A stretch of DNA of 64,000 nucleotides from Cardiobacteriaceae bacterium (GTDB taxonomy: Bacteria > Pseudomonadota > Gammaproteobacteria > Cardiobacteriales > Cardiobacteriaceae), in the NCBI GenBank assembly GCA_030529365.1, contig JAUMXB010000007.1, positions 1-64,000 on the forward strand, written 5' to 3'. Below the pieces are notes generated by a model. That model was not told where the DNA came from and did no database searches. It was given only the letters and a program-made list of their open reading frames with translations. Made by a program: the position numbers and the translations under genes. The stretch's first letter is position 1. Each line of letters opens with the position of its first letter. Shown here one piece after another: positions 1-64,000 of the stretch.

Positions 1-2
1 CT

Positions 3-881
3 GACGCAGGTGATACTCAGCCTGACGTAGGCGGCAGCCAGCCGGAAGTCACCCCTCCAGTCATTGCCGGTGCGGGAATTGTTACTGCTGCACCGGCTGC
101 CAAATCAGCTTCTGGACCGGTAACCTTCTCCGATATCAGCAGAGAACCAAGAGATAACCTGTTTGCGGAAAATGCTCTCTTTTCGAACATCAGCGACAAT
201 GGCCTTGTTCTTCCGGCTGATAGTTTTTCATATATTTATCAGGGTTATGTCCTGAACTCCTCTCTGGTTGACCATATGGAATGGCCCAGCGATGGCAAGA
301 AGCATGTCAAACCGTCCGTTCCTTTCAAGAAAATCGGGGCTGCGAATAACGAAGAGGAAATGATATCCATAGTGCACATTGGTCAGCAGTTTGGTTATCC
401 GCAGGCGCGTGCCTACCATTACTACGGCATTGTGGATAATGATCCCTTCAGCCTGGCCTATACCCGTGGCGAACTTGCTTCCAAAGCGGCGATTGACGGG
501 CTGAAACCTGTTGCCAACGATCCCCTGACTTACAGCGGTGAAGCCAGCTTCCGTGCCTACTCCTATCCGGTCAATGATACTTGGCTGCTTTATGGCAACG
601 GCGCGGCGCTCGAAACACTGGAAAAAGGCCAGGCCAATATCACTGTGCGCCCGGCTACGAAAACGCTGGATGCCGAAATCGACCTGAGCGGTATCAGGAA
701 AGGGAAACATGCTTTCCAGAACATTGGCTACAGCGCCGACACAGCGTCCTTCAAACATGATGAAGCTGCCGAAAACAAAGGCATTCGTGGCAATTTCTAT
801 GGCAAGCATGCCGAACATATCGGGGGGGTCTATTACATCCCGGAAGGTTCTGGTGCTTTCATGACGGAAAAACAGCCGTAA
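3..881 (+). CDS. TbpB-like / Slam-dependent surface lipoprotein, C-terminal part
   Basis: The frame is open from the window edge to a TAA, so only the C-terminal ~292 residues are seen and the signal peptide is missing. After a Pro/Ala-rich linker comes a glycine- and aromatic-rich region ending in the pattern RGNFYGKHAEHIGGVYYIP. This matches the closing strands of the C-terminal beta-barrel in the TbpB / haemophilin-receptor / factor-H-binding lipoproteins (G-x-FYGPxAxExGG). Such proteins are flipped to the surface by Slam translocons and bind host metal or haem carriers. The ligand cannot be inferred, because the N-terminal handle domain lies outside the window. A strong terminator follows about 90 bp downstream. 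Confidence 0.7.
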   Translation, partial: DAGDTQPDVGGSQPEVTPPVIAGAGIVTAAPAAKSASGPVTFSDISREPRDNLFAENALFSNISDNGLVLPADSFSYIYQGYVLNSSLVDHMEWPSDGKKHVKPSVPFKKIGAANNEEEMISIVHIGQQFGYPQARAYHYYGIVDNDPFSLAYTRGELASKAAIDGLKPVANDPLTYSGEASFRAYSYPVNDTWLLYGNGAALETLEKGQANITVRPATKTLDAEIDLSGIRKGKHAFQNIGYSADTASFKHDEAAENKGIRGNFYGKHAEHIGGVYYIPEGSGAFMTEKQP

Positions 882-970
882 TGCCATTGCAGATGTGAGC
901 GACAGCTCCGCGAAAATGCCCTGCATTCTTTGCGGAGCATGGCACAGGGATGTGCCAAGTCGTCCGCCCC

Positions 971-1005
971 AAAGAAAAAGACCGGCAATGCCGGTCTTTT
1001 TCTTT
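971..1005. terminator. Bidirectional intrinsic terminator
   Basis: Perfect hairpin (stem AAAGACCGGC, loop AATG region) flanked by A-run and T-run on both strands. It lies between two convergent genes, the TbpB-like lipoprotein and the entericidin-like gene. Confidence 0.85.
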
Positions 1006-1017
1006 GCAACCATCTGC

Positions 1018-1167
1018 TTAGTTGGTGCCGGTGCCCCCGGTTTTTTCTGCGGCCTGGCTGATTTTGCTGCCGGCTTTTTCCATGTCCTGGCCAACTCCTT
1101 TCACGGTATTGCAGCCGGCCAACGCGAAAACGCCAAAAATAGCAGCGACAAGAGAGAGTTTGCGCAT
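1018..1167 (-). CDS. Entericidin A/B-like small lipoprotein
   Basis: A 49-residue protein. The N-terminus MRKLSLVAAIFGVFALAGC is a lipoprotein signal with lipobox LAGC, followed by NTVKGVGQDMEKAGSKISQAAEK, which is the hallmark of the entericidin (EcnAB) family. Family members are tiny membrane lipoproteins linked to bacteriolysis or envelope stress. I place the start at 1167 because it has a GGAGG-type ribosome site 7 nt upstream; an in-frame ATG at 1200 would add 11 residues before the signal peptide. Only one entericidin-like gene is present, so an EcnA/EcnB antidote pair is not evident. Confidence 0.85.
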   Translation of the reverse strand: MRKLSLVAAIFGVFALAGCNTVKGVGQDMEKAGSKISQAAEKTGGTGTN

Positions 1168-1392
1168 GATTGCCTCCAGGTTGTGAAAAAGGAACTTCAC
1201 CTTACCGCAGAATGCCCTGTTTCACAATCCGGACACCAGGACAGGCAACGACCGGCGTCCGCCGGAGAATGACAGCCAGTTCATGTCTAACCCGTTGAAA
1301 AACGGATTTCTTCACGACTTGGACGGATGTTTTTTCACAGCCTGCTATATACTGCCGTTTTCTTTCTCTGTAACCAGCCATCAGGAGTGCGC

Positions 1393-2337
1393 ATGGATCT
1401 TTTGAACCAATACGTCAGCGGCTTTGGCATTTTTACCATCGTGCTGATTATCTTTGCCTTATGGGTCGGCTTCAAGCTTATCACCATCGTCGAGCAGGGG
1501 CGGGAATACACGGTGCTGCGCCTTGGCCGTTACCATCGCACCCTCGATCCAGGCTTCCATCTCGTCATTCCTTTCTGGGAGCGCGTCGGCCACAAAATCA
1601 ACATGAAAGAGCGCGTGCTCGATGTGCCGCGCCAGGAAGTGATCACCAAGGACAACGCCTTGGTCACGGTGGATGGCGTCGTCTTCTTTCAGGTCGTCAA
1701 TGCCGCCAAGGCCGCCTATGCCGTCGATGATCTCGAACTCGCCATCATGAACCTTTCCACCACCAATCTGCGCACCGTGATGGGCTCGATGACGCTCGAT
1801 GATCTTTTCTCCGAGCGCGACACCATCAACGTGCGCCTGCTCTCCACCATCGACAAGGCCACCGATCCCTGGGGCGTGAAAGTCACGCGCGTGGAAGTGA
1901 AAGACATTTCGCCGCCGCAGGATCTCGTCGCCGCCATGGCGCAGCAGAAAAAGGCCGATCAGCTGAAACGCGCGCAAATCCTCGAAGCCGAAGGCCAGCG
2001 TCAGGCGGAAATCCTGCGCGCCGAAGGCGACAAGCAGGCGCAGGTGCTGGAAGCGCAGGGCAAGCGTGAAGCGGCGTTTCTGGAGGCGGAAGCACGCGAG
2101 CGTCTGGCAGAAGCGGAAGCGCGCGCCACCCAGCTCGTCTCGCAATCCATTGCCGAAGGAGATATTCACGCCATCCAGTATTTCGTCGCCCAGGAATATG
2201 TGAAAGCGCTGGCCAAATTCGCGGAAAGCGACCAGCAGAAAACCTTCTTCCTGCCCATGGAAGCGAGCGGCATTTTGGGCGCACTGGGCGGCGTGACCGA
2301 ACTCTTTCAGGCGCAAAAAACGGATAAAAAACCATGA
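1393..2337 (+). CDS. qmcA: SPFH/band-7 membrane protein (QmcA/stomatin-like)
   Basis: A 314-residue protein. One N-terminal membrane helix (about residues 8-28) is followed by the band-7 core (VEQGREYTVLRLGRYHRTLDPGFHLVIPFWERV), then a long Ala/Glu-rich coiled coil (QILEAEGQRQAEILRAEG repeats) and a hydrophobic tail. This is the stomatin/QmcA type, which forms large cages in the inner membrane and supports membrane quality control with FtsH-like proteases. The start at 1393 has CAGGAG 7 nt upstream; an in-frame ATG at 1327 is less likely. An NfeD partner lies two genes downstream, the usual QmcA-NfeD pairing, here separated by a Sel1-repeat gene. Confidence 0.9.
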   Translation: MDLLNQYVSGFGIFTIVLIIFALWVGFKLITIVEQGREYTVLRLGRYHRTLDPGFHLVIPFWERVGHKINMKERVLDVPRQEVITKDNALVTVDGVVFFQVVNAAKAAYAVDDLELAIMNLSTTNLRTVMGSMTLDDLFSERDTINVRLLSTIDKATDPWGVKVTRVEVKDISPPQDLVAAMAQQKKADQLKRAQILEAEGQRQAEILRAEGDKQAQVLEAQGKREAAFLEAEARERLAEAEARATQLVSQSIAEGDIHAIQYFVAQEYVKALAKFAESDQQKTFFLPMEASGILGALGGVTELFQAQKTDKKP

Positions 2338-2414
2338 TGGCGCTCTCCTGGTTCTGGCTGATGCTGCCCTTTTACCTGCCGGAACTGCCGCCCATATTCA
2401 TTCTGCCCGCATAA
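2334..2414 (+). CDS. Possible 26-residue hydrophobic peptide overlapping the qmcA stop
   Basis: An ATGATG at 2334 overlaps the qmcA TGA in an ATGA arrangement and opens a 26-codon frame (MMALSWFWLMLPFYLPELPP...), with TAA at 2412-2414, 10 bp before the Sel1 gene. The peptide is hydrophobic and Trp/Pro-rich, so it could be a short membrane peptide or a translational coupler. No homology is claimed; it could simply be chance. Confidence 0.25.
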   Translation: MMALSWFWLMLPFYLPELPPIFILPA

Positions 2415-2424
2415 AGGAAAGATC

Positions 2425-3150
2425 ATGAAAAAACTGCTGCTATTGATTGCCTTTGCCGCCAGCGCCCATGCTGCTACCTTGCAGGACGCCAAAGACGCCT
2501 ACTTCGCCGGTCGCCATGACGAAGCCATCGCCATCTGGCGCGAGCTGGCGGAAAAAGGCGACGGCAAGGCGCAATACAACCTTGGCCTGGCGCTCAAAAG
2601 CGACCATCGCGACGAAGCCCTGCAATGGCTGGAAAAAGCCGCGGCGCAGGGCATCGCCCATGCCCGGCTCGAGCTCGGCGAAATGCTCCTTTATGGCAAG
2701 GACGGCCTCGTCAACCATGAAGCGGCCGCGATGAAAGCGCACGATACCCCGCCGCCGCAAGATCGCGCGCGCGGCATTGCCCTTATCACGCAGGCCGCCG
2801 AACAGGGGCTGGCCGAGGCGCAATACCGTTTGGCGCTTAATTACGCAAACGCCGTCGGCGTGGACAAAAAACCCGACCAGGCCCGCGCATGGCTGGAAAA
2901 AGCCGCCGCGCAACTGCACGCGGAAGCGCAATATCAGCTCGGCCTCTATTATTTGCAGGAAGACGTGCAATGCGACAAAGCGCTCTCCTGGCTGAACAGC
3001 GCCCATCTCCTTGGCGACTGGGCGGCTGCCGCCGAAATCAGCCGCCTCTACCAGCATGGATTTTGCGTCGGCAAAGATGACGCCCAGGCCGCCGAATGGG
3101 AAAGCAAAGCCATGCGCCAACAGGAAAAAGCGCTTGGGAAAAAGGAATGA
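2425..3150 (+). CDS. Periplasmic Sel1-repeat (TPR-like) protein
   Basis: A 241-residue protein with a cleavable signal peptide (MKKLLLLIAFAASAHA). It then carries a run of Sel1-like repeats such as GDGKAQYNLGLAL, GIAHARLELGEML, GLAEAQYRLALNYANAVGV and LHAEAQYQLGLYY. Sel1 proteins are alpha-solenoid adaptors. The start has AAAGGAAAG upstream. It sits between qmcA and an NfeD-type gene, touching the latter at its 3' end, so it is probably cotranscribed and may act on the same membrane-quality machinery. That functional link is inference. Confidence 0.85.
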   Translation: MKKLLLLIAFAASAHAATLQDAKDAYFAGRHDEAIAIWRELAEKGDGKAQYNLGLALKSDHRDEALQWLEKAAAQGIAHARLELGEMLLYGKDGLVNHEAAAMKAHDTPPPQDRARGIALITQAAEQGLAEAQYRLALNYANAVGVDKKPDQARAWLEKAAAQLHAEAQYQLGLYYLQEDVQCDKALSWLNSAHLLGDWAAAAEISRLYQHGFCVGKDDAQAAEWESKAMRQQEKALGKKE

Positions 3151-3152
3151 CC

Positions 3153-3602
3153 ATGTTTGAACCCGTCTTCTGGAACTGGCTGATATTGGCCGCCGTTTTC
3201 CTCATCGTCGAAGCCTTTACCGTTTCCTTTTTCTTCCTGCTCTGGGCGATGGCCGCGTTCGTGCTCGCCGGGCTTACCGCCTTTGCGCCCGATCTTTCCT
3301 GGCAATGGCAGGCGCTGTGGTTTTTCGTCTTTTCCGTGCTTTGCCTTTTGCTGTGGTACGGCGTGGTACGCCACTGGCGCAAGACGGAAGCGCGCGACGA
3401 AGCCGCACAGCTAAACAACCGCGGCCTTGCTCTCATCGGCCGCCAGTTCGTGCTCGGCAGCGCCATTCACGAACAATACGGCCGCCTGCAAATCGACGAC
3501 AGCCTGTGGACGGTTTACAGCCCCGTTGATCTCCCTGCCGGTACCAAAATCCGCATCGTGCGCATCGAAAGCACCACCTTGCATGTAGAAGCCATCGAAT
3601 AA
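3153..3602 (+). CDS. NfeD-family membrane protein
   Basis: A 149-residue protein with two hydrophobic segments (about residues 6-55 and 60-85) and a C-terminal OB-fold of NfeD type (GRQFVLGSAIHEQYGRLQIDDSLWTVYSPVDLPAGTKIRIVRIESTTLHVE). NfeD proteins partner with SPFH proteins, consistent with qmcA upstream. I prefer the ATG at 3153, which has AAAGGA 8 nt upstream, over the ATG at 3147, which overlaps the Sel1 stop but leaves no room for the ribosome site. Confidence 0.85.
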   Translation: MFEPVFWNWLILAAVFLIVEAFTVSFFFLLWAMAAFVLAGLTAFAPDLSWQWQALWFFVFSVLCLLLWYGVVRHWRKTEARDEAAQLNNRGLALIGRQFVLGSAIHEQYGRLQIDDSLWTVYSPVDLPAGTKIRIVRIESTTLHVEAIE

Positions 3603-3615
3603 TTTATAAATTCAT

Positions 3616-3703
3616 AAAAAATAGTTATTTTTTACCACTAATAAGCGCTTACAGCGATAGATTTTCTCATAATAAGCGCTTCATGTTGAGAAAATTTCCC
3701 ATC
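3616..3703. repeat. AAGCGCTT dispersed repeat, copy 1
   Basis: Cores at 3643-3650 and 3674-3681 (31 bp apart), with the TTTTTTACCA arm on the left and GAGAAAATTT on the right. It abuts the start of the glycosidase gene. Confidence 0.9.
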
Positions 3704-4462
3704 ATGCCCAAAATCATCCTTGCCAGTCTTTTCCTCCTGGGCGCATGGGCGCAAGCGCTCGATTTCGAGCCGCTCGGCAAAGGCGCTTTTTATGCCGAGG
3801 CGGATTATCAGAGCGTGCGTTATGGCATCGTGAAGGCGCATCCCGAGCAGGTGTCTTTGCTCTGGCGCGATGGTGAAGACAAGGCCTATCGCAGCCTGAG
3901 TGCGGCCTTTTCGGCAGTGAAAGAAAGCGGCCGAGTGCCGCTGATGCTGATGAATGCGGGCATTTTCACCACGGCCCATACGCCCGCCGGGCTTTGGGTG
4001 GAGCAGGGCGAGGCGCTGGTGCCGCTCAATCGCAACAAGGGCAAGGGCAATTTCCATATCGAGCCGAACGGCGTTTTTTCCGTCACTGGCGGCAAGGCGC
4101 GGGTGGAGACGAGCGCGGCCTTTGCCAGGCGCAAGGCGCGCGCCGATCATGCCGTGCAATCCGGACCGATGCTGATCGTAAACGGCAAGATCAACAAGCG
4201 CTTCGTAAAAAACCTTTCCAGCCCCTACAAGCGCAATGCGGTATGCACCACGAAAAAGGGCGATTTGCTTTTTGTCATGACGCTGCGCTATCAATCGGAA
4301 TGGCCGAGTTTTTATCGCCTTGGCGAAGCGCTGCTCTCCTTCGGCTGCCATCACGCGCTCTATCTCGACGGCAGCATTTCCGACTGGTTCGTGAAGGGCA
4401 AAAGTGGTACGTTTCACTGGTCGAATTTTGTTGGCATCATTGCCGTGACGGAGCTTCCATGA
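3704..4462 (+). CDS. Secreted phosphodiester glycosidase (NAGPA/DUF2233 domain)
   Basis: A 252-residue protein with a signal peptide (MPKIILASLFLLGAWAQA). Its domain resembles N-acetylglucosamine-1-phosphodiester glycosidase, with the family signatures MNAGIF, QSGPMLIVNGKINK, RNAVC and LYLDGSISDWF. Family members hydrolyse phosphodiester glycosides in the periplasm or outside the cell; the substrate here is unknown. An in-frame ATG at 3683 lies inside the repeat, so I start at 3704, although no clear ribosome site precedes it. The stop overlaps the next gene in an ATGA arrangement. Confidence 0.8.
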   Translation: MPKIILASLFLLGAWAQALDFEPLGKGAFYAEADYQSVRYGIVKAHPEQVSLLWRDGEDKAYRSLSAAFSAVKESGRVPLMLMNAGIFTTAHTPAGLWVEQGEALVPLNRNKGKGNFHIEPNGVFSVTGGKARVETSAAFARRKARADHAVQSGPMLIVNGKINKRFVKNLSSPYKRNAVCTTKKGDLLFVMTLRYQSEWPSFYRLGEALLSFGCHHALYLDGSISDWFVKGKSGTFHWSNFVGIIAVTELP

Positions 4463-5937
4463 CCCCAGCCATGCACGATCATTACGCCGCCCTCGATCTC
4501 GGCTCGAACAGCTTTCATCTGCTCGTCATCCGCGAAGATGGCGCGAGCATGCAGACGGTGGATGCGGTCAAGCACATGGTGCGCCTCGGCGAAGGCCTGG
4601 GCGAAGACGGCTTGCTGAGCGCGGACAGCATGGCGCGCGGGCTTGCCGCGCTCACGCAAATGGCGGAAGTGTTGCGCGGCATTCCGCGCGAGAACGTGCG
4701 CGTGGTGGCGACCAACACCTTGCGCGTTGCCGAGAACGGCGCCGATTTCATCCGCGCTGGCGAAGCGGCGCTCGGCTTTCCCATCGAAACGATTTCCGGC
4801 GAAGAAGAGGCGCGCCTCATTTATCTTGGCATCACCGCGCACAACCATTTCAAGGACAAGAATCTGGTGATCGACGTCGGCGGCGGCTCCACGGAAATCA
4901 TCGTCGGCGACGGCAATGCCCCCATCCTGCTGCGCTCGCTGAAAATGGGCTGTGCCAACATGGCGCAGCAGTTTTTCCCCAAGGGCAAGATCACGCGGCA
5001 GGCCATCAAGAAAGCGCAAAAACACGTCGGGCAAATGGTCGAGCCTTCCATCCGCCTGATTCGCAAACAGGGCTTTGAGCGCGTGATTCTCTCCTCGGGC
5101 ACGGCCAAGGCAGTGGAAAAAATCCTGGGCGGACGCGGCGTGACGGCCGCGCAGCTTTCCGCCTTGCTTGATACGCTGGAAGATATCGGCGATGCCAGGC
5201 GCTTGCCGTCCGCCCTCGGTGTGAGCGAAGAACGCGCTTTCGGCTTTACCGGCGGTGTGGTGATTTTTGCAAGCCTTTTCGAGCATTTGGGCATCGATCG
5301 CGCGATTGTCTCGCAGGAAGCGCTGCGCGAAGGCGTCATCCTTGATCTCATGGGGCGCAGCAACAGCCGCGACGAACGCGATGCCACCGTCGCCACCTTT
5401 ATCACCCGCTTCAATATCGCTGGCAAACAGGCGGCGCGCGTCAAGGCGCTCGCCCTCGCCCTGCAACAGCAATTGCCCGATCTCGCGCCGCCGCGCTTTA
5501 TACCGCTGCTCGCGCATGTGGCCGATCTGCATGAAATCGGCCTGGCCGTTTCCCACAACCGCCAGCATATCCACGGCGCCTATCTCCTTGAAAACGCCGA
5601 CATGCCCGGCTTTTCCCGCCTCATGCAGCAGATGATGGCGCTCATCGTCAAAGGCCAGCGGCGCAAATTCTCCGGCAAGCATTTCGACGCCATTCCCGCT
5701 GAGCACCATCCCTTCCTCTGGCAATACCTGCGCTGCCTGCGGCTTGCCGTGCTCATTTGCCGGGCGCGCGCGCCGCTCGATAAAGACGACTATCCGCGCC
5801 TGACTGTGCAGGGCAAACGCTGGATACTCGCCTTTCCCAAGGGCTATCTCGATGCGCGACCGCTCACCGTCGCTGATTTGCAGGAAGAGCAGCAATACTG
5901 GGCGCAGCAGGGCGATGCGGAACTGCTGTTTGTCTGA
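4459..5937 (+). CDS. Exopolyphosphatase / pppGpp phosphohydrolase (Ppx/GppA)
   Basis: A 492-residue protein of the actin-like ATPase superfamily. Visible motifs are ALDLGSNSFHLLV (phosphate 1), VVATNTLRVAENGADF, SGEEEARLIYLG and VIDVGGGSTEI (phosphate 2), followed by a C-terminal HD-like helical domain with HEIG. The length fits both Ppx and GppA, and I cannot decide whether polyphosphate or pppGpp is the main substrate. The start overlaps the glycosidase stop by 4 nt, implying translational coupling. A longer frame reaching back to 3994 runs through the upstream gene and is not real. Confidence 0.88.
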   Translation: MTPAMHDHYAALDLGSNSFHLLVIREDGASMQTVDAVKHMVRLGEGLGEDGLLSADSMARGLAALTQMAEVLRGIPRENVRVVATNTLRVAENGADFIRAGEAALGFPIETISGEEEARLIYLGITAHNHFKDKNLVIDVGGGSTEIIVGDGNAPILLRSLKMGCANMAQQFFPKGKITRQAIKKAQKHVGQMVEPSIRLIRKQGFERVILSSGTAKAVEKILGGRGVTAAQLSALLDTLEDIGDARRLPSALGVSEERAFGFTGGVVIFASLFEHLGIDRAIVSQEALREGVILDLMGRSNSRDERDATVATFITRFNIAGKQAARVKALALALQQQLPDLAPPRFIPLLAHVADLHEIGLAVSHNRQHIHGAYLLENADMPGFSRLMQQMMALIVKGQRRKFSGKHFDAIPAEHHPFLWQYLRCLRLAVLICRARAPLDKDDYPRLTVQGKRWILAFPKGYLDARPLTVADLQEEQQYWAQQGDAELLFV

Positions 5938-5938
5938 A

Positions 5939-6025
5939 TGGTAAGTTTTCTCGCGAGAAAGCGCTTATGTCGATAAAATTTATCACAATAAGCGCTTATT
6001 GATGGTAAAAAAATAACCATTTTTG
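5939..6025. repeat. AAGCGCTT dispersed repeat, copy 2
   Basis: Cores at 5959-5966 and 5990-5997 (31 bp apart). The right arm is TGGTAAAAAAATAACCATTT. It starts directly at the ppx/gppA stop codon. Confidence 0.9.
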
Positions 6026-6057
6026 AATGATTTATGGAAAACGCTGTTTTTTGTAGG

Positions 6058-6354
6058 TAACCTGAGTTCGGGATAAGAGGGAAATCATGCCTGAATGATT
6101 TCTCAAAATTTTCTATGAAATGACAAGATATTACCCTCCCCTGCTTGCGGGGCGACTGGCTTGCCAGCTCGTCCGCAGGACGAGAAAGACGGGGTGGGGG
6201 TGTTGAAAACGAAGTTTTCATTCCATGGTCGTAAAAAATGCTGCGCATTTTACACCCCCATCCTCACCTTCCCCCGCAAGCGGGAGAAGGAACTGATTGG
6301 AGAACAACGCTATATCAGTAGATTTCCTACTTTCCTTATCCCGAACTCAGGTTA
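6058..6354. mobile_element. Non-autonomous inverted-repeat element (MITE-like), ~297 bp
   Basis: Bounded by perfect 20-bp terminal inverted repeats: TAACCTGAGTTCGGGATAAG at 6058-6077 and its complement at 6335-6354. There is no transposase frame inside. The interior holds GC-rich complementary blocks (CCTCCCC...GGGGTGGGGGTGT, then ACACCCCCATCC...CCCGCAAGCGGGAG), so the whole unit can fold back on itself. A target duplication is not clear. The family of the mobilising enzyme is unknown. Confidence 0.7.
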
Positions 6355-6356
6355 GG

Positions 6357-6412
6357 TAGGGCACGTTGTGCCCGACATCAAACCCATGTCGGCCATGAAT
6401 GGCCGACCTACA
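6357..6412. repeat. Compound hairpin sequence after the MITE
   Basis: Two adjacent perfect hairpins, GGGCACGTTGTGCCC (6359-6373) and GTCGGCCATGAATGGCCGAC (6388-6407), are bracketed by GTAGG...CCTAC. It looks like a small palindromic intergenic repeat; function unknown. Confidence 0.5.
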
Positions 6413-6427
6413 GCGCGATAGCGGAAC

Positions 6428-6475
6428 GATGGGGTGCCGGGAGGTTGCGGGCAACGCCCCGGCATCTGCCCCATC
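6428..6475 (-). terminator. Probable terminator of gabD
   Basis: Long imperfect GC-rich hairpin (GATGGGGTGCCGGG against CCCGGCATCTGCCCCATC) just past the gabD stop. There is no good T-run, so it may act as a stabilising 3' structure instead. Confidence 0.4.
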
Positions 6476-6480
6476 CTGCA

Positions 6481-7899
6481 TCAATACTGAATCATGCAGT
6501 ATTTGCTTTCCAGATAGTCTTCAATGCCCTGGCGTCCGCCTTCGCGGCCAAGACCAGACTGCTTGACGCCGCCGAACGGCGCCGCTTCATTGGAGATGAC
6601 GCCGCTGTTCACGCCGACCATGCCGTATTCCAGCGCATCGAGCACGCGATGGATGCGGCCGATGTCGCGGCTGTAGAAATAGGCGGCAAGACCGAATTCG
6701 GTGGCATTGGCCTGGCGGATGGCGTCTTCTTCGCGCTCGAAGCGGAAAACGGGGGCGAGCGGGCCGAAAATTTCTTCACGGGCGAAGCGCATGTCGGCAC
6801 TGGCATCGCGAATGACGGCAGGTTGCAGGAAGAGTTCGCCTGCCGGGTGCGCGCCGCCGCCGAGGATTTGTGCGCCATGCGCGAGGGCATCATCAACATA
6901 GCCTTGCACTTTGTCGCGCGCGGCCTGGTCGATCAGGGGGCCGATCTGCACGTCGTCCTCAAAGCCGTTGCCGACTTTGAGCGCCTGCACGGCGGCGGCG
7001 AATTTCTCGACGAAGGCGTCATAAACGCCGTTTTGCACGTAGAAGCGGTTGGCGCAGACGCAGGTCTGCCCGGCATTGCGGAATTTGCTCAATATCGCGC
7101 CTTGCACGGCGGCGTCGAGATCGGCGTCGTCGAAGACGATGAAGGGCGCATTGCCGCCGAGTTCGAGGGAGATTTTCTTGATGGTGGAGGCGCATTGGCG
7201 CATCAACAAGCGGCCGGTGGACGTCGAGCCGGTGAAGCTGAATTTGCGTACGGTGTCGCTTTCGGTGAGCACTTTGCCGATGGATGCGGCATCGCCGGTG
7301 ATGACGTTGAACACGCCCGGCGGAATGCCCGCTTTTTCGGCAAGGACAGCAAGCGCCAAGGCGGAAAAGGGCGTTTGCGAGGCGGGGCGGATGACGAAGG
7401 TGCAACCGGCAGCGAGCGCGGGCGCGGCCTTGCGCGTGATCATGGCGTTGGGGAAGTTCCATGGCGTGATCGCGGCACAGACGCCAACCGGCTGTTTCTG
7501 CACGATGATTTTCTGATTTGGGTTGGCGGCGGGAATGGTTTCGCCGTACACGCGTTTCGCTTCTTCGGCATACCATTCGATGTAGGCCGCGCCGTAGGCG
7601 ATTTCGCCGCGTGCTTCGGCAAGCGGCTTGCCCTGTTCGCGGGTGAGCAGTTCGGCGAGCGCTTCCTGATGCTCCATGATGAGTTCGTACCAGCGGCGCA
7701 GAAGTTTGCTGCGTGCCTTGGCCGTTTGCGCGCGCCAGGCGGGCAGGGCGGCAGCGGCAGCCTGCACGGCGAGTTCGGCTTCGTGGGTGCTGCCGTTGGC
7801 GATATGGCCTATGGTTTCTCCAGTCGCAGGATTGGTGACGGGCAGGGTGGGCGTGCCCTGCCATTGCCCGTTGATATAGTGCTGTTCTTTCAATAACAT
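6481..7899 (-). CDS. gabD: Succinate-semialdehyde dehydrogenase
   Basis: A 472-residue aldehyde dehydrogenase. It shows the NAD(P) region FTGSTSTGRLLM, the general-base region LELGGNAPFIVF and the catalytic cysteine in NAGQTCVCANRFYV. The C-terminal GLGREGGRQGIEDYLESKYCMIQY is typical of the GabD/SSADH subgroup, which oxidises succinate semialdehyde to succinate. Start 7899 has GGAG at the right distance; the longer frame to 7959 runs into repeat sequence. No gabT or GABA permease lies alongside, so the supply of substrate is not explained locally. Confidence 0.88.
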   Translation of the reverse strand: MLLKEQHYINGQWQGTPTLPVTNPATGETIGHIANGSTHEAELAVQAAAAALPAWRAQTAKARSKLLRRWYELIMEHQEALAELLTREQGKPLAEARGEIAYGAAYIEWYAEEAKRVYGETIPAANPNQKIIVQKQPVGVCAAITPWNFPNAMITRKAAPALAAGCTFVIRPASQTPFSALALAVLAEKAGIPPGVFNVITGDAASIGKVLTESDTVRKFSFTGSTSTGRLLMRQCASTIKKISLELGGNAPFIVFDDADLDAAVQGAILSKFRNAGQTCVCANRFYVQNGVYDAFVEKFAAAVQALKVGNGFEDDVQIGPLIDQAARDKVQGYVDDALAHGAQILGGGAHPAGELFLQPAVIRDASADMRFAREEIFGPLAPVFRFEREEDAIRQANATEFGLAAYFYSRDIGRIHRVLDALEYGMVGVNSGVISNEAAPFGGVKQSGLGREGGRQGIEDYLESKYCMIQY

Positions 7900-7923
7900 G
7901 GCTTTCTCCATGATTTGCTTGTT

Positions 7924-8005
7924 TATGGTAATTCCTTTCCATAAACAAGCGCTTTTCATGATAAAAAATTAAATAAAATGGCTTTTTTACGAGAAAAATA
8001 ACATT
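7924..8005. repeat. AAGCGCTT dispersed repeat, copy 3 (decayed)
   Basis: One intact core at 7947-7954 and a two-mismatch core (AATGGCTT) at 7978-7985, still exactly 31 bp away. Confidence 0.7.
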
Positions 8006-8050
8006 TCCAATCGCGGCAAAATGCAGATGGCAACACTATTGTACGAACCA

Positions 8051-8536
8051 TCAGGCAAAGCAATGGCGGCCGAGCAGGGTGGCAATGGCTTCCAGCCCGG
8101 CGGCATCCGTTTCATCAAAGACGGCGAGCTGCTCGGCATCGGCATCGAGGACGGCGCAGACTTCGCCCGCATGGTTGAAAACGGGTACGACGATTTCCGA
8201 TTGCGAGCGTGAAGAGCAGGCGATGTGGTCGGGATGGGCATTGACGTCGGGCACAACCAGTGTTTTGCCTTGCGCCCAAGCCTGTCCGCAGACGCCGCGT
8301 CCGTGCGCAATGCGGGTGCAGGCGAGTGGGCCCTGGAAGGGGCCGAGCACGAGTTCGCCATCGTGTACGAGGTAGAAGCCGATCCATAGCCAGCCGAAGG
8401 CTTCCTTGAGGATGGCGGCAGTGTTGGCGAGGTTGGCGATGATGTCTGTTTCTTCCGCAATGATGGCCTGGATTTGCGGGGTGATTTCTGCGTAGATGCC
8501 GGCTTTGTCGCGGGCGCTGAGTGCGAGTTCGTGCAT
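8051..8536 (-). CDS. msrC: Free methionine-(R)-sulfoxide reductase (GAF domain, fRMsr)
   Basis: A 161-residue GAF-domain protein. The family's redox cysteines appear in order in ACTRIAHGRGVCGQAWAQGK and HPDHIACSSRSQSEIVVPV. fRMsr reduces free L-methionine-(R)-sulfoxide with thioredoxin, repairing oxidised methionine. Start 8536 is chosen for the GGAGACACC ribosome site; 16 upstream in-frame residues are not protein-like. It is divergent from norB, and the shared intergenic region contains an FNR/Dnr-type box, so both may respond to low oxygen or NO (inference). Confidence 0.88.
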   Translation of the reverse strand: MHELALSARDKAGIYAEITPQIQAIIAEETDIIANLANTAAILKEAFGWLWIGFYLVHDGELVLGPFQGPLACTRIAHGRGVCGQAWAQGKTLVVPDVNAHPDHIACSSRSQSEIVVPVFNHAGEVCAVLDADAEQLAVFDETDAAGLEAIATLLGRHCFA

Positions 8537-8605
8537 GGTGTCTCCACTGAAAAGCCACCAGACTAATGCAACCTGTCGCAGCAATCCAGCACTTTTTGAT
8601 AGTGT

Positions 8606-8680
8606 TTTTTTATCAGGAAAAGCGCTTCTTGTTGCGATTTTTTACTGTAGGAAGCGCTTTGTCATGATAAAAAAACATTA
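8606..8680. repeat. AAGCGCTT dispersed repeat, copy 4
   Basis: Cores at 8620-8627 and 8652-8659 (32 bp apart). The flanks TTTTTTTATCA and TGATAAAAAAA deviate from the usual arms. Confidence 0.85.
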
Positions 8681-8724
8681 TCTTGTTCTTTGTTATAACT
8701 TTTGTATTTTCAGTGCGTTGCCTT

Positions 8725-8738
8725 TTGACTTTTGTCAA
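8725..8738. promoter_or_regulatory. FNR/Dnr/NnrR-type box upstream of norB
   Basis: TTGACTTTTGTCAA is a perfect inverted repeat of TTGAC with a 4-bp spacer, the consensus recognised by CRP/FNR-family NO or oxygen regulators. A plausible -10 (TAAGAA at 8760-8765) would place the box at about -41 from transcription start, a class II activator position, about 70 bp before the norB ATG. Confidence 0.75.
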
Positions 8739-8808
8739 CGACGCTTTCCTGCCTTTTTGTAAGAATCTGGCCACAGCATTTTGCTGGTGGTTGTTTTCTG
8801 GAGGCATT

Positions 8809-11103
8809 ATGAAAGAGTACAAGAAGCTTTGGATGCTCCTTGGCGTGATTCTGGCCGGTGCGTTTTTCGTGCTCGGCTATTTCGGCAGGGAGGTCTATGA
8901 AGAGCGTCCCCCGTTGAACGAGGGGATGGAGTTTGTCAGTGAATCCGGCGAGGTAATTTACACCTATCAGGATATTCTTGACGGCCAGTCGGCGTGGCAA
9001 TCGATTGGCGGCATGTCGGTCGGCACGGTCTGGGGGCATGGCGCATATCAGGCGCCGGACTGGACGGCAGACTGGATTCACCGCGAGGTGCTGGGCTGGC
9101 TGGATCAGCAGGCAGAGCGTACGTACGGCAAGCCGTACAGCGAGCTGTCCGAACGCGATCAGGCTACCTTGCGCTATGATTCACAAAAGGCTTTCCGTAC
9201 CAATACTTACGATCCGGGTACAGGCAAGGTTGTGCTTTCCGAAGATCGCGTGCGTTCGATTCGTGCAACAGCCGATTATTACGACAAGCTGTTCAGCGAT
9301 TACCCGGAATTGAAGCCGCTGCGCGAAGCCTATGCAATGAAGGAGAACACGTTGCCGGAAGCGGAGCGACGCGAGAAGCTGAACGCTTTCTTCTTCTGGT
9401 CGGCATGGGCGGCATCCACCAATCGTCCGGATATGGATGTTACCTATACCAACAACTGGCCGCACGAGCCGCTGGTCGGCAACCATCCGACAGCGGAAAA
9501 CGTGATCTGGTCGATTGCGTCGGTAGTAACGCTGATTTTCGGTGTCGGCATGGTGATCTGGATCTGGGCATTCTGCGTGCATCACGAGCATGACGAGCCG
9601 GTAACGCCTGCACAGGATCCGCTGACGCTGGTCAAGCTCACGCCATCGCAAAAGGCGCTTGGCAAATATTTGCTCATTGTGGCGGCGCTTTTCTTCGTGC
9701 AGGTCATGCTCGGCGGCTTTACCGCGCATTACACGGTGGAAGGCCAGGATTTTTACGGCATTCCCGTCTCCGACTGGTTGCCCTACAGCCTGACGCGCAC
9801 CTGGCATATTCAGGCATCGATTTTCTGGATTGCCACCGGCTTTCTCGCCGCAGGGCTCTTCCTTGTGCCCATCATCAACGGCGGTCATGATCCGAAATAC
9901 CAGAGGCTTGGCGTGGATATCCTCTTCTGGGCCCTGATTGTCGTAGTTGCCGGTTCTTTCCTCGGCCAGTTCGTGGCACTCAAGGGCTGGATGAACGAGA
10001 AGCTCAATTTCTGGCTTGGCCATCAAGGCTATGAGTTTGTGGAAATCGGACGTCTGTGGCAGATTGCGCTCTTTATTGGCATGGTGTTCTGGCTGGTACT
10101 CATGCTGCGCGGCATCTGGGCGGCCCTGCGCCAGCCTGGTGACAAGAGCCTTTTGATTCTCTTCACCATGTCGGCTGCCGCGATTGGCGTGTTCTACGCC
10201 CCGGCACTCTTCTACGGCGAGCATACGCACATTTCCATCATGGAATACTGGCGCTGGTGGGTAGTGCACCTGTGGGTGGAGGGCTTCTTTGAAGTGTTTG
10301 CGACCACTGCCGTCGGCTTCATCTTCTACAACCTCGGACTGGTGAGCAAACGTGCCGCCACCACTGCTGCGCTACTCGCTGCCATGCTCTTCCTGATTGG
10401 TGGCATTCCTGGTACTTTCCACCATATCTACTTTGCGGGAACTACCACGCCGATCATGGCCATCGGTGCAATGTTCTCGGCGCTGGAAGTGGTGCCCCTG
10501 GTGCTCTTGGGCTACGAAGCCTTTGAAAACTGGACGGCGCAGCACAAGGCCGACTGGATGAAACCGATGCGCTGGCCACTCACCTGCTTTATCGCTGTTT
10601 CTTTCTGGAACATGCTGGGTGCGGGCGTCTTCGGCTTCCTCATCAACCCGCCGATCTCGCTTTACTACCTGCAAGGCCTGAACACCACGCCCAACCACGG
10701 CCATGCCGCCATGTTCGGTGTATATGGTTTCCTCGCGCTGGGCTTCACCCTGATGGTGCTGCGCTACATCCGTCCGAGCCTGAACCTGAACGGCAAGCTG
10801 ATGTTCATCGCTTTCTGGGGGCTTAACATCGGTCTCGTCCTGATGCTTTTCACCAGTCTTTTGCCCATCGGCTTTATCCAGGCGCACGCCGCGATTACCG
10901 AAGGGCTGTGGTGGGCGAGAAGTGCGGAATTCGTCGAGCAAACCCCGATTATCCACACTCTGCGCTGGGTGCGTACCATTGGCGATATCGTCTTTATCAT
11001 TGGTGCCGCCGCCTTTGGCATGCAAGTTGTCAAGGGGCTCATGCACCGCGAGCCTGATGCGAATGATCCGGTAGAAAACAGGCAGGAAGCAGTCTCCGCC
11101 TGA
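8809..11103 (+). CDS. norB: Quinol-dependent nitric oxide reductase (qNOR)
   Basis: A 764-residue inner-membrane protein with the single-subunit qNOR layout: an N-terminal membrane helix, a long periplasmic cytochrome c-like extension (about residues 30-215) and then 12-13 further helices. Haem and FeB ligands sit in segments such as TFHHIYFAG, EYWRWWVVHLWVEGFFEVF and NHGHAAMFGVYGF. It reduces NO to N2O using membrane quinol. Start 8809 has TGGAGG upstream; the frame to 8683 is not real. No norC, nirK or nosZ is adjacent, so the likely role is NO detoxification rather than full denitrification. Confidence 0.95.
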   Translation: MKEYKKLWMLLGVILAGAFFVLGYFGREVYEERPPLNEGMEFVSESGEVIYTYQDILDGQSAWQSIGGMSVGTVWGHGAYQAPDWTADWIHREVLGWLDQQAERTYGKPYSELSERDQATLRYDSQKAFRTNTYDPGTGKVVLSEDRVRSIRATADYYDKLFSDYPELKPLREAYAMKENTLPEAERREKLNAFFFWSAWAASTNRPDMDVTYTNNWPHEPLVGNHPTAENVIWSIASVVTLIFGVGMVIWIWAFCVHHEHDEPVTPAQDPLTLVKLTPSQKALGKYLLIVAALFFVQVMLGGFTAHYTVEGQDFYGIPVSDWLPYSLTRTWHIQASIFWIATGFLAAGLFLVPIINGGHDPKYQRLGVDILFWALIVVVAGSFLGQFVALKGWMNEKLNFWLGHQGYEFVEIGRLWQIALFIGMVFWLVLMLRGIWAALRQPGDKSLLILFTMSAAAIGVFYAPALFYGEHTHISIMEYWRWWVVHLWVEGFFEVFATTAVGFIFYNLGLVSKRAATTAALLAAMLFLIGGIPGTFHHIYFAGTTTPIMAIGAMFSALEVVPLVLLGYEAFENWTAQHKADWMKPMRWPLTCFIAVSFWNMLGAGVFGFLINPPISLYYLQGLNTTPNHGHAAMFGVYGFLALGFTLMVLRYIRPSLNLNGKLMFIAFWGLNIGLVLMLFTSLLPIGFIQAHAAITEGLWWARSAEFVEQTPIIHTLRWVRTIGDIVFIIGAAAFGMQVVKGLMHREPDANDPVENRQEAVSA

Positions 11104-11116
11104 TTGCAGACCATGC

Positions 11117-11141
11117 AAAGCCCGGCCATGTGCCGGGCTTT
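11117..11141 (+). terminator. norB intrinsic terminator
   Basis: Hairpin AAAGCCCGGC / GCCGGGCTTT followed by TGTTTTA, 13 bp after the norB stop. Confidence 0.85.
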
Positions 11142-11297
11142 GTTTTACGCCTCATCAACTGCATTTCTTTCCCTTGACTGTTGAATGCAGGGTTGCACTC
11201 GACATTCTGCCCCAATCTCCGGAAATTCCACCATATTCGCGCAACCGTAACATCGGCAAACATATTGCTGCTTGCGGACAAACATGCGCTGGTTATG

Positions 11298-11380
11298 GTA
11301 TATTTTCTCACCGTGAAGCGCTTATTGTGTAAAAATTTCTCATCATGAGCGCTTATTGATGATAAAAAATGATTATTTAT
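11298..11380. repeat. AAGCGCTT dispersed repeat, copy 5
   Basis: Cores at 11316-11323 and 11347-11354 (the latter GAGCGCTT), 31 bp apart. The right arm is GATAAAAAATGATTATTT. It ends 4 bp before the next gene's ATG. Confidence 0.85.
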
Positions 11381-11384
11381 TGCC

Positions 11385-11978
11385 ATGATATACAAAACTG
11401 TTCGCCATCTTTGCGCCATTTTCCTTGTCAGCAGCCTGTTTGCCTGCCAGCCGCCAGCGCCGCGCGATGCGCATCTCGATCTTTGTACCTTTGTTCCGCC
11501 CGGTGCGGAAGATTTCCATTGGCAAGGCGACATCGCCGACGAACTGGACAACAGCATCCTGCTCATCAGCGATATCAGCCGTGGCGAATACCGGGGTGAG
11601 CGTGATCATTGCAGTGCCCGCTTCTCGGCCAAGCCGGAAGTAAATGATGACATGCTGATTGCCCAGATCGAAAAAGTGCTTGGTGAAGCGTGGCACTATC
11701 GCGGAAATCTGGAAAGCGCCTATCCCGGCATCCGCATCCATCTCTGGCAAACGCACAGCCGCTTCTGGCCCAATCGTCATTACGGACTCGCCAGCTATCA
11801 AGCCACTTTGCAAGACGAAAACGGGCAGCCCTTTCGCCCGATTTACAGCGTGCACATCAGCGAAAGCACCCGCGAGCAGCACGGCTCCGTTGTCCTCGTC
11901 ATAATCGCGAGCAGCTTTCTCATCCCTGCTGCGGCACTGATGATCCTTTGGAGAGTGCGTCATAACAGGCGCTCATGA
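11385..11978 (+). CDS. Uncharacterised lipoprotein with a C-terminal membrane helix
   Basis: A 197-residue protein. The N-terminus MIYKTVRHLCAIFLVSSLFAC ends in a lipobox (LFAC). A globular region with Trp and Cys residues (HWQGDIADELDNSILLISDISRGEYRGE...) follows, and near the end there is a strong hydrophobic helix (SVVLVIIASSFLIPAAALMILW) capped by RVRHNRRS. A lipid anchor plus a C-terminal helix with a positive cytoplasmic tail would tie both ends to the inner membrane. I recognise no family. There is no clear ribosome site, and the start directly follows a dispersed repeat. Confidence 0.65.
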   Translation: MIYKTVRHLCAIFLVSSLFACQPPAPRDAHLDLCTFVPPGAEDFHWQGDIADELDNSILLISDISRGEYRGERDHCSARFSAKPEVNDDMLIAQIEKVLGEAWHYRGNLESAYPGIRIHLWQTHSRFWPNRHYGLASYQATLQDENGQPFRPIYSVHISESTREQHGSVVLVIIASSFLIPAAALMILWRVRHNRRS

Positions 11979-11982
11979 TATT

Positions 11983-11997
11983 CCGAATAATATTCGG
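11983..11997. other. Short palindrome CCGAATAATATTCGG
   Basis: Six-bp arms with a 3-bp centre, between two same-strand genes. It could be a weak hairpin or an operator; there is no T-run. Confidence 0.3.
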
Positions 11998-12095
11998 CGG
12001 TATCAACGGGGCATCTTTGTATCTGAAAAATTGCATTCCCGACATCCCAAATAAAATCTAGTATAATTTCATCCAAATGGATTCAAGGATGTTTT

Positions 12096-13028
12096 ATGGG
12101 ACAAATACACAGCTATTATCGTATTTTGGGCTTGGAAGCTACCGCCTCTGCCAGCGAAATCCAGAGTGCCATTCAAAGCATGCGGGAAATTGACACGGAA
12201 GGCAATTACAGCGCCATTCTGAACAAAATTGAAAAAACCCTGCTTCCCCGTAGCCGGCGAACGCCCGAATCTGGCCCACCCATACTGGATCCGGTAAAAT
12301 CCCGCAGAAAAGTAGCGACGCCACCAAGGCCAAGACGTGAAATCACGGCCGAACTATTCGAAGAATTCACCCTGGAAACGCCATCCCTGCAATCACACGC
12401 GGATTTTCTGGAAGAAAACAAGATTCGTCATACTGACATTGTGGCTGATGCAAATCATGAATCGTCCATGCCGGAACAGCGGAGCGGCTTTCTGGATTTT
12501 GGGGAAAAGGATTTTCTGACAGAGCCACAGCGCAAAAACAACCAGCCTCTCAGGGATCATCGTACCTATATCACGGAAGAAGAGATTCAGAGCTACAACA
12601 GACCGCCGTCATTCTTGGCCAAAATATTTTCCGGGAAAAACCTGATTATCAGCTCACTGGGAATTGCATTATTGGTGGCAGGTGCCATCGCCGGTCTTCC
12701 TGCGTATCAACTGTATCTGGCCAACAAGCAAAGCGAGGAAGCCATGCCTGTACTGGTGGCGGCGCGAAATGATGCGGCGGAGCTGGTTCGCAAGAACGGG
12801 TATTTCCCGGACAGCCTGTCGAGGGATTTCAGCGGGGAGTACTACACCGTACGCCTCGATTCGGCAAAAGAAGCGGTAGAGCTTACTTTCAACCACAATG
12901 CCGCCGACAATCTTCAGGGACACAGCCTGATCATGTCGAGCTATGTGGCGCCCAATCTTGGCCTGCAATGGCGCTGCGATATTTCATCGGCCTATCCCAA
13001 GAATCTGCGTCCGGCACAATGCTTCTGA
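12096..13028 (+). CDS. Membrane protein with J-domain-like N-terminus and type IV pilin-like C-terminus
   Basis: A 310-residue protein. Residues 6-27 (SYYRILGLEATASASEIQSAI) resemble helices I-II of a J domain, but the HPD loop is absent. Residues ~50-180 are a charged linker. Residues ~182-203 form a membrane helix running into GLPAYQLYLANKQSEEA, the same pattern as the end of the type IV pilin N-terminal helix (IPAYQDYIARSQ). The remainder matches a pilin globular domain, including GYFPDS, a SGEYY strand and a terminal disulfide loop, WRC (Cys294) ... QCF (Cys309). No prepilin cleavage motif (G-FTLIE) exists, so it should stay membrane-anchored with the J-like part in the cytoplasm. TATAAT at 12062-12067 may be its -10. 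Confidence 0.75.
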   Translation: MGQIHSYYRILGLEATASASEIQSAIQSMREIDTEGNYSAILNKIEKTLLPRSRRTPESGPPILDPVKSRRKVATPPRPRREITAELFEEFTLETPSLQSHADFLEENKIRHTDIVADANHESSMPEQRSGFLDFGEKDFLTEPQRKNNQPLRDHRTYITEEEIQSYNRPPSFLAKIFSGKNLIISSLGIALLVAGAIAGLPAYQLYLANKQSEEAMPVLVAARNDAAELVRKNGYFPDSLSRDFSGEYYTVRLDSAKEAVELTFNHNAADNLQGHSLIMSSYVAPNLGLQWRCDISSAYPKNLRPAQCF

Positions 13029-13052
13029 TAGCGTGCGATATTGCCAGTCATG

Positions 13053-13080
13053 AAAAAACGGGGCCAATGCCCCGTTTTTT
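13053..13080 (+). terminator. Intrinsic terminator
   Basis: AAAAAACGGGGC / GCCCCGTTTTTT hairpin after the pilin-like gene. It is symmetrical, so it may also serve pbpC on the other strand. Confidence 0.85.
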
Positions 13081-13197
13081 GTGAAACCGGCCATCTTTTT
13101 GCGTTTCACGTGAAACCGAACGGGAATGTTGTTGCACCACTTCGTGCTTTCCCTGATTGATAAATCATGATGTTACGCCGTGAATCTGCGGTGGTGT

Positions 13198-15177
13198 TTA
13201 CGGTGAATCCGCTCGTTGCAGGCGCACGCTTTGATGAGATGGCTGCTCGGGATACTGCAATTTGAAGGTGGCATGAGCGCTTTTGCCTTCGCCGTCCAGT
13301 ACGCGGACGCGGTAATGGCCGCTGCCTTGCGGTGAATAATCAAGCTGCGGGACAAGCGTGCGATCCTGATAGCGTTCATTGATAAACCAGACGTAGGGCG
13401 GCTTGCCGTGCTGCAAGGTGAGTTGCAGGGCAAAGCCCGGGCGCAGTTCCAGAGTGCTGCCGTCGGTTGGGCTTGCCAGCGCAAAGCGCTCGGTTGCACC
13501 GCTTTGGCGGATGGCAAGCGGCATCGGGCGCGGCGGCAGGGGCGCGATGGGATAAGCGCGCGTGGAGGGTTCGGGGATGAAGTTGACGAGTTCCTGATAC
13601 AGCGGAATGAGAGTGGTAGTGCTTTCATATTCACCGGCAAAGCCGCTGTCGGCACGGCCGCGCCAGAGCAGGAGCGTGTGGCGACGCGAATATCCGGCCA
13701 GCCACAGGTCGCGCCAGCCGTAGGAAGTGCCGGTTTTCAGGGCGAAGGTTTCCTGGCCGTGCCGCACGATGCTGTGGCGGCGCAGGATGCGGGTGATTTG
13801 CTCGCAGGCGCTTTTGCTGCCGAGTGTGGGGCTTTCTTGGTGCCAGGTGCACAGCGCCAGTTCGCGATAGAGATTGGCAAGTTCCGAGGGATGGACGCCG
13901 GTGCCGCCGAGAATGAGCGCAGGGCCGGGTTTGCCGTGGTTCGGGAAGTGCAGGGATAGTCCATGACGCTGCAAATGGGTGGCAAATTCGCCGGAATCGA
14001 GCTCCATGATCAGGCGTACGGCGGGTACGTTGCGCGAGAGGGTGAGGGCGTCGGCAAGCGGGATGCGGCCGAGATAGCGGCCATCGTAGTTGACGGGGCG
14101 CCAGGCGCTTTCGTGGATGGGCGTGTCGTCAATGAGAGTATCAGGGCGGTAGTGGAAGCGGGTGAACGCGGCGAGATAGGCGAAGGGTTTCAGGGTGGAA
14201 CCGGGGGAGCGGATGGCGGCCAGAATATCCACGGCACCGCGGCGCGGTACGGAGAAATAATCGGCATTGCCGACATAGGCCAAAATGTCGCCGCTGATGT
14301 TGTCGAGCAACAGGGCGGCAAGGGTGACTTCGCTCTGGTCGCGTAGCAGTGCGGTGCGCAGGCGGTTTTCAAAGGCGCGTTGCAGGCGGATGTCGAGCGG
14401 CGTGTGGCGCTCGTCGGGATGGCGCGCGCGATAGTGCCGGGCAAGCGCCGGAAAAGGATGGTGTTGCGGGCGCACAGCATCGTGCAGCGCGAGCTGGTAA
14501 TCGTGTGCGTCGATGGCATTGCGTTCGCGGGCCAGCGCCAGAACGCGCAGCGCGGCAGCTTGGGCTTTCTCTGGATGCTTGAGGCGGTTTGGCGACTGCG
14601 GCAGGGCGATGAGCCAGGCGGTTTCTGCGGTGGAGAGGGCGGCTGCCGGTTTGCCGAAATAGTGGCGCGCGGCGGTTTCTATGCCTTCGCGGTTGCCGCC
14701 CATGGGGGCCAGGGTGGCGTAGAGGTTGAGGATGTCGTCCTTGCTGTAGCGCCGTTCCAGCTGCCAGGCGCGAAAGGCTTCGATGATTTTGTTTTTCAGG
14801 GTACGCGGGCGCGGTTCGAGCAGGCGCGCGGTTTGCATGCTGAGGGTGGAAGCGCCGGAGATGGTGCGGCCATGCTGGATGTTTTGCCCGAGCGCGCGGA
14901 GAATGGCAAAAGGATCGACTCCGCTATGGCGCATAAAGCGCTGGTCTTCGTAGGCGATGAGCATGGCGCGGTAATGGCGGGGCATGGCTTGCACGGGCAG
15001 GCGGTACTGTTCGTCGTGGCTCATGCCGATGTGGAGGATTTCGCCGTGACGGTCGCGGGTGACGGGGGAGAGATCGTGATAGCGCGTGAGATCGGGCGGG
15101 TAATGATGATCGATGACGCGGGCGAGAAGATAGAGGAGAAAAAGCAGGAAAGCAGATTCAATGAGAAATTTTCCCAT
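13198..15177 (-). CDS. pbpC: Penicillin-binding protein 1C
   Basis: A 659-residue protein. An N-terminal membrane helix (residues ~4-22) precedes a GT51 glycosyltransferase domain (YEDQRFMRHSGVDPFAILRA, ISGASTLSMQTARLL), a transpeptidase domain (SPGSTLKPFAY with the active serine, SRN, and KTGTSYGWRDLWLAGY) and a C-terminal PbpC-type beta domain. PbpC makes and repairs peptidoglycan and is typically encoded beside the alpha-2-macroglobulin YfhM, which lies just upstream here. The start ATG at 15177 falls inside a dispersed repeat and has no visible Shine-Dalgarno. A frame reaching 15279 consists of translated repeat. Confidence 0.92.
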   Translation of the reverse strand: MGKFLIESAFLLFLLYLLARVIDHHYPPDLTRYHDLSPVTRDRHGEILHIGMSHDEQYRLPVQAMPRHYRAMLIAYEDQRFMRHSGVDPFAILRALGQNIQHGRTISGASTLSMQTARLLEPRPRTLKNKIIEAFRAWQLERRYSKDDILNLYATLAPMGGNREGIETAARHYFGKPAAALSTAETAWLIALPQSPNRLKHPEKAQAAALRVLALARERNAIDAHDYQLALHDAVRPQHHPFPALARHYRARHPDERHTPLDIRLQRAFENRLRTALLRDQSEVTLAALLLDNISGDILAYVGNADYFSVPRRGAVDILAAIRSPGSTLKPFAYLAAFTRFHYRPDTLIDDTPIHESAWRPVNYDGRYLGRIPLADALTLSRNVPAVRLIMELDSGEFATHLQRHGLSLHFPNHGKPGPALILGGTGVHPSELANLYRELALCTWHQESPTLGSKSACEQITRILRRHSIVRHGQETFALKTGTSYGWRDLWLAGYSRRHTLLLWRGRADSGFAGEYESTTTLIPLYQELVNFIPEPSTRAYPIAPLPPRPMPLAIRQSGATERFALASPTDGSTLELRPGFALQLTLQHGKPPYVWFINERYQDRTLVPQLDYSPQGSGHYRVRVLDGEGKSAHATFKLQYPEQPSHQSVRLQRADSP

Positions 15178-15272
15178 TATGAAGCGCTTATTGCGCGTTT
15201 TTTTCTCATTAATAAGCGCTTCTTGTGAGAAAAAATTGCGATATAAGCGCTTCATGTTGAGAAATTTTATCA
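15161..15272. repeat. AAGCGCTT dispersed repeat, copy 6 (triple)
   Basis: Three cores at 15182-15189, 15214-15221 and 15245-15252 (spacings 32 and 31 bp). One end overlaps the first codons of pbpC. Confidence 0.9.
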
Positions 15273-15275
15273 TTG

Positions 15276-15899
15276 TCAATCAAATGGAGGTTGCCAGGGC
15301 GAGATATCACGCGCGGCGAAGCAAAGGGCAATTTGTTCCGCAGTGGTTTTCGCGATATTGAGCGGCGGCAGGGCATCTGCCGGGAAATAGGTGGCGGAGA
15401 CGGTTTCAATATTGGCAGCAAAACTGCCACCGCACGGAAGACATTGGATGAGAATTTTGCAGATGCCGTAGGCGTAGGGCGGGAGGTTGCGCCGGTTTCT
15501 GTCGTGCAGCGCGATGATTTTGTGCGGGACGACTTCCAGCCCGGCTTCTTCACGCACTTCCTTGCGAATGCTGTCGGCCAGGCTGTCCGTGACATCAACC
15601 CAGCCGCCGGGCAGTGCCCAAAGGCCGTCGTGCTCCTGCACCAGGAGGATGCGGTCGTCGGCAAAGATCGCGGCGCGGCAATCGAGTTTCGGGGTTTGGT
15701 AGCCCTGTTCGTTGCAAAAGAGTTCGGTGATGCGGGGCAGCGGGGTATCGCTTTGCTCGGCGAGCATTTCGGCGGCAAGGGTGCGCAGGCGTTCGTAACG
15801 CAGGCGGTCATGGGGGTTGCTGGCATAGGCGAGGCCGTTTTGCGCGATGCTCTGGATTTCGATGGCGAAGCGCAGCCACGGGGAGGGTTGGGCGTTCAT
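15276..15899 (-). CDS. NUDIX hydrolase with N-terminal NUDIX-associated domain
   Basis: A 207-residue protein. An N-terminal helical domain of about 65 residues (WLRFAIEIQSIAQNGLAYA...RYERLRTLAAEM) is typical of the ADP-ribose/CDP-choline pyrophosphatase-like NUDIX group. The NUDIX box is GGWVDVTDSLADSIRKEVREEAG, in which Asp replaces the usual first Glu and Lys the Arg; the metal-binding REVxEE-like core is kept. The substrate is unknown. It sits between the alpha-2-macroglobulin and pbpC genes on the same strand, with a dispersed repeat on each side. Confidence 0.85.
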   Translation of the reverse strand: MNAQPSPWLRFAIEIQSIAQNGLAYASNPHDRLRYERLRTLAAEMLAEQSDTPLPRITELFCNEQGYQTPKLDCRAAIFADDRILLVQEHDGLWALPGGWVDVTDSLADSIRKEVREEAGLEVVPHKIIALHDRNRRNLPPYAYGICKILIQCLPCGGSFAANIETVSATYFPADALPPLNIAKTTAEQIALCFAARDISPWQPPFD

Positions 15900-15926
15900 G
15901 GTAATTATAAAAGGGCTTTGGATAAG

Positions 15927-16010
15927 TGTTTTTTCTCATCATGAAGCGCTTTTTGTGAGAAATTTTTGCATGATAAGCGCTTCTCGATGAGAAAATTTAT
16001 CATATTTTGA
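15927..16010. repeat. AAGCGCTT dispersed repeat, copy 7
   Basis: Cores at 15944-15951 and 15975-15982 (31 bp apart). The rest of this 322-bp gap holds only the terminator at 16152 and unassigned sequence. Confidence 0.9.
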
Positions 16011-16151
16011 CAGGCAATGAAATGGCTGTGCATGAGGATGCCGTGGCAGGGAAGTTGGCACAAAGCGGGGCCGGGAACAGGCTGTTGCCGCGCGTGTTCT
16101 TGTGCGCATTCTGAAAAGAGGGGAATGGTTTGTGGGATTGCATAGGTTTTG

Positions 16152-16181
16152 AAAAAAGCCCCTCTCCGGCGGGAGAGGGGC
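16152..16181 (-). terminator. Terminator of the alpha-2-macroglobulin gene
   Basis: Read on the minus strand, the stem GCCCCTCTC / GAGAGGGGC is followed by TTTTTTC. Similar CCCCTCTCCC/GGGAGAGGGG hairpins recur at 33675 and inside the element at 59480. Confidence 0.75.
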
Positions 16182-16221
16182 GGTTGCACATCCATTGCGG
16201 CAAGCTGCCGATGAGAGGCGA

Positions 16222-19200
16222 TTATTTGCCGGTGATGTGGATGACTTGCCCTTTGCCGCGCGCGAAGTGCTGCGGGCGGTACATGTCTTCCACCTGGCAG
16301 CCGGGCGCATGCCATTGCCCGGCGCGCACGGCCTTGAGCACGAAGGTGTGCTGGATGACGTTCTGGTCTGACGTGATACGGAAGGCGGCGATATGGCGGT
16401 CGTCGCGGTTTTCTTCCATTTCCGGCAGGGTAAGCGCTTGGTGCCATTCCGTTTCGCCAAAGCTCGCCAGCGGATCGTTGTCCGGCGTGGCGCTCACGGC
16501 GTGCACGCCTGCGGGCAACGGGCAGGTGAGGATGATGTCGCCATCGCCGCTGTAGTTGCGGGCAAGCTCTACGTGCACGAGGATGTTTTCGTAGAGCGGC
16601 AGGGCGGCAGGATCCAGCGCTTTGCCGGCGAAGTTTTCCTGGCGCAGGCCGAGCGTCCAGCCTTCGCTCGCACTTTCTTCCGCGGACGGATAATGCAGCT
16701 CGGTGATGGCGAGATACTGCGGCTCGGCGTCCGGGTTGGCGAGGGTGACAGAAGCAGGCTTGAGCATGCGCTGGCGCGCGGTAAGCGCTTCGCCATCGAC
16801 GGTGAGCGCCTTGTCCGGCGCGGGATGCAGGCGGGCAGCGCGCAGGAGCCAGCTTTGTGCCTGGGTGCTCAGGTATTGCCGGTTTTCCAGCGCGATGCGC
16901 TTGACGAGGCTAGCCTCCCAGCTGTGGGCTTCCTGACTTTGGTCGGGCATGAGCTGTTGCCATTCGTGGAGGCGGACGAGGAGTTCGCCGTCGCGCGAGA
17001 GGTTGTCGCTGTAGCGGTTGCTGATGGTTGCATCCAGACCGGGATCGATGCGGCGCAACAGGGCGATGGCGCGTTCGCTGTCGCCATAGGCCACGAAGGC
17101 CAGGGCAAAGTTCAGCGTCGCCGGGCTGAGAGTGAGTTTTTGCGGCAGACGCTCGCTGTGGTTGATCAGGGCGCCGCGCAGATCGATGCCGTTGCGGGCA
17201 AGGAGCAGATGCGCGTAGGCGATGCCGTCAAGCGCGTCGGCAAATTCGCTTTCGTCACGATTTTCCAGCACGGCGTTGCGCAGGTAGCCGAGCAGGCGGC
17301 CTTGCGGCGTATCGGCGGCAAAGGGCGGCGTGCCCTGGGCGAGGAGGGTTTCCCCGACATAGGCACTGAGCCACAGCTCGCCTTCGCTGCCGTACCACAG
17401 GCTGAAGCCGCCATTGCGATGCTGGCGGTTGAGCAGGGTGTTGTAAGGATCGCGGAAGCGCGCCTGCTTGTCAGCATCTTCAGGGAAGCGCTTCGCGTCT
17501 TCGCCGAGGATGGTGAGGCGGCTGGTGAGCTGTTCGCTGCAACTGTAGGGGTAACTGCGTAGTGCTTCGGCGAGCATATCCGCAGACCATGGCAGGCGCG
17601 CCGCCGGATCGAGGATGCTGCGTGCGGCCAGTTTGACGACGCGGTTCTCCCCGCCCTTGAGCACGTCGTAGCGCGTGATGTGGCGCGGCAGGGTAGCAGT
17701 GCGGATGGTGAGATCGCGCGTGAGCGTATAGCTGCGTTCACCGCTTTGCAGTACCGCTTGCAGCCTGGCGCTGCCCGCGTTCTCCACCCGGAAGGGGATG
17801 GTGACAAGCTGGCTTTCGTTGGCGGCAAGGGTGAGCTCGCGCTTGGGATTGTCGAGATGGAGACGCTCGCCGCTGACGTGCATTTGCACGGTTTGCGGGT
17901 TTTCCGTGGTGTTGTGCAGGCGCAGGAGGAATTCGCCCTGGTCTTTCACGGTCAGGTAGGCCGGGGTGCGCAGCTCGGTGACGAGCGGCGCGCGCACGAT
18001 GAGCGTCTGTTCGAGATGGCCGAAACGCTTGTCCTGGTAGTTGGCGGCCATGACACGCAGGCGGCCGTTGAAGCCTTCGGGGATGTCGAGCGTGATGCTG
18101 GCCTTGCCGTCTTTCATGGCCACCGGCCCTGACCAGTAGCGGATGAAGTTGCGCATGTCGATATCCGGCAGGTCAAGCAGGGCGGAAGACAGCTCTTCGC
18201 CATCACCGGCACCGCTGCGCAACTTGACGGCATCGCCGCCGAGCTGGCGGATGACGCTGCCCCAGACATCAAAGAGGGCAAGCGGCAGACGTTTCTTGCC
18301 GAAGAAGGCGATGAGCGGATCGGCAAAGGTGGCGCGACCGAGCTGGTAGAGGCCGTCATCGATCACGGCAACGTTCACATGGCCTTCACCGCTGAAAGTG
18401 AGAGTGAGCGGCTGGCCGGGCTCGACGCTTTCCGGGATGTCGCCCTGCAAATTCAGGCGATAGGCGGAAGTATCGGCAGGCAGCCAGGTGAGGCCGACGG
18501 CGCGACGGTTGCGCGCGCCGCTCTGGTCGGCGTTGTAGCCGCTGGCGAGCAGCCACAGTCCGCTGTCCCAGCCGGAGTGCCAGGTGAGGCTGATGTCGGC
18601 GCTGCCGTTCTGGAAGACGACGGGCAGGGTATCGACGATGCCGTCAGTGGCGAGATGCACGCTGCCGACGCCGTCAAAGGGCGCGAGCAGGCGCAGGGTG
18701 ACTTTGTCACCGTCGCGATAGGGTTTGTGCTCGCTGTTGGCAAAGCGGATGCGATCCGGCGTGGTGCCGTTGCCGTCCGGCCGGTAGCCAAGATGGATGC
18801 TGGCGGCAGTCTGCGCGTCTTTGCCGGTCACTTCAAAGAGACTTGAGTGGTAGCCGCTTGCCTTGGGCACCGCCATTTGTGCAGGGGCTTTGGCAGAGAC
18901 CTGCACCTTGCCGCTTTCCAGCGCGGTGCGGGTGACGTTCTCGCGGATCTGCCACCTTTCGCCTTCGCGATACCAGTAGTATTGGTAATTGAGGCCATAG
19001 AGCGTCCAGCCGAGATCGCCATCCTGCAATTCGCCCTTGTCGTTGATGAGCGCGACCTGCACGTCGCTGCCTTCGGCTTTCAATGCGGCATAAGGCGCCG
19101 TGCGAACAACGGGATTCACGCTTTTCACGGAAAGCGGACGGCCGCCCTGCGGCAAGAGGGTCACATCCACCTGCAATTGCTGCGGACGGGTGCCGATGCT

Positions 19201-21021
19201 CTGCGGAACGGGAAGATTCAGGGCATATTGGCCATCGTCGCCGGTGGCGGTGACATCTTGCAGCGGCGTGACGACTGGGCTGCCGGCTTCGTCATGGCGG
19301 CCAATCTGCCAATCCTGCCAGTCGGGCAGGCCGGATGCCGGTGCGATGCGGTAGCTGCCATCGAAAGGCACGCCTCCGGCGGGTGCGCCGTAGAGCCAGT
19401 CGGCCTTGAGAACATATTCGGCATTTTTGCCGGCCTGCACGGGCGAGGCTGGCGCAATCTTGGCTTCCAGCGTTTGCGGCAGAATGCTGTCAACGCGGAC
19501 AGTGTCGCGGGCGACCAGATCGCCACTCTCGCCCAGATAGAGGCTGACGCGCCAGTTGCCAAGGGCGGCATCTTTCGCGAAATCATAATCGAAGCGGTAG
19601 GCGCCGCTTTCGTCCGGCTGGATGGCGCGGCTTTCCAGCGTGACGCCATCGGGGCGGTCAATTTCCAGCCAGAGGGGCGCGTTGAAAGGCGAGAGATCGC
19701 GGTTTTTCACGACCCACAACGCATGCATCGGCTCGCCCGGGCGGTAAACGCCGCGGTCTATCCAGCTCCAGTGGCGCAGGCTGCCATGCGCAGGATCGCC
19801 TTGCAGCCCTTTGTCGGCGAGATCGAAGCCGCTGTCATCGAGATTGAGCCAGGTGATGCCGGCATCGCTCGCGCTGATGAGATAGGACGGCGCATCACCG
19901 TCTTTGCCGGTGATTTGCGCGCGGCTGAAATGCGCCATGCCTTTGGCGTCCGTTTTGACTGTGGCGATATGCGCGCCGCTTTTTGCGTAGAGGGCAATAT
20001 CCAGCTTGTCCAGCACCTTGGTACTGGCGAGATCCCGCGCTTCCACCCACAGCCCTTCGTCGGTGCGGTAGGCAGAAAGCCCGGCTTTGCCCAGCGTGAA
20101 GACCAGGGTTTGGCTGCCGCCGCCACCTTCATCATATTCGTCGTAATAGCTCTCGGCAGTGCTTGCGCCTTCGCTGTCCACCCAGGCATTGAGCAGATAG
20201 AAGCCGTTGGCATCGAGAGGCATGTCGCCGAGCATGTCGGCAAAGCGCACATTGCTCTTGTCGATGGCATTGGCGCCGTTATCGGCGATCTCAAAGCTGC
20301 CGGAAAAGACGTTGCGGGCGCGTTCGCGCATCCAGTCATTATTCTTGAAATCCGCCCAGTAGCTTTGCGGGTTTGCGAGGGCGTTGCGCAGGTTTTCGTT
20401 GGTCAGCCCTTCGCGCGGGAAATGCCACAGCCGCAAATTGACTTTGCGCACATTGGTACTTTCCAGCGCAATCTGCTGGTCGCCGGAAACGGCCAGCACA
20501 TGCCCCTGCACGGCGAAGCGCAGCATGGGATCGCGGTTGCCGGTGGCAATCTCGCGCTCAACCGGATTTTTCAGGGCAACGAGATTGTCGCTTTCCAGCG
20601 CGCCATCGATTTTCAGCTGATAAGCGCGCGCCCACTCGCCGGTAAAGCACAGGCGATCACCCATATACTGCAATCCCTGTTCCGGCGCAGGCGTGAGGGA
20701 AATCCGCGACGCCCAGTCCTGCATGGGCTGCGGACGCACGGTGCGGTTGAACATCAAGCAGATATCGGGTCTGTCCTGGTCGCGATCGATGTCCACATTG
20801 TCGAGACTGAAACCGTACTGACGATAAAGCCAGTCGAGGCGGTAGCGCTCATGATCGGCGATGCTGTCCGCCTGCGCGGAGAGACGCGCGAGCACTTCCG
20901 TGGCGCGCTCGGGATGCTTGCTCAGTTCCTTTTCAGCAAGATCCAGCATGCTCGGCTGCGGTGCTTGCGCAAAAGCGGAACAGGCTGCTGATAACAGCAG
21001 GGCGGGAAAAAGTTTTTTCAT
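16222..21021 (-). CDS. yfhM: Bacterial alpha-2-macroglobulin (YfhM-like)
   Basis: A 1599-residue protein. The signal peptide MKKLFPALLLSAACSAFAQA is either type I (AFA-QA) or a weak lipobox (SAAC). A large array of MG domains follows, including the bait-region part with RHWSWIDRGVYRPGEPMHALWVVKNRD typical of family A2Ms. The thioester motif is present as CSEQ (codons 17530-17541, residue ~1161) in YPYSCSEQLTSRL, then the alpha-helical thioester domain and the receptor-like end. It should trap proteases that reach the periplasm, with PbpC mending the wall. Start 21021 has GGGAG upstream. Confidence 0.93.
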   Translation of the reverse strand: MKKLFPALLLSAACSAFAQAPQPSMLDLAEKELSKHPERATEVLARLSAQADSIADHERYRLDWLYRQYGFSLDNVDIDRDQDRPDICLMFNRTVRPQPMQDWASRISLTPAPEQGLQYMGDRLCFTGEWARAYQLKIDGALESDNLVALKNPVEREIATGNRDPMLRFAVQGHVLAVSGDQQIALESTNVRKVNLRLWHFPREGLTNENLRNALANPQSYWADFKNNDWMRERARNVFSGSFEIADNGANAIDKSNVRFADMLGDMPLDANGFYLLNAWVDSEGASTAESYYDEYDEGGGGSQTLVFTLGKAGLSAYRTDEGLWVEARDLASTKVLDKLDIALYAKSGAHIATVKTDAKGMAHFSRAQITGKDGDAPSYLISASDAGITWLNLDDSGFDLADKGLQGDPAHGSLRHWSWIDRGVYRPGEPMHALWVVKNRDLSPFNAPLWLEIDRPDGVTLESRAIQPDESGAYRFDYDFAKDAALGNWRVSLYLGESGDLVARDTVRVDSILPQTLEAKIAPASPVQAGKNAEYVLKADWLYGAPAGGVPFDGSYRIAPASGLPDWQDWQIGRHDEAGSPVVTPLQDVTATGDDGQYALNLPVPQSIGTRPQQLQVDVTLLPQGGRPLSVKSVNPVVRTAPYAALKAEGSDVQVALINDKGELQDGDLGWTLYGLNYQYYWYREGERWQIRENVTRTALESGKVQVSAKAPAQMAVPKASGYHSSLFEVTGKDAQTAASIHLGYRPDGNGTTPDRIRFANSEHKPYRDGDKVTLRLLAPFDGVGSVHLATDGIVDTLPVVFQNGSADISLTWHSGWDSGLWLLASGYNADQSGARNRRAVGLTWLPADTSAYRLNLQGDIPESVEPGQPLTLTFSGEGHVNVAVIDDGLYQLGRATFADPLIAFFGKKRLPLALFDVWGSVIRQLGGDAVKLRSGAGDGEELSSALLDLPDIDMRNFIRYWSGPVAMKDGKASITLDIPEGFNGRLRVMAANYQDKRFGHLEQTLIVRAPLVTELRTPAYLTVKDQGEFLLRLHNTTENPQTVQMHVSGERLHLDNPKRELTLAANESQLVTIPFRVENAGSARLQAVLQSGERSYTLTRDLTIRTATLPRHITRYDVLKGGENRVVKLAARSILDPAARLPWSADMLAEALRSYPYSCSEQLTSRLTILGEDAKRFPEDADKQARFRDPYNTLLNRQHRNGGFSLWYGSEGELWLSAYVGETLLAQGTPPFAADTPQGRLLGYLRNAVLENRDESEFADALDGIAYAHLLLARNGIDLRGALINHSERLPQKLTLSPATLNFALAFVAYGDSERAIALLRRIDPGLDATISNRYSDNLSRDGELLVRLHEWQQLMPDQSQEAHSWEASLVKRIALENRQYLSTQAQSWLLRAARLHPAPDKALTVDGEALTARQRMLKPASVTLANPDAEPQYLAITELHYPSAEESASEGWTLGLRQENFAGKALDPAALPLYENILVHVELARNYSGDGDIILTCPLPAGVHAVSATPDNDPLASFGETEWHQALTLPEMEENRDDRHIAAFRITSDQNVIQHTFVLKAVRAGQWHAPGCQVEDMYRPQHFARGKGQVIHITGK

Positions 21022-21115
21022 GGCGTACATCTCCCGTGGCATATGGATGTACGCAGTATAACAATATTGCAATTGGAAAAATCAAATTCTCAAAAATATC
21101 CCGAATATAGAATGT

Positions 21116-21192
21116 TTTTATCATCATTAAGCGCTTGTAGTGAGAAATATTCTCATGATAAGCGCTTAATAATGAGAAAATTTACCGCATGG
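21116..21192. repeat. AAGCGCTT dispersed repeat, copy 8
   Basis: Cores at 21129-21136 and 21160-21167 (31 bp apart), in the leader region of the alpha-2-macroglobulin gene. Confidence 0.9.
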
Positions 21193-21376
21193 GCTGGCAT
21201 TGGCAATCGCGGGCGGCTTGACTGGTGAACACAAAGTCGGTAATGGCGCAATGCCGGCCGATAATCATGCTGGTCGCGCTTTGCGTCAGCAGGGGGAGGA
21301 ATTGGAGTGACGGATGGTTTTGCGTTTCATCATTTACCGGCAGTTTGCTGCAACCCGAACCGTCTTGGCATATGGA
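21193..21376. other. Unassigned spacer between two dispersed repeats
   Basis: GC-rich, coding-like composition, but no frame longer than about 30 codons and no recognised homology. It may be a decayed gene fragment. Confidence 0.3.
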
Positions 21377-21470
21377 ATGAGAAAATTTACCACCAATAAG
21401 CGCTTATGGTGAGAAAATTTATCAATATAAGCGCTTATTGATGGTAAAAAATAATTATTTTATGGGATTT
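21377..21470. repeat. AAGCGCTT dispersed repeat, copy 9
   Basis: Cores at 21398-21405 and 21429-21436 (31 bp apart). The right arm TGGTAAAAAATAATTATTTT is complete. It lies 8 bp past the nrdD stop. Confidence 0.92.
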
Positions 21471-21477
21471 TATAAAA

Positions 21478-23259
21478 TCATGCCGCATGGCGATGATAAT
21501 GGCGGAGCGCATGTTCCTTGCGGCGGCCGGCGCTGAAGGCGGAGACGCGTTTCAGGTAGCCGATGACGCGGGTGCCGTAGTCGATGTCGTGCGAGCCGCA
21601 GGCAGGGCAATGGTCGAGCGTGCGTTTGTCGATATGCTGGCAGCAGTTGCAGATGGTGATGCGCACGTTGATGCAGAAGTAGTTGCAGCCGGTTTTCGCC
21701 GCTATATCAAAGAGCGAGAGATAGCCGTCGGCGCTCAGGTGTTCGTCGAGGTTCAGGTGCAGCGCCGAGCCGCCGTCCAGCCATTCCACGAGTTCGCGGC
21801 CGTGCAGGAGGAATTTGTCGAGAGCGTTGATGCTGTCGTCTTCCACGACGTAGAAATAGGAGTTGTAGCAGTCGCGCGCGACCTGGTAGCCGTCGGCCTT
21901 GTCCCATTTGGCGTTTTTCACGCCGAGGTTTTCCGCGGGCACGAATTCGGTGTTGAATTTGACGCCGTAGGCGCGGCTTGCGGCCTGGTTGGCGTCGAAG
22001 ATGGTTTTCAGGCGTTCCTGCACGAAGGCGACGTATTCCGGGTGATAACCGACGCGGATGCCTTGCGATTCGGCGGCTTCGGCCATGCCGTTGATGCCGA
22101 GGGTCAGGAACTGCTTGTCGAGGCTGATGTAGCCGGCGTCATAGACGGGCAGCATGCCGGCCGCGAGGTAATCTTCCATCAGCGCGCGGTAGGCAAGCTG
22201 GTAGCGCTGGATTTTTTCCACTTCCGTTTTGAGGTCGCGGCCATCCTGTTCGAGGCGGTTCATGTTGAGGGTGATGACGTTGATGGAGCCGGTGGCGACG
22301 CCGCCCGCGCCCAGGGTATAGGAAAAGGTGCGGTCGGTGATTTCGTTGCGCAGGCGGCAGCAGGAGGCGAGCGAATCGGGGTTGTCGGAAAGATAGACGA
22401 AAAAGGCGCTGCCGCGGCTCATTTCTTCGGCCATGTGGCGCGCAAATTGGCGATCGCGGCATTGGCCGTTTTCGGTGAGCATGGCGGCGGTCACCACCGG
22501 GAAGGTGAGCACGGCTTTTTCGCGTTCGCGGTTGAACCAGTTCAGGAAGAAGCGTTGCAGGCGCTCGACGCTTGGCCAGTTCGGGCGATCGTAATCGGGG
22601 AAGACGAAATCGCCGAACATTGCCTCGAAATAGTATTGATCGTAAACGGAAATATTCCAGAACACGCTTTGATAGCCGCGCGCGGCCGCGGGCTGGTTGA
22701 TGCTGTAAATCACATGCTGGAGATGGTTTTCGATGTCGCGGGCGTGGGTTTCGAGGTAATCGTCGCCATAATCCTTGCGCGCGAAATGGTCGAAATAGGT
22801 GAGAAATTCGACGGTGGCGACCGCGCCTGCGAACTGCGCGCTGATCGCGAAAACGAGGTTGATGAAAGAGCCGCAGAAGGAAGCGAGATGCTCGGGCGCA
22901 CGCGATTCGCCGCCGAGCGAGGTGAGGCCGTCGCGCAGGAAGGGATAGAGGGTGACGGAAACGCAATAGGGCTTCAGGCTGGTTTCATCGTGCACATAGA
23001 TTTCATGCGCCTCGATCTGGCGCAGGTATTCGCGCGCGAGATCGTCGCCAAAAAGCTCGCGGATCTTGCCCGACACCTGCGCACGATTGATCTGCACCAG
23101 CATGTCTTTCAGGAGCTCGTTTTCCATGGTGGCGATGTTTTTCTGGGTGACGTTGGCATTGGCGTCCATCGTCGAGCCGTCGGCGGCGTTGTGGGCGGCG
23201 ATGTAGTCGCGCATGAAAGCGAGTTTGTCATCGAGTTGGGCGGGGTCGAGTCGCATCAT
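21478..23259 (-). CDS. nrdD: Anaerobic ribonucleoside-triphosphate reductase, class III
   Basis: A 593-residue glycyl-radical enzyme reducing NTPs to dNTPs without oxygen. Motifs are DANANVTQKN near the N-terminus, the substrate-site region CCRLRNEI, a C-terminal zinc site (CNCCQHID ... CPACGS) and the glycyl-radical loop TRVIGYLKRVS with the radical Gly at about residue 567. Compared with the E. coli enzyme (~712 aa) the N-terminal ATP-cone is missing; the protein begins directly at the catalytic domain. The start ATG (23257-23259) overlaps the nrdG stop, with GGAG upstream, so the two are translationally coupled. Confidence 0.95.
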   Translation of the reverse strand: MMRLDPAQLDDKLAFMRDYIAAHNAADGSTMDANANVTQKNIATMENELLKDMLVQINRAQVSGKIRELFGDDLAREYLRQIEAHEIYVHDETSLKPYCVSVTLYPFLRDGLTSLGGESRAPEHLASFCGSFINLVFAISAQFAGAVATVEFLTYFDHFARKDYGDDYLETHARDIENHLQHVIYSINQPAAARGYQSVFWNISVYDQYYFEAMFGDFVFPDYDRPNWPSVERLQRFFLNWFNREREKAVLTFPVVTAAMLTENGQCRDRQFARHMAEEMSRGSAFFVYLSDNPDSLASCCRLRNEITDRTFSYTLGAGGVATGSINVITLNMNRLEQDGRDLKTEVEKIQRYQLAYRALMEDYLAAGMLPVYDAGYISLDKQFLTLGINGMAEAAESQGIRVGYHPEYVAFVQERLKTIFDANQAASRAYGVKFNTEFVPAENLGVKNAKWDKADGYQVARDCYNSYFYVVEDDSINALDKFLLHGRELVEWLDGGSALHLNLDEHLSADGYLSLFDIAAKTGCNYFCINVRITICNCCQHIDKRTLDHCPACGSHDIDYGTRVIGYLKRVSAFSAGRRKEHALRHYHRHAA

Positions 23260-23759
23260 GGGGCAAGTCTCCGGTGGGCGGTGGTGGCAGGGGGAAGCGG
23301 TTTCAGGAAAAGCGCGTTGAGCACGTCGCCGCTGCGCAGATCAACGAGGCGCTGGTTGGTATCGGGGCTGTCCAGCCCGCCGCGGGCGGCAATCCAGCGG
23401 CCGGTTTTCAGGTAATCGAGAGAGGTCAGCAGTTCGGGCGGCAATTCCTCGCGCTCAAGGCCGGTATAAAGACAAGTGGCAAGCCCTGCCGCGCGCACCT
23501 GCTGCAAGCGCGCGAGCAGGACGTCGGGCTGCCATTCGCCGCCGAGAAAGAGCACGCAGGTAATAAGGCCGCGATATTGCGCGAGACGCGCGCCGAGATA
23601 TTCAGGGGTGAGCGGCGTGCCGAGCTGCGCGCGCCAGGTGTCTGCGCTGTGGCAGCCGGGGCAACGCAACGGGCAACCGGAAAACTGGAAAGCCAGCGAT
23701 ACTTCGCCCGGCACTTCCTGCCAGACGATGCTCTCCGTGGTAAAGCGCAAAGCAGACAT
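23256..23759 (-). CDS. nrdG: Anaerobic ribonucleotide reductase activating protein
   Basis: A 167-residue radical-SAM enzyme with cluster motif CPLRCPGC (CxxxCxxC) near residue 29, which generates the glycyl radical on NrdD. It precedes nrdD, the reverse of E. coli. The ATG at 23759 follows a T-run with no Shine-Dalgarno, and a TATATA element lies about 12 nt upstream, so the message may be nearly leaderless. An NrdR box overlaps this promoter region. Confidence 0.93.
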   Translation of the reverse strand: MSALRFTTESIVWQEVPGEVSLAFQFSGCPLRCPGCHSADTWRAQLGTPLTPEYLGARLAQYRGLITCVLFLGGEWQPDVLLARLQQVRAAGLATCLYTGLEREELPPELLTSLDYLKTGRWIAARGGLDSPDTNQRLVDLRSGDVLNALFLKPLPPATTAHRRLAP

Positions 23760-23763
23760 AAAA

Positions 23764-23779
23764 AAACCATATATAGTGG
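23764..23779. promoter_or_regulatory. NrdR box 1
   Basis: AAACCATATATAGTGG matches 13 of 16 positions of the NrdR consensus ACACWATATATWGTGT. It is immediately upstream of nrdG. Confidence 0.7.
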
Positions 23780-23795
23780 TGGTGCGCGAAATCTA

Positions 23796-23811
23796 ACACA
23801 ACATATAGTGT
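23796..23811. promoter_or_regulatory. NrdR box 2
   Basis: ACACAACATATAGTGT matches 15 of 16 consensus positions. Its start is 32 bp from box 1, about three helical turns, the spacing usual for paired NrdR boxes that repress nrd operons when dATP is high. Confidence 0.8.
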
Positions 23812-24027
23812 TTCTGTCAATGACGTGCGCCAACGAATCGTGCAACTCCTTGTTTGCATCATGAATAATCATGATGTTTTGCAAAAATGGATCACATGGT
23901 TTTTCATTGCTTTTATGGTAGCGACAATTTCCGGCATGGCATCAGATGGCTGCCAGCCCGGCGCATTGCGGAAGACCCGCCGAAGGCCTTAAGATAGGGC
24001 AGTATTCATTTCAAAAACAAGTTATTT
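23812..24027. other. Spacer upstream of nrdGD
   Basis: Moderately AT-rich sequence without a convincing gene. It contains the inverted motif ATGATAATCATGAT; otherwise nothing is recognised. Confidence 0.3.
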
Positions 24028-24072
24028 ATAGTGATTTTTTACCGCATTAAGCGCTTCATAATGGTAAAAATT
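24028..24072. repeat. AAGCGCTT dispersed repeat, copy 10 (single core)
   Basis: Minimal form: TTTTTTACC arm, core at 24049-24056, GGTAAAAA arm. Confidence 0.88.
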
Positions 24073-24091
24073 CATCATAAAAAGGAAAAAT

Positions 24092-24499
24092 ATGGAAAAC
24101 CATCCGATTTATCGCAGCGCCCATGATGTTTACAGCCTGCTCCTCATCAGCCTGGTGCTGAGTCCGCTCACCCTGCCGCTGGCGCTGGCCGTGATTCTCT
24201 ACCGCCTGCCGCAAAGCCGCGGCACTTTCCTGCACAGCCATTTCCGCTATGCGCTCGGCAATATCCTGTTCTATCCGCTGGTGCTTGCTGGCGTGGTGGT
24301 GGTGTGGCGCTGGTTGGCGGCGCAGCAGTTTTTCACCGTGCAGGGCAATATTTTCCCGCCGCTTTTCGGCTATCCGGCGCTGGTGCTGCTGCCGGTCTGC
24401 TGGTGGGTATGGCGCTTCGTGCAGGGCTACCGTCTGCTCAAGGCGCAGCAGGGCATTGCCAATCCCTTCTCGCCGATGAAGGTTCGCAAAGAGGCATAA
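24092..24499 (+). CDS. Small uncharacterised membrane protein
   Basis: A 135-residue protein with about three hydrophobic helices (roughly residues 14-38, 52-75 and 88-108). An HSHFRYALGN segment between helices 1 and 2 recalls DUF4870-like integral proteins, but the match is too weak to name. The basic C-terminus (SPMKVRKEA) suggests a cytoplasmic tail. The start has AAAGGAAAAAT upstream, and a single-core dispersed repeat lies 20 bp before it. Confidence 0.7.
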   Translation: MENHPIYRSAHDVYSLLLISLVLSPLTLPLALAVILYRLPQSRGTFLHSHFRYALGNILFYPLVLAGVVVVWRWLAAQQFFTVQGNIFPPLFGYPALVLLPVCWWVWRFVQGYRLLKAQQGIANPFSPMKVRKEA

Positions 24500-24545
24500 C
24501 ATATTTATTTATTGGAAAAATTTCAAACAACCCTGTTCTATATCA

Positions 24546-24576
24546 GTTGAGTCAATTGCATATAATCGTACTCAAC
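24546..24576. promoter_or_regulatory. Candidate promoter/operator region of the low-GC gene
   Basis: A 7-bp inverted repeat (GTTGAGT ... ACTCAAC) encloses a TATAAT hexamer at 24561-24566. This layout would suit an operator over a -10 element; no good -35 is seen. Confidence 0.35.
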
Positions 24577-24585
24577 CAGATTTAC

Positions 24586-24604
24586 TAGTAGCTTTCAACT
24601 ACTA
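24586..24604 (+). terminator. Terminator-like hairpin before the low-GC gene
   Basis: TAGTAG / CTACTA stem followed by TCCTTTTTTATTTT. It could end transcription of the upstream membrane protein or attenuate the next gene. Confidence 0.4.
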
Positions 24605-24629
24605 TCCTTTTTTATTTTCAGGAAACTTC

Positions 24630-25004
24630 ATGATCATCAAAACAAAAAGCGAATTGGAAAATGCTCTAAAAAATAAAGTTCAACACTTTGAGGTAGAAGG
24701 TGAGCTAGCCGAAAATCTAAAAAAAGGCCAGAAAATTACGACGCTTGGAAAGTTTAGTTTAGCCGCTTTAATCGCTTCTCTTGCTGGCGTCGCTGCTGCT
24801 CCTGTAACAGGGGGGATTGCCGGTGTTATAGGCGCCACTGGTGCAGCTTCAGTAGCAGCATTAACTGGATTGGAAATTGCAGTAATCATGGCAGTGGCAT
24901 TTGTTGGCTCAGGCATGTTAATTGCTCTCTTTAAAGGCTATGACGTTGAATACGAAATAGACCTCTCTGGAAAAACTAGAGCAAAATTCACTAGAAAAAC
25001 GTAA
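24630..25004 (+). CDS. Low-GC small membrane protein with glycine/alanine-rich helices
   Basis: A 124-residue protein. A charged N-terminus (KTKSELENALKNKVQHFEVEGELAENLKKGQK) is followed by a long Ala/Gly/Val-rich stretch (about residues 40-100) able to form two to three membrane helices with glycine-zipper spacing, then a charged tail (KGYDVEYEIDLSGKTRAKF). CAGGAAAC precedes the start. Base composition is clearly more AT-rich than its neighbours, suggesting recent acquisition. Function unknown; a phage- or conflict-related membrane-active protein is possible but unproven. Confidence 0.65.
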   Translation: MIIKTKSELENALKNKVQHFEVEGELAENLKKGQKITTLGKFSLAALIASLAGVAAAPVTGGIAGVIGATGAASVAALTGLEIAVIMAVAFVGSGMLIALFKGYDVEYEIDLSGKTRAKFTRKT

Positions 25005-25058
25005 AAAGGCAGAATATTTAAATCTACTTCGCAGAACGCCAATCCGCCCCGGCCGCCC

Positions 25059-25664
25059 TTATCCCTGCGCCAGCCTGGCCTGCAATGCCGCTTTTGCCTG
25101 CGGCCATTGCGCGCGCGTCATGCTGTAGGCCACGGTATCGCGTACCGTGCCGTCACGCCGCAGGCGGTGGCCGCGCAGAATGCCGTCGCGTTGCGCGCCG
25201 AGGCGTTCGATCGCGGCCTGCGAGCGGGTATTGAGGTTGTCGGTTTCCCAGGCGACCACGTTCGCGCCCCAGTTCTCAAAGGCGTGCTGCATGAGGAGGA
25301 GTTTGCAGGTGGTGTTGACCGCGCTGCGCCACACGCTTTGCCGGTACCACGTGTAGCCGATGAGAATGCGGCGGATGTCGGCCTCGATGCGGTAAAAGCT
25401 GGTGGTGCCGAGCACGCGGCCGCTGTCGTCGCGCACGGTATAGGCATGGCGGGCGGGATCGCCGAGCGCCACCTCGATAAAAGTGCGCACCTTGTCCGGC
25501 TCCGGCGCGCCGGCATAGATGAGCGTCCACAATTGGCCGTCGCACACCGCTTCGCGCAAGCCGTTTTCATCCTCAGGGGTGAGCGCAGCGAGGTGCACGC
25601 CCGCGCCGTGCAAGTCGGGAAACATGCCCTCGCCGTGATGGTCTTCCGTCAAAAACAGCTGCAT
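25059..25664 (-). CDS. GNAT-family N-acetyltransferase (RimJ/RimL-like)
   Basis: A 201-residue protein with the GNAT fold: RVLGTTSFYRIEADIRRILIGYTWYRQSVWRSAVNTTCKLLLMQHAFENWGANVVAWETDNLNTRSQAAIERLGAQRDG. The acceptor-site pattern TDNLNTRSQAAIERLG is typical of the ribosomal-protein / amino-acid acetyltransferase branch. The acceptor is unknown. Start 25664 has AGGGAG upstream; the frame extends a further 20 codons without protein-like character. Confidence 0.87.
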   Translation of the reverse strand: MQLFLTEDHHGEGMFPDLHGAGVHLAALTPEDENGLREAVCDGQLWTLIYAGAPEPDKVRTFIEVALGDPARHAYTVRDDSGRVLGTTSFYRIEADIRRILIGYTWYRQSVWRSAVNTTCKLLLMQHAFENWGANVVAWETDNLNTRSQAAIERLGAQRDGILRGHRLRRDGTVRDTVAYSMTRAQWPQAKAALQARLAQG

Positions 25665-25746
25665 CCCGTTCTCCCTGTGGAAAAAAGAGCGGCACAATGT
25701 AGCGCGGCGTTGTTTGTTCGTCAATATATTAAATCAAGCAAAACAA

Positions 25747-25826
25747 TCGTTTTTTACCACTCACAAGCGCTTATTGTGAGAAAATTTCTCATCATGAGCG
25801 CTTATGGATGAGAAAAAACGATTATG
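25747..25826. repeat. AAGCGCTT dispersed repeat, copy 11
   Basis: Cores at 25765-25772 and 25796-25803 (second GAGCGCTT), 31 bp apart. Its right end overlaps the res stop region. Confidence 0.88.
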
Positions 25827-28518
25827 ATAAATGCTCTTCTACCACATGCCATTGCCGCTCCCGCACCATCACGAAGCGGCAGCGGCCATCGGAAAGTTCT
25901 GCCCACAGGCCACCAATCAGGCGGTCGTCTTCGGCAGCGGCCCAGCCGTTGGCGCCCTTGTATTCCACGGCAAGCACGGAGCCGGGCTGGCCGTTGCTGT
26001 CGGGCAATTGGCAGAGGAAATCCGGGTAGAAGCGCCCGTCGGCTTTTTGCAGGAAGAATGCGCCTTCGCGCCGCACCAGGTTGCGCACCCAGAACTTGAT
26101 GCGCCCTTGCTGTGCCCACATGTCGAGCTGGCAGGCGCATTCAAACTCTTCCCGGCTGTCGAAATCGCCAATGCGCCCGTAAAAATGCCTGCGGAAATCG
26201 AAGTGCCCGAAGCCCCCGTCGTAATCGCTGGCCGGGGCATAGGCCTGCGCATGGAATTCAAAGGCATGGGCGTCGCTCACTGCCACGCGCTCGCGGGCAG
26301 GGTCTGCAAACAGGGTGGCCTGATAAGCGCGGGCAATGGCGGCCTTGCGCAGTTCGCGGATGCGGTTTTCCAGCCGTTTGCGGATGAGGAATTTCTGCAC
26401 ATTGGCGCGGGCGAGCGCAAATCCTTCTGTTTGCAGCAAGGCATTGAGCCAGGCAGCGACAAAGGCCTGCTTGCTGGCATGGGTGAGCGAAGGCTCGGGC
26501 AAGTTGCGGCACAACCATGCGGCAAGGCGCACTGCATCCCGGTTCTCCGGCGTGTACACCAGCCCCAGGTCGCGTTGCAGGGCGGGCAAAAAGCGGGTTA
26601 CCAGCTGGCCGCCCGTGTTGATGTCGATTTCGCCGCCGTCCGCCGTATGCCAGTCGTGATCGAGCGCTGCCACATCCTCGCGCGTTGGCGCGGCCTCGCA
26701 AAGGGCAATATCCCACGGGTAATCCAGCACTTCCGGATCATCGAACAGCGCCAGCCCGCCTTGCACGCGCAAGGCCAGCTGCGGCACGCGGAAGCGCTCG
26801 CCGCGCTCGGCGGGCGTTGTGAAAAATTCGATAGCGACGGTGCGGCTGGCTTCAGCGGCCCGGGCAATTGCCGCGCCCGCCTCGGCTGAGGCAACCAGCG
26901 CTTGCAGTGCCGCGCTTTCCGCCTCATCCAGCGGGGCGTTCAGGGTCAGCGTGTTGTCTGCCTGGTTCCAGGCGACTTTTTTCTGCAAGGGTTTGGGCAG
27001 TTGCCGGATGTCCGGCCTTTCCGGCAATACCGTGCTGACCGGCGTGAAGACCGCCTTGCCTTCCTGCCAGTCCAGCCGCTGCTGTTCGCTGCGGGCAGCG
27101 GCAACAAATTCGCGCACTTCGCGCTTTTCAAAGCCCGCGCCCTGCACCAGCCGGTCGCGCAATTGCCCGGCGGTTTCGGCAAAGTTGCGCGACACCACGA
27201 AGGCATAGGATTGATTGAGTTCCCGCGCCTTGCGCTGGCGTGCGGCAGGTTGGCGCAGGATGCGCCCGAGCAGCTGCTCGACGGCCGTGCCCGATGACAG
27301 CGAAGCCATGCTCACCAGAATGTAGGCAAACGGGCAATCCCAGCCCTCGGCCAGCGCCTTTTGCGTAATGACGTACTTCACCGGGCAGGCCGGATCGGCC
27401 AGCCCTTGCGCATAATCGGCTTCCACTTGCGCAAGCCCCCTGTGCTCGCCGGTGGCAATCACGATGGCTTCGGCGGCAATGCCGTGGTCACGTTGCAGCG
27501 CCTGATAGACGGTATCCACATCCAGCGTTGCCACGCCACTGCGCCGCGCCTCGGCCTGAACCAGCACGATGGGGCGCAGATACGGCGCGCCCTCGCGCTG
27601 CTCGGCATCGGCCAGCGCCTGCAAATCTTCGCGCCGCGCAATGGCATCTGCCAGGCATTGCTGCCAGTTCGGCTCGGTTTGCAGCATCACCGGCAGCTTG
27701 ATCATTTCCTCGGCTTTGAGTTCGGCTGCCGATACGCTGTGCAGCACATTGGACGGGTTTTTTTCCATGTCCGGCGTGGCCGTCAGCTCCAGAATGCCGG
27801 AAGGGCGCAGGCGCGCCAGCATGTCAAAAGCCAGCGTCGTGCGGCTGTTGTGCGCCTCGTCAACGATCACGAAGGGGCGGCGCAGGCGCAGCACATTGGC
27901 CAGCGAGCAGGGCAGCGTGCGGTTTTCCCCTTCGCCCTCGTGCAATAACTGCTCGCGTTGCCAGCTGCCGAGATGCGCGAAATGCTGCATCAGCGCGCCA
28001 TTGGATTGATAGACCTTGTAATGCTCGGTATTGCTGACCTGAAACGCCTGCCGCGTGGCCACAATCACCGTGGTTGAAGTATCCAGCGTGGCGCGGGTCA
28101 CGCTTTGCGCCTCCTGCAAATCCAGCACCATGACTTCGCCCGCATCGCGCAGGGCGGCGTGATAGGGATGCTGGCGGTCTTTCAGCGCTTTCAGGGTTTG
28201 CTCGCGGATGGAATCGCTCGGCACCAGCCACAGAATCACGCTGTGCTCGCTGCGCAGCCAATGGGTATTGACCAGCGCCACGCTTTTCGCCGCCAGCCAC
28301 GTCTTGCCGCCGCCCGTTGGCACACGCAGGCAGAAATACGGCGTATCGGGCGCAAAATCGCCGCGCAAGGGCTGATAGGGACTGCCTTGCCCCCAGAGCT
28401 TTTCAGTCGTTGCGGTAAAGGCCAGCGCCGGCGAATCGTATTCATGGCAGGCGTGGAAATAGGCTGCCACGCTATCCAGCACCTGCTGCTGATAGTTTTT
28501 CGCAATCAGTGCAGACAT
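25822..28518 (-). CDS. Type III-like restriction endonuclease subunit (Res), SF2 helicase-nuclease
   Basis: An 898-residue protein. Helicase motifs in order are PTGGGKT (Walker A, ~residue 69), VDEAHN (Walker B), TATP and QLLGRILRQP (motif VI). The C-terminal nuclease shows FYPDFLC ... VLAVEYKG, a PD-(D/E)xK site. It should translocate on and cut DNA with the adjacent Mod subunit. The start has GGAGG 9 nt upstream and lies 3 bp past the mod stop. Because mod is out of frame here, Res translation may be affected by polarity. Confidence 0.9.
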   Translation of the reverse strand: MSALIAKNYQQQVLDSVAAYFHACHEYDSPALAFTATTEKLWGQGSPYQPLRGDFAPDTPYFCLRVPTGGGKTWLAAKSVALVNTHWLRSEHSVILWLVPSDSIREQTLKALKDRQHPYHAALRDAGEVMVLDLQEAQSVTRATLDTSTTVIVATRQAFQVSNTEHYKVYQSNGALMQHFAHLGSWQREQLLHEGEGENRTLPCSLANVLRLRRPFVIVDEAHNSRTTLAFDMLARLRPSGILELTATPDMEKNPSNVLHSVSAAELKAEEMIKLPVMLQTEPNWQQCLADAIARREDLQALADAEQREGAPYLRPIVLVQAEARRSGVATLDVDTVYQALQRDHGIAAEAIVIATGEHRGLAQVEADYAQGLADPACPVKYVITQKALAEGWDCPFAYILVSMASLSSGTAVEQLLGRILRQPAARQRKARELNQSYAFVVSRNFAETAGQLRDRLVQGAGFEKREVREFVAAARSEQQRLDWQEGKAVFTPVSTVLPERPDIRQLPKPLQKKVAWNQADNTLTLNAPLDEAESAALQALVASAEAGAAIARAAEASRTVAIEFFTTPAERGERFRVPQLALRVQGGLALFDDPEVLDYPWDIALCEAAPTREDVAALDHDWHTADGGEIDINTGGQLVTRFLPALQRDLGLVYTPENRDAVRLAAWLCRNLPEPSLTHASKQAFVAAWLNALLQTEGFALARANVQKFLIRKRLENRIRELRKAAIARAYQATLFADPARERVAVSDAHAFEFHAQAYAPASDYDGGFGHFDFRRHFYGRIGDFDSREEFECACQLDMWAQQGRIKFWVRNLVRREGAFFLQKADGRFYPDFLCQLPDSNGQPGSVLAVEYKGANGWAAAEDDRLIGGLWAELSDGRCRFVMVRERQWHVVEEHLS

Positions 28519-28521
28519 GGC

Positions 28522-30185
28522 TCACACCTCCAGCGCATAAGGGGTTTGCTTGAAAGTGATGCCTTCACGGGCAGTGCGGCTGCCCATGCGGTTGGCAGCA
28601 GCATAAATCACCTTGGCGCCGGAATGGGGCGGCAGGCAGCCATAGACGGCAGCCGTCAGCACATTGCCGCCCTGTGGCGTCTTGTCTTTCAAAATGCCGT
28701 TGAAGAGCAGATAAATCGCCCGTCCTTCGTGAATGCCGAGGAGCGGCGAATCGGCCTTGCCGCCAAAGCCCGTGCCCGTTTCGGCGAACCACACGAATTC
28801 GGCCAGTTGCGCAAAAGTCACGTCTTCGCGGATTTGCCCGTCCGCGCGGAACAAAGGCTCTGCCGACAGGCGGCAAAACTGGAAGCCGCCGCCCAGGCCG
28901 GCCACCGTCTGCCCCTTGCCATTGGTATAGCCATCTGCCACGCGCCGCACCCGCTCGGCCGTGACGTTTTCGGCAATGTGCCTGTCCATCTCCACCAGAA
29001 TGAAACGGCGCTGGCCGCCATCCTCGGCGTTCTGCTTCAACACGGCATGAGCCGTGGTGCCGGAACCGGCGAAGGAGTCGAGAATGAGAGAGTCTTTGTT
29101 GGTCGATATTTTTGTCAAAAACTGAATTAAGCCGCAAGGCTTGGGGAAACTAAATATTTTGCTGCCAAAGATTTCTGTAATTTCCTTTGTGCCATCTTGC
29201 GTCATGCCTACGATTTTTTCCGGCAATAATGTACTAACAGCGGTGTGTCCAAATAATTTTCCTGCTTTTTCTGCCTTGCGTTCATCGTCATCTTTAAAGT
29301 AACGCATTGCCGGGCGTGTAATTTTTAGAAAATCATAATCTCCGGGAAAAATGATCTTCCCCGCATCATAATATTCTTGAAAAGTTTCTTTGCTGACAGC
29401 CCAGGTTCTTATAGGACTTGCTGGATACTCTTCACCTGTCTTGGGATTTACAATCGTAAAAAAACTGTTAGGACGTTCTTCTGCTGTAGTTTGCTTGGTC
29501 AAATCATGAATCCGCCAAGGGCGATCGGGGAAGTCTGCGCTTTCATAATATTTACGCTCTTTGCCTTGTACGCTTGCTGTAAATTGCGCACTTTTGCTAT
29601 AGCACAATATGGCTTCAAAATCCTGAGAAATACCAAAAGGCACATCGGATTTTGCCGTGCGTTTTCTCCAGGGAATATGCGCTACAAAATTTCCTATACC
29701 AAAAATCTCATCCATCAATAGCCGAAGATTGGCCACTTCATTGTCGTCGATGGAGACAAAAATCACCCCGTCCTCGCGCAAAAACTGGCGCAGCAGCACC
29801 AAGCGCGGATACATCATGCACAGCCAGCGGTCGTGGCGATCCAGGGTTTCGCCTTCCTTGCCCACCACTTCACCGAGCCAGCGGCGGATTTCCGGGCTGT
29901 TGACGTTATCGTTGTAAATCCAGCCCTCGTTGCCGGTGTTGTAGGGCGGATCGATATAGATGCATTTCACCTGCCCGGCATAGCGCGGCAGCAGGGCTTT
30001 CAGGGCGTCGAGGTTGTCGCCCTGAACGATCAGGTTGCCAGGGTTATAATTGACTGACTGACTGACTGACCCGGCATTGCGTCCACGGTGCAGGACAATG
30101 CGGCTACCGGTTCCAGCAGACGATAAGGCACATCCTTGTGATGCTTGACGACAGCATCTTTGCCAATCCAGTTCAGCACGGGCAT
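28522..30185 (-). CDS. Type III-like DNA methyltransferase (Mod), frame-disrupted at a (TGAC)5 tract
   Basis: Beta-class adenine/cytosine methyltransferase. The N-terminus MPVLNWIGKDAVVKHHKDVPYRLLEP starts at 30185 with GAGG upstream. The catalytic DPPY motif (29941-29952, in CIYIDPPYNTGNEG) and the SAM-binding FAGSGT (29053-29073) lie in a different frame. The switch falls exactly on five TGAC units at 30051-30070: from the natural ATG, translation passes the tract and stops at 30030. Six or three units would restore one frame of about 555 codons. The segment ~29090-29720 between the motifs (target recognition region) is markedly more AT-rich. An in-frame ATG at 30201 for the downstream frame gives an unnatural N-terminus. 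Confidence 0.85.
30051..30070. repeat. (TGAC)5 tetranucleotide tract in mod
   Basis: Five perfect tandem TGAC units (GTCA on the coding strand), about 38 codons into the methylase gene. Unit number decides the reading frame; the present number gives the OFF frame. Confidence 0.9.
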
Positions 30186-30255
30186 CCGGCAATCCTCGCA
30201 AAAAAATGGTTCCGCATTGTGCCGCACAAGTCCGGAAGCAGCAACATTTAAATAG

Positions 30256-30366
30256 AATGGTAAAAAATCATTATTTTTAATCTCATAAAACTTTGTTTTT
30301 ATCATAAATAAGCGCTTATAACGAGAAAATTTCTCACCATAAGCGCTTCATCATGAGAAATTTTCC
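30256..30366. repeat. AAGCGCTT dispersed repeat, copy 12
   Basis: Cores at 30310-30317 and 30341-30348 (31 bp apart), plus an extra detached arm ATGGTAAAAAATCATTATTT at 30257. Confidence 0.88.
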
Positions 30367-30454
30367 CAACCCGCAAAATTAACCGAACCGAAACGCACCT
30401 CTCCGCCGTTTTTCCCCGACAATACCGCCTTCCAACCATAACAACCCTCTCATC

Positions 30455-31648
30455 ATGGCGCCCATCCCCAACTGCCGCCAGCAAGGCGGCATCGTCAAAA
30501 CCCTCGTCATTCTCATCCTCCTCGGCGCTGGTGCCTACGGCCTCTGGCATTACTGGCAGGGCAAAAAGGCAGCGGAAAACGCGCCGCCGCCGGTGCTCAC
30601 CGAAACGGTGCGGCGCGGCGAGATTCGCCAGAAAATCCATGCGAGCGGCACAGTCACGGCAAGCCGCAAGGTTGATGTCGGCGCGCAGGTTTCCGGCGAA
30701 ATCGATGCGCTCTATGTGGCAATTGGCGACGAACTCAAGGCGGGCGATCCCGTTGCCAATATCGATGCCAGCACGCAGCGCAACAGCGAAGCGACCGCAC
30801 AGGCGCAACTCGCGAGCCGCGAAGCGGCGCTCACGGCGGCAAAGGCGCAGCTCGCCGAAGCCAAACAGAAACGCACACGCCAGCAAACCCTGCTCAACAA
30901 GGGCGCGGCCTCGCGCGAGAGTCTGGAAGCGGCCGATGCCGCGCTGAAAAGCGCGCAGGGCGCAGTCGAGCAGGCGGAAGCGGCGGTCAAACAAAGCCGT
31001 ATTGATGTGGAAACGGCTGGACTCAACCTCGGCCACACGCGCGTGACCGCGCCGATGGACGGCACAGTGATTGCCGTGCCGGTGGAAAAGGGGCAGACCG
31101 TCAACGCCATGCAAACCGCGCCGACGCTGATCACGCTCGCCGATCTCTCGACCATGACGGTGAAGGCGGAAATTGCCGAAGCCGATGTCGGCAAGGTGCG
31201 CGCCGGGATGAAGGCCTCGTTCACGCTGCTTGGCGACACGCGCAAGCGCTACGAGAGCACGCTGAAAAGCATCGATCCTGCGCCGATGGCGGTCAGCGAC
31301 AACAGCACGACGAACGACAGCGCCGTCTATTACTACGGCCATATCGATATCGACAACGCCGAACGCACCCTGCGCATCGGCATGACCGCCAATATCGACA
31401 TCCTTGTTGCCGAAGCGAAAGATGCGCTCATCATCCCGCTTACCGCGTTGCAGGATGAAGGCGAAGGCGAGCAGGTGCTGGTGCGCGGGGCGGACGGTCA
31501 GCCCGTGCCGCGCGACGTGAAGCTCGGTTTGCAGGACGGCATCCATGCCGAAGTGCTGGAAGGGCTTGGCGAAGGCGAGGAAGTGGTGGTCAGCCAGGCG
31601 GGCAAGAACCGCGCCGTCGATCCCTTTGGCGGCAAGGGCATGTTCTGA
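30455..31648 (+). CDS. macA: Efflux periplasmic adaptor (MacA-like)
   Basis: A 397-residue protein. It has an N-terminal membrane anchor (VKTLVILILLGAGAYGLWHYW), a barrel-sandwich/lipoyl half (ASGTVTASRKVDVGAQVSGEIDALYVAIGDELKAGD), a long alpha-hairpin rich in Ala/Gln/Lys (about residues 105-185), the second lipoyl half (VTAPMDGTVIAVPVEKGQTVN), then beta-barrel and membrane-proximal domains. It bridges MacB to an outer-membrane channel. The ATG at 30455 lacks a clear ribosome site. Its stop overlaps the macB start (ATGA). Confidence 0.92.
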   Translation: MAPIPNCRQQGGIVKTLVILILLGAGAYGLWHYWQGKKAAENAPPPVLTETVRRGEIRQKIHASGTVTASRKVDVGAQVSGEIDALYVAIGDELKAGDPVANIDASTQRNSEATAQAQLASREAALTAAKAQLAEAKQKRTRQQTLLNKGAASRESLEAADAALKSAQGAVEQAEAAVKQSRIDVETAGLNLGHTRVTAPMDGTVIAVPVEKGQTVNAMQTAPTLITLADLSTMTVKAEIAEADVGKVRAGMKASFTLLGDTRKRYESTLKSIDPAPMAVSDNSTTNDSAVYYYGHIDIDNAERTLRIGMTANIDILVAEAKDALIIPLTALQDEGEGEQVLVRGADGQPVPRDVKLGLQDGIHAEVLEGLGEGEEVVVSQAGKNRAVDPFGGKGMF

Positions 31649-33585
31649 TGACGCCCTTGCTCTCCATCCGCAATCTCAGCAAGCGCTTCCCCGGCGGCGA
31701 AACGGAAGTGACCGTTCTCCACGATCTCGATCTCGACATCTACCCCGGCGAAATGCTTGCCATCATCGGCCAGTCCGGCTCGGGCAAGACCACGCTGATG
31801 AATATCCTTGGTTTTCTCGATCGCCCCAGCGCTGGCGAATACCGCATCGACGGCAAGGACACCGCGCATCTCGATGCCGGCGAGCGCGCCGCATTGCGCC
31901 GCGAGCACATCGGCTTCATCTTCCAGCGCTACCATCTGCTCTCCGATCTGAAAGCGCGCGAAAACGTCGCCATACCGGCGGTTTACGCGGGCGTCGGCGC
32001 TGATGCGCGTCTTGCGCGCGCCGATGCGCTGCTCACCCGCCTCGGCCTTGCCGAACGCACGCAATACCGCCCCGGCCAGCTTTCCGGCGGCCAGCAGCAG
32101 CGCGTCTCCATCGCCCGCGCGCTGATGAACGGCGGGCGCATCATCTTTGCCGACGAACCCACCGGCGCGCTCGACAGCGAATCGGGTAAGGAAGTGATGG
32201 CCATCCTGCGCGAACTGCACCGCGAAGGGCATACCATCATCCTCGTCACCCACGATCCGCAAATCGCCGCCAGCGCCGACCGCATCGTCGAGTTGAAAGA
32301 CGGTCGCATCATCGCCGACACGCGCCGCATTCCCCTGAACGACGCGCCGCCCGCACCCGCGCAGCCCAAGCGCGGCCGCGACTTTCTCGGGCTGGGACGC
32401 CTCGCTTCCGCCTTCCACATGGCCGTCAAAGCGCTTTTTGGCCACAAGCTGCGCGCCTTTCTCACCATGCTCGGCATCATCATCGGTATCGCCTCGGTGG
32501 TGAGCATGGTCGCCCTCGGGCAAGGCTCGCAGGAAAAAGTGCTGGAAGACATCAGCGATCTCGGTGCCAACACCATCCAGATCTACCCCGGCACCTTTGG
32601 CGACCGACGCTCCTTCCGCATCCGCACGCTCACCGCCGAAGACGCCGACGTGCTCGCCAGCCAGAGCTTTATCGCCGCCGCCACGCCCACAGTCGATGCC
32701 AGCGCCACCCTGCGCCTCGGCAGCCGCGATCTTTCTGCCAACATCACCGGCGTCGGCGCGCAATATTTCGCCGTGCAGAACATCCCCGTCACCCAGGGGC
32801 GCAACTTCACCCGCCAGATGATTGCCGACGGCGATGCCGTCGCCGTGATCGACGAAGGCAGCGCGCGCCAGCTTTTTGAAAACGACGATCCCGTCGGCAA
32901 CATCATTCTCCTCAACAACATGCCCGCGCAAATCATCGGCGTGGTCGATACCAGCAAGCAGCAGCGCTTTGCCGCCGGTAACAGCATCAATGTCTGGCTG
33001 CCGCATACCGCCGTCACCAGCCGCCTGCAAAGCCGCAACCGCGTCTCCAGCATCATCGTGCGCATTGCCGACGGCGTGGACAGCACCATCGTCGAAGACG
33101 CCATCACCCGCATCCTCATCCGCCGCCACGGCAGCAAGGATTTCACCCTTTTCAACAACGACTCCATCCGCGAAACCATCACCGAAGTCACGCAGGCGCT
33201 CTCCCTCCTCATCTCCGCCATCGCCCTCATCTCGCTGATTGTTGGCGGCATTGGCGTGATGAACATCATGCTCGTCTCCGTCACCGAGCGCACCCGCGAA
33301 ATCGGCATCCGCATGGCCGTCGGCGCGCGGCAAAGCGACATCATGCAGCAATTCCTCATCGAAGCCGTGCTCCTCTGCCTCATCGGCGGCGCGCTCGGCA
33401 TCGCGCTCGCCTTCGGGCTTGGCAAAATCCTCGAACTCGCGCAAAGCCCGTTCACCATGATCTACTCCACCACCTCCATCATTGCCGCCGTGGTATGCTC
33501 GACCGCCATCGGCATCCTCTTTGGCTACCTGCCGGCGCGCCGCGCCGCCCGTCTCGATCCCGTAGAAGCGCTCACCAGTGACTGA
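31648..33585 (+). CDS. macB: Macrolide-type ABC exporter MacB
   Basis: A 645-residue protein. The N-terminal ATPase has Walker A GQSGSGKTT, signature LSGGQQQR, Walker B IIFADEPTGALDS and a His switch (LVTHD). The first membrane helix (LRAFLTMLGIIIGIASVVSMVAL) leads to a large periplasmic MacB-PCD domain, and three C-terminal helices include the FtsX pattern GGIGVMNIMLVSVTERTREIGIRMAVGAR. MacB drives mechanotransmission export of macrolides, siderophores or lipopeptides. It is coupled to macA and followed by a TolC-type gene, making a self-contained tripartite pump. Confidence 0.95.
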   Translation: MTPLLSIRNLSKRFPGGETEVTVLHDLDLDIYPGEMLAIIGQSGSGKTTLMNILGFLDRPSAGEYRIDGKDTAHLDAGERAALRREHIGFIFQRYHLLSDLKARENVAIPAVYAGVGADARLARADALLTRLGLAERTQYRPGQLSGGQQQRVSIARALMNGGRIIFADEPTGALDSESGKEVMAILRELHREGHTIILVTHDPQIAASADRIVELKDGRIIADTRRIPLNDAPPAPAQPKRGRDFLGLGRLASAFHMAVKALFGHKLRAFLTMLGIIIGIASVVSMVALGQGSQEKVLEDISDLGANTIQIYPGTFGDRRSFRIRTLTAEDADVLASQSFIAAATPTVDASATLRLGSRDLSANITGVGAQYFAVQNIPVTQGRNFTRQMIADGDAVAVIDEGSARQLFENDDPVGNIILLNNMPAQIIGVVDTSKQQRFAAGNSINVWLPHTAVTSRLQSRNRVSSIIVRIADGVDSTIVEDAITRILIRRHGSKDFTLFNNDSIRETITEVTQALSLLISAIALISLIVGGIGVMNIMLVSVTERTREIGIRMAVGARQSDIMQQFLIEAVLLCLIGGALGIALAFGLGKILELAQSPFTMIYSTTSIIAAVVCSTAIGILFGYLPARRAARLDPVEALTSD

Positions 33586-33674
33586 CATGAAAAACAACAC
33601 GAAAATACGCACCAGGCCCGTCGAAGTGCACTTGGCAAACAACGCCCCAATACAACAAAAATGCACGGATGCAT

Positions 33675-33697
33675 CCCCTCTCCCGACGGGAGAGGGG
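33675..33697. repeat. GC-rich hairpin CCCCTCTCCC/GGGAGAGGGG
   Basis: Perfect 10-bp arms, followed by TCGGGGAGAGGGG. It belongs to the same sequence class as 16158-16181 and the core of the element at 59480. No T-run follows, so termination is doubtful. Confidence 0.5.
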
Positions 33698-33776
33698 TCG
33701 GGGAGAGGGGTTGTAGAAAGCCGCGCAGCGACAAAACCCTCAACACTCATTTTATCCATAAAAAACCAAAAATTAG

Positions 33777-33846
33777 AGTTTTTTTACCGCAATAAGCGCT
33801 TATCAATGGTAAAAAATCACCATATAAAGCGCTTATCATCGTTATT
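33777..33846. repeat. AAGCGCTT dispersed repeat, copy 13
   Basis: Cores at 33794-33801 and 33827-33834 (33 bp apart). The right half encodes the start of the downstream lipoprotein. Confidence 0.88.
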
Positions 33847-35215
33847 TTTTCTCACCTTGCTTACTGCCTGCACCACCCTGCCCATCGCCACCCCGGAGCA
33901 GGATATCGCCGCCCTTGCCGTCCCCGCCGACTGGATGCATGCCCATGCCCATGCCGATGCCCAGCAACAAAGCGGGCAGGCGTGGTGGCACAACTACCGC
34001 GATCCCGTGCTTGACCAAATCATGGCCGAAGCGCTCGCCCACAACCCCAGCCTAGAAGCCGCCGCGCTCAACTGGCGGCAATCGCTCGTCGCCGTCGATG
34101 AAGCGCTTGCCCGGCAAGCGCCGCAATACAGCGGCGACCTCTCCACCCGCGCCAGCCGCGATTTCGATGCCGCGCGCAACAGCCACGGCTTTTCCGCCAA
34201 CCTTGCCGCCAGCTACCAGCTCGATCTCTGGAAAAAACTCGACGCGCAACGCGCCAGCACTGCCGCCGGTGCCGACGCCAGCGGCGAAGACTATCTCGCC
34301 GCGCGCCTCTCGCTTTCCGGGCAAGTGGCGAAAAGCTATTTCCAGCTGCGCCATCTTGATGACCAGCTCGCCGCCCATGCCGCTTTCCTGAAAAACGGCG
34401 AAGACCGCCTTGCGCGCAGCCGCGCCAAGCTTGCCGCCGGCAGCATCGCGCAACTCGATCTCCTGCGCGAAGAGCAAAACCTCATCGCCCTGCAACGCGA
34501 GCAGCAAAGCCTGCAAGCGCAGCGTCAAAAAGCCGAAGCCAGCCTCGCCGTGCTTCTCGGCAAACCGCCTGCGGCGCTCCCTCTCGCATACAAACCCCTG
34601 CGCGAACAACACCTGCCCGACGTGCCCGCGCAACTGCCCGCCCGCCTCCTTGCCCAGCGCCCCGACCTGCGCGCCGCGCAATACCGCTTGCAGGCATCCC
34701 TTGCCAACATCGCCGTCGCCGAACGCGATTTCTATCCCGACCTTTCCCTTTCCGCGAGCCTCGGCAGCAGCTCGCAGGCGCTCATCCGCCTCCTGCAAAA
34801 CCCGGTGGCAAGTCTCGGCGCGAGCCTGTCGCTGCCCTTCCTGCATTACCACGACAAGGAAATCGCGCTGCTGCGCAACCAGCTCGCCTACCAGCAAGCG
34901 CTGAAAACCTTTGAAAACAGCCTCTACCAGGCCTTCATCGACGTGGAAAACGCCCTCATTGCCCGCGAACAGCTGCGCGAGGAAGGCAAGCTCCTTACCG
35001 AACAACTCGCGCATGCGCGGCGCATCGAGCAACTGACCGACATCCGCCATCAGGCTGGCGCGGACGCCCTGCAAGACGTGCTGGACGCGAAAAACAGCCG
35101 CGAACAGGCGGAAAGCGCCGTCATCACCAACCGCCACGCCCTGCTCGACAACAGCGTCGATCTCTATCTGGCGCTGGGCGGCAATACCGCCCTGCTGCCG
35201 CCCGTCGCGCCATAA
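33806..35215 (+). CDS. TolC-family outer-membrane channel lipoprotein (NodT-like)
   Basis: A 469-residue protein. The lipoprotein signal MVKNHHIKRLSSLFFLTLLTAC ends in lipobox LTAC. It then has the RND/NodT outer-membrane factor architecture, two copies of the helical OEP domain, including WWHNYRDPVLDQIMAEALAHNP near the N-terminus and a QRPDLRAAQYRLQASLANI second repeat. The start codon and first ~10 codons are dispersed-repeat sequence (ATGGTAAAAAATCACC), with no ribosome site. A His/Ala run (MHAHAHADA) arises from tandem ATGCCC units at 33941-33958. It follows macAB by 220 bp, so it probably completes the pump. Confidence 0.88.
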   Translation: MVKNHHIKRLSSLFFLTLLTACTTLPIATPEQDIAALAVPADWMHAHAHADAQQQSGQAWWHNYRDPVLDQIMAEALAHNPSLEAAALNWRQSLVAVDEALARQAPQYSGDLSTRASRDFDAARNSHGFSANLAASYQLDLWKKLDAQRASTAAGADASGEDYLAARLSLSGQVAKSYFQLRHLDDQLAAHAAFLKNGEDRLARSRAKLAAGSIAQLDLLREEQNLIALQREQQSLQAQRQKAEASLAVLLGKPPAALPLAYKPLREQHLPDVPAQLPARLLAQRPDLRAAQYRLQASLANIAVAERDFYPDLSLSASLGSSSQALIRLLQNPVASLGASLSLPFLHYHDKEIALLRNQLAYQQALKTFENSLYQAFIDVENALIAREQLREEGKLLTEQLAHARRIEQLTDIRHQAGADALQDVLDAKNSREQAESAVITNRHALLDNSVDLYLALGGNTALLPPVAP

Positions 35216-35224
35216 AGCGTGTCA

Positions 35225-35264
35225 TGAAAAAACGCCTGCTGCGGCATCTGCCACAGCAGGCGTT
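35225..35264 (-). terminator. Terminator of the His-rich lipoprotein gene
   Basis: Stem AACGCCTGCTG / CAGCAGGCGTT with TTTTTTC on the minus strand. It lies between convergent genes. Confidence 0.8.
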
Positions 35265-35284
35265 CAAGGCGAAGACGTTATCGC

Positions 35285-35686
35285 TTATTTGCGACAGGCC
35301 GTATCCACGCGATTGCCATAGGGATCAACAAAGGTCAGCGATGCCTGGTTGCCGCGCTGGTGCCATTCGGTCAGCTTGTTGAACAGACCGAGATTGTCGC
35401 TGAACAAATCACCGGAGGCAGACGGCGCGCGATACAGCGTAGCGTGCTTGTCGTCCATGAAAATATCGAGGCGGTCGGCATCGAGATACTTGATGTTCAC
35501 GGAAAGGCCGTTCTCGCAGCTGAAGCGCCCACCGCCAGCCATGGCATGATTGTGCGTATGCCCGTGGCCTGCATGATGCTGGTGCGTCGGCTGGCTCATC
35601 CCGCCCTGGTGATGGTGGTGGGTATGGGTCTCGACACAAGCGCTGAGTGCAACGCAGGCAGGCAGCAGAAAAAATAAAGGTTTCAT
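35285..35686 (-). CDS. His-rich lipoprotein with MliC-like (C-type lysozyme inhibitor) domain
   Basis: A 133-residue protein with lipobox LSAC at residue 17. A histidine-rich linker follows (HTHHHHQGG ... HQHHAGHGHTHNH), then a compact domain FSCENGLSVNIKYLDADRL ... YRAPSASGDLFSDNLGLFNKLTEWHQRGNQASLTF ... DTACRK. The SASG motif, terminal Cys pair and strand order fit the MliC/PliC family, which blocks host C-type lysozyme. The His tract could bind zinc or other metals, which is inference. The start has AAGGAG upstream. Confidence 0.75.
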   Translation of the reverse strand: MKPLFFLLPACVALSACVETHTHHHHQGGMSQPTHQHHAGHGHTHNHAMAGGGRFSCENGLSVNIKYLDADRLDIFMDDKHATLYRAPSASGDLFSDNLGLFNKLTEWHQRGNQASLTFVDPYGNRVDTACRK

Positions 35687-35876
35687 GGTTAACTCCTTGC
35701 AGATAAAAAAAGCGCAATGCGCGCGGGCATCATAAAGGATGGCGACAGGTCGGGCAAATGGCTGCGTCTAACCATTTTGCAACTATTTTAATGGATTATT
35801 CTCTACTATAGTGCGCCGCGAAACGCACCCGCCCCGGGCGGGGAAACGCAACCCAACCCTTGAAATGGAGAAAACC

Positions 35877-36236
35877 ATGAAACTTCTGCATACTTCCGCC
35901 CTCGTTCTGCTCGCCGGTTTTTCCGCAGCCAGCTTCGCTGCCGACGAAGGCAGCGTCAACTACCAATGCCAGGGCGGCAAAAGCGTGAAAGTCCACTACA
36001 AGTTCAACAAGGAAGGCATGCCGACCTCGGCCAGCGCCACCTTAAATGGCCAGACGCGCACCCTGAAATACGACCAGGGCAGCTCCGACAATGTCGATAC
36101 CATCTTCCAGGACGGCAACGGCTATCGCCTCTCCAGCAGCTATATGGACGTCTACAACTACCGCCAGCAAAACATCATGATCGTCTCCCCGGAAGGCGAG
36201 GTGCTCTACAAGAACTGCGCGCCGAAGAAAAAATAA
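35877..36236 (+). CDS. Adhesin complex protein (ACP)-like lysozyme inhibitor, single domain
   Basis: A 119-residue protein with signal peptide MKLLHTSALVLLAGFSAASFA. The mature part VNYQCQGGKSVKVHYKFNKEG ... SSDNVDTIFQDGNGYRLSSSYMDVYNYRQQNIMIVSPEGEVLYKNC follows the neisserial ACP pattern closely (VSYVCQQGKKVKV...DNVETFYG...IMITAPDNQIVFKDC). Neisserial ACP is a surface/secreted adhesin that also inhibits C-type lysozyme. Start 35877 has ATGGAG upstream. The next gene, 31 bp on, is a paralogue. Confidence 0.85.
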   Translation: MKLLHTSALVLLAGFSAASFAADEGSVNYQCQGGKSVKVHYKFNKEGMPTSASATLNGQTRTLKYDQGSSDNVDTIFQDGNGYRLSSSYMDVYNYRQQNIMIVSPEGEVLYKNCAPKKK

Positions 36237-36267
36237 TACCGCCCCAGCCTGACAAAGGATATTGCCC

Positions 36268-36945
36268 ATGAAACTTCTGCATACTTCCGTCCTCCTTCTG
36301 CTTGCCGGTTTTTCCGCAGCCAGCCTTGCCGCCGACGAAGGCAGCGTCAACTACCAGTGCCAGAGCGGCAAAAGCGTGAAAGTCCACTACAAATTCAACA
36401 ACGAAGGCATGCCAACCTCGGCCAGCGCCACCCTGAACGGCAAGACGCGCACCATGCGCTACGACCAGGGCAGCTCCGACAATGTCGATACCATCTTCCA
36501 GGATGGCAACGGCTACCGCGTCTCCAGCAGCTATATGGACGTGTACAACTACCGCCAGCAAAGCGTGATGATCATGTCGCCGGGCGGCGAGATTCTCTAC
36601 AAGAGCTGCGCGCCGAGCAAAACGAAGAAAAAGCAGGCCGCCAAGAGCAGCAAAGGCAGCGGCGGCAAGCGCGTGAGCTATATGTGCCAGGGCGATCGTC
36701 GCCTGAATGTGAGCTACCGCTTCAATGCCCAGGGTTTGCCCGTGAGCGCCACCGCCCACCTCAAAGGCCGTGACCGCACCCTGAACTATGACCAAGGCGC
36801 TTCCGACAACGTGGACACGCTCTTCAGCGGACAAGGCTATCGCATCAGCAGCGAATACATGGACAGCGGCAACTACCGCAACCTGCCCGTCATGGTCACC
36901 GCGCCCAACGACGAAATCCTCTACAAGAGCTGCATGCCGAACTGA
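36268..36945 (+). CDS. Tandem two-domain ACP-like protein
   Basis: A 225-residue protein. The signal peptide is nearly identical to the upstream gene's. The first ACP domain (about residues 22-113) is almost the same sequence as the upstream protein. A Lys/Ser linker (KTKKKQAAKSSKGSGGKR) leads to a second, more divergent ACP domain (VSYMCQGDRRLNVSYRFNAQG ... YRNLPVMVTAPNDEILYKSC). The second domain is actually closer to the neisserial text, especially YRNLPVMVTAPNDEI. The upstream gene and domain 1 look like a recent duplication. An AAAGGA ribosome site precedes the start. Confidence 0.85.
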   Translation: MKLLHTSVLLLLAGFSAASLAADEGSVNYQCQSGKSVKVHYKFNNEGMPTSASATLNGKTRTMRYDQGSSDNVDTIFQDGNGYRVSSSYMDVYNYRQQSVMIMSPGGEILYKSCAPSKTKKKQAAKSSKGSGGKRVSYMCQGDRRLNVSYRFNAQGLPVSATAHLKGRDRTLNYDQGASDNVDTLFSGQGYRISSEYMDSGNYRNLPVMVTAPNDEILYKSCMPN

Positions 36946-36960
36946 TCCCGCCTGACAGCC

Positions 36961-36994
36961 ACAAAAAAACCGCAGCCTGCTGCGGTTTTTTTGT
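36961..36994. terminator. Terminator of the ACP pair
   Basis: ACAAAAAAACCGCAG / CTGCGGTTTTTTTGT perfect hairpin with T-run, 16 bp after the stop. It is symmetrical and may work in both directions. Confidence 0.88.
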
Positions 36995-37085
36995 GGCCGG
37001 ATGAGGGAAATGCCCGTTGCAGCGAACTTGTCCGCCATATCCAAATACGTTGGCAAGCCGGATCAAGCCTTGCTTTACTTAAATA

Positions 37086-37148
37086 GTAATTTTTATTAAC
37101 AAAAAGCGTCTATCGTGAGAAATTTTCTCATTGAAATCGCTAAATTAA
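37086..37148. repeat. AAGCGCTT dispersed repeat, copy 14 (decayed)
   Basis: Cores mutated to AAGCGTCT (37104-37111) and AATCGCTA (37135-37142), but the 31-bp spacing and the GAGAAATTTTCTC linker are preserved. Confidence 0.7.
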
Positions 37149-37182
37149 TGTAATAACAACTATTTTTGTCAGCTTTTTGCAA

Positions 37183-37599
37183 TTACAATCCTTCATAGGC
37201 ACGAATCGCCGCTGCCACCTTGTCGGGAATGCGCATCGGCCGGTTGCAAGCCTTGTCGAACCACACCATCACCGCCTGCGACGTCGCGCACAAGCGCTCG
37301 CCTTCCCAAATCTCGGCGTGCAAATCGAAGCTGGAATTGCCCAGCCGCGTCACCTTCGATTTCACCACGATCTCTGCCGGATAATGCAATTGCCCCTGAA
37401 AATGACAGCGGATATCAGCCAGCACTACCACGGGAATGGCATCGAGATGCGCCATGCACACTTCCTCGATATAGCCAAAGCGCGCACTTTCCAGATATTT
37501 GAAAAAGAACATATTATTTACATGTCCATAGGCATCCATGTCGCCCCAGCGTACCGTGAGGGGAAAATGATGACGAAAATCCAGAGGTTCCTTGTCCAT
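37183..37599 (-). CDS. Acyl-CoA thioesterase, 4HBT hot-dog family (YbgC/FadM-like)
   Basis: A 138-residue single hot-dog domain. The motif VRWGDMDAYGHVNNMFFFKYLESAR holds the conserved Asp of the 4-hydroxybenzoyl-CoA thioesterase family, followed by IPVVVLADIRCHFQGQLHYPAEIVV. It should hydrolyse acyl-CoA thioesters in the cytoplasm; chain-length preference is unknown. I start at 37599 (MDKEPLDFRHHFP), since the longer frame to 37680 overlaps the sucC promoter region. It is divergent from sucC. Confidence 0.85.
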   Translation of the reverse strand: MDKEPLDFRHHFPLTVRWGDMDAYGHVNNMFFFKYLESARFGYIEEVCMAHLDAIPVVVLADIRCHFQGQLHYPAEIVVKSKVTRLGNSSFDLHAEIWEGERLCATSQAVMVWFDKACNRPMRIPDKVAAAIRAYEGL

Positions 37600-37693
37600 A
37601 TGGCCGCCGTAAAAAAGCGCACAAGATAGCCCGAAAATGAATTTTTTGATAGAATCCCGCCGTTTTTTCTTCACCCCCAAGTAGGAAATCCCT

Positions 37694-38854
<1,161 letters not shown>

Positions 38855-38863
38855 GGAAACGCC

Positions 38864-39736
38864 ATGAGTATCTACATCAACAAAGACACCAAAGTCATCA
38901 CCCAGGGCTTTACCGGCTCGCAAGGCACTTTCCACAGCGAACAGGCCATTGCCTACGGCACGCAACTCGTCGGCGGCGTCACCCCGGGCAAAGGCGGCCA
39001 GACCCACCTCGACCGCCCCGTGTTCAACAACTGCCACGAAGCCGTGAAAGAAACCGGCGCGAATGCCTCCATGATCTTCGTGCCGCCGCCCTTCGCCGCC
39101 GACTCCATCCTCGAAGCGGTTGACGCCGGCATCGAAGTCATCGCCTGCATCACCGAAGGCATCCCCGTCCTCGACATGATGAAAGTGAAAGCCGCCATCT
39201 CCGGCACCAACGTGCGCCTCATCGGTCCGAACTGCCCCGGCGTCATCACCCCGGGCGAATGCAAAATGGGCATCATGCCGGGCCATATCCACCTGAAAGG
39301 CAGCGTCGGCATCGTCTCGCGCTCCGGCACGCTCACCTACGAAGCCGTCCACCAGACCACCGGCATCGGCCTCGGCCAATCCACCTGCGTGGGCATCGGC
39401 GGCGACCCCATCAACGGCACCAACTTCATCGACGTGCTCTCCGCCTTTGAAAAAGACGAGCAAACCAAAGGCATCGTCATGGTCGGCGAAATCGGCGGCA
39501 GCGCCGAAGAAGAAGCGGCCGAATACATCAAGGCGCACGTCAGCAAGCCCGTTGTCGCCTACATCGCGGGCGTCACTGCCCCTCCGGGCAAGCGCATGGG
39601 CCACGCCGGCGCCATCATCGCCGGCGGCAAAGGCACCGCTGCCGACAAATTCAAGGCCCTCGAAGCCGCAGGCGTCGCCACTGTGCGCTCACCTGCCGAC
39701 ATCGGCGCAACCTTGAAACAACTGATGGGCGCGTAA
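38864..39736 (+). CDS. sucD: Succinyl-CoA synthetase alpha subunit
   Basis: A 290-residue protein. It has an N-terminal Rossmann CoA-binding fold ([19 protein letters not shown]), [20 protein letters not shown], and the phosphohistidine loop [17 protein letters not shown] near residue 246. It carries CoA binding and the phosphorylated His intermediate. AAGGAAA precedes the start. It forms an operon with sucC and ends at a clear terminator. Confidence 0.97.
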
Positions 39737-39756
39737 TCGCGTGTATCCGCCAAAGC

Positions 39757-39780
39757 AAAACCCGCTTCGGCGGGTTTTTT
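39757..39780 (+). terminator. sucCD terminator
   Basis: AAAACCCGC TTCG GCGGGTTTTTT hairpin with a stable UUCG loop, about 20 bp after the stop. Confidence 0.92.
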
Positions 39781-39898
39781 CATATATGGCGAAAACACTT
39801 GAAGACTGTACAAAGCGCAGAACGAGATGGGTTGGCAGGCCGGATGGCCTCTTTTCTTGCGAATGTTCAGGTGAAATGGTGATAGCCCGTAACGCCAC

Positions 39899-40228
39899 TC
39901 AATCCATGATGAATTCAAATTCCCGGTATATCTTGCCGTCCCTGAAATCAAAAATATCGACAGAACGGATGCCGTGATCATTGACCAGATGGGCAACAAT
40001 GCGGTTCCCGTCCCCGGAAACCATCATGCCGGTGCATGAAAACCGGATCGCATTGTTTTCATATGCTTTCTTTATGGCCGCCATATACTCGTCAATCCCG
40101 GAAAAGATATATGTCCCGTCTTTTTGCAATTGCCATCTGACTGCCGGATGCAAAAACGTCTGATACGCTGCCCAGTCTCTCTGATTCTCCGCTGCAAAAA
40201 AGCGTCGCAATATTTGTTCATTGTTCAT
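39899..40228 (-). CDS. SnoaL/NTF2-like protein
   Basis: A 109-residue alpha+beta cone-fold protein. NNEQILRRFFAAENQRDWAAYQTFLHPAVRWQL opens the family's helical cap, and DIFDFRDGKIYREFEFIM is the typical closing strand pair. Such proteins are isomerases, hydrolases or ligand binders, and no specific function can be assigned. Start 40228 is supported by GGAG 8 nt upstream. Confidence 0.8.
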   Translation of the reverse strand: MNNEQILRRFFAAENQRDWAAYQTFLHPAVRWQLQKDGTYIFSGIDEYMAAIKKAYENNAIRFSCTGMMVSGDGNRIVAHLVNDHGIRSVDIFDFRDGKIYREFEFIMD

Positions 40229-40284
40229 GGCATTCTCCTGCTTGCAGGCATTGAAAAACATGACGGGGAGATATTCGGCAGATT

Positions 40285-40360
40285 TTATCATTTATAAGTG
40301 ATTTATGAAAAAATTTCTCACGATAAGCGCTTTCATATGGTAAAAATTTGCTATTTTTGT
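40285..40360. repeat. AAGCGCTT dispersed repeat, copy 15
   Basis: Degenerate core AAGTGATT (40296-40303) and intact core 40325-40332, 29 bp apart; TGGTAAAAA arm on the right. Confidence 0.75.
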
Positions 40361-40486
40361 CTTTTTTATAAAACCCATGCCTCTATCCTCATTGACCTTA
40401 TACTCTCTGCCATCTGCATTCCTGAAATATATGCCCGCTTTCCAAAAAACCAGACAGGAGCTGATTGATAAGCTCCGGTTTTGCTA

Positions 40487-41842
40487 TCAGACAGGTGCGG
40501 CGTCACGCAACGGCAAGCGGATGCTGACTTTCAGGCCGCTGGGAAAGCGGGTGCTGTCGGCGAGCATGATATGTGCGCCGAGCTGTGCGGCAAGGGTTTC
40601 GGCAATGGCAAGCCCCAGCCCCGAGCCTTCGCCGGCGGCATCCGGGCTGCGGTAGAAGGATTCGAATACGCGCTCGCGTTCTTCGCGGGCAATGCCGGGG
40701 CCGCTGTCTTCGATTTCGAGCACGACGTGGCTTGCCTGCGGCAGGATGCGCAAGTCGATCTGGCCGTTTTCCGGGGTGTAGCGGATGGCGTTGTCAACGA
40801 TATTGCGCAGCAGGGTATAGAGGCTGAATTCGTCGGCGCACAGCGGGGCGTCGGCGTCGCCGTCGATGCCGAGATCGAGGTTCTTGGTGGCGGCCTGCAA
40901 ATGCAGTTCTTCGATGATGCGGCGATAGAGGGCACGCAGCGTGGTCGCGTGCGCGGTTGTTTCGCCGTTTTGGCTTTCCGTGCGGTTCTGGGCGCGGGCG
41001 AGGGCAAGAAGCTGGTCAAGAAGATGGCGGTTGCGGCGGATGCCGTCGCGCAGCACTTGCAGGCGTTCGCGCGCTTCTTCGCCCATGTCGCTGGCGGCGA
41101 GGCGCTCGGCTTGCAGGGAGAGGGCGGTGAGCGGCGAGCGCAGTTCATGGGCGACGTCGGCAATGAAGCGGCGCTGGTTGCGCATGTGCTGGTCGGTGCG
41201 GGCGAGCAGGCGGTTCAGGGCATTGATGAAGCCGCGGATTTCAGCGGGGATGTTGTCGGCGGGAAGGGGGGAGAGATCGCTTTCCGCCCGCTTTTCCACG
41301 CCATGCGACAGGGCGCGCACGGGCTGGAGGGCGCGGCGGATGGTGAAATAGCTGATCAGCGCCAGCAGGGGAACGAGAAAGAGCAGGGGCGCAATGGCAT
41401 ACCAGGCGCTGGCATAGGCGGCGTCTTCGCGGAAGTCGGTTTCCTGGACGAAGGCGAGGCGGCGCGCGTCGGCATAGGTGCGGATGTAGGCGCGGTAGTG
41501 GGTGCCGTCGTAGTGGATGTCGTGGAAGCCATCGCGCAGGTCAGTGAGGAGAAAATTGCCTTCGCCCGGGATTTCGATGTGGATGCGGGTGTCATCGTCG
41601 CTGCCGGCGATGCGCGGCGGATGGTGCGGATCGACGAGCAGCGCGGTTTGCGCGAGCATGTCGTCCTGGTAGTCGAGGGCTTCGTCAAAGATGGCGAGAA
41701 AGGAGACGGCTCCGGCGATGACGGCAACCAGCAGGGTGGCCAGCGACAGGGCGAGGGTAAGGCGCAGCTGGATGGATGGCGCGCGGGTGGATGATAGCGT
41801 GTTTTTCGCTTTGTTTTGCCATTTTTTGAGAATTTTTTTCAC
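40487..41842 (-). CDS. Two-component sensor histidine kinase (QseC/PmrB-like)
   Basis: A 451-residue protein. Two membrane helices (about residues 27-50 and 147-170) flank a ~95-residue periplasmic sensor. A HAMP-like linker, H-box FIADVAHELRSPLTALSLQAERL, N-box LRNIVDNAIRYTP, G1 DSGPGIA and G2 GSGLGLAIAETLA follow. The only usable start is a GTG at 41842 inside a dispersed repeat, without a ribosome site; no ATG occurs before the first membrane helix. It is last in the operon PepSY - regulator - small EF-Tu-like - kinase. Confidence 0.9.
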   Translation of the reverse strand: MKKILKKWQNKAKNTLSSTRAPSIQLRLTLALSLATLLVAVIAGAVSFLAIFDEALDYQDDMLAQTALLVDPHHPPRIAGSDDDTRIHIEIPGEGNFLLTDLRDGFHDIHYDGTHYRAYIRTYADARRLAFVQETDFREDAAYASAWYAIAPLLFLVPLLALISYFTIRRALQPVRALSHGVEKRAESDLSPLPADNIPAEIRGFINALNRLLARTDQHMRNQRRFIADVAHELRSPLTALSLQAERLAASDMGEEARERLQVLRDGIRRNRHLLDQLLALARAQNRTESQNGETTAHATTLRALYRRIIEELHLQAATKNLDLGIDGDADAPLCADEFSLYTLLRNIVDNAIRYTPENGQIDLRILPQASHVVLEIEDSGPGIAREERERVFESFYRSPDAAGEGSGLGLAIAETLAAQLGAHIMLADSTRFPSGLKVSIRLPLRDAAPV

Positions 41843-41880
41843 GATAAGCGCTTGTTGATGGTAAAAAGTGATTATTTTGA
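41834..41880. repeat. AAGCGCTT dispersed repeat, copy 16 (single core)
   Basis: Core at 41846-41853, TGGTAAAAA arm. It overlaps the GTG start of the kinase gene. Confidence 0.85.
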
Positions 41881-41886
41881 ATTATT

Positions 41887-42072
41887 TCATGAGATGTTTT
41901 GGCTGGCGCGCGGCAGGTGCAGGCCGGTGATGGCCGCCACTTCACCGATGGCAACGTGTTTGCTGCCTTCGTGGCAGTAAAAGCGCACGCCGGGGCGCAG
42001 GCGCCCGCCTTCCTGCGCGCTGAGGATGCGGATGTGGGCGGTGAAGTCGTCATAACGATACAGGCGCATCAT
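41887..42072 (-). CDS. Small protein resembling EF-Tu domain III, inside a two-component operon
   Basis: A 61-residue protein whose ATG overlaps the response-regulator stop by 4 nt (ATGA), so it is translationally coupled. The stretch FTAHIRILSAQEGGRLRPGVRFYC resembles the beginning of EF-Tu domain III (FxAxVyiLSKdEGGRhtPF..FyF), and GEVAAITGLHLPRAS could correspond to the later GEV strand. It lacks any GTPase part. Function unknown; it may bind the kinase or regulator. Coding status is supported by coupling and composition, homology only by eye. Confidence 0.6.
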   Translation of the reverse strand: MMRLYRYDDFTAHIRILSAQEGGRLRPGVRFYCHEGSKHVAIGEVAAITGLHLPRASQNIS

Positions 42073-42734
42073 TTTTTCGCGACCATCCAGCCGACGCCGC
42101 GCACGTTGCGGATGGCGTCCGCGCCCAGTTTCTTGCGCAACATGTGAATGAGGTAGTCGATGGCGTTGCTTTCCACTTCTTCGCCCCAGCCGTAAACTTT
42201 GTCTTCCAGGTCGGCGCGCGACAGGATGTGGCCGGGGCGCTGCATGAGGGCATGGAGAATGGCGTATTCGCGCGGTGAGAGAGCAACGGGCGCAGGGGCA
42301 TCGTGGCGGTGCGCTTCGTAGGTGGCGGGATTGAGGACGATGACGCCGTTGTCGAGTTCGGGACTGGCGTTGCCGTTGCCGCGCCGCGCCACGGCACGGA
42401 TGCGCGCGAGCAGCTCGGCCATGTCGAAGGGCTTGATGATGTAGTCGTCCGCGCCGCCGTCGAGGCCTTGCAAGCGGCTGTCGAGATCGTCGCGCGCGGT
42501 GACGATGAGCACGGGCAGCGAGGAGCCTTCCTTGCGGATGTGCGCGAGCACTTGCAGGCCGTCCTGTTTGGGCAGGCCGAGGTCGAGCAGCAGCAGGTCG
42601 TAGGATTGCGCGGTGAGTGCGTCGAGCGCGCTTTTGCCGTCACGCACCCAGTCCACGGCATGACGCGCGTCACGCAGGCTGGCGACGACGGCTTCGCCTA
42701 TCATCCGGTCGTCTTCGGCAAGAAGGATGCGCAT
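42069..42734 (-). CDS. OmpR-family response regulator (QseB/PmrA-like)
   Basis: A 221-residue protein. The receiver domain has acidic pocket LAEDD, the phospho-acceptor in LLLLDLGLPKQDG, Thr in VTARDD and Lys in IKPFD. The OmpR/PhoB winged helix (LSPREYAILHALMQRPGHILSRADLEDKVYG ... IRNVRGVGWM) follows. It is the partner of the downstream kinase. Start 42734 has GGAGG 8 nt upstream. Confidence 0.93.
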   Translation of the reverse strand: MRILLAEDDRMIGEAVVASLRDARHAVDWVRDGKSALDALTAQSYDLLLLDLGLPKQDGLQVLAHIRKEGSSLPVLIVTARDDLDSRLQGLDGGADDYIIKPFDMAELLARIRAVARRGNGNASPELDNGVIVLNPATYEAHRHDAPAPVALSPREYAILHALMQRPGHILSRADLEDKVYGWGEEVESNAIDYLIHMLRKKLGADAIRNVRGVGWMVAKK

Positions 42735-42786
42735 GTCGTGAGCCTCCGCGGCAAGGGAAAAGGGCAATCATACTGCCTGGGATGGT

Positions 42787-43287
42787 TCAATGGCGATGAC
42801 GCTCACCGCTGGCGAGGATTTTGCCGTCGGCAGTATCGATATCCATGTAATGGCGGCTGCCGTCCGGCTTTACCAGTTTGATTTCATAGACCAGCACGCC
42901 GTGCCGGCCTTCCAGTTCGGCATCTACGGCTGTGCCGCCGGTTTCGCGCTCCGCGGTTTTCACGGCTTCGCGCAAGGCAATCTGCACGGGGCGCGGCATG
43001 TCGGTGTCGAATTCGTCTTTGCGCGAGAGGATATCGCCGGTTACCGCATCGATGCGGATGTCGTATTCCTGCTTGTCGTCATGCAGCTCGATGTCAAAGG
43101 CAATCTTGCCGCGATAGTCATCCACGTCGAGCTGGGTGGCGCGGGCGCCAGTTTCCTTTTCCGCCAGGGCAATGGCGCTGGCCGCGCTGATGCCGTTTGC
43201 CGGCGGCAGGGGATCGGCCATGGCCAGCCCGGCAGCAAGCAGGGCGGAAAGGCTCAAGGTGGCGAAAGCGGTGTAGCGGATATTCAT
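42787..43287 (-). CDS. Periplasmic protein with two PepSY domains
   Basis: A 166-residue protein with signal peptide MNIRYTAFATLSLSALLAAGLAMA. Two PepSY repeats follow: AIALAEKETGARATQLDVDDYRGKIAFDIELHDDKQEYDIRIDAVTGDIL and ALREAVKTAERETGGTAVDAELEGRHGVLVYEIKLVKPDGSRHYMDIDTADGKIL. PepSY proteins are thought to modulate proteases or sensor kinases. PepSY genes commonly sit next to QseBC/PmrAB-type systems, and this one lies 52 bp upstream of the regulator, so it may be target or accessory. Confidence 0.85.
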   Translation of the reverse strand: MNIRYTAFATLSLSALLAAGLAMADPLPPANGISAASAIALAEKETGARATQLDVDDYRGKIAFDIELHDDKQEYDIRIDAVTGDILSRKDEFDTDMPRPVQIALREAVKTAERETGGTAVDAELEGRHGVLVYEIKLVKPDGSRHYMDIDTADGKILASGERHRH

Positions 43288-43400
43288 TTGTCTGTCACTC
43301 CAGTGTTCTCAACAAGTCGGCAGGGCATGGCCTGCCGGTGCGTGCAGTATGGCGGCAGAGGATTAGGCAAACGTTAGCGCGCTGGCGGATGGAGAAAGCG

Positions 43401-43637
43401 TCATTTGCCATTCAGGGCATCGAGGCGCGCTTCCAGCTCGGCGAGGCGGGCGAGCGCGGCATCGAGACGCTGGCCCTGCGCGTCGAAGGCTTCGCGGCTG
43501 ACAAGATCGAAGGCGTCGAAGCGCTCCTGAAACAGGCGGCGCGAGGCGTTTTTCATTTCCTGGTTGAACGGGCGCAAGGCTTCCGGCATGCGTTCTTCGA
43601 GCTGGTCGAGGATGAAGGAGATAGGATTGCTTTTCAT
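43401..43637 (-). CDS. ubiK: Ubiquinone biosynthesis accessory factor UbiK (BMFP domain)
   Basis: A 78-residue protein: an amphipathic N-terminal helix (NPISFILDQLEERMPEALRPFNQEMKNASRRLFQERF) and a C-terminal coiled coil (LDAALARLAELEARLDAL). This is the BMFP layout of UbiK/YqiC, which binds UbiJ and membranes to support aerobic ubiquinone synthesis. The start is ATG at 43637; no strong Shine-Dalgarno is seen. Confidence 0.88.
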   Translation of the reverse strand: MKSNPISFILDQLEERMPEALRPFNQEMKNASRRLFQERFDAFDLVSREAFDAQGQRLDAALARLAELEARLDALNGK

Positions 43638-43669
43638 GAGAATTCCTGTTGTTATCCAAGCGTAAATGG

Positions 43670-43734
43670 TATTTATTTACCACTCATAAGTGCTTTTTTT
43701 GGTAAAAATAGATAAAAAATGATTGTTAATGAGA
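43670..43734. repeat. AAGCGCTT dispersed repeat, copy 17 (single, degenerate)
   Basis: Core AAGTGCTT at 43688-43695 between TTTACCA and TGGTAAAAA arms. It is upstream of ubiK. Confidence 0.75.
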
Positions 43735-43953
43735 AATAAACTTCTGCAATTGCGTGGCATGGCGGTTCGGACTGCCGAATGGGTAAATCATAGACCATTT
43801 TGTGCCGCCGCAAGCGGGAAATGAATGAAATACGTTGGCGGCATCGCCGTTTTTGCGACGGCTCCGCAAAGAAACACTTTGCTTCAAGGGGTTGCCTGTG
43901 GTTTTTTGCCAATGGCACCTATATCATGCCCGCTTTGCTTTTCGGGAGTTCCC
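43735..43953. other. Leader region of mepA
   Basis: No gene recognised; in-frame codons before the mepA start look non-coding. No convincing -35/-10 pair was found. Confidence 0.3.
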
Positions 43954-44796
43954 ATGATACGCAACCTTCTGCTTTTGCTGGCGCTTGCCGGCAGCAGCGC
44001 ACTCGCGCAAACACGCACGGAAAACCGCTGGAGCGCCATCCGCACGCCTGCGAATGGTATGCCGCAGGCCATCGGCGGCTACGCGAACGGCTGCCAGACC
44101 GGCGCGCAGGTGCTGCCGGAAAGCGGCGACGGCTATGTGAGCATTCGCCGCTTTCGCAACCGCTATTATGCCCAGCCGGTCACGCTGCAACTGGTGCATG
44201 CCGTCAGCGCCGCCATGGCCGAACAGGGGCGGCGCATCCTCGTCGGCGATTTGAGCCAGCCCATCGGCGGGGAAATGCCCTACGGCCATTCCAGCCACCA
44301 GAGCGGGCTGGACGTGGATTTCTGGTTCGCTACGCTGGACAGCCGCGAACGTCCGCGCGCGGATATCGACAAAGTCGATCCGCCAAGCATGGTGGACAAG
44401 GCTGCGGGCATCATGGTGCCGGGCCGTTGGCGCAGTGAATACCGCGATGCCCTGTATGCCGCCGCCACGTTTGCGGAGACCTCGCGCATCTTCGTCAACC
44501 CTGTGATCAAGCAGCATTTGTGCATGAGCGAAAGCGACCGCGGCTGGCTCAACAAGGTGCGCCCGTGGGGCGGCCACGATGCCCATTTCCACGTGCGCCT
44601 GCATTGCCCGCAGGATTCCTTCCTGTGCGAAGCGCAAAAGCCGCTGCCGCCCGGCGACGGCTGCGATGCCGATCTGTTGAACTGGATTCATGACCAGTCC
44701 GACGCCATCCTCAATCCCAAGCCGCCAAAACCGGCCAAGCCCAAACCGCCGAAGATTCCGCCCGCGCCCTGCGAGGCGCTGCTGGGGCAGGGGTAA
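43954..44796 (+). CDS. mepA: Penicillin-insensitive murein endopeptidase
   Basis: A 280-residue protein with signal peptide MIRNLLLLLALAGSSALA. The M74/LAS metallopeptidase zinc ligands are visible in PYGHSSHQSGLDVDFWF and GGHDAHFHVRLHCP, with paired cysteines (NGC, HLC, HC, FLC, DGC, PC) as in E. coli MepA. It cleaves D-Ala-mDAP cross-links during wall turnover. A Pro/Lys-rich C-terminal tail (PKPPKPAKPKPPKIPPAP) is unusual. Start 43954 has CGGGAG upstream. Confidence 0.94.
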   Translation: MIRNLLLLLALAGSSALAQTRTENRWSAIRTPANGMPQAIGGYANGCQTGAQVLPESGDGYVSIRRFRNRYYAQPVTLQLVHAVSAAMAEQGRRILVGDLSQPIGGEMPYGHSSHQSGLDVDFWFATLDSRERPRADIDKVDPPSMVDKAAGIMVPGRWRSEYRDALYAAATFAETSRIFVNPVIKQHLCMSESDRGWLNKVRPWGGHDAHFHVRLHCPQDSFLCEAQKPLPPGDGCDADLLNWIHDQSDAILNPKPPKPAKPKPPKIPPAPCEALLGQG

Positions 44797-44863
44797 ACGC
44801 GGAGCAAGCGCTTTTTGCGTATTTGGCAGGGAGTGATGTATGCAACATTGCTCGCGAAACGGT

Positions 44864-44954
44864 GTAGGTACGGTTAGCCCGCAGGGCGTAACCGTACGAT
44901 TTGTGTGCGTTTCATGCTGTACGGTTACGCGCCGTTGGCGCTAACCGTACCTAC
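44864..44954. repeat. Long imperfect palindrome with nested repeats
   Basis: Outer arms GTAGGTACGGTTAG / CTAACCGTACCTAC and inner arms GCGTAACCGTAC / GTACGGTTACGC form about 34-bp arms around a ~20-bp loop. TACGGTTA occurs in both orientations on each arm. It may be a palindromic repeat unit or a structured RNA; no T-run follows. Confidence 0.7.
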
Positions 44955-45028
44955 GCATCTTCGTCGCAAAGCGATGCGTAAACAAGCGCTCTGCGACGGT
45001 GGATTGATACCCACCTTGCGGATGACGA

Positions 45029-45118
45029 TATTTTTTCTCATCAATAAGCGCTTTTCCGGTAATTTTTCTCACTATAAGCGCTTATGGATGGTAAAAATAC
45101 GCTATTTTAAGGTGATTT
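45029..45118. repeat. AAGCGCTT dispersed repeat, copy 18
   Basis: Cores at 45046-45053 and 45076-45083 (30 bp apart); right arm TGGTAAAAATACGCTATTTT. Isolated extra cores also occur at 44806 and 44984. Confidence 0.88.
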
Positions 45119-45123
45119 ATGAA

Positions 45124-45149
45124 TAAAAAATCGGCCACAAGGGCCGATT
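45124..45149 (-). terminator. proA-rsfS terminator
   Basis: On the minus strand AATCGGCC CTTGT GGCCGATT is followed by TTTTATTC. Confidence 0.85.
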
Positions 45150-45172
45150 GTCGTTTGCCGTAGGGAAAGCGA

Positions 45173-45511
45173 TCAGACGCTGCGCGTCGGCGGCAGGCTC
45201 CACAGCTTGTCCAATGCATAAAGCTGGCGGGTTTCCGGGCGCATGACGTGCACGATGACGTCGCCGAGATCGACGAGTACCCAGTCGCGGCTGTCTTCGC
45301 CTTCGGTACCGATCGGCGGGATGCCGGCGGCCTTGCTGTCATCGACGACTTTGCCGGCGAGCGCATGCAGGTGGCGGTCGGAGGTGCCGCTGGCGATAAC
45401 CATGTAATCGGCAAAATCGGCTTTGCCTTTGAGGTCAATTATTTGAATATCGACGGCTTTGAGGTCTTCCAGGCTGTTCTGGACGAGGGTTTTCAGTTGG
45501 TCAGGGGTCAT
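45173..45511 (-). CDS. rsfS: Ribosomal silencing factor RsfS
   Basis: A 112-residue protein of the Iojap/RsfS family: LEDLKAVDIQIIDLKGKADFADYMVIASGTSDRHLHALAGKVVDD ... RDWVLVDLGDVIVHVMRPETRQLYALDKLW. It binds L14 on the 50S subunit and blocks subunit joining in slow growth. It lies 49 bp after proA on the same strand; nadD, often located between the two, is absent here. Confidence 0.95.
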   Translation of the reverse strand: MTPDQLKTLVQNSLEDLKAVDIQIIDLKGKADFADYMVIASGTSDRHLHALAGKVVDDSKAAGIPPIGTEGEDSRDWVLVDLGDVIVHVMRPETRQLYALDKLWSLPPTRSV

Positions 45512-45560
45512 GGCATCCGGGGTTGCGTTAAAGATGGCGTGATGATAGCAGCTTTTCCCT

Positions 45561-46805
45561 TCAACGGGTTACGCCGTCGCTCAAGACGATGAATTTTTCC
45601 GCGGTGAGTCCTTCCACGCCGACGGGGCCGCGCCAGTGGATTTTGTCGGTGGAGATGCCGATTTCCGCGCCGAGGCCGTATTCGTAGCCGTCGGCAAAGC
45701 AGGTGGGGGTGTTGACCATGACGGAGGCGGAGTCCACCTGGCGCATGAAAGCCTGCGCGGTGGCGAGGTTTTGCGTGGCGATGCTGTCGGTATGTTTGGA
45801 GCCGTGGCGCGCGATATGGGCGCAGGCGGCGTCGAAATCGTCCACGATTTTGATGCTGATGACGGGCGCAAGATATTCCGTATCCCAGTCAGCATCGGTA
45901 GCGGGGAGAATATCCGGCAGGATGGCGCGGGTTTTGTCGCAGCCGCGCATTTCCACGCTTTTGTCACGATAAATGGCGGCGATTTTCGGCAGGAATTCAG
46001 CGGCAACGGCGCGATGCACGAGCAGGGTTTCGGTGGCGCCGCAGATGCCGTAGCGGTAGGTTTTGCCGTTGTCGGCGATGCGCAGGGCAATGTCCATATC
46101 GGCATCTTTGTCCACATACAAATGACAGAGACCATCGAGATGCTTGATGACGGGCATGCGCGCTTCGTCGGCGACGCGCGCGACCAGCGATTTGCCACCG
46201 CGCGGGATGATGACATCGATGTAGCGGTCGGCGGCGAGCATGGCGCTGACCCATGCGCGATCGGTGTCGGCAATGAGCTGGATGGCGGCGGTGGGCAGGC
46301 CGCTTTGGCGCAGCGCTTCGGCAATGGCGGCATGGATAGCGCGGTTCGCGCGGATGGCTTCCGAGCCGCCGCGCAGGATGGCGGCATTGCCGGATTTGAG
46401 GCAAAGCGCGGCGGCATCAGCAGTCACATTGGGGCGCGATTCGTAAATAATGCCGATGACGCCGAGCGGTACGCGCATGCGCCCGATTTGCAGGCCTTTT
46501 TCGTTGCGGCGCATGCGGCTGATTTCGCCGACCGGATCAGGCAGGGCGGCGATCTGGCGAATGCCGTCGGCCATGCTGTGGATGCGGGCGTCGTTCAAGG
46601 CAAGGCGATCGAGCAGGGCGCTGTCGAGGTTTTTCTCGCGGGCGCGGGCAAGGTCTTCGCTGTTGGCGGCGAGAATGGCGGCGCGTGCATCAAGGATGGA
46701 TGCGGCGATGGCAAGGAGGGCGCGGTTTTTCGTGGCGGTGTCGCACTGGGCGAGGTGGCTGGCGGCTTCGTGGGCGGCCTGGCCGATAGGCGCAAAATCG
46801 ATCAT
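45561..46805 (-). CDS. proA: Gamma-glutamyl phosphate reductase
   Basis: A 414-residue aldehyde-dehydrogenase-fold enzyme of proline synthesis, reducing glutamyl-5-phosphate to the semialdehyde with NADPH. Signatures are [39 protein letters not shown], the catalytic-Cys region [19 protein letters not shown], and [27 protein letters not shown] close to the ProA pattern. Length is normal. proB is not in the window. Confidence 0.95.
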
Positions 46806-46871
46806 GGCGGGTGAATCCGGTTGGCAAAGCGGGCAGTATATCGCTGCGAGGTTTTGTTGTATATTTTGGAT

Positions 46872-46960
46872 AAAAATAGCGTATTTTTACCACTAACAAG
46901 CGCTTATTGTGAGAAATTTTATCGCAATAAGCGCTTATTGGTGAGAAATTTTACCATATT
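46872..46960. repeat. AAGCGCTT dispersed repeat, copy 19
   Basis: Cores at 46898-46905 and 46929-46936 (31 bp apart), TTTTTACCA on the left. Confidence 0.92.
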
Positions 46961-47012
46961 GGAGTGAAAGGGGTGTTAACCCGCCACGCGAATATCGGCA
47001 TATCCGCGTCGT

Positions 47013-48146
47013 TTATCTGCCAATGGCAAAAGTGGCGGCGATATTGCGCACGGTGCGCTCGATGTTGGCGGCGGCATGATCAAGCGCTTCCCGCAAGGTG
47101 CAGGGCGCGGGGACGATGGCATGCAGCGCGGTGATACCGTGGGCGAAGACGGCTTCCGCGCCAGCGCCGATGCCGCCGGCAATGGCGATCACGGGAACGC
47201 CGTGCTTTTGCGCGAGGCGGGCAATGCCGACCGGCGTTTTGCCATGCACGGTTTGCGCGTCGATGCGGCCTTCGCCGGTGATGACCAGCGTGGCGTCGCG
47301 GAGATGCTGTTCCATGGCAATGGTTTCCAGCACGATGTCGATGCCTGGGCGCAGTTTCGCGCGGCAACAGGCAAGCAGCGCCGCGCCCATGCCGCCGGCT
47401 GCGCCTGCGCCGGGAAGGTTGGCGACTTCCTTGCCGGTATCGCGTTGGAGGATGGTAGCAAAACGGGCGAGAGCCGCATCGAGCTGGCGCACCATTTCCG
47501 GCGTCGCGCCCTTTTGCGGGCCGAACACGGCGGAAGCGCCTTGCAGGCCGGTGAGCGGATTGTTGACATCGCAGGCGATTTGCACGCGGCAGTCGGCAAG
47601 GCGCGGATGCTGGCCGCTCATGTCAATGCGCGCCAGTTGCGACAGGGCCGCGCCGCCCGGCGGCAAATCGCGGCCATCGCGGTCCAACAGGCGGATGCCC
47701 AGCGCTTGCAGCATGCCCGCGCCGCCGTCGTTGGTGGCGCTGCCACCGATGCCGATGAGGATGTCGGCAAAGCCGCGATCGAGCGCCGCGCGGATGAGTT
47801 CGCCCGTGCCGTAGCTGGACGTGACGAGCGGATTGCGTTTGTCCGGCGGCACCAGCATCAGCCCGCTTGCCGCCGCCATTTCGATAAAGGCGACGCGACC
47901 CGTGGCATCCGTACCGTAGCGGGCGGTGATGCGCTGGCCGAGCGGATCGTGCACCTCGGCATCGAAGCAGTGCCCCTGCGTGGCGAACACGAGTGCGTCC
48001 ACCGTGCCTTCGCCGCCATCGGCGACCGGCAGCTTGACGCATTCGGCATCGGGGAAAACCTGCCGCCAGCCTTTTTCAATGGCCTGCGCCGCCGCGATGG
48101 AAGAAAGGCTTTCCTTGAAGGAATCCGGTGCAATGAGGATTTTCAT
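47013..48146 (-). CDS. Glycerate kinase (GlxK/GarK family)
   Basis: A 377-residue type I glycerate kinase: MKILIAPDSFKESLSSIAAAQAIEKGW, LPVADGGEGTVDALV, GIGGSATNDGGAGMLQALG, and GEGRIDAQTVHGKTPVGIARLA. It phosphorylates D-glycerate (GlxK/GarK give 2-phosphoglycerate). Start 48146 has GGAG upstream; 27 further in-frame codons are not protein-like. No tartronate-semialdehyde or glyoxylate genes are beside it. Confidence 0.92.
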   Translation of the reverse strand: MKILIAPDSFKESLSSIAAAQAIEKGWRQVFPDAECVKLPVADGGEGTVDALVFATQGHCFDAEVHDPLGQRITARYGTDATGRVAFIEMAAASGLMLVPPDKRNPLVTSSYGTGELIRAALDRGFADILIGIGGSATNDGGAGMLQALGIRLLDRDGRDLPPGGAALSQLARIDMSGQHPRLADCRVQIACDVNNPLTGLQGASAVFGPQKGATPEMVRQLDAALARFATILQRDTGKEVANLPGAGAAGGMGAALLACCRAKLRPGIDIVLETIAMEQHLRDATLVITGEGRIDAQTVHGKTPVGIARLAQKHGVPVIAIAGGIGAGAEAVFAHGITALHAIVPAPCTLREALDHAAANIERTVRNIAATFAIGR

Positions 48147-48225
48147 GGGCGCTCCAGCATGAAGATTCAGCGCAGTATAGAGCGGCCAATGGTAATCCTG
48201 AAAGACAGGCAAATCTGCCAGCCAC

Positions 48226-48375
48226 ATGGCCTGCGATGCGGCGGAAAAGCACTACAAGAAAAACGGCATCAACCGCATCCTCTTGACCACCGACGGCGAT
48301 TTCAACGTCGGCGTCAGCGACACTGAAGCCCTCTATGCTTCGGGGATGTTTGTATTGGGGTTTGCGTCAACCTGA
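48226..48375 (+). pseudogene. Remnant of a von Willebrand factor A-domain protein (YfbK-like)
   Basis: A fragment of about 35 codons reads EKHYKKNGINRILLTTDGDFNVGVSDTEAL, the metal-ion-site region of YfbK-type VWA proteins (GGINRVLLATDGDFNVG). It is preceded and followed by unrelated sequence and ends inside the 3' end of the opposite-strand gene. No signal peptide or remaining domain is nearby, so this is a gene relic. Confidence 0.7.
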
Positions 48376-49814
48376 GGGTCGCTGCTGCGAAATTGCAGGG
48401 GTTGCAGGATTTCCAGGCGCTTGATGCCTTCGGCGTTGATGACGATGCGTACCAGTTCATCGGCGCTGCGACCATCAAGGGTAACCTGGCGGATCATGCA
48501 GATGTGATAGACGCGCTCGCCCATGCTGCCGTTGTCGTCATCGGCGAGGGGCAGTTCTTCGAGCAGGTTGTCCACTTGTTTGAGGAAGTCGGCGATGCTG
48601 AAGCGCGTGATGTCGATGATGGCGTGCTGGGTGGCTGCAAAGAGTTCTGGCTGGTTGCGCAGTTCCACGGCTTTTTTGTAGTGCAGGACGTTTTCGGCGC
48701 GCGGGTCGTTGACTAGCTTGATCCAGTGCGCGTGGGTTCGCAGTTCGCGGATGGCGGGCGCGAGGTGGCTTTCTTCCATGAAGTGGAAGGATTCTTTGCA
48801 GATGCCGACGATGGTGTCTTCGCCGCGATAGATCATGAGCCGGTGGTCGGGAATCCATTTGCGAAAGAGGCGGTAGAGCTGTTCGCGGCCGATTTCCTTG
48901 ATGCGGTCTTTGAAGATGTAGCCGATGACGAGCGCGATGAATAGGTTCATGCTGAGCGAGCCGTAGCGGTCCTGCCAGGAGAAGGCAATGGCGGTGGCAA
49001 AGATCATGGAGATGGCAGCGGCGATGCCGTAGAGCGAGTGCAGGAGGATGTTGTTGCCTTTTTTGCGGCGGATGTCGAAGTAGAGATAGCTGCTCACGTA
49101 TTTGCGCAACAGGCTCCAGCGGTAGAGGCTGCGTTCGTTGTCGTCGTCGGCATCGCCGTCGTCGGCATATTCCGGGAGGTGGAGGGCGCGGTATTGCGCT
49201 TCATTTTCCAGGGCAGCGACGACGGGCAGGCGTGCTTCCTCGCCAAGATGCGGCAGGAGTTTGCGCAGGGTGTAGCTGGTGATGAGAGAGAGGTATTCGT
49301 CGCAATAGGCAAAGGCCTGCGAGACGATTTTTGCTTCGATGCGGGCGCTGTACGATCGCAGGTTGCGGTAGGCGGCAAGCGCAGCGGCAAGGCTTGCCAT
49401 GGTGGCGGCCACGGCATCGCCATCGTTGTGTTGCTGGTGGCGGATGCGCTTGCAGTTCAGGCGCAGGGCGCGCGCGCAGGTGAGCACATGGCGTTTCAGG
49501 AGATTTTCGTAGTGGGTGACGGGGATGATAGGCTGTTCGGCAAGCATGGCGAGCTGGTCGCGCAGGGCATGCAGGGCGTCGCCGTCGGCCAGATGGGCGA
49601 GCTGGCAGTTGGGCGGACGCAGGCGCATGTAGTTCTTCAGGCTGCGCCAGAAGCTTTTCCTGGAGTAGTTGTCGCGGTTGATTTGCAGGGCAACGGGCAG
49701 AAAGAAGTAGGTATCTATCTGGTAGCGGATGACACGTTCGTTGCGGTCGAACAGGACTTTCTGCTTGACTTCAAACTGGTGCTTGCCGTGGATTTTGAGG
49801 GATTCTTCTATCAT
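48333..49814 (-). CDS. Uncharacterised protein with two central membrane helices
   Basis: A 493-residue protein. The N-terminal ~260 residues are predicted soluble and helical, with an acidic DDGDADDDNE patch. Two hydrophobic helices follow (SLYGIAAAISMIFATAIAFSW and LSMNLFIALVIGYIFKDRIKEIG), then a ~180-residue cytoplasmic-type C-terminus (YRGEDTIVGICKESFHFMEE ... IIDITRFSIADFLKQVDNLLEELPL). I recognise no named family. The ATG at 49814 has only a poor ribosome site and faces a dispersed repeat upstream. Confidence 0.75.
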   Translation of the reverse strand: MIEESLKIHGKHQFEVKQKVLFDRNERVIRYQIDTYFFLPVALQINRDNYSRKSFWRSLKNYMRLRPPNCQLAHLADGDALHALRDQLAMLAEQPIIPVTHYENLLKRHVLTCARALRLNCKRIRHQQHNDGDAVAATMASLAAALAAYRNLRSYSARIEAKIVSQAFAYCDEYLSLITSYTLRKLLPHLGEEARLPVVAALENEAQYRALHLPEYADDGDADDDNERSLYRWSLLRKYVSSYLYFDIRRKKGNNILLHSLYGIAAAISMIFATAIAFSWQDRYGSLSMNLFIALVIGYIFKDRIKEIGREQLYRLFRKWIPDHRLMIYRGEDTIVGICKESFHFMEESHLAPAIRELRTHAHWIKLVNDPRAENVLHYKKAVELRNQPELFAATQHAIIDITRFSIADFLKQVDNLLEELPLADDDNGSMGERVYHICMIRQVTLDGRSADELVRIVINAEGIKRLEILQPLQFRSSDPQVDANPNTNIPEA

Positions 49815-49828
49815 TTCTGGCTAATTTA

Positions 49829-49882
49829 TGGTTGTTTTTTACCAATGATAAGCGCTTATCGCGGTAAAAAATCACTATTTTT
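49829..49882. repeat. AAGCGCTT dispersed repeat, copy 20 (single core)
   Basis: TTTTTTACCA, core 49850-49857, GGTAAAAAATCACTATTTTT. It ends at the trhP stop. Confidence 0.9.
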
Positions 49883-51221
49883 ACAGATTTTTTGCAATCA
49901 ACGTGAATTCATCCACGGCGCCGATATCGGTTTGCACCAGCCAGCCGCTGCCTTTGGCGGCATCGACTTCTTCGCAGTTCTTGCGGTCGAACAGCTTGCC
50001 CAGCGTGATTTCGCGGTTGCCGTTCGGGGTGATGATTTCCACGGTGTCGCCGCGCGCGAAGTGGTTTTTCGCTTCTATGGTGGCAAGGCCGGTTTGCGCG
50101 TCGTAGGCGACGACTTCGCCGACGAATTGCTGCGTGGCGGCATTGGAGGAGCCGGTGTTGTAGTTCTGCTGCGCCTTGATTTGGCGACGCACGAAGAAGC
50201 CGTCGGTATAGCCGCGGTTGGCGAGGCCTTCGAGCTTGGTGTTGAGGAGCGGGTTGAAATCGCGGCCGGCATGGGCGTCGTCAATCGCCTGGCGGTAGAG
50301 CTGCGCGGTGCGCGCGGCGTAGTAGAAGGATTTGGTGCGCCCTTCGATTTTCAGGCAATCGACGCCGATTTTGACCAGTTCGCCGACGTGCTCGATGGCG
50401 CGCAGGTCGCGGCTGTTCATGATGTAGGTGCCGTGTTCGTCTTCGGTGATTTCCATGTATTCGCCGGGGCGGTTGGCTTCTTCGAGGAAATAGGTCTTGT
50501 CGGCGAGCGGATGGCGCTCGGCAGGGTCGGTGAGGCCTTGCAGCGCTTCGGGGGCGAAGATCTGGTCGGGCGTGGGGATGAATTCCGCTTCTTCGTCTTC
50601 GCGGCTGGCGTGGGTTTTGTATTGCCAGCGGCAGGCGTTGGTGCAGGTGCCCTGGTTGGGATCACGGTTGTTGAAATATCCCGATAATAAACAACGCCCG
50701 GAATAGGCAATGCACAGTGCGCCATGCACGAAGACTTCCAGCTCGATATCCGGGCACTGCTGGCGGATTTCCTCGATTTCCTTGAGCGAGAGTTCACGCG
50801 ACAGAATCACGCGCGAAATGCCGTTCTTCTGCCAGAATTTCACCGTCGCCCAGTTCACGGTATTGGCCTGCACGGAAAGATGGATGGGCATATCGGGGAA
50901 AGCCTCTTTCACCAGCATGATGAGGCCGGGATCGGACATGATGCAGGCGTCCGGCTTGGCGGAGAGCGCGGGCGTCAAATCGCGGATCGCGGTTTGCAGC
51001 TTGTAGTTGTGCGGCATGGTGTTGACGGTCAGGAAAAACTGCTTGCCGAGCGCGTGCGCTTCGGCGATGCCGGTTTTCAGGTTTTCGTCATTGAATTCGT
51101 TGCCGCGCATGCGCAGGGAATAACGCGCAGCCCCGGCATAGACGGCATCCGCGCCGTAGGCGAAGGCATAGCGCATGGTTTTCAGGGAGCCTGCGGGGGC
51201 AAGGAGTTCGATTTTTCGCAT
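49881..51221 (-). CDS. trhP: tRNA hydroxylation protein, peptidase U32 family (TrhP/YegQ)
   Basis: A 446-residue protein. RKIELLAPAGSLKTMRYAFAYGADAVYAG is the U32 start; EVFVHGALCIAYSGRCLLSGYFNNRDPNQGTCTNACRW carries the cluster-binding cysteines; KIEGRTKSFYYAA and a C-terminal barrel follow. TrhP makes 5-hydroxyuridine at tRNA position 34 from prephenate. I take ATG at 51221; a TTG two codons earlier is an alternative. Confidence 0.93.
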   Translation of the reverse strand: MRKIELLAPAGSLKTMRYAFAYGADAVYAGAARYSLRMRGNEFNDENLKTGIAEAHALGKQFFLTVNTMPHNYKLQTAIRDLTPALSAKPDACIMSDPGLIMLVKEAFPDMPIHLSVQANTVNWATVKFWQKNGISRVILSRELSLKEIEEIRQQCPDIELEVFVHGALCIAYSGRCLLSGYFNNRDPNQGTCTNACRWQYKTHASREDEEAEFIPTPDQIFAPEALQGLTDPAERHPLADKTYFLEEANRPGEYMEITEDEHGTYIMNSRDLRAIEHVGELVKIGVDCLKIEGRTKSFYYAARTAQLYRQAIDDAHAGRDFNPLLNTKLEGLANRGYTDGFFVRRQIKAQQNYNTGSSNAATQQFVGEVVAYDAQTGLATIEAKNHFARGDTVEIITPNGNREITLGKLFDRKNCEEVDAAKGSGWLVQTDIGAVDEFTLIAKNL

Positions 51222-51434
51222 AAACAAAGTTCAGATAAGACAAAATGGTGCGCATTATAGCGCAGGCTGGCGTTGCAATCGCACGTGCAAGGGGATTTCC
51301 GGTATGATGCCGTTCCCCGGCGCTTCCCATGACGACATCCATTGTGCGGAGAACGCCGATTGCCGCGAATGTTCGCTGCTGTTGCACAAGCCACAGGTTT
51401 GCTCCGCATTATCCCATCAGCTTCTGCCTTCACG

Positions 51435-52148
51435 ATGCCTTTCACTCTCGCCCATCCCGCCGCTGTTTTGCCGCTTGCGCGTAGCCGCCTGCATTTTCCC
51501 GCGCTGGTGCTCGGGTCGATGGCGCCGGATTTCATTTATTTTCTCTATGGCCGCCCGGTGAACGGTTACGGGCATACGCTTGCCGGCTGTGTGCTGCTGA
51601 ATCTGCCGCTGGTGGTGTTGCTGTACGCGATTTACCGCTATGCCGTTGCCGATGTTTTTTGGCGGCATGTGCCGGATGGCTTGAGGGTAGCGCCAGGGGT
51701 GTTGCGGCCGTTGCCGCCGTTTGCGGCCGGGGTGCGCTTTGCGCTGTCGGCATTTCTGGGCATGGCGACGCATATTGTCTGGGACGGCTTTACGCATCAG
51801 GGAGCGTCTTTCGTGCAGGCTCTGCCGTGGTTGCAGGCGCATGTTTCGGGGCTCGCGCTCTACAAATGGCTGCAATACAGCAGCGGGGTGTTCGGGCTGG
51901 CGGCGATTGCGCTTTTCTGGCGTTATGAAGCGAGACGTTTTCCGGCAGCCAAAAGCGGCGTATCTGCGCGGCAGAAATGGCGTTTTTGGCTGACGTGTGC
52001 AGGGCTGGCGTTGGCAGGATTTGCGCTGTGGTCGTGGTGGTCGCCTGTGGCGTGGCAGGCAGCGGCAACGCAGGTGGTGCGGCTGGTGAATTGCGCGGCG
52101 TTGGCGTTGTTGACGGTGTGCGTGCTCTACCGGGCAAAAATGGCATAA
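51435..52148 (+). CDS. DUF4184-family membrane protein
   Basis: A 237-residue protein starting MPFTLAHPAAVLPLARSRLHFPALVLGSMAPDFIYFLY, the DUF4184 signature. About six membrane helices follow, and FLGMATHIVWDGFTHQGA gives a conserved His/Asp cluster suggestive of a membrane hydrolase. Function is unknown in the family. Start 51435 matches the family N-terminus; the longer frame to 51342 is not used. Confidence 0.87.
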   Translation: MPFTLAHPAAVLPLARSRLHFPALVLGSMAPDFIYFLYGRPVNGYGHTLAGCVLLNLPLVVLLYAIYRYAVADVFWRHVPDGLRVAPGVLRPLPPFAAGVRFALSAFLGMATHIVWDGFTHQGASFVQALPWLQAHVSGLALYKWLQYSSGVFGLAAIALFWRYEARRFPAAKSGVSARQKWRFWLTCAGLALAGFALWSWWSPVAWQAAATQVVRLVNCAALALLTVCVLYRAKMA

Positions 52149-52165
52149 TGCCTGGCGAGAGCCAT

Positions 52166-52262
52166 GATTCTCATGAGAAAATTTCTCACTATAAAGCGCT
52201 TTTTGTGAGAATTTTTATCACAATAAGCGCTTAATGATGGTAAAAAACAGCTATTTTTCAAT
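52166..52262. repeat. AAGCGCTT dispersed repeat, copy 21
   Basis: Cores at 52194-52201 and 52225-52232 (31 bp apart). The right arm TGGTAAAAAACAGCTATTTT leads into luxS. Confidence 0.92.
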
Positions 52263-52274
52263 TGGGAGTGAAAT

Positions 52275-52739
52275 ATGGAAAAACGCATGAATGTCGAGAG
52301 CTTCAATCTCGACCATACCAAGGTGAAGGCGCCGTATTTGCGTCTGGCGGACAAAAAGCAGGGCGAGCACGGCGATGTGATTTACAAATACGATTTGCGT
52401 ATTTGCCAGCCGAATAAAGAGCATATGGAGATGCCGGCCTTGCATTCGCTGGAGCATTTGCTGGCGGAGCTGTCGCGCAACCACAGCGCGCAGGTGGTCG
52501 ATATTTCGCCGATGGGCTGCCAGACGGGATTTTACGTGTCGCTGCTGAATGAGCCGGATTACCAGACGGCGCTGGATTTGATCGAAAACACGCTGCAAGA
52601 CGTGCTCGCGGCCACGGAAGTGCCGGCCTGCAACGAGGTGCAATGCGGCTGGGCGGCAAGCCACAGTCTGGAAGGCGCGCAGGCGCTGGCGCGGCAAATG
52701 CTGGCCAGGCGCAGCGAGTGGGAAACGGTTTTTGCCTGA
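52275..52739 (+). CDS. luxS: S-ribosylhomocysteine lyase
   Basis: A 154-residue protein with the HxxEH iron/zinc site in [12 protein letters not shown] (His57/His61 region) and the third ligand/catalytic Cys in [13 protein letters not shown]. It converts S-ribosylhomocysteine to homocysteine and DPD (AI-2 precursor). GGGAG precedes the start. mtnN, which supplies its substrate, lies 3.5 kb downstream in this window. Confidence 0.96.
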
Positions 52740-52743
52740 AAAT

Positions 52744-52812
52744 AGCAGTTTTTTATCATGACGAAGCGCTTCTTGTGAGAAAAAAACAGTTACAAGAAGC
52801 GCTTTTTTGTTT
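52744..52812. repeat. AAGCGCTT dispersed repeat, copy 22
   Basis: Cores at 52764-52771 and 52797-52804 (33 bp apart). It lies between convergent luxS and NlpC/P60 genes; GAAGCGCTTTTTTG could add weak termination. Confidence 0.85.
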
Positions 52813-52833
52813 GGGTTTGGTGCGGCGGAAGGG

Positions 52834-53661
52834 TTATTCGCGCCAGCGATAGGCCTTGATGTTGTCGTCGCTGCCGCCGTCGTGGCGATAACGGGCGAGC
52901 ACGGTATCGAGCAGCTCATAGGCGGTCTGCATGTGGTAGGCGGTGGCGTGGATGACGCTGTCGGCAGTCGCCGCAATCATGACGTGACCCGGGATGTAGA
53001 TGAGGTCGCCGGCGGCCAGGGCATCGAGGGCGATGCTGTCGTGGAATTTGCGCAGGAAGTGCTGTTGCAGATCGCTGTCGCGCGGGATGTTGTGCCCGGC
53101 GCGGCGATAGGAAAGCTGCGCCAGCGCCGAGCAGTCGAGCCCGGCCACGCCGCGTCCGCCCCACACATAGCTGCGCCCGATGTGTTCGCTGGCGGCCATC
53201 ACGATATCGCTGTGCTGGTCGGTGCGGATGGTGTGGTGGCGGTGCAGCCAGCCCAGCCCGGCAATGTGCAGGTAATCGCCCTGTTCGTCATCGATGGCGA
53301 GACAGGCGTCTGGCGGCAACGTGGTCAGATGCGGCGATTTCATGCTGGCATCGCGGGTCACGGGCGCGACGCTGCGGGTGCGCCAGGTAACGGCATGCGG
53401 CTCATCGTCCCGCAGGGTAATGGCGCTTTTCGCCACCCAGCCGCTGTAGGCATCGCGCAGGCTTTGTGCAAGATAAAAATCGCCTTGCTCCGCGAGCAGG
53501 CGCAAGCCTTCGCCGTAGGTATATTGCGTTTGCCGCGCGCTGGCGGCATCGGGTTGGTCGAATACCCAGGTTTCGGGCATATGCACCCGGGCAAAGGCGA
53601 AGGTTTCGCCCACGGGATAGAGGCGCGCGCTGCGCGCGGTTTCGGCTTCGATGGAATACAT
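52834..53661 (-). CDS. NlpC/P60-family peptidase with SH3-like domains
   Basis: A 275-residue protein without an obvious signal peptide. The N-terminal ~150 residues look like SH3b-type repeats (WVFDQPDAASARQTQYTYGEGLRLLAEQGDFYLAQ; DEQGDYLHIAGLGWLHRHHTI). The C-terminal NlpC/P60 core has the catalytic Cys in GLDCSALAQLSYRRAG and the His in IYIPGHVMIA. It resembles D-Glu-mDAP endopeptidases of the YkfC type that act on murein peptides, possibly in recycling. Start 53661 has AGGA upstream. Confidence 0.88.
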   Translation of the reverse strand: MYSIEAETARSARLYPVGETFAFARVHMPETWVFDQPDAASARQTQYTYGEGLRLLAEQGDFYLAQSLRDAYSGWVAKSAITLRDDEPHAVTWRTRSVAPVTRDASMKSPHLTTLPPDACLAIDDEQGDYLHIAGLGWLHRHHTIRTDQHSDIVMAASEHIGRSYVWGGRGVAGLDCSALAQLSYRRAGHNIPRDSDLQQHFLRKFHDSIALDALAAGDLIYIPGHVMIAATADSVIHATAYHMQTAYELLDTVLARYRHDGGSDDNIKAYRWRE

Positions 53662-53773
53662 GAAAAATCCTGGTGGCAACTCTCAACAGAAAGACGCTAG
53701 CTTATACCAATCGCGGAAAAATCGCGCCGCTTCGCTGCAATGGATATGAACAGGTGTTGCGAAGATGCGCGGA

Positions 53774-53862
53774 GATGAGAAATTTTCTCACCAATAAGCG
53801 CTTATTATGAGAAAATTTATCGCAATAAGCGCTTATTGATGGTAAAAATACACTATTTTAGA
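53774..53862. repeat. AAGCGCTT dispersed repeat, copy 23
   Basis: Cores at 53796-53803 and 53827-53834 (31 bp apart), GATGGTAAAAATACACTATT arm. The remaining part of this 307-bp gap has no recognised feature. Confidence 0.92.
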
Positions 53863-53968
53863 TGTTTTTGTGCAATGAACGAATCTTAAAATGCGTGACG
53901 TTCGAGAAATGCTATATTTGCCCGCCACTGGAAACAGTGCATTCATGAGGACAACAATGGAGTTTACA

Positions 53969-54502
53969 ATGAAAAAAATCCTTCTCGCTGCCGCGATGGG
54001 CGCGGCATTCGCCACCACCGCCATGGCCAGCACGCAAAGCAATGCCGTGGAAATCAAGACTCTCACGGAAACCGTAACGACTACAAATGCTGCCGGCGAG
54101 ACGGTCACCGAAACCAGGCCTTTGGGCGTGGTAGTGGAATTGCCGGGAATGGCGACGCTGCCTGATGCGGTTGTCACTGACGCCAGCATGGATCTGGAAA
54201 AAACCATGAAAATGATGGGCAAGAATTTCAAGGCGCTGAACAAGGCTGATGACTTGCTTGCCATGCACAAGGAAGCTGAAGAGCTGGCCGTCTATGCCTC
54301 CCAGGGTGAGGCCATCGGTCTCGATCCCAACAAGGCGAGCGACGAAGCCAAGGCTGAATATGCGCGTCTGATGCAGAAACTGCGCGGCCATATCGCCGAA
54401 TTGCAGCAGGCCATCGAGCAGAAAGATGCCGACAAGGCCAAGGCTGCGCTTGAGGCCACCAACGAAGTCCGCAAAGAAGGCCACAAATATTTCGACGTAT
54501 AA
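53969..54502 (+). CDS. Cytochrome b562 family protein
   Basis: A 177-residue protein with signal peptide MKKILLAAAMGAAFATTAMA and a ~50-residue Thr-rich N-terminal extension. A four-helix bundle like periplasmic cytochrome b562 follows: MDLEKTMKMMGKNFKALNKADD aligns with the E. coli helix carrying the Met7 haem ligand, and VRKEGHKYF near the end aligns with the His102 ligand. Both axial ligands therefore appear conserved. Start 53969 has ATGGAG upstream. A hairpin then separates it from a membrane cytochrome b. Confidence 0.85.
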   Translation: MKKILLAAAMGAAFATTAMASTQSNAVEIKTLTETVTTTNAAGETVTETRPLGVVVELPGMATLPDAVVTDASMDLEKTMKMMGKNFKALNKADDLLAMHKEAEELAVYASQGEAIGLDPNKASDEAKAEYARLMQKLRGHIAELQQAIEQKDADKAKAALEATNEVRKEGHKYFDV

Positions 54503-54513
54503 CGTGCTGCGTC

Positions 54514-54540
54514 GCAAGCCCCCGCACGGGGGCTTGTTTG
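54514..54540 (+). terminator. Hairpin between the two cytochrome genes
   Basis: CAAGCCCCC GCAC GGGGGCTTG followed by TTTG. Probably a partial terminator that lowers expression of the downstream cytochrome. Confidence 0.7.
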
Positions 54541-54556
54541 CATCGAGGAAATCATC

Positions 54557-55084
54557 ATGAAACAACCCCCTGCGCACGCTTTCGTTTGGGACATCCTGGT
54601 TCGCCTCACCCACTGGGGTGTGGCCGGCGCTGTCATTGCCAACCTTTTTTTCACCGGACGCGGCGATGAAGACGCTACGCACCGTATCCTCGGCATGGTG
54701 GCCGCCGGTCTGGTCATCATCCGTCTCCTCTGGGCCATGACGCTTGCGAAAAAGCCGGCGCGTCTGCGCGATCTGGTTCCCACGCCGGGCAATGCCGTGC
54801 ACCATCTCAGGGATTTGCAGCGTGGCGAAGAAACCGCTGAACCCGGCCACAACGCCTTGGGATTGCTGGCCGTCTGGGCCATGTGGTTCTGCATCGTCGG
54901 CCTCGCCTTTACCGGCTATCACGCCAACGAATACACCGATCTCGCCGAGCGCTTCAGCCTGGACGACTGGCACGAATACCTCGCCAAGGCGCTGCTGGTG
55001 CTGTTCATCCTGCATGTGAGCGCGGTCTTCCTCACCAGTTGGCGGTTGAAGCGCAATCTCGTGCGCCCCATGATCCACAAGTAA
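54557..55084 (+). CDS. Cytochrome b561-type membrane protein
   Basis: A 175-residue protein with four membrane helices and haem-ligand histidines in the hydrogenase/b561 pattern: VWDILVRLTHWGVAG (helix 1), DEDATHRILGMVAAGLVIIRLLWA (helix 2), HNALGLLAVWAMWFCIVGLAFTGY (helix 3) and DDWHEYLAKALLVLFILHVSAVFL (helix 4). It passes quinol electrons to periplasmic acceptors, and the cytochrome b562 gene just upstream is a natural partner (inference). GAGGAAATC precedes the start. Confidence 0.88.
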   Translation: MKQPPAHAFVWDILVRLTHWGVAGAVIANLFFTGRGDEDATHRILGMVAAGLVIIRLLWAMTLAKKPARLRDLVPTPGNAVHHLRDLQRGEETAEPGHNALGLLAVWAMWFCIVGLAFTGYHANEYTDLAERFSLDDWHEYLAKALLVLFILHVSAVFLTSWRLKRNLVRPMIHK

Positions 55085-55097
55085 ACCGGAGAATCCC

Positions 55098-56177
55098 ATG
55101 CGCTTGCGCCTGTCTGCCCTTTGCCTGTTTGCCTTTCATCTGCCTCTGGTCAGCGCGGAAGGCATCACCCGGCTCGAACCGGCAGCCGCACCGGCGCAAA
55201 GCGAAGGCGAAGTGAGCGGATTTGCCTTTCGCGCCTACCGCTTCCATGCCCGCGCCGGCCAATATTACCGGGTGGAGCTGGACAATCCCGACGTGGATTT
55301 CTCGCTGATGCCGGTGCGCCGCGGCGACAAAATGCCGCAGGGCAGCGAAGGCTATATCCCGCAGGACGGCGAATACGAACTGCGCATCCTGCAAAAGCGC
55401 GAAGCGGCGCAAAGCGGGCAAAGCAGCCGCTATCGCCTGACGCTGACCGTCAACAACCAGCACAGCGACAAGGCCGATGCCGCAAGCCACAGCAGCCAGA
55501 TCCGCTTTGCGAGCGGCAGTCTCGTCGTGACCGAACAGGGGCGCTTGCAAGGCAAGGCGGAAGACAGTTATCGCTTCTTTGCCAATCAGGGTCAGCGCCT
55601 GCACCTGCAACTGGAAGGCAAAGACATGCTCGCAGGCCTGCATTATCTCGGCCGCGAAAATCCCGAACTTGATGCCCGCGAGCAGTTGTTGCCGCTGGGT
55701 GGCCAATATGAATTGCGCCTTGCCCTGAACCGCGCCGCGCAACGCCGCAACAAGCTGCACGACTACCGCTTCACCCTGACGCTCTCCGCAGAGCCGTCTC
55801 CCGAAAAGGCAACGTCTGCCACGCCGACCGCAGCGAATGCCACGCAGCCTTCCCCTGCAACGCCGCCCGCGCCTTCGCCATCTCCCGGCAAACAATTCTT
55901 CGTGCATTACCAATGCGCAGGCGAGCATCGCATCAAAGTGCATTATGTTTTTCTGCCCGACGAAGCCGCGCGCGCCACGGTGTATCTCGCGGAGCGGCAA
56001 TACCATCTTGCGCAAAGCGCGCGCCATTCCACGCCCCTGCAAGCCATCTTTTACGGCAAAGGGCACTATCTCACCCTGAATACGCCAACCGCCACGCCAG
56101 ACAGCCAAATCATGCTCTTTACCGAGCGCAGGGACGGCAACGAAAACACCCTGCTTGCGCAATGCCTGCCGCATTGA
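55098..56177 (+). CDS. Secreted protein: two PPC-like beta domains plus an ACP/lysozyme-inhibitor-like C-terminus
   Basis: A 359-residue protein with a signal peptide (MRLRLSALCLFAFHLPLVSA). Residues ~35-120 and ~135-235 are similar jelly-roll-like units (YRFHARAGQYYRVELDNPDVDFSLMPVRRGD ... GEYELRIL; YRFFANQGQRLHLQLEGKDM ... GQYELRLAL), reminiscent of bacterial pre-peptidase C-terminal domains. After a Pro/Ala/Thr linker, the last ~95 residues (FFVHYQCAGEHRIKVHYVFLPDE ... IFYGKGHYLTLNTPTATPDSQIMLF ... AQCLP) look like an ACP domain, related to the proteins at 35.9-36.9 kb. It is 13 bp after the cytochrome gene. Function unknown; an inhibitor or adhesin is plausible. Confidence 0.7.
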   Translation: MRLRLSALCLFAFHLPLVSAEGITRLEPAAAPAQSEGEVSGFAFRAYRFHARAGQYYRVELDNPDVDFSLMPVRRGDKMPQGSEGYIPQDGEYELRILQKREAAQSGQSSRYRLTLTVNNQHSDKADAASHSSQIRFASGSLVVTEQGRLQGKAEDSYRFFANQGQRLHLQLEGKDMLAGLHYLGRENPELDAREQLLPLGGQYELRLALNRAAQRRNKLHDYRFTLTLSAEPSPEKATSATPTAANATQPSPATPPAPSPSPGKQFFVHYQCAGEHRIKVHYVFLPDEAARATVYLAERQYHLAQSARHSTPLQAIFYGKGHYLTLNTPTATPDSQIMLFTERRDGNENTLLAQCLPH

Positions 56178-56234
56178 GTCAACAGACGAGAGCAGGCACA
56201 ATACTTCTTTAACCATTCATCTTTTCAGGAAAAT

Positions 56235-56936
56235 ATGTCAACAATCGCCATCATCGCCGCCATGCCTCCGGAAATCCACGATCTCGCGCTTGCCCTCGCC
56301 AATGTGCAGGAAGAGCGCTTCCGCCATTTGCGCATTCTGCGCGGGGAATACGGCGCGCATGAGCTGCTGGTGATCGAAAGCGGCATCGGCAAGGTCAACG
56401 CCGCCATTGCCACCGCGCATGTCATCGCCAGGCATCAGCCGCGCGCCGTCATCAACACCGGCAGCGCTGGCGGACTGGGCCAGAACGTGCATATCGGCGA
56501 TGTCGTCATTGCCAGCCATACCGCGCACCATGATGTCGATGTGCGCGCTTTCGGCTATGCCATGGGGCAGGTGCCGCAAATGCCGGAGCGCTATGCCGCC
56601 GATCCCGATCTCGGCACGGCAGCGGTGATTGCCGCAAGCCATTTTGAGGATGCCAACGTGCATCACGGCCTCATCGTTTCCGGCGACCAGTTTATCGACC
56701 ATGGCGACAAGGTTGCCCGCATCCGTGCCGATTTTCCCGAAGTGCTGGCCGTGGAAATGGAAGCGGCCGCCATTGCCCAGACCTGCCATCAGCTGGGAAC
56801 GCCGTGCGTGATCATTCGCGCCATTTCCGATCATGCCGACGAGCAGGCCGAGCTCAGTTTTGACGAATTTGTCGCCCAGGCCGGACATCAATCTGCGCGC
56901 ATGGTCTTGGCGCTTGTGGCAGCACTTGAACGGTAA
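56235..56936 (+). CDS. mtnN: 5'-methylthioadenosine/S-adenosylhomocysteine nucleosidase
   Basis: A 233-residue protein. IAIIAAMPPEI carries the N-terminal acidic residue, SGIGKVNAAIATAHVI, INTGSAGGLGQ, VEMEAAAIAQTC for ribose binding and IRAISDHAD with the catalytic Asp. It hydrolyses SAH and MTA, feeding S-ribosylhomocysteine to LuxS. CAGGAAAAT precedes the start. Confidence 0.95.
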   Translation: MSTIAIIAAMPPEIHDLALALANVQEERFRHLRILRGEYGAHELLVIESGIGKVNAAIATAHVIARHQPRAVINTGSAGGLGQNVHIGDVVIASHTAHHDVDVRAFGYAMGQVPQMPERYAADPDLGTAAVIAASHFEDANVHHGLIVSGDQFIDHGDKVARIRADFPEVLAVEMEAAAIAQTCHQLGTPCVIIRAISDHADEQAELSFDEFVAQAGHQSARMVLALVAALER

Positions 56937-56952
56937 AATTGGTAAACCAATT
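56937..56952. promoter_or_regulatory. Perfect palindrome AATTGGTAAACCAATT
   Basis: Sixteen-bp palindrome right after the mtnN stop and 165 bp upstream of pflB. Operator-like; regulator unknown. The AT-rich tract 56960-57055 likely contains the pflB promoter, but no clear FNR box was found. Confidence 0.4.
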
Positions 56953-57066
56953 GAAAAAATGATTGGATTTTTAAAATGTTGCACCATGACTTTTCGTGCA
57001 ATAACAATAATAAAACATAAAAGTTATTCCAAATAATTTATAAAAATTTTACAATGTCCGTTGTTC

Positions 57067-57082
57067 CCGGCAATACTGCCGG
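57067..57082 (+). other. Leader hairpin before pflB
   Basis: CCGGCA / TGCCGG stem about 35 bp upstream of the pflB ATG. It may stabilise the 5' end of the message. Confidence 0.35.
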
Positions 57083-57116
57083 CAAATTTTGGATTCAAAA
57101 TCTCTCAGGAGTAAAC

Positions 57117-59399
57117 ATGCTGACAAAAACCGAAATCCGTCCTGATGCTTGGCGCGACTTTATCGCCGGCGATTGGGAAACCACCATCGACGTACGCGAT
57201 TTTATCCAGAAGAACTACACGCCCTATGAAGGTGACGATGCTTTCCTCGCCCCTGCGACCAAGGCAACCACCAAGCTGTGGGATGAAGTCATGGAAGGGA
57301 TCAAGGTGGAAAACCGCACCAAGGCGCCCTACAAAATCGATTCGCAAGTTGTCTCCGGCATCACCAGCCACAAAGCCGGCTATATCGACAAGGATATGGA
57401 GGTTGTTGTCGGCCTGCAAACCGATGAGCCGCTGAAGCGCTCCATCATGCCGTTTGGCGGTCTGAAAATGGTGATGGATTCCTGCAAGATCTATAACACC
57501 CCGCTCAACCCCGATGTCGAGAAAATCTTTACCGACTATCGTAAGACTCACAACCAGGGCGTATTCGATGTTTACACCCCGGATATCCGCCGTTGCCGCA
57601 AATCCGGCGTGCTGACCGGCCTTCCCGATGCCTACGGTCGTGGTCGCATCATTGGCGATTACCGCCGTGTTGCCCTTTACGGTATCGACCGCCTGATGGC
57701 CGACAAGGTAGCGCAATTCAATTCCCTGCAAGCCGATCTCGAAGCAGGCAAGGATCTCGAAGCCACCATCCGCCTGCGTGAGGAAATCGTCGATCAGCAT
57801 CGTGCCCTTGGCCAGATGAAAGACATGGCGGCTAGCTACGGCTTCGACATTTCCGGTCCTGCGAAAAATGCGCGTGAAGCCGTGCAGTGGACTTACTTCG
57901 CCTATCTCGCTGCCGTCAAATCGCAAAACGGCGCGGCGATGAGCTTTGGCCGCGTCTCCACCTTCCTCGACATCTATCTCGAGCGCGACCTCAAGAACGG
58001 CACGCTGACCGAAAGCGAAGCACAGGAACTCATCGACCACCTCGTCATGAAACTGCGCATGGTCCGTTTCCTGCGCACCCCGGAATACGACCAGCTCTTC
58101 TCCGGCGATCCGATCTGGGCGACCGAATCCATCGGCGGCATGGGTCTCGATGGCAGAACGCTCGTCACCAAGACCAGCTTCCGCTTCATGCACACCCTCT
58201 ACAACATGGGGCCGTCGCCCGAACCGAACATGACCATCCTCTGGTCCGAGCAATTGCCGCAGGCGTTCAAGCACTTCTGTGCCAAAGTCTCCATCGATAC
58301 CTCATCCGTGCAGTATGAAAACGACGACCTCATGCGTCCGGATTTCGACAGCGACGACTACGCCATCGCCTGCTGCGTCAGCCCCATGGTGGTCGGCAAG
58401 CACATGCAATTCTTCGGCGCGCGCGCCAACCTCGCGAAAACCCTGCTCTACGCGATCAACGGCGGCGTGGATGAAAAATCCAAGGAACAGGTCGGCCCGA
58501 AAGAAGCGCCGATTGCCGATGACGTGCTGGATTACGATACCGTGATGGCGCGCATGGACAGCTTCATGGACTGGCTCGCCACCCAGTACGTCACTGCGCT
58601 CAACTGCATCCACTACATGCACGACAAGTACAGCTACGAAGCCGCGCTCATGGCCCTGCACGACCGCGACGTGCACCGCACCATGGCCTGCGGCATCGCC
58701 GGTCTTTCCGTGGCTGCCGACTCGCTCTCCGCCATCAAGTACGCCAAGGTGCGTCCGGTGCGCGACGAGAACGGCATTGCCATCGACTTTGAAATCGAAG
58801 GCGAATATCCGCAATTCGGCAACAACGACGACCGCGTGGACGACATCGCCTGTGATCTCGTCGAGCGCTTCATGAAGAAAGTCGCCACCCATCCGACCTA
58901 CCGCAACGCCACGCCGACCCAGTCCGTCCTCACCATCACTTCCAATGTGGTGTACGGCAAGAAAACCGGCAACACGCCGGACGGACGTCGTGCCGGTGCG
59001 CCGTTCGGCCCGGGTGCCAACCCCATGCACGGCCGTGACGTGAACGGTGCGGTGGCTTCCCTGAGCTCGGTGGCCAAGCTGCCCTTTGCCTACGCGAAAG
59101 ACGGCATTTCCTACACCTTCTCCATCATCCCGGGCGCGCTCGGCAAGGATGATGCCACCCGCCAGGCCAACCTTGCCGGCCTGATGGACGGCTATTTCCA
59201 CCATGATGGCGACTTCGAGGGCGGCCAGCACCTGAACGTCAACGTGCTCAACCGCGAAATGCTCGTGGAAGCGATGAACGACCCCGAGCTCTATCCGCAG
59301 CTCACCATCCGTGTTTCCGGCTACGCGGTGCGCTTCAACTCGCTCACCAAAGAGCAGCAGATGGACGTCATCACCCGTACCTTCACGGAAACCATGTAA
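57117..59399 (+). CDS. pflB: Formate C-acetyltransferase (pyruvate formate-lyase)
   Basis: A 760-residue glycyl-radical enzyme, the same length as E. coli PflB. The catalytic Cys pair is in [14 protein letters not shown], and the glycyl-radical loop is [12 protein letters not shown] about 27 residues from the C-terminus. It splits pyruvate plus CoA into acetyl-CoA and formate under anaerobiosis. Start 57117 has TCAGGAG 8 nt upstream. The activase gene follows, separated by a terminator and a mobile element. Confidence 0.97.
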
Positions 59400-59414
59400 G
59401 CGCGTGCCAGCGCG

Positions 59415-59440
59415 AAAGCCGGGCAATGCCCGGCTTTTTT
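59415..59440 (+). terminator. pflB terminator
   Basis: AAAGCCGGGC AAT GCCCGGCTTTTTT hairpin, 16 bp after the stop. Confidence 0.92.
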
Positions 59441-59479
59441 GCTGCACGAAAACATGATAAAACGCCGCCCCGCAACTTA

Positions 59480-59689
59480 GGGGCTGTTGACAATTCATGC
59501 TTTAGCACAATTAACTCCAAATAAAGCAATGGACTAAATCCCCTCCCCCTCGAGGGGGAGGGGTTGGGGACTCGAAGAGCTGCGGAGCAGAGAGGGGGAT
59601 AGAGAAAATCGCGCAGCGACGAAACCATCGATATTTCAAATAGTTTTCTGATCCCCTGTAAACTCTAGTTACGAATTGTCAACACGCCC
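59480..59689. mobile_element. MITE-like element, 210 bp, flanked by TA
   Basis: Terminal inverted repeats GGGGCTGTTGACAATTC (59480-59496) and the complement of GGGCGTGTTGACAATTC (59673-59689), directly flanked by TA on both sides (59478-59479, 59690-59691). No transposase lies inside; the core has a CCCTCCCCCTCGAGGGGGAGGG hairpin. A TA duplication with such ends suggests mobilisation by an IS5/IS427- or IS630-like enzyme. It has separated pflA from pflB. Confidence 0.8.
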
Positions 59690-59737
59690 TAGCAGGGCGG
59701 GCTTCACCGCACCTTTCGGCATACATTTTGTATGGTG

Positions 59738-59824
59738 GTATTTTTTCTCATGATGAAGCGCTTGTCATGAGAAAATTTCTCAATAAAAGCGCTTATTAAT
59801 GGTAAAAATCTACTATTTTTACGA
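59738..59824. repeat. AAGCGCTT dispersed repeat, copy 24
   Basis: Cores at 59756-59763 and 59787-59794 (31 bp apart). The TGGTAAAAATCTACTATTTT arm ends 10 bp before the pflA ATG. Confidence 0.92.
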
Positions 59825-59829
59825 CAAAC

Positions 59830-60582
59830 ATGAAAAACAAAACCACCGGCATCATCCATTCCATTGAAACCGGCGGCACCGTCGATGGCCCCGGTATCCG
59901 CTTTGTCGCCTTCATGCAGGGCTGCCTGATGCGCTGCCTCTATTGCCACAACCGCGACACTTGGGATATGCGCACCGACAAATCGCAGGAAGTCACCGTC
60001 GATGAACTCATGCAGAAAGTCATCTCCTACCGCTTTTATTTCAAGGCGACCGGCGGCGGCGTGACGGCCTCCGGCGGCGAACCGCTGTTGCAGGCCGAAT
60101 TCGTGCGCGACTGGTTTGCTGCCTGCAAGGCCTACGGCATCCACACCTGCCTCGATACCAACGGCTACGCGCGCCAATACACGAAAACCCTCGACGAACT
60201 GCTCGATCACACCGATCTCGTCATGCTCGACCTGAAGCAGCTCAACCCCGAGATTCACAAAGTGCTCGTCGGCGTGCCCAATACCCGCACCCTGCGCTTT
60301 GCCGAATACTTGGCCGAGCGCGGGCAAAAAACGCGCGTGCGCTACGTCATCGTCCCCGGCTACAGCGATGACGAAGATTCCGCGCACCTGGTCGGGCAAT
60401 TCATCGCGCCGATGGACAATGTGCAGGACGTGGAACTCCTGCCCTATCACGAACTCGGCGCGCACAAATGGGCGCTCTGCGGCGATACCTACAAACTCGA
60501 GGGCGTGCGTCCGCCGTCACGCGAAACCGTGGAAAATATTGCGCGCATAATTCAGTCATACGGTAAAAAGGCTGTATATTAA
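59830..60582 (+). CDS. pflA: Pyruvate formate-lyase activating enzyme
   Basis: A 250-residue radical-SAM protein. It has [24 protein letters not shown], cluster motif [14 protein letters not shown] (CxxxCxxC), [14 protein letters not shown] and the C-terminal [14 protein letters not shown]. It installs the glycyl radical on PflB. No ribosome site is visible before ATG 59830; the leader is the dispersed repeat. It must have its own promoter, since a terminator and a mobile element separate it from pflB. Confidence 0.96.
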
Positions 60583-60589
60583 GCCTTTT

Positions 60590-60648
60590 ATGAAATATTT
60601 TTACCATAAACAAGCGCTTGTTATGGTAAAAAAATCATTATTTAGCGG
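60590..60648. repeat. AAGCGCTT dispersed repeat, copy 25 (single core)
   Basis: TTTTTACCATAAAC, core 60612-60619, GTTATGGTAAAAA: an almost perfect palindrome around one core. Confidence 0.92.
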
Positions 60649-60724
60649 CTTTTGGCATAACTCTTTGCAAAGAGCTGCCAATACGCTTCAACAGGCCGGT
60701 TCGATGCCTTGACTGAATCGTGCT

Positions 60725-60740
60725 GCCGAAGCGGCTTTTT
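60725..60740 (+). terminator. Weak terminator-like hairpin
   Basis: GCCG AAG CGGC followed by TTTTTG, between the convergent pflA and gshA genes. Confidence 0.45.
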
Positions 60741-60748
60741 GAAAGGCG

Positions 60749-62302
60749 TCACTTGCGTGCAACACCGCAGGCAGCCTGATGCTGTTTGCGCCACGCTTTC
60801 AGCGGATCGAAGTAGTGGGCGAGGTATTCCTCAAAGGGGATTTGCCCGTCTGCGGCGGCTTCCAGGGCGGCGTATTGCGCGAGCGATTGCTCGCGTTCCG
60901 CGTCGAGGCGCGCTTTTGTTTCGCTGTCCAGTGCTTCGAGGAGGGTTGGCCGGTGCGCGGCGGCAAGTGCCTGCGCCCAGGCAATGTGGCCTTGCGCCTT
61001 GATGTCCTGGTGCACATGTTGGGCGAGCGGCACTTGCCCGTTATCAAGCGCGTCGATCAGGTCGGCAAGATGTTTTTCATGCGTTGCGCCCAGTGCTTCG
61101 GCAATGGGCTGCATGGCGCGCAGGATGTCTTGCGCCCATTGTCTGGCCGGGCGCGGGGTGCCGTGGTCGGAGAGTTCGATGTCGGGGGTGAGGCCGCAGC
61201 AGGCGGCGCGCACGCGGTTGCTGTTGAGTTCGTTCATGGCGTCGTGCGCGAAGGCGGGCGCGGGATGGAGGAGCGCCCAGAGGAGGAAGGTTTCCAGCAC
61301 GTGCATTTGCGCGAGGCTGATGCCCGCCGGGTCGTAAGGATTGACGTCCATGATGCGCAGCTCGACGTAGGCAATGCCGCGTTCGGAGAGCGCGATTTCC
61401 GGGTGCTCGCCGCGCTTCACCGGCTGCTTGGGGCGCGCGGCGGTGTAGTATTCGTTGGCGATTTGCAGGATATGGGTGCTGATTTGTTTGTACGTGCCGT
61501 CGGGGTTTTTGAGGCCGAGGTACTCGAAGGCGGGCGCGGGCGTCATCACGGCGGCGATGAGGTCGCGGATGTAGGTATCGAGGTCGTTGAAGCTGACGGT
61601 GAAGTCGGTTTTGTTCTGGTAGCCGAGCTGGCTCATGCGTAGGGTGGTGGCGTAATGCCAGCCGAGGGTGTCGTTTCCGAAGGGATGCAAAAGGCCGCGG
61701 CCAGGGCGGAAAGAGTCGTGCACGGCAGGCGAGGCGCCGTAGAGGTAGCAGAGCAGCCAGCTGTGGCGTTGCAGGCTGCGCAACATGCCCATGTAGCGTT
61801 CGTTGCGGTAATGGGCGTCGTTGAGGCGTCCGTCGGCGGCGGCGAGATGGTCGAAGAGCGCGGGCGGCGGCGAGTAGTTGTAATGGATGCCGGCGATCAT
61901 CTGCATGGGGCGGCCATAGCGGTGCGCGAGGCCTTCGCGGTAGAGGCGCTTGATCTTGCCGGAGTTGCTGGTGCCGAAATAGCCGATGGCGATGTCTTCA
62001 TCACGCTCGGGCAGGATGCAGGGCATGCTCGCTGGCCACAGGTATTCATCGCCGATGTTTTGCGCGGTGTAGCGGGTGAGGGTGAGCAGTTCGGCATGGG
62101 CGTCCGCTGCGCTCGCGTGCGCGTTGGTGACGAATTCCAGCAGCGCTTCGCCGTAGTCGATGGTGATGCGGGGATGGGTGAAGGTGCTGCCGAGCGCTTG
62201 CGGATGCGGGGTGCGGGCGAGATGGCCGTCAGCCGTGGTGCGCAGGGTTTCGCGCTCGATGCCGATGCGGCCGCCTTGCAGGGGCAGGGTGCTGTCATTC
62301 AT
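60749..62302 (-). CDS. gshA: Glutamate-cysteine ligase
   Basis: A 517-residue class 1 GshA: GRIGIERETLRTTADGHLARTPHPQALGS, ITIDYGEALLEFVT, YGRPMQMIAGIHYNYSPP and YVELRIMDVNPYDPAGIS. It performs the first, ATP-dependent step of glutathione synthesis. Start 62302 has GGAG upstream; the frame to 62365 adds 21 unconvincing residues. It is divergent from the toxin-antitoxin pair and gshB. Confidence 0.95.
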   Translation of the reverse strand: MNDSTLPLQGGRIGIERETLRTTADGHLARTPHPQALGSTFTHPRITIDYGEALLEFVTNAHASAADAHAELLTLTRYTAQNIGDEYLWPASMPCILPERDEDIAIGYFGTSNSGKIKRLYREGLAHRYGRPMQMIAGIHYNYSPPPALFDHLAAADGRLNDAHYRNERYMGMLRSLQRHSWLLCYLYGASPAVHDSFRPGRGLLHPFGNDTLGWHYATTLRMSQLGYQNKTDFTVSFNDLDTYIRDLIAAVMTPAPAFEYLGLKNPDGTYKQISTHILQIANEYYTAARPKQPVKRGEHPEIALSERGIAYVELRIMDVNPYDPAGISLAQMHVLETFLLWALLHPAPAFAHDAMNELNSNRVRAACCGLTPDIELSDHGTPRPARQWAQDILRAMQPIAEALGATHEKHLADLIDALDNGQVPLAQHVHQDIKAQGHIAWAQALAAAHRPTLLEALDSETKARLDAEREQSLAQYAALEAAADGQIPFEEYLAHYFDPLKAWRKQHQAACGVARK

Positions 62303-62426
62303 AAGGGGGTCTCCACGCAGTTTGCGGCATGGTAGCGCATCTGGGCGGCGAGGAAAAAGGTTCACCCTTTCGCGGCGGCGGCAATGGGGCTATGATGCGG
62401 CCATGACGACAGCGCAGGAGACGAGG

Positions 62427-62624
62427 ATGAGCGAATCCGTTACCAACCGCTACGGAATGACTTTTGCGAGCGAAGCGGAAAAGGCGGCGTGGGATGCCTA
62501 TGTTGCGGCGCGTCTTGCCGCAGCGGAGCAAACGCCGCTGTTGAGCGAGGCGGAAAGCGAGCGCCGCATTGCGGCTTTGCTGGAAAAGCTGGCGCAAGCG
62601 CATGTATCGCGTTCGTTGGCGTGA
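62427..62624 (+). CDS. Antitoxin of a ParE/RelE-type module
   Basis: A 65-residue acidic/alanine-rich helical protein (ASEAEKAAWDAYVAARLAAAEQTPLLSEAESERRIAALLEKLAQ). Start 62427 has CAGGAG 6 nt upstream; an ATG at 62403 is less likely. It overlaps the toxin gene by 23 bp, the usual antitoxin-first arrangement. The family is assigned from context more than sequence. Confidence 0.75.
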   Translation: MSESVTNRYGMTFASEAEKAAWDAYVAARLAAAEQTPLLSEAESERRIAALLEKLAQAHVSRSLA

Positions 62625-62892
62625 TATTGCTTTGGCAGAATTGGAAGATATCGCCCAATACATTGCCGAAGACAATCCCTATGCTGCCATGAAAGTCGTG
62701 AGCGACATTCATGCGGCTACGAAAAACATGATTGCATTCATGCCGCGCATGTTTCCTGAGGCTCACGACAATCACGAGGTGCGCATGTGTGCGCTGGTTC
62801 GCCCCTACCTGATTTTTTACAGAATTCTTGAAGACGATAACACCGTTGAAATTATGGACGTGATTCATGCTGCCAGAAATATTCGCGGCTGA
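62602..62892 (+). CDS. ParE/RelE-superfamily toxin
   Basis: A 96-residue protein: YRVRWRDIALAELEDIAQYIAEDNPYAAMKVVSDIHAATKNM ... MCALVRPYLIFYRILEDDNTVEIMDVIHAARN. The DLxxIxxYIAxDNPxAA helix and the RPYLIFYRI ... VIHAAR strand pattern identify the ParE-like branch (gyrase-targeting in known members). It is translated from within the antitoxin gene. Confidence 0.88.
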   Translation: MYRVRWRDIALAELEDIAQYIAEDNPYAAMKVVSDIHAATKNMIAFMPRMFPEAHDNHEVRMCALVRPYLIFYRILEDDNTVEIMDVIHAARNIRG

Positions 62893-62934
62893 TTCACCGC
62901 GTTACCAACTGTTTTTTAAACCACGGAGACTGCC

Positions 62935-63867
62935 ATGCGTATTGCCGTACTGATGGATGATATCGATGCCATCAAAACCTACAAGGATACGACCTTCGCC
63001 CTGATGCTGTCGGCACAGGCGCGCGGCCACGAGGTGATGGTGTTCGGGCAGACGGACTGGCAGGTGCGCGATGGCGCGGTGGAAGCCTATGTGCGCACGG
63101 TATCGCTGACCGACCGCGAGGAAGACTATTACCGCGTGCTCAATGAGGAAGTGATCGATCTCGCGAGTGTTGACGTGGTGTTGCAGCGCAAGGATCCGCC
63201 CTTCAACCTCAATTATGTGTACGACAGCTACATGCTCGATTTGCTCGAGCGCGAAGGGGTTCGCGTGGTCAATCCGCCTGCGGCGCTGCGCAGCATCAAC
63301 GAAAAATTTGCCCTGAGCCGCGTGCCGCAATGCACGCCGGAAACGCTGATCACGCGTTCGCGCGGCGAAATTCGCGCCTTTGTCCAGCAGCATGGCCAGG
63401 CGGTTCTGAAGCCGATGGACGGCATGGGTGGCGCGGGCGTGTTTTTCCTGCGCCACGATGACAAGAATCTCACCGGCATTATTGAAACGATGAACCCGGA
63501 CGGCATGCAAACGCTGATGGTGCAGCGCTATCTCGACAAGGTGGTGGAAGGCGACAAGCGCATTCTCGTCATCAACGGCGAGGCGGTGGATCATGGTCTC
63601 GCGCGCCTGCCGAAAGAGGGCGAGTTCCGCGCCAATCTGGCGGCGGGCGGACGCGGCGTGGTGCAGCCCTTGAGCGAACGCGAGTGGTGGATTGTCGAGC
63701 AGGTGAAGCCGTTGCTGGCGGAAGCCAGGCTCTATCTCGTCGGCCTCGATGTCATCGGCGGCTATCTCACTGAAATCAATGTGACAAGCCCCACCTGCCT
63801 GCGCGAAATCGCCAACCATACCGGGCAGGACATTGCCGGGCGCTTCTGGGAAGGCTTGGAGGGGTGA
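62935..63867 (+). CDS. gshB: Glutathione synthetase
   Basis: A 310-residue ATP-grasp enzyme: RIAVLMDDIDAIKTYKDTTFALMLSAQARGHEV, RKDPPFNLNYVYDSYMLDLLE, KPMDGMGGAGVFFL, VEGDKRILVINGE, ARLPKEGEFRANLAAGGRG and the closing EINVTSPTCLREI. It adds glycine to gamma-glutamylcysteine. It follows the toxin gene by 42 bp, so it may be cotranscribed with the module. Confidence 0.96.
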   Translation: MRIAVLMDDIDAIKTYKDTTFALMLSAQARGHEVMVFGQTDWQVRDGAVEAYVRTVSLTDREEDYYRVLNEEVIDLASVDVVLQRKDPPFNLNYVYDSYMLDLLEREGVRVVNPPAALRSINEKFALSRVPQCTPETLITRSRGEIRAFVQQHGQAVLKPMDGMGGAGVFFLRHDDKNLTGIIETMNPDGMQTLMVQRYLDKVVEGDKRILVINGEAVDHGLARLPKEGEFRANLAAGGRGVVQPLSEREWWIVEQVKPLLAEARLYLVGLDVIGGYLTEINVTSPTCLREIANHTGQDIAGRFWEGLEG

Positions 63868-63958
63868 GAAGTTTTCTCATCATTAAGCGCTTATCGTGAG
63901 AAAATTTATCACGATAAGCGCTTATAAATGGTAAAAAATAACTATTTTCGGCATTTTT
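63866..63958. repeat. AAGCGCTT dispersed repeat, copy 26
   Basis: Cores at 63885-63892 and 63916-63923 (31 bp apart), with the complete TGGTAAAAAATAACTATTTT arm. It overlaps the gshB stop. Confidence 0.93.
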
Positions 63959-64000
63959 ATAAATTCTGGCCATTTGCAGCAAAGGCGTTGTTGCAAAAGC

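Follow-up and report, generated by a model that had tools for sequence, protein, structure and literature searches.

The mod–res Operon

The window, by which we mean the whole stretch of 64,000 nucleotides that was analysed, carries on its minus strand a locus that, judged by its sequence, is a type III restriction-modification operon, with mod followed by res. The features of the locus are as follows.

25763–25805, no strand: intergenic pair of ATAAGCGCTTAT-type repeats, downstream of res
25822–28518, minus strand: intact res gene for a type III restriction subunit of 898 aa, with TGGGKT, DEAH and PD...EYK
28522–30051, minus strand: catalytic body of Mod, 509 codons and a stop, undamaged, with DPPY at 29952–29941 and FAGSGT at 29073–29056
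29101–29700, minus strand: target recognition region of mod, body residues about 121–300
30030–30185, minus strand: OFF-frame product, 51 codons (MPVLNWIGKDAVVKHHKDVPYRLLEPVAALSCTVDAMPGQSVSQSIITLAT) and then TGA, the first ≈32 residues matching the N-terminus of the family
30051–30070, minus strand: (GTCA)5 tract, in the linker joining the N-terminal segment and the catalytic body
30193–30201, minus strand: Shine-Dalgarno-like UUGCGAGGA, 7 nt before the ATG at 30185, duplex −5.9 kcal/mol
30308–30348, no strand: intergenic ATAAGCGCTTAT repeat pair, upstream of mod

The Mod body matched MTase_III in PADLOC (best model PDLC03644, E = 3.6e-168) and N6_N4_Mtase in Pfam, and no second N6_N4_Mtase gene was found in the source genome. 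Its membership of the type III Mods follows from this family-level profile match and from DPPY and FxGxG motifs in the beta-class order; relatives of solved structure are the EcoP15I Mod (4zcf), the Mod in 6k0w and Mbo45V (7dsu). The res gene begins three bases past the end of mod, has a strong ribosome site (−10.6 kcal/mol, better than that of the mod ATG at 30185) and matched REase_III (E = 1.2e-112). It adjoins mod and encodes helicase motifs and a nuclease domain, as expected of a type III res. Further lesions were sought in the 509 codons of the mod body and the 898 codons of res, and none were found.

An earlier note on this DNA had described a type III mod gene with its N-terminus and catalytic body out of frame, a description borne out by the PADLOC match and by translation of the frames. 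From its start at 30185 (MPVLNWIGKDAVVKHHKDVPYRLLEPVAALSCTVDAMPG...), the ATG frame reaches a TGA at 30032 after 51 codons, while the body frame, including DPPY and FAGSGT, runs to 28522. With so early a stop in the ATG frame, normal translation at five units would yield no Mod, and the gene was correctly called OFF in that note.

The Repeat Tract and the Frame Break

The tandem repeat (TGAC)5 at 30051–30070 has a match of 100% and reads (GTCA)5 on the minus strand, from 30070 to 30051. When one to nine GTCA units were translated, a single open protein was obtained only at three, six and nine (551, 555 and 559 aa, respectively); one, two, four, five, seven or eight units led to a stop after 41–55 codons. 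The expectation that three or six units give a continuous protein was thus correct, and holds for nine as well. The frame change had also been placed exactly at the tract. The tract does lie in the linker and is the sole repeat there, but both frames are open across it, the body frame from a stop at 30270 and the N-terminal frame as far as 30032, so that the break can be placed only somewhere within the non-homologous linker. It could in principle stem from another linker indel beside the tract. Programmed frameshifting was considered but discounted, as inspection by eye of the stretch from the tract to the TGA at 30032 showed no slippery heptamer.

The species is represented by one genome, a draft assembly of 32 contigs. 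We counted repeats in 40 stretches and the window, together 765,881 bases or about one-third of the genome, and (GTCA)5 was the only tetranucleotide array of at least four units. By chance (order-3 Markov, 10 simulations), 0.1 four-unit arrays and none of five or more units would be expected. The tract has sequence properties by which simple sequence repeats are taken as candidates for phase variation: a unit length that is not a multiple of three, a coding location, occurrence above chance and a published number of units, and a change in that number joins or splits a single reading frame. PhasomeIt uses a minimum of five or more units (PMC5953494), and a meningococcal survey, in which modA had 2–34 units, took at least three tetranucleotide units as phase variable (PMC4751487). 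Since the tract stands at the former minimum and above the latter criterion, it qualifies but is short, as the earlier note had remarked. In another part of the window (35875–36616), there is a 391-base tandem duplication, ≈90% matching, that looks like a recent gene duplication.

Homologues and the Linker

Both sides of the linker are well conserved. The N-terminal 32 residues of Mod have a median identity of 81% to homologues, and body residues 1–120 have about 74–99%. Our set of close mod homologues comprised 80 loci from other bacteria (L023–L102), nearly all of which have the N-terminus, a linker of hypervariable length and the body in a single frame. The exceptions are L091 and L092, without a recognizable LNWIGK segment in the body frame, and L100, which lacks its 5′ end. 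At none of the 80 loci did the mod linker contain a simple repeat. Counted from RLLE to GDN, the homologue linkers that were extracted span 24–48 residues, so the window linker, which has 34 residues at three units and 38 at six, would be tolerated at either length. In an AlphaFold model of homologue L023, the linker is a coil, but the confidence is low (pLDDT 66.8, with residues 1–48 below 50) and the model was given no weight.

Since the homologue linkers are hypervariable and free of repeats, the tract was added in this lineage, exactly where a change in length is tolerated. New here is the gain of a tract by a branch of mod genes that is otherwise repeat-free at the 80 loci examined; the foreign recognition domain, the absence of the module from a same-genus genome and the likeness of the tract flanks to those of modA, all described below, are new as well. 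In one of these loci, from a Halothiobacillus MAG (L080, 3814–3825), a G12 run lies upstream of the mod start, possibly an independent case of promoter-level phase variation.

Possible Acquisition of the Module

The recognition region of mod differs from the rest of the gene. Its GC content is 37–44%, compared to 53–66% on either side, and it is closest to two mods from Selenomonadaceae (Firmicutes), with 62–66% identity. Its identity is below 30% to those proteobacterial homologues that resemble the remainder of mod, where the parts before and after it have proteobacterial matches of about 90% and 78% identity, respectively. The recognition domain is thus a foreign mosaic, the product of a cross-phylum domain swap.

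In a same-genus genome, in which the MacA-like protein is 90% identical, both flanking genes adjoin with no mod–res between them; this genome is ≈78% complete, but a single contig spans the site in question. No relatives of res were found in 11 other genomes of the window's family. The same-genus site without the module, the absence of res relatives from the family genomes and the foreign recognition domain together indicate that the mod–res module is an islet, acquired or differentially lost, with a swapped recognition domain.

The module is bracketed by the repeat pairs at 25763 and 30308. These ATAAGCGCTTAT palindromes form an intergenic family of pairs at a spacing of ≈30 bases, flanked by TTTCTCA/TGAGAAA; the family is present in the same-genus genome too. 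Other examples in the window are at 5959–5999, 11316–11356, 21396–21438, 45044–45085, 53794–53836 and 63883–63925, and a search of the window for ATAAGCGCTT, allowing one mismatch, gave 80 matches where 4.3 were expected. Two unrelated observations are recorded here. A G10 run at 13510–13519 of L140 (G000:C28) lies just upstream of a small bacteriocin-like ORF with a double-glycine leader, a possible case of transcriptional phase variation. In the plasmid collection, NZ_CP119140.1 and NZ_CP119142.1 are whole gonococcal chromosomes (≈2.17 Mb each), apparently filed as plasmids.

The Proposed Switch and Its Alternatives

We consider it likely that the locus is an OFF allele of a type III restriction-modification system that is switched by changes in the length of the GTCA tract, the mechanism proposed in the earlier note. 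An OFF allele is the simplest reading because the body and res are otherwise undamaged. Slipped-strand mispairing would add or remove GTCA units, and the gene would be ON at three, six or nine units, making a full-length Mod of 551–559 aa; the shortest route would be from five to six. According to a review (PMC3874151), the type III Res functions as part of a complex with Mod, and its level is raised by Mod. As Res depends on Mod to recognize its target and to remain stable, the OFF state would abolish methylation and restriction together and the ON state would bring both back. Rare cells in the population would then be ON, with their DNA methylated and protection in place. A phasevarion, in which methylation alters transcription, may result as well, but the model does not depend on it. 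Slow switching is to be expected of a tract as short as five units; De Bolle et al. (2000) reportedly found that the rate depends on tract length.

A switch is favoured by the uniqueness of the tract in 766 kb, by the hypervariable linker and by the conservation of both sides of the gene. Against it, the tract is not conserved as a feature, being lacking from 80 of the 80 close homologue loci. Both this and the low number of units would also fit a dead allele, in which the operon, once acquired, is in decay and an inactivating break happens to coincide with a short repeat; the absence of the module from the same-genus genome (≈78% complete) implies that its tenure may have been short. A decaying operon would, however, have to have escaped all other damage over ≈1400 codons of mod and res, and a pure five-unit tetranucleotide repeat is not expected by chance here, its origin requiring expansion. 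We therefore regard a dead allele as improbable.

Two other explanations would leave the gene functional as it stands, and we give each of them very little chance. One is that the tract was miscounted in sequencing or assembly and that the gene is truly in frame. One missing unit would suffice in this draft assembly of 32 contigs, but reads of any type span a 20-bp tract, and the long neighbouring genes (res and those for the MacA-like protein and the MacB-like ABC transporter) are open. The other is that Mod is made constitutively despite the five units, by initiation in the body frame at TTG 30201 or 30192, or by reinitiation. The body frame is indeed open upstream to the stop at 30270, giving a 559-aa ORF from TTG 30201. 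Yet the product of a TTG start would be without the N-terminus that is conserved in nearly all homologues, the TTG ribosome site is weak (−3.5 kcal/mol, compared to −5.9 kcal/mol for ATG 30185), and the next start, GTG 29970, loses the conserved GDNL segment.

Possible Origin of the Tract

One possibility is that an AGTC-type tract was copied, with a few flanking bases, from a modA-type gene into the linker of an unrelated and previously constitutive mod. If so, the switch itself would have been transferred, making a constitutive mod phase variable. The flanks in the window are ACGCAATGCCGG(GTCA)5ATTATAACCC, and those in modA are ACGCAATAA(CAGC)nCAATTATACAC; they agree in ACGCAAT a few bases before the tract, in ATTATA directly after it and in a GC-rich linker. 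Shuffled window flanks reached this agreement at a frequency of 0.001 upstream and 0.0006 downstream, for a comparison picked post hoc among about six genes and resting on modA genes with AGCC/CAGC repeats. The likeness spans different subfamilies and different tract positions. It is best taken as a lead, and such a transfer seems to us rather unlikely. Among 369 genomes of the class, GTCAGTCAGTCAATTATA was present only in that of the window, and a 20-base pattern at the 5′ edge of the tract had no match in viral contigs.

Separately, ATTATACA follows the tract, directly or after a few bases, in the mods of L006, L007, L010, L144 and L180. It occurs in both the modA and the modD-like subfamily, where it is read in different frames; its counterpart in the window is ATTATAAC.

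Comparison with Known Systems

The closest relatives of the window mod belong to a non-variable type III subfamily, MP(T)LNWIGKEAVVKHHKEVPFRLLEP..., of Beta- and Gammaproteobacteria. This subfamily has the same framework, with up to ≈90% identity in the N-part and ≈78% in the C-part, but differs in its recognition domain and in the repeat-free linker at all 80 loci.

Several other mods in the window's family, outside the subfamily of the window mod, do carry repeats: (GAAC)5 in L006, (AACTC)4 in L017, G11 in L018 and (CAGC)12 in the modA of L144, all out of frame; (ACCGA)10 in L007, in frame; and, out of frame straight after the start codon of L010 (G009:C2, 805–1242), an unusually long array of ≈88 pentanucleotide units (AACCG/CCGAA). 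L006, L007 and L010, with their ACCGA/GAAC-type repeats, are putatively modD-like, a name given here after the ACCGA repeat. Like the window mod, these three are repeat-controlled type III genes, mostly OFF in the assemblies; unlike it, they have the tract directly after the start codon, they are ≈40% identical to it over the catalytic part, and no relative of the window res was found in their genomes. Since repeat-controlled mods are common in this family, the prior for a switch in the window gene is raised, and the family would be well suited to studies of the origin of such switches.

The resemblance to modA of Haemophilus influenzae and pathogenic Neisseria is closer in design. Both are type III mods in which a tetranucleotide tract towards the 5′ end determines the frame; both have a variable recognition domain in the centre, the motifs DPPY and FxGxG, and an adjacent res. 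The repeat is of the same kind: AGTC and GTCA are the same repeat cycle (TGAC on the plus strand being the reverse complement), and AGTC repeats are present in some meningococcal modA11 genes (PMC4751487). The window mod is nevertheless not a modA ortholog, since an N-terminal piece of modA had no match in the source genome. It belongs to a different subfamily (its body being closest to PDLC03644), and its tract has only five units and sits elsewhere, between the LNWIGK segment and GDNL.

The two also differ in res, which is intact in the window; in several Haemophilus and Neisseria strains, the modA-associated res is mutated, and the damaged genes in H. influenzae and Neisseria led to the proposal of a dedicated regulatory role for modA (PMC2667262). 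The earlier note had called the window gene a probable regulator. With res apparently intact, a switch of restriction is no less likely at this locus, and we lean against a true phasevarion here while keeping it in view. The locus adds to the candidates for phase-variable type III systems, from a branch in which none of the 80 loci bears a repeat, and, with its apparently functional restriction partner, it could serve to separate phage-defence switching from regulon switching, which are entangled in Haemophilus and Neisseria.
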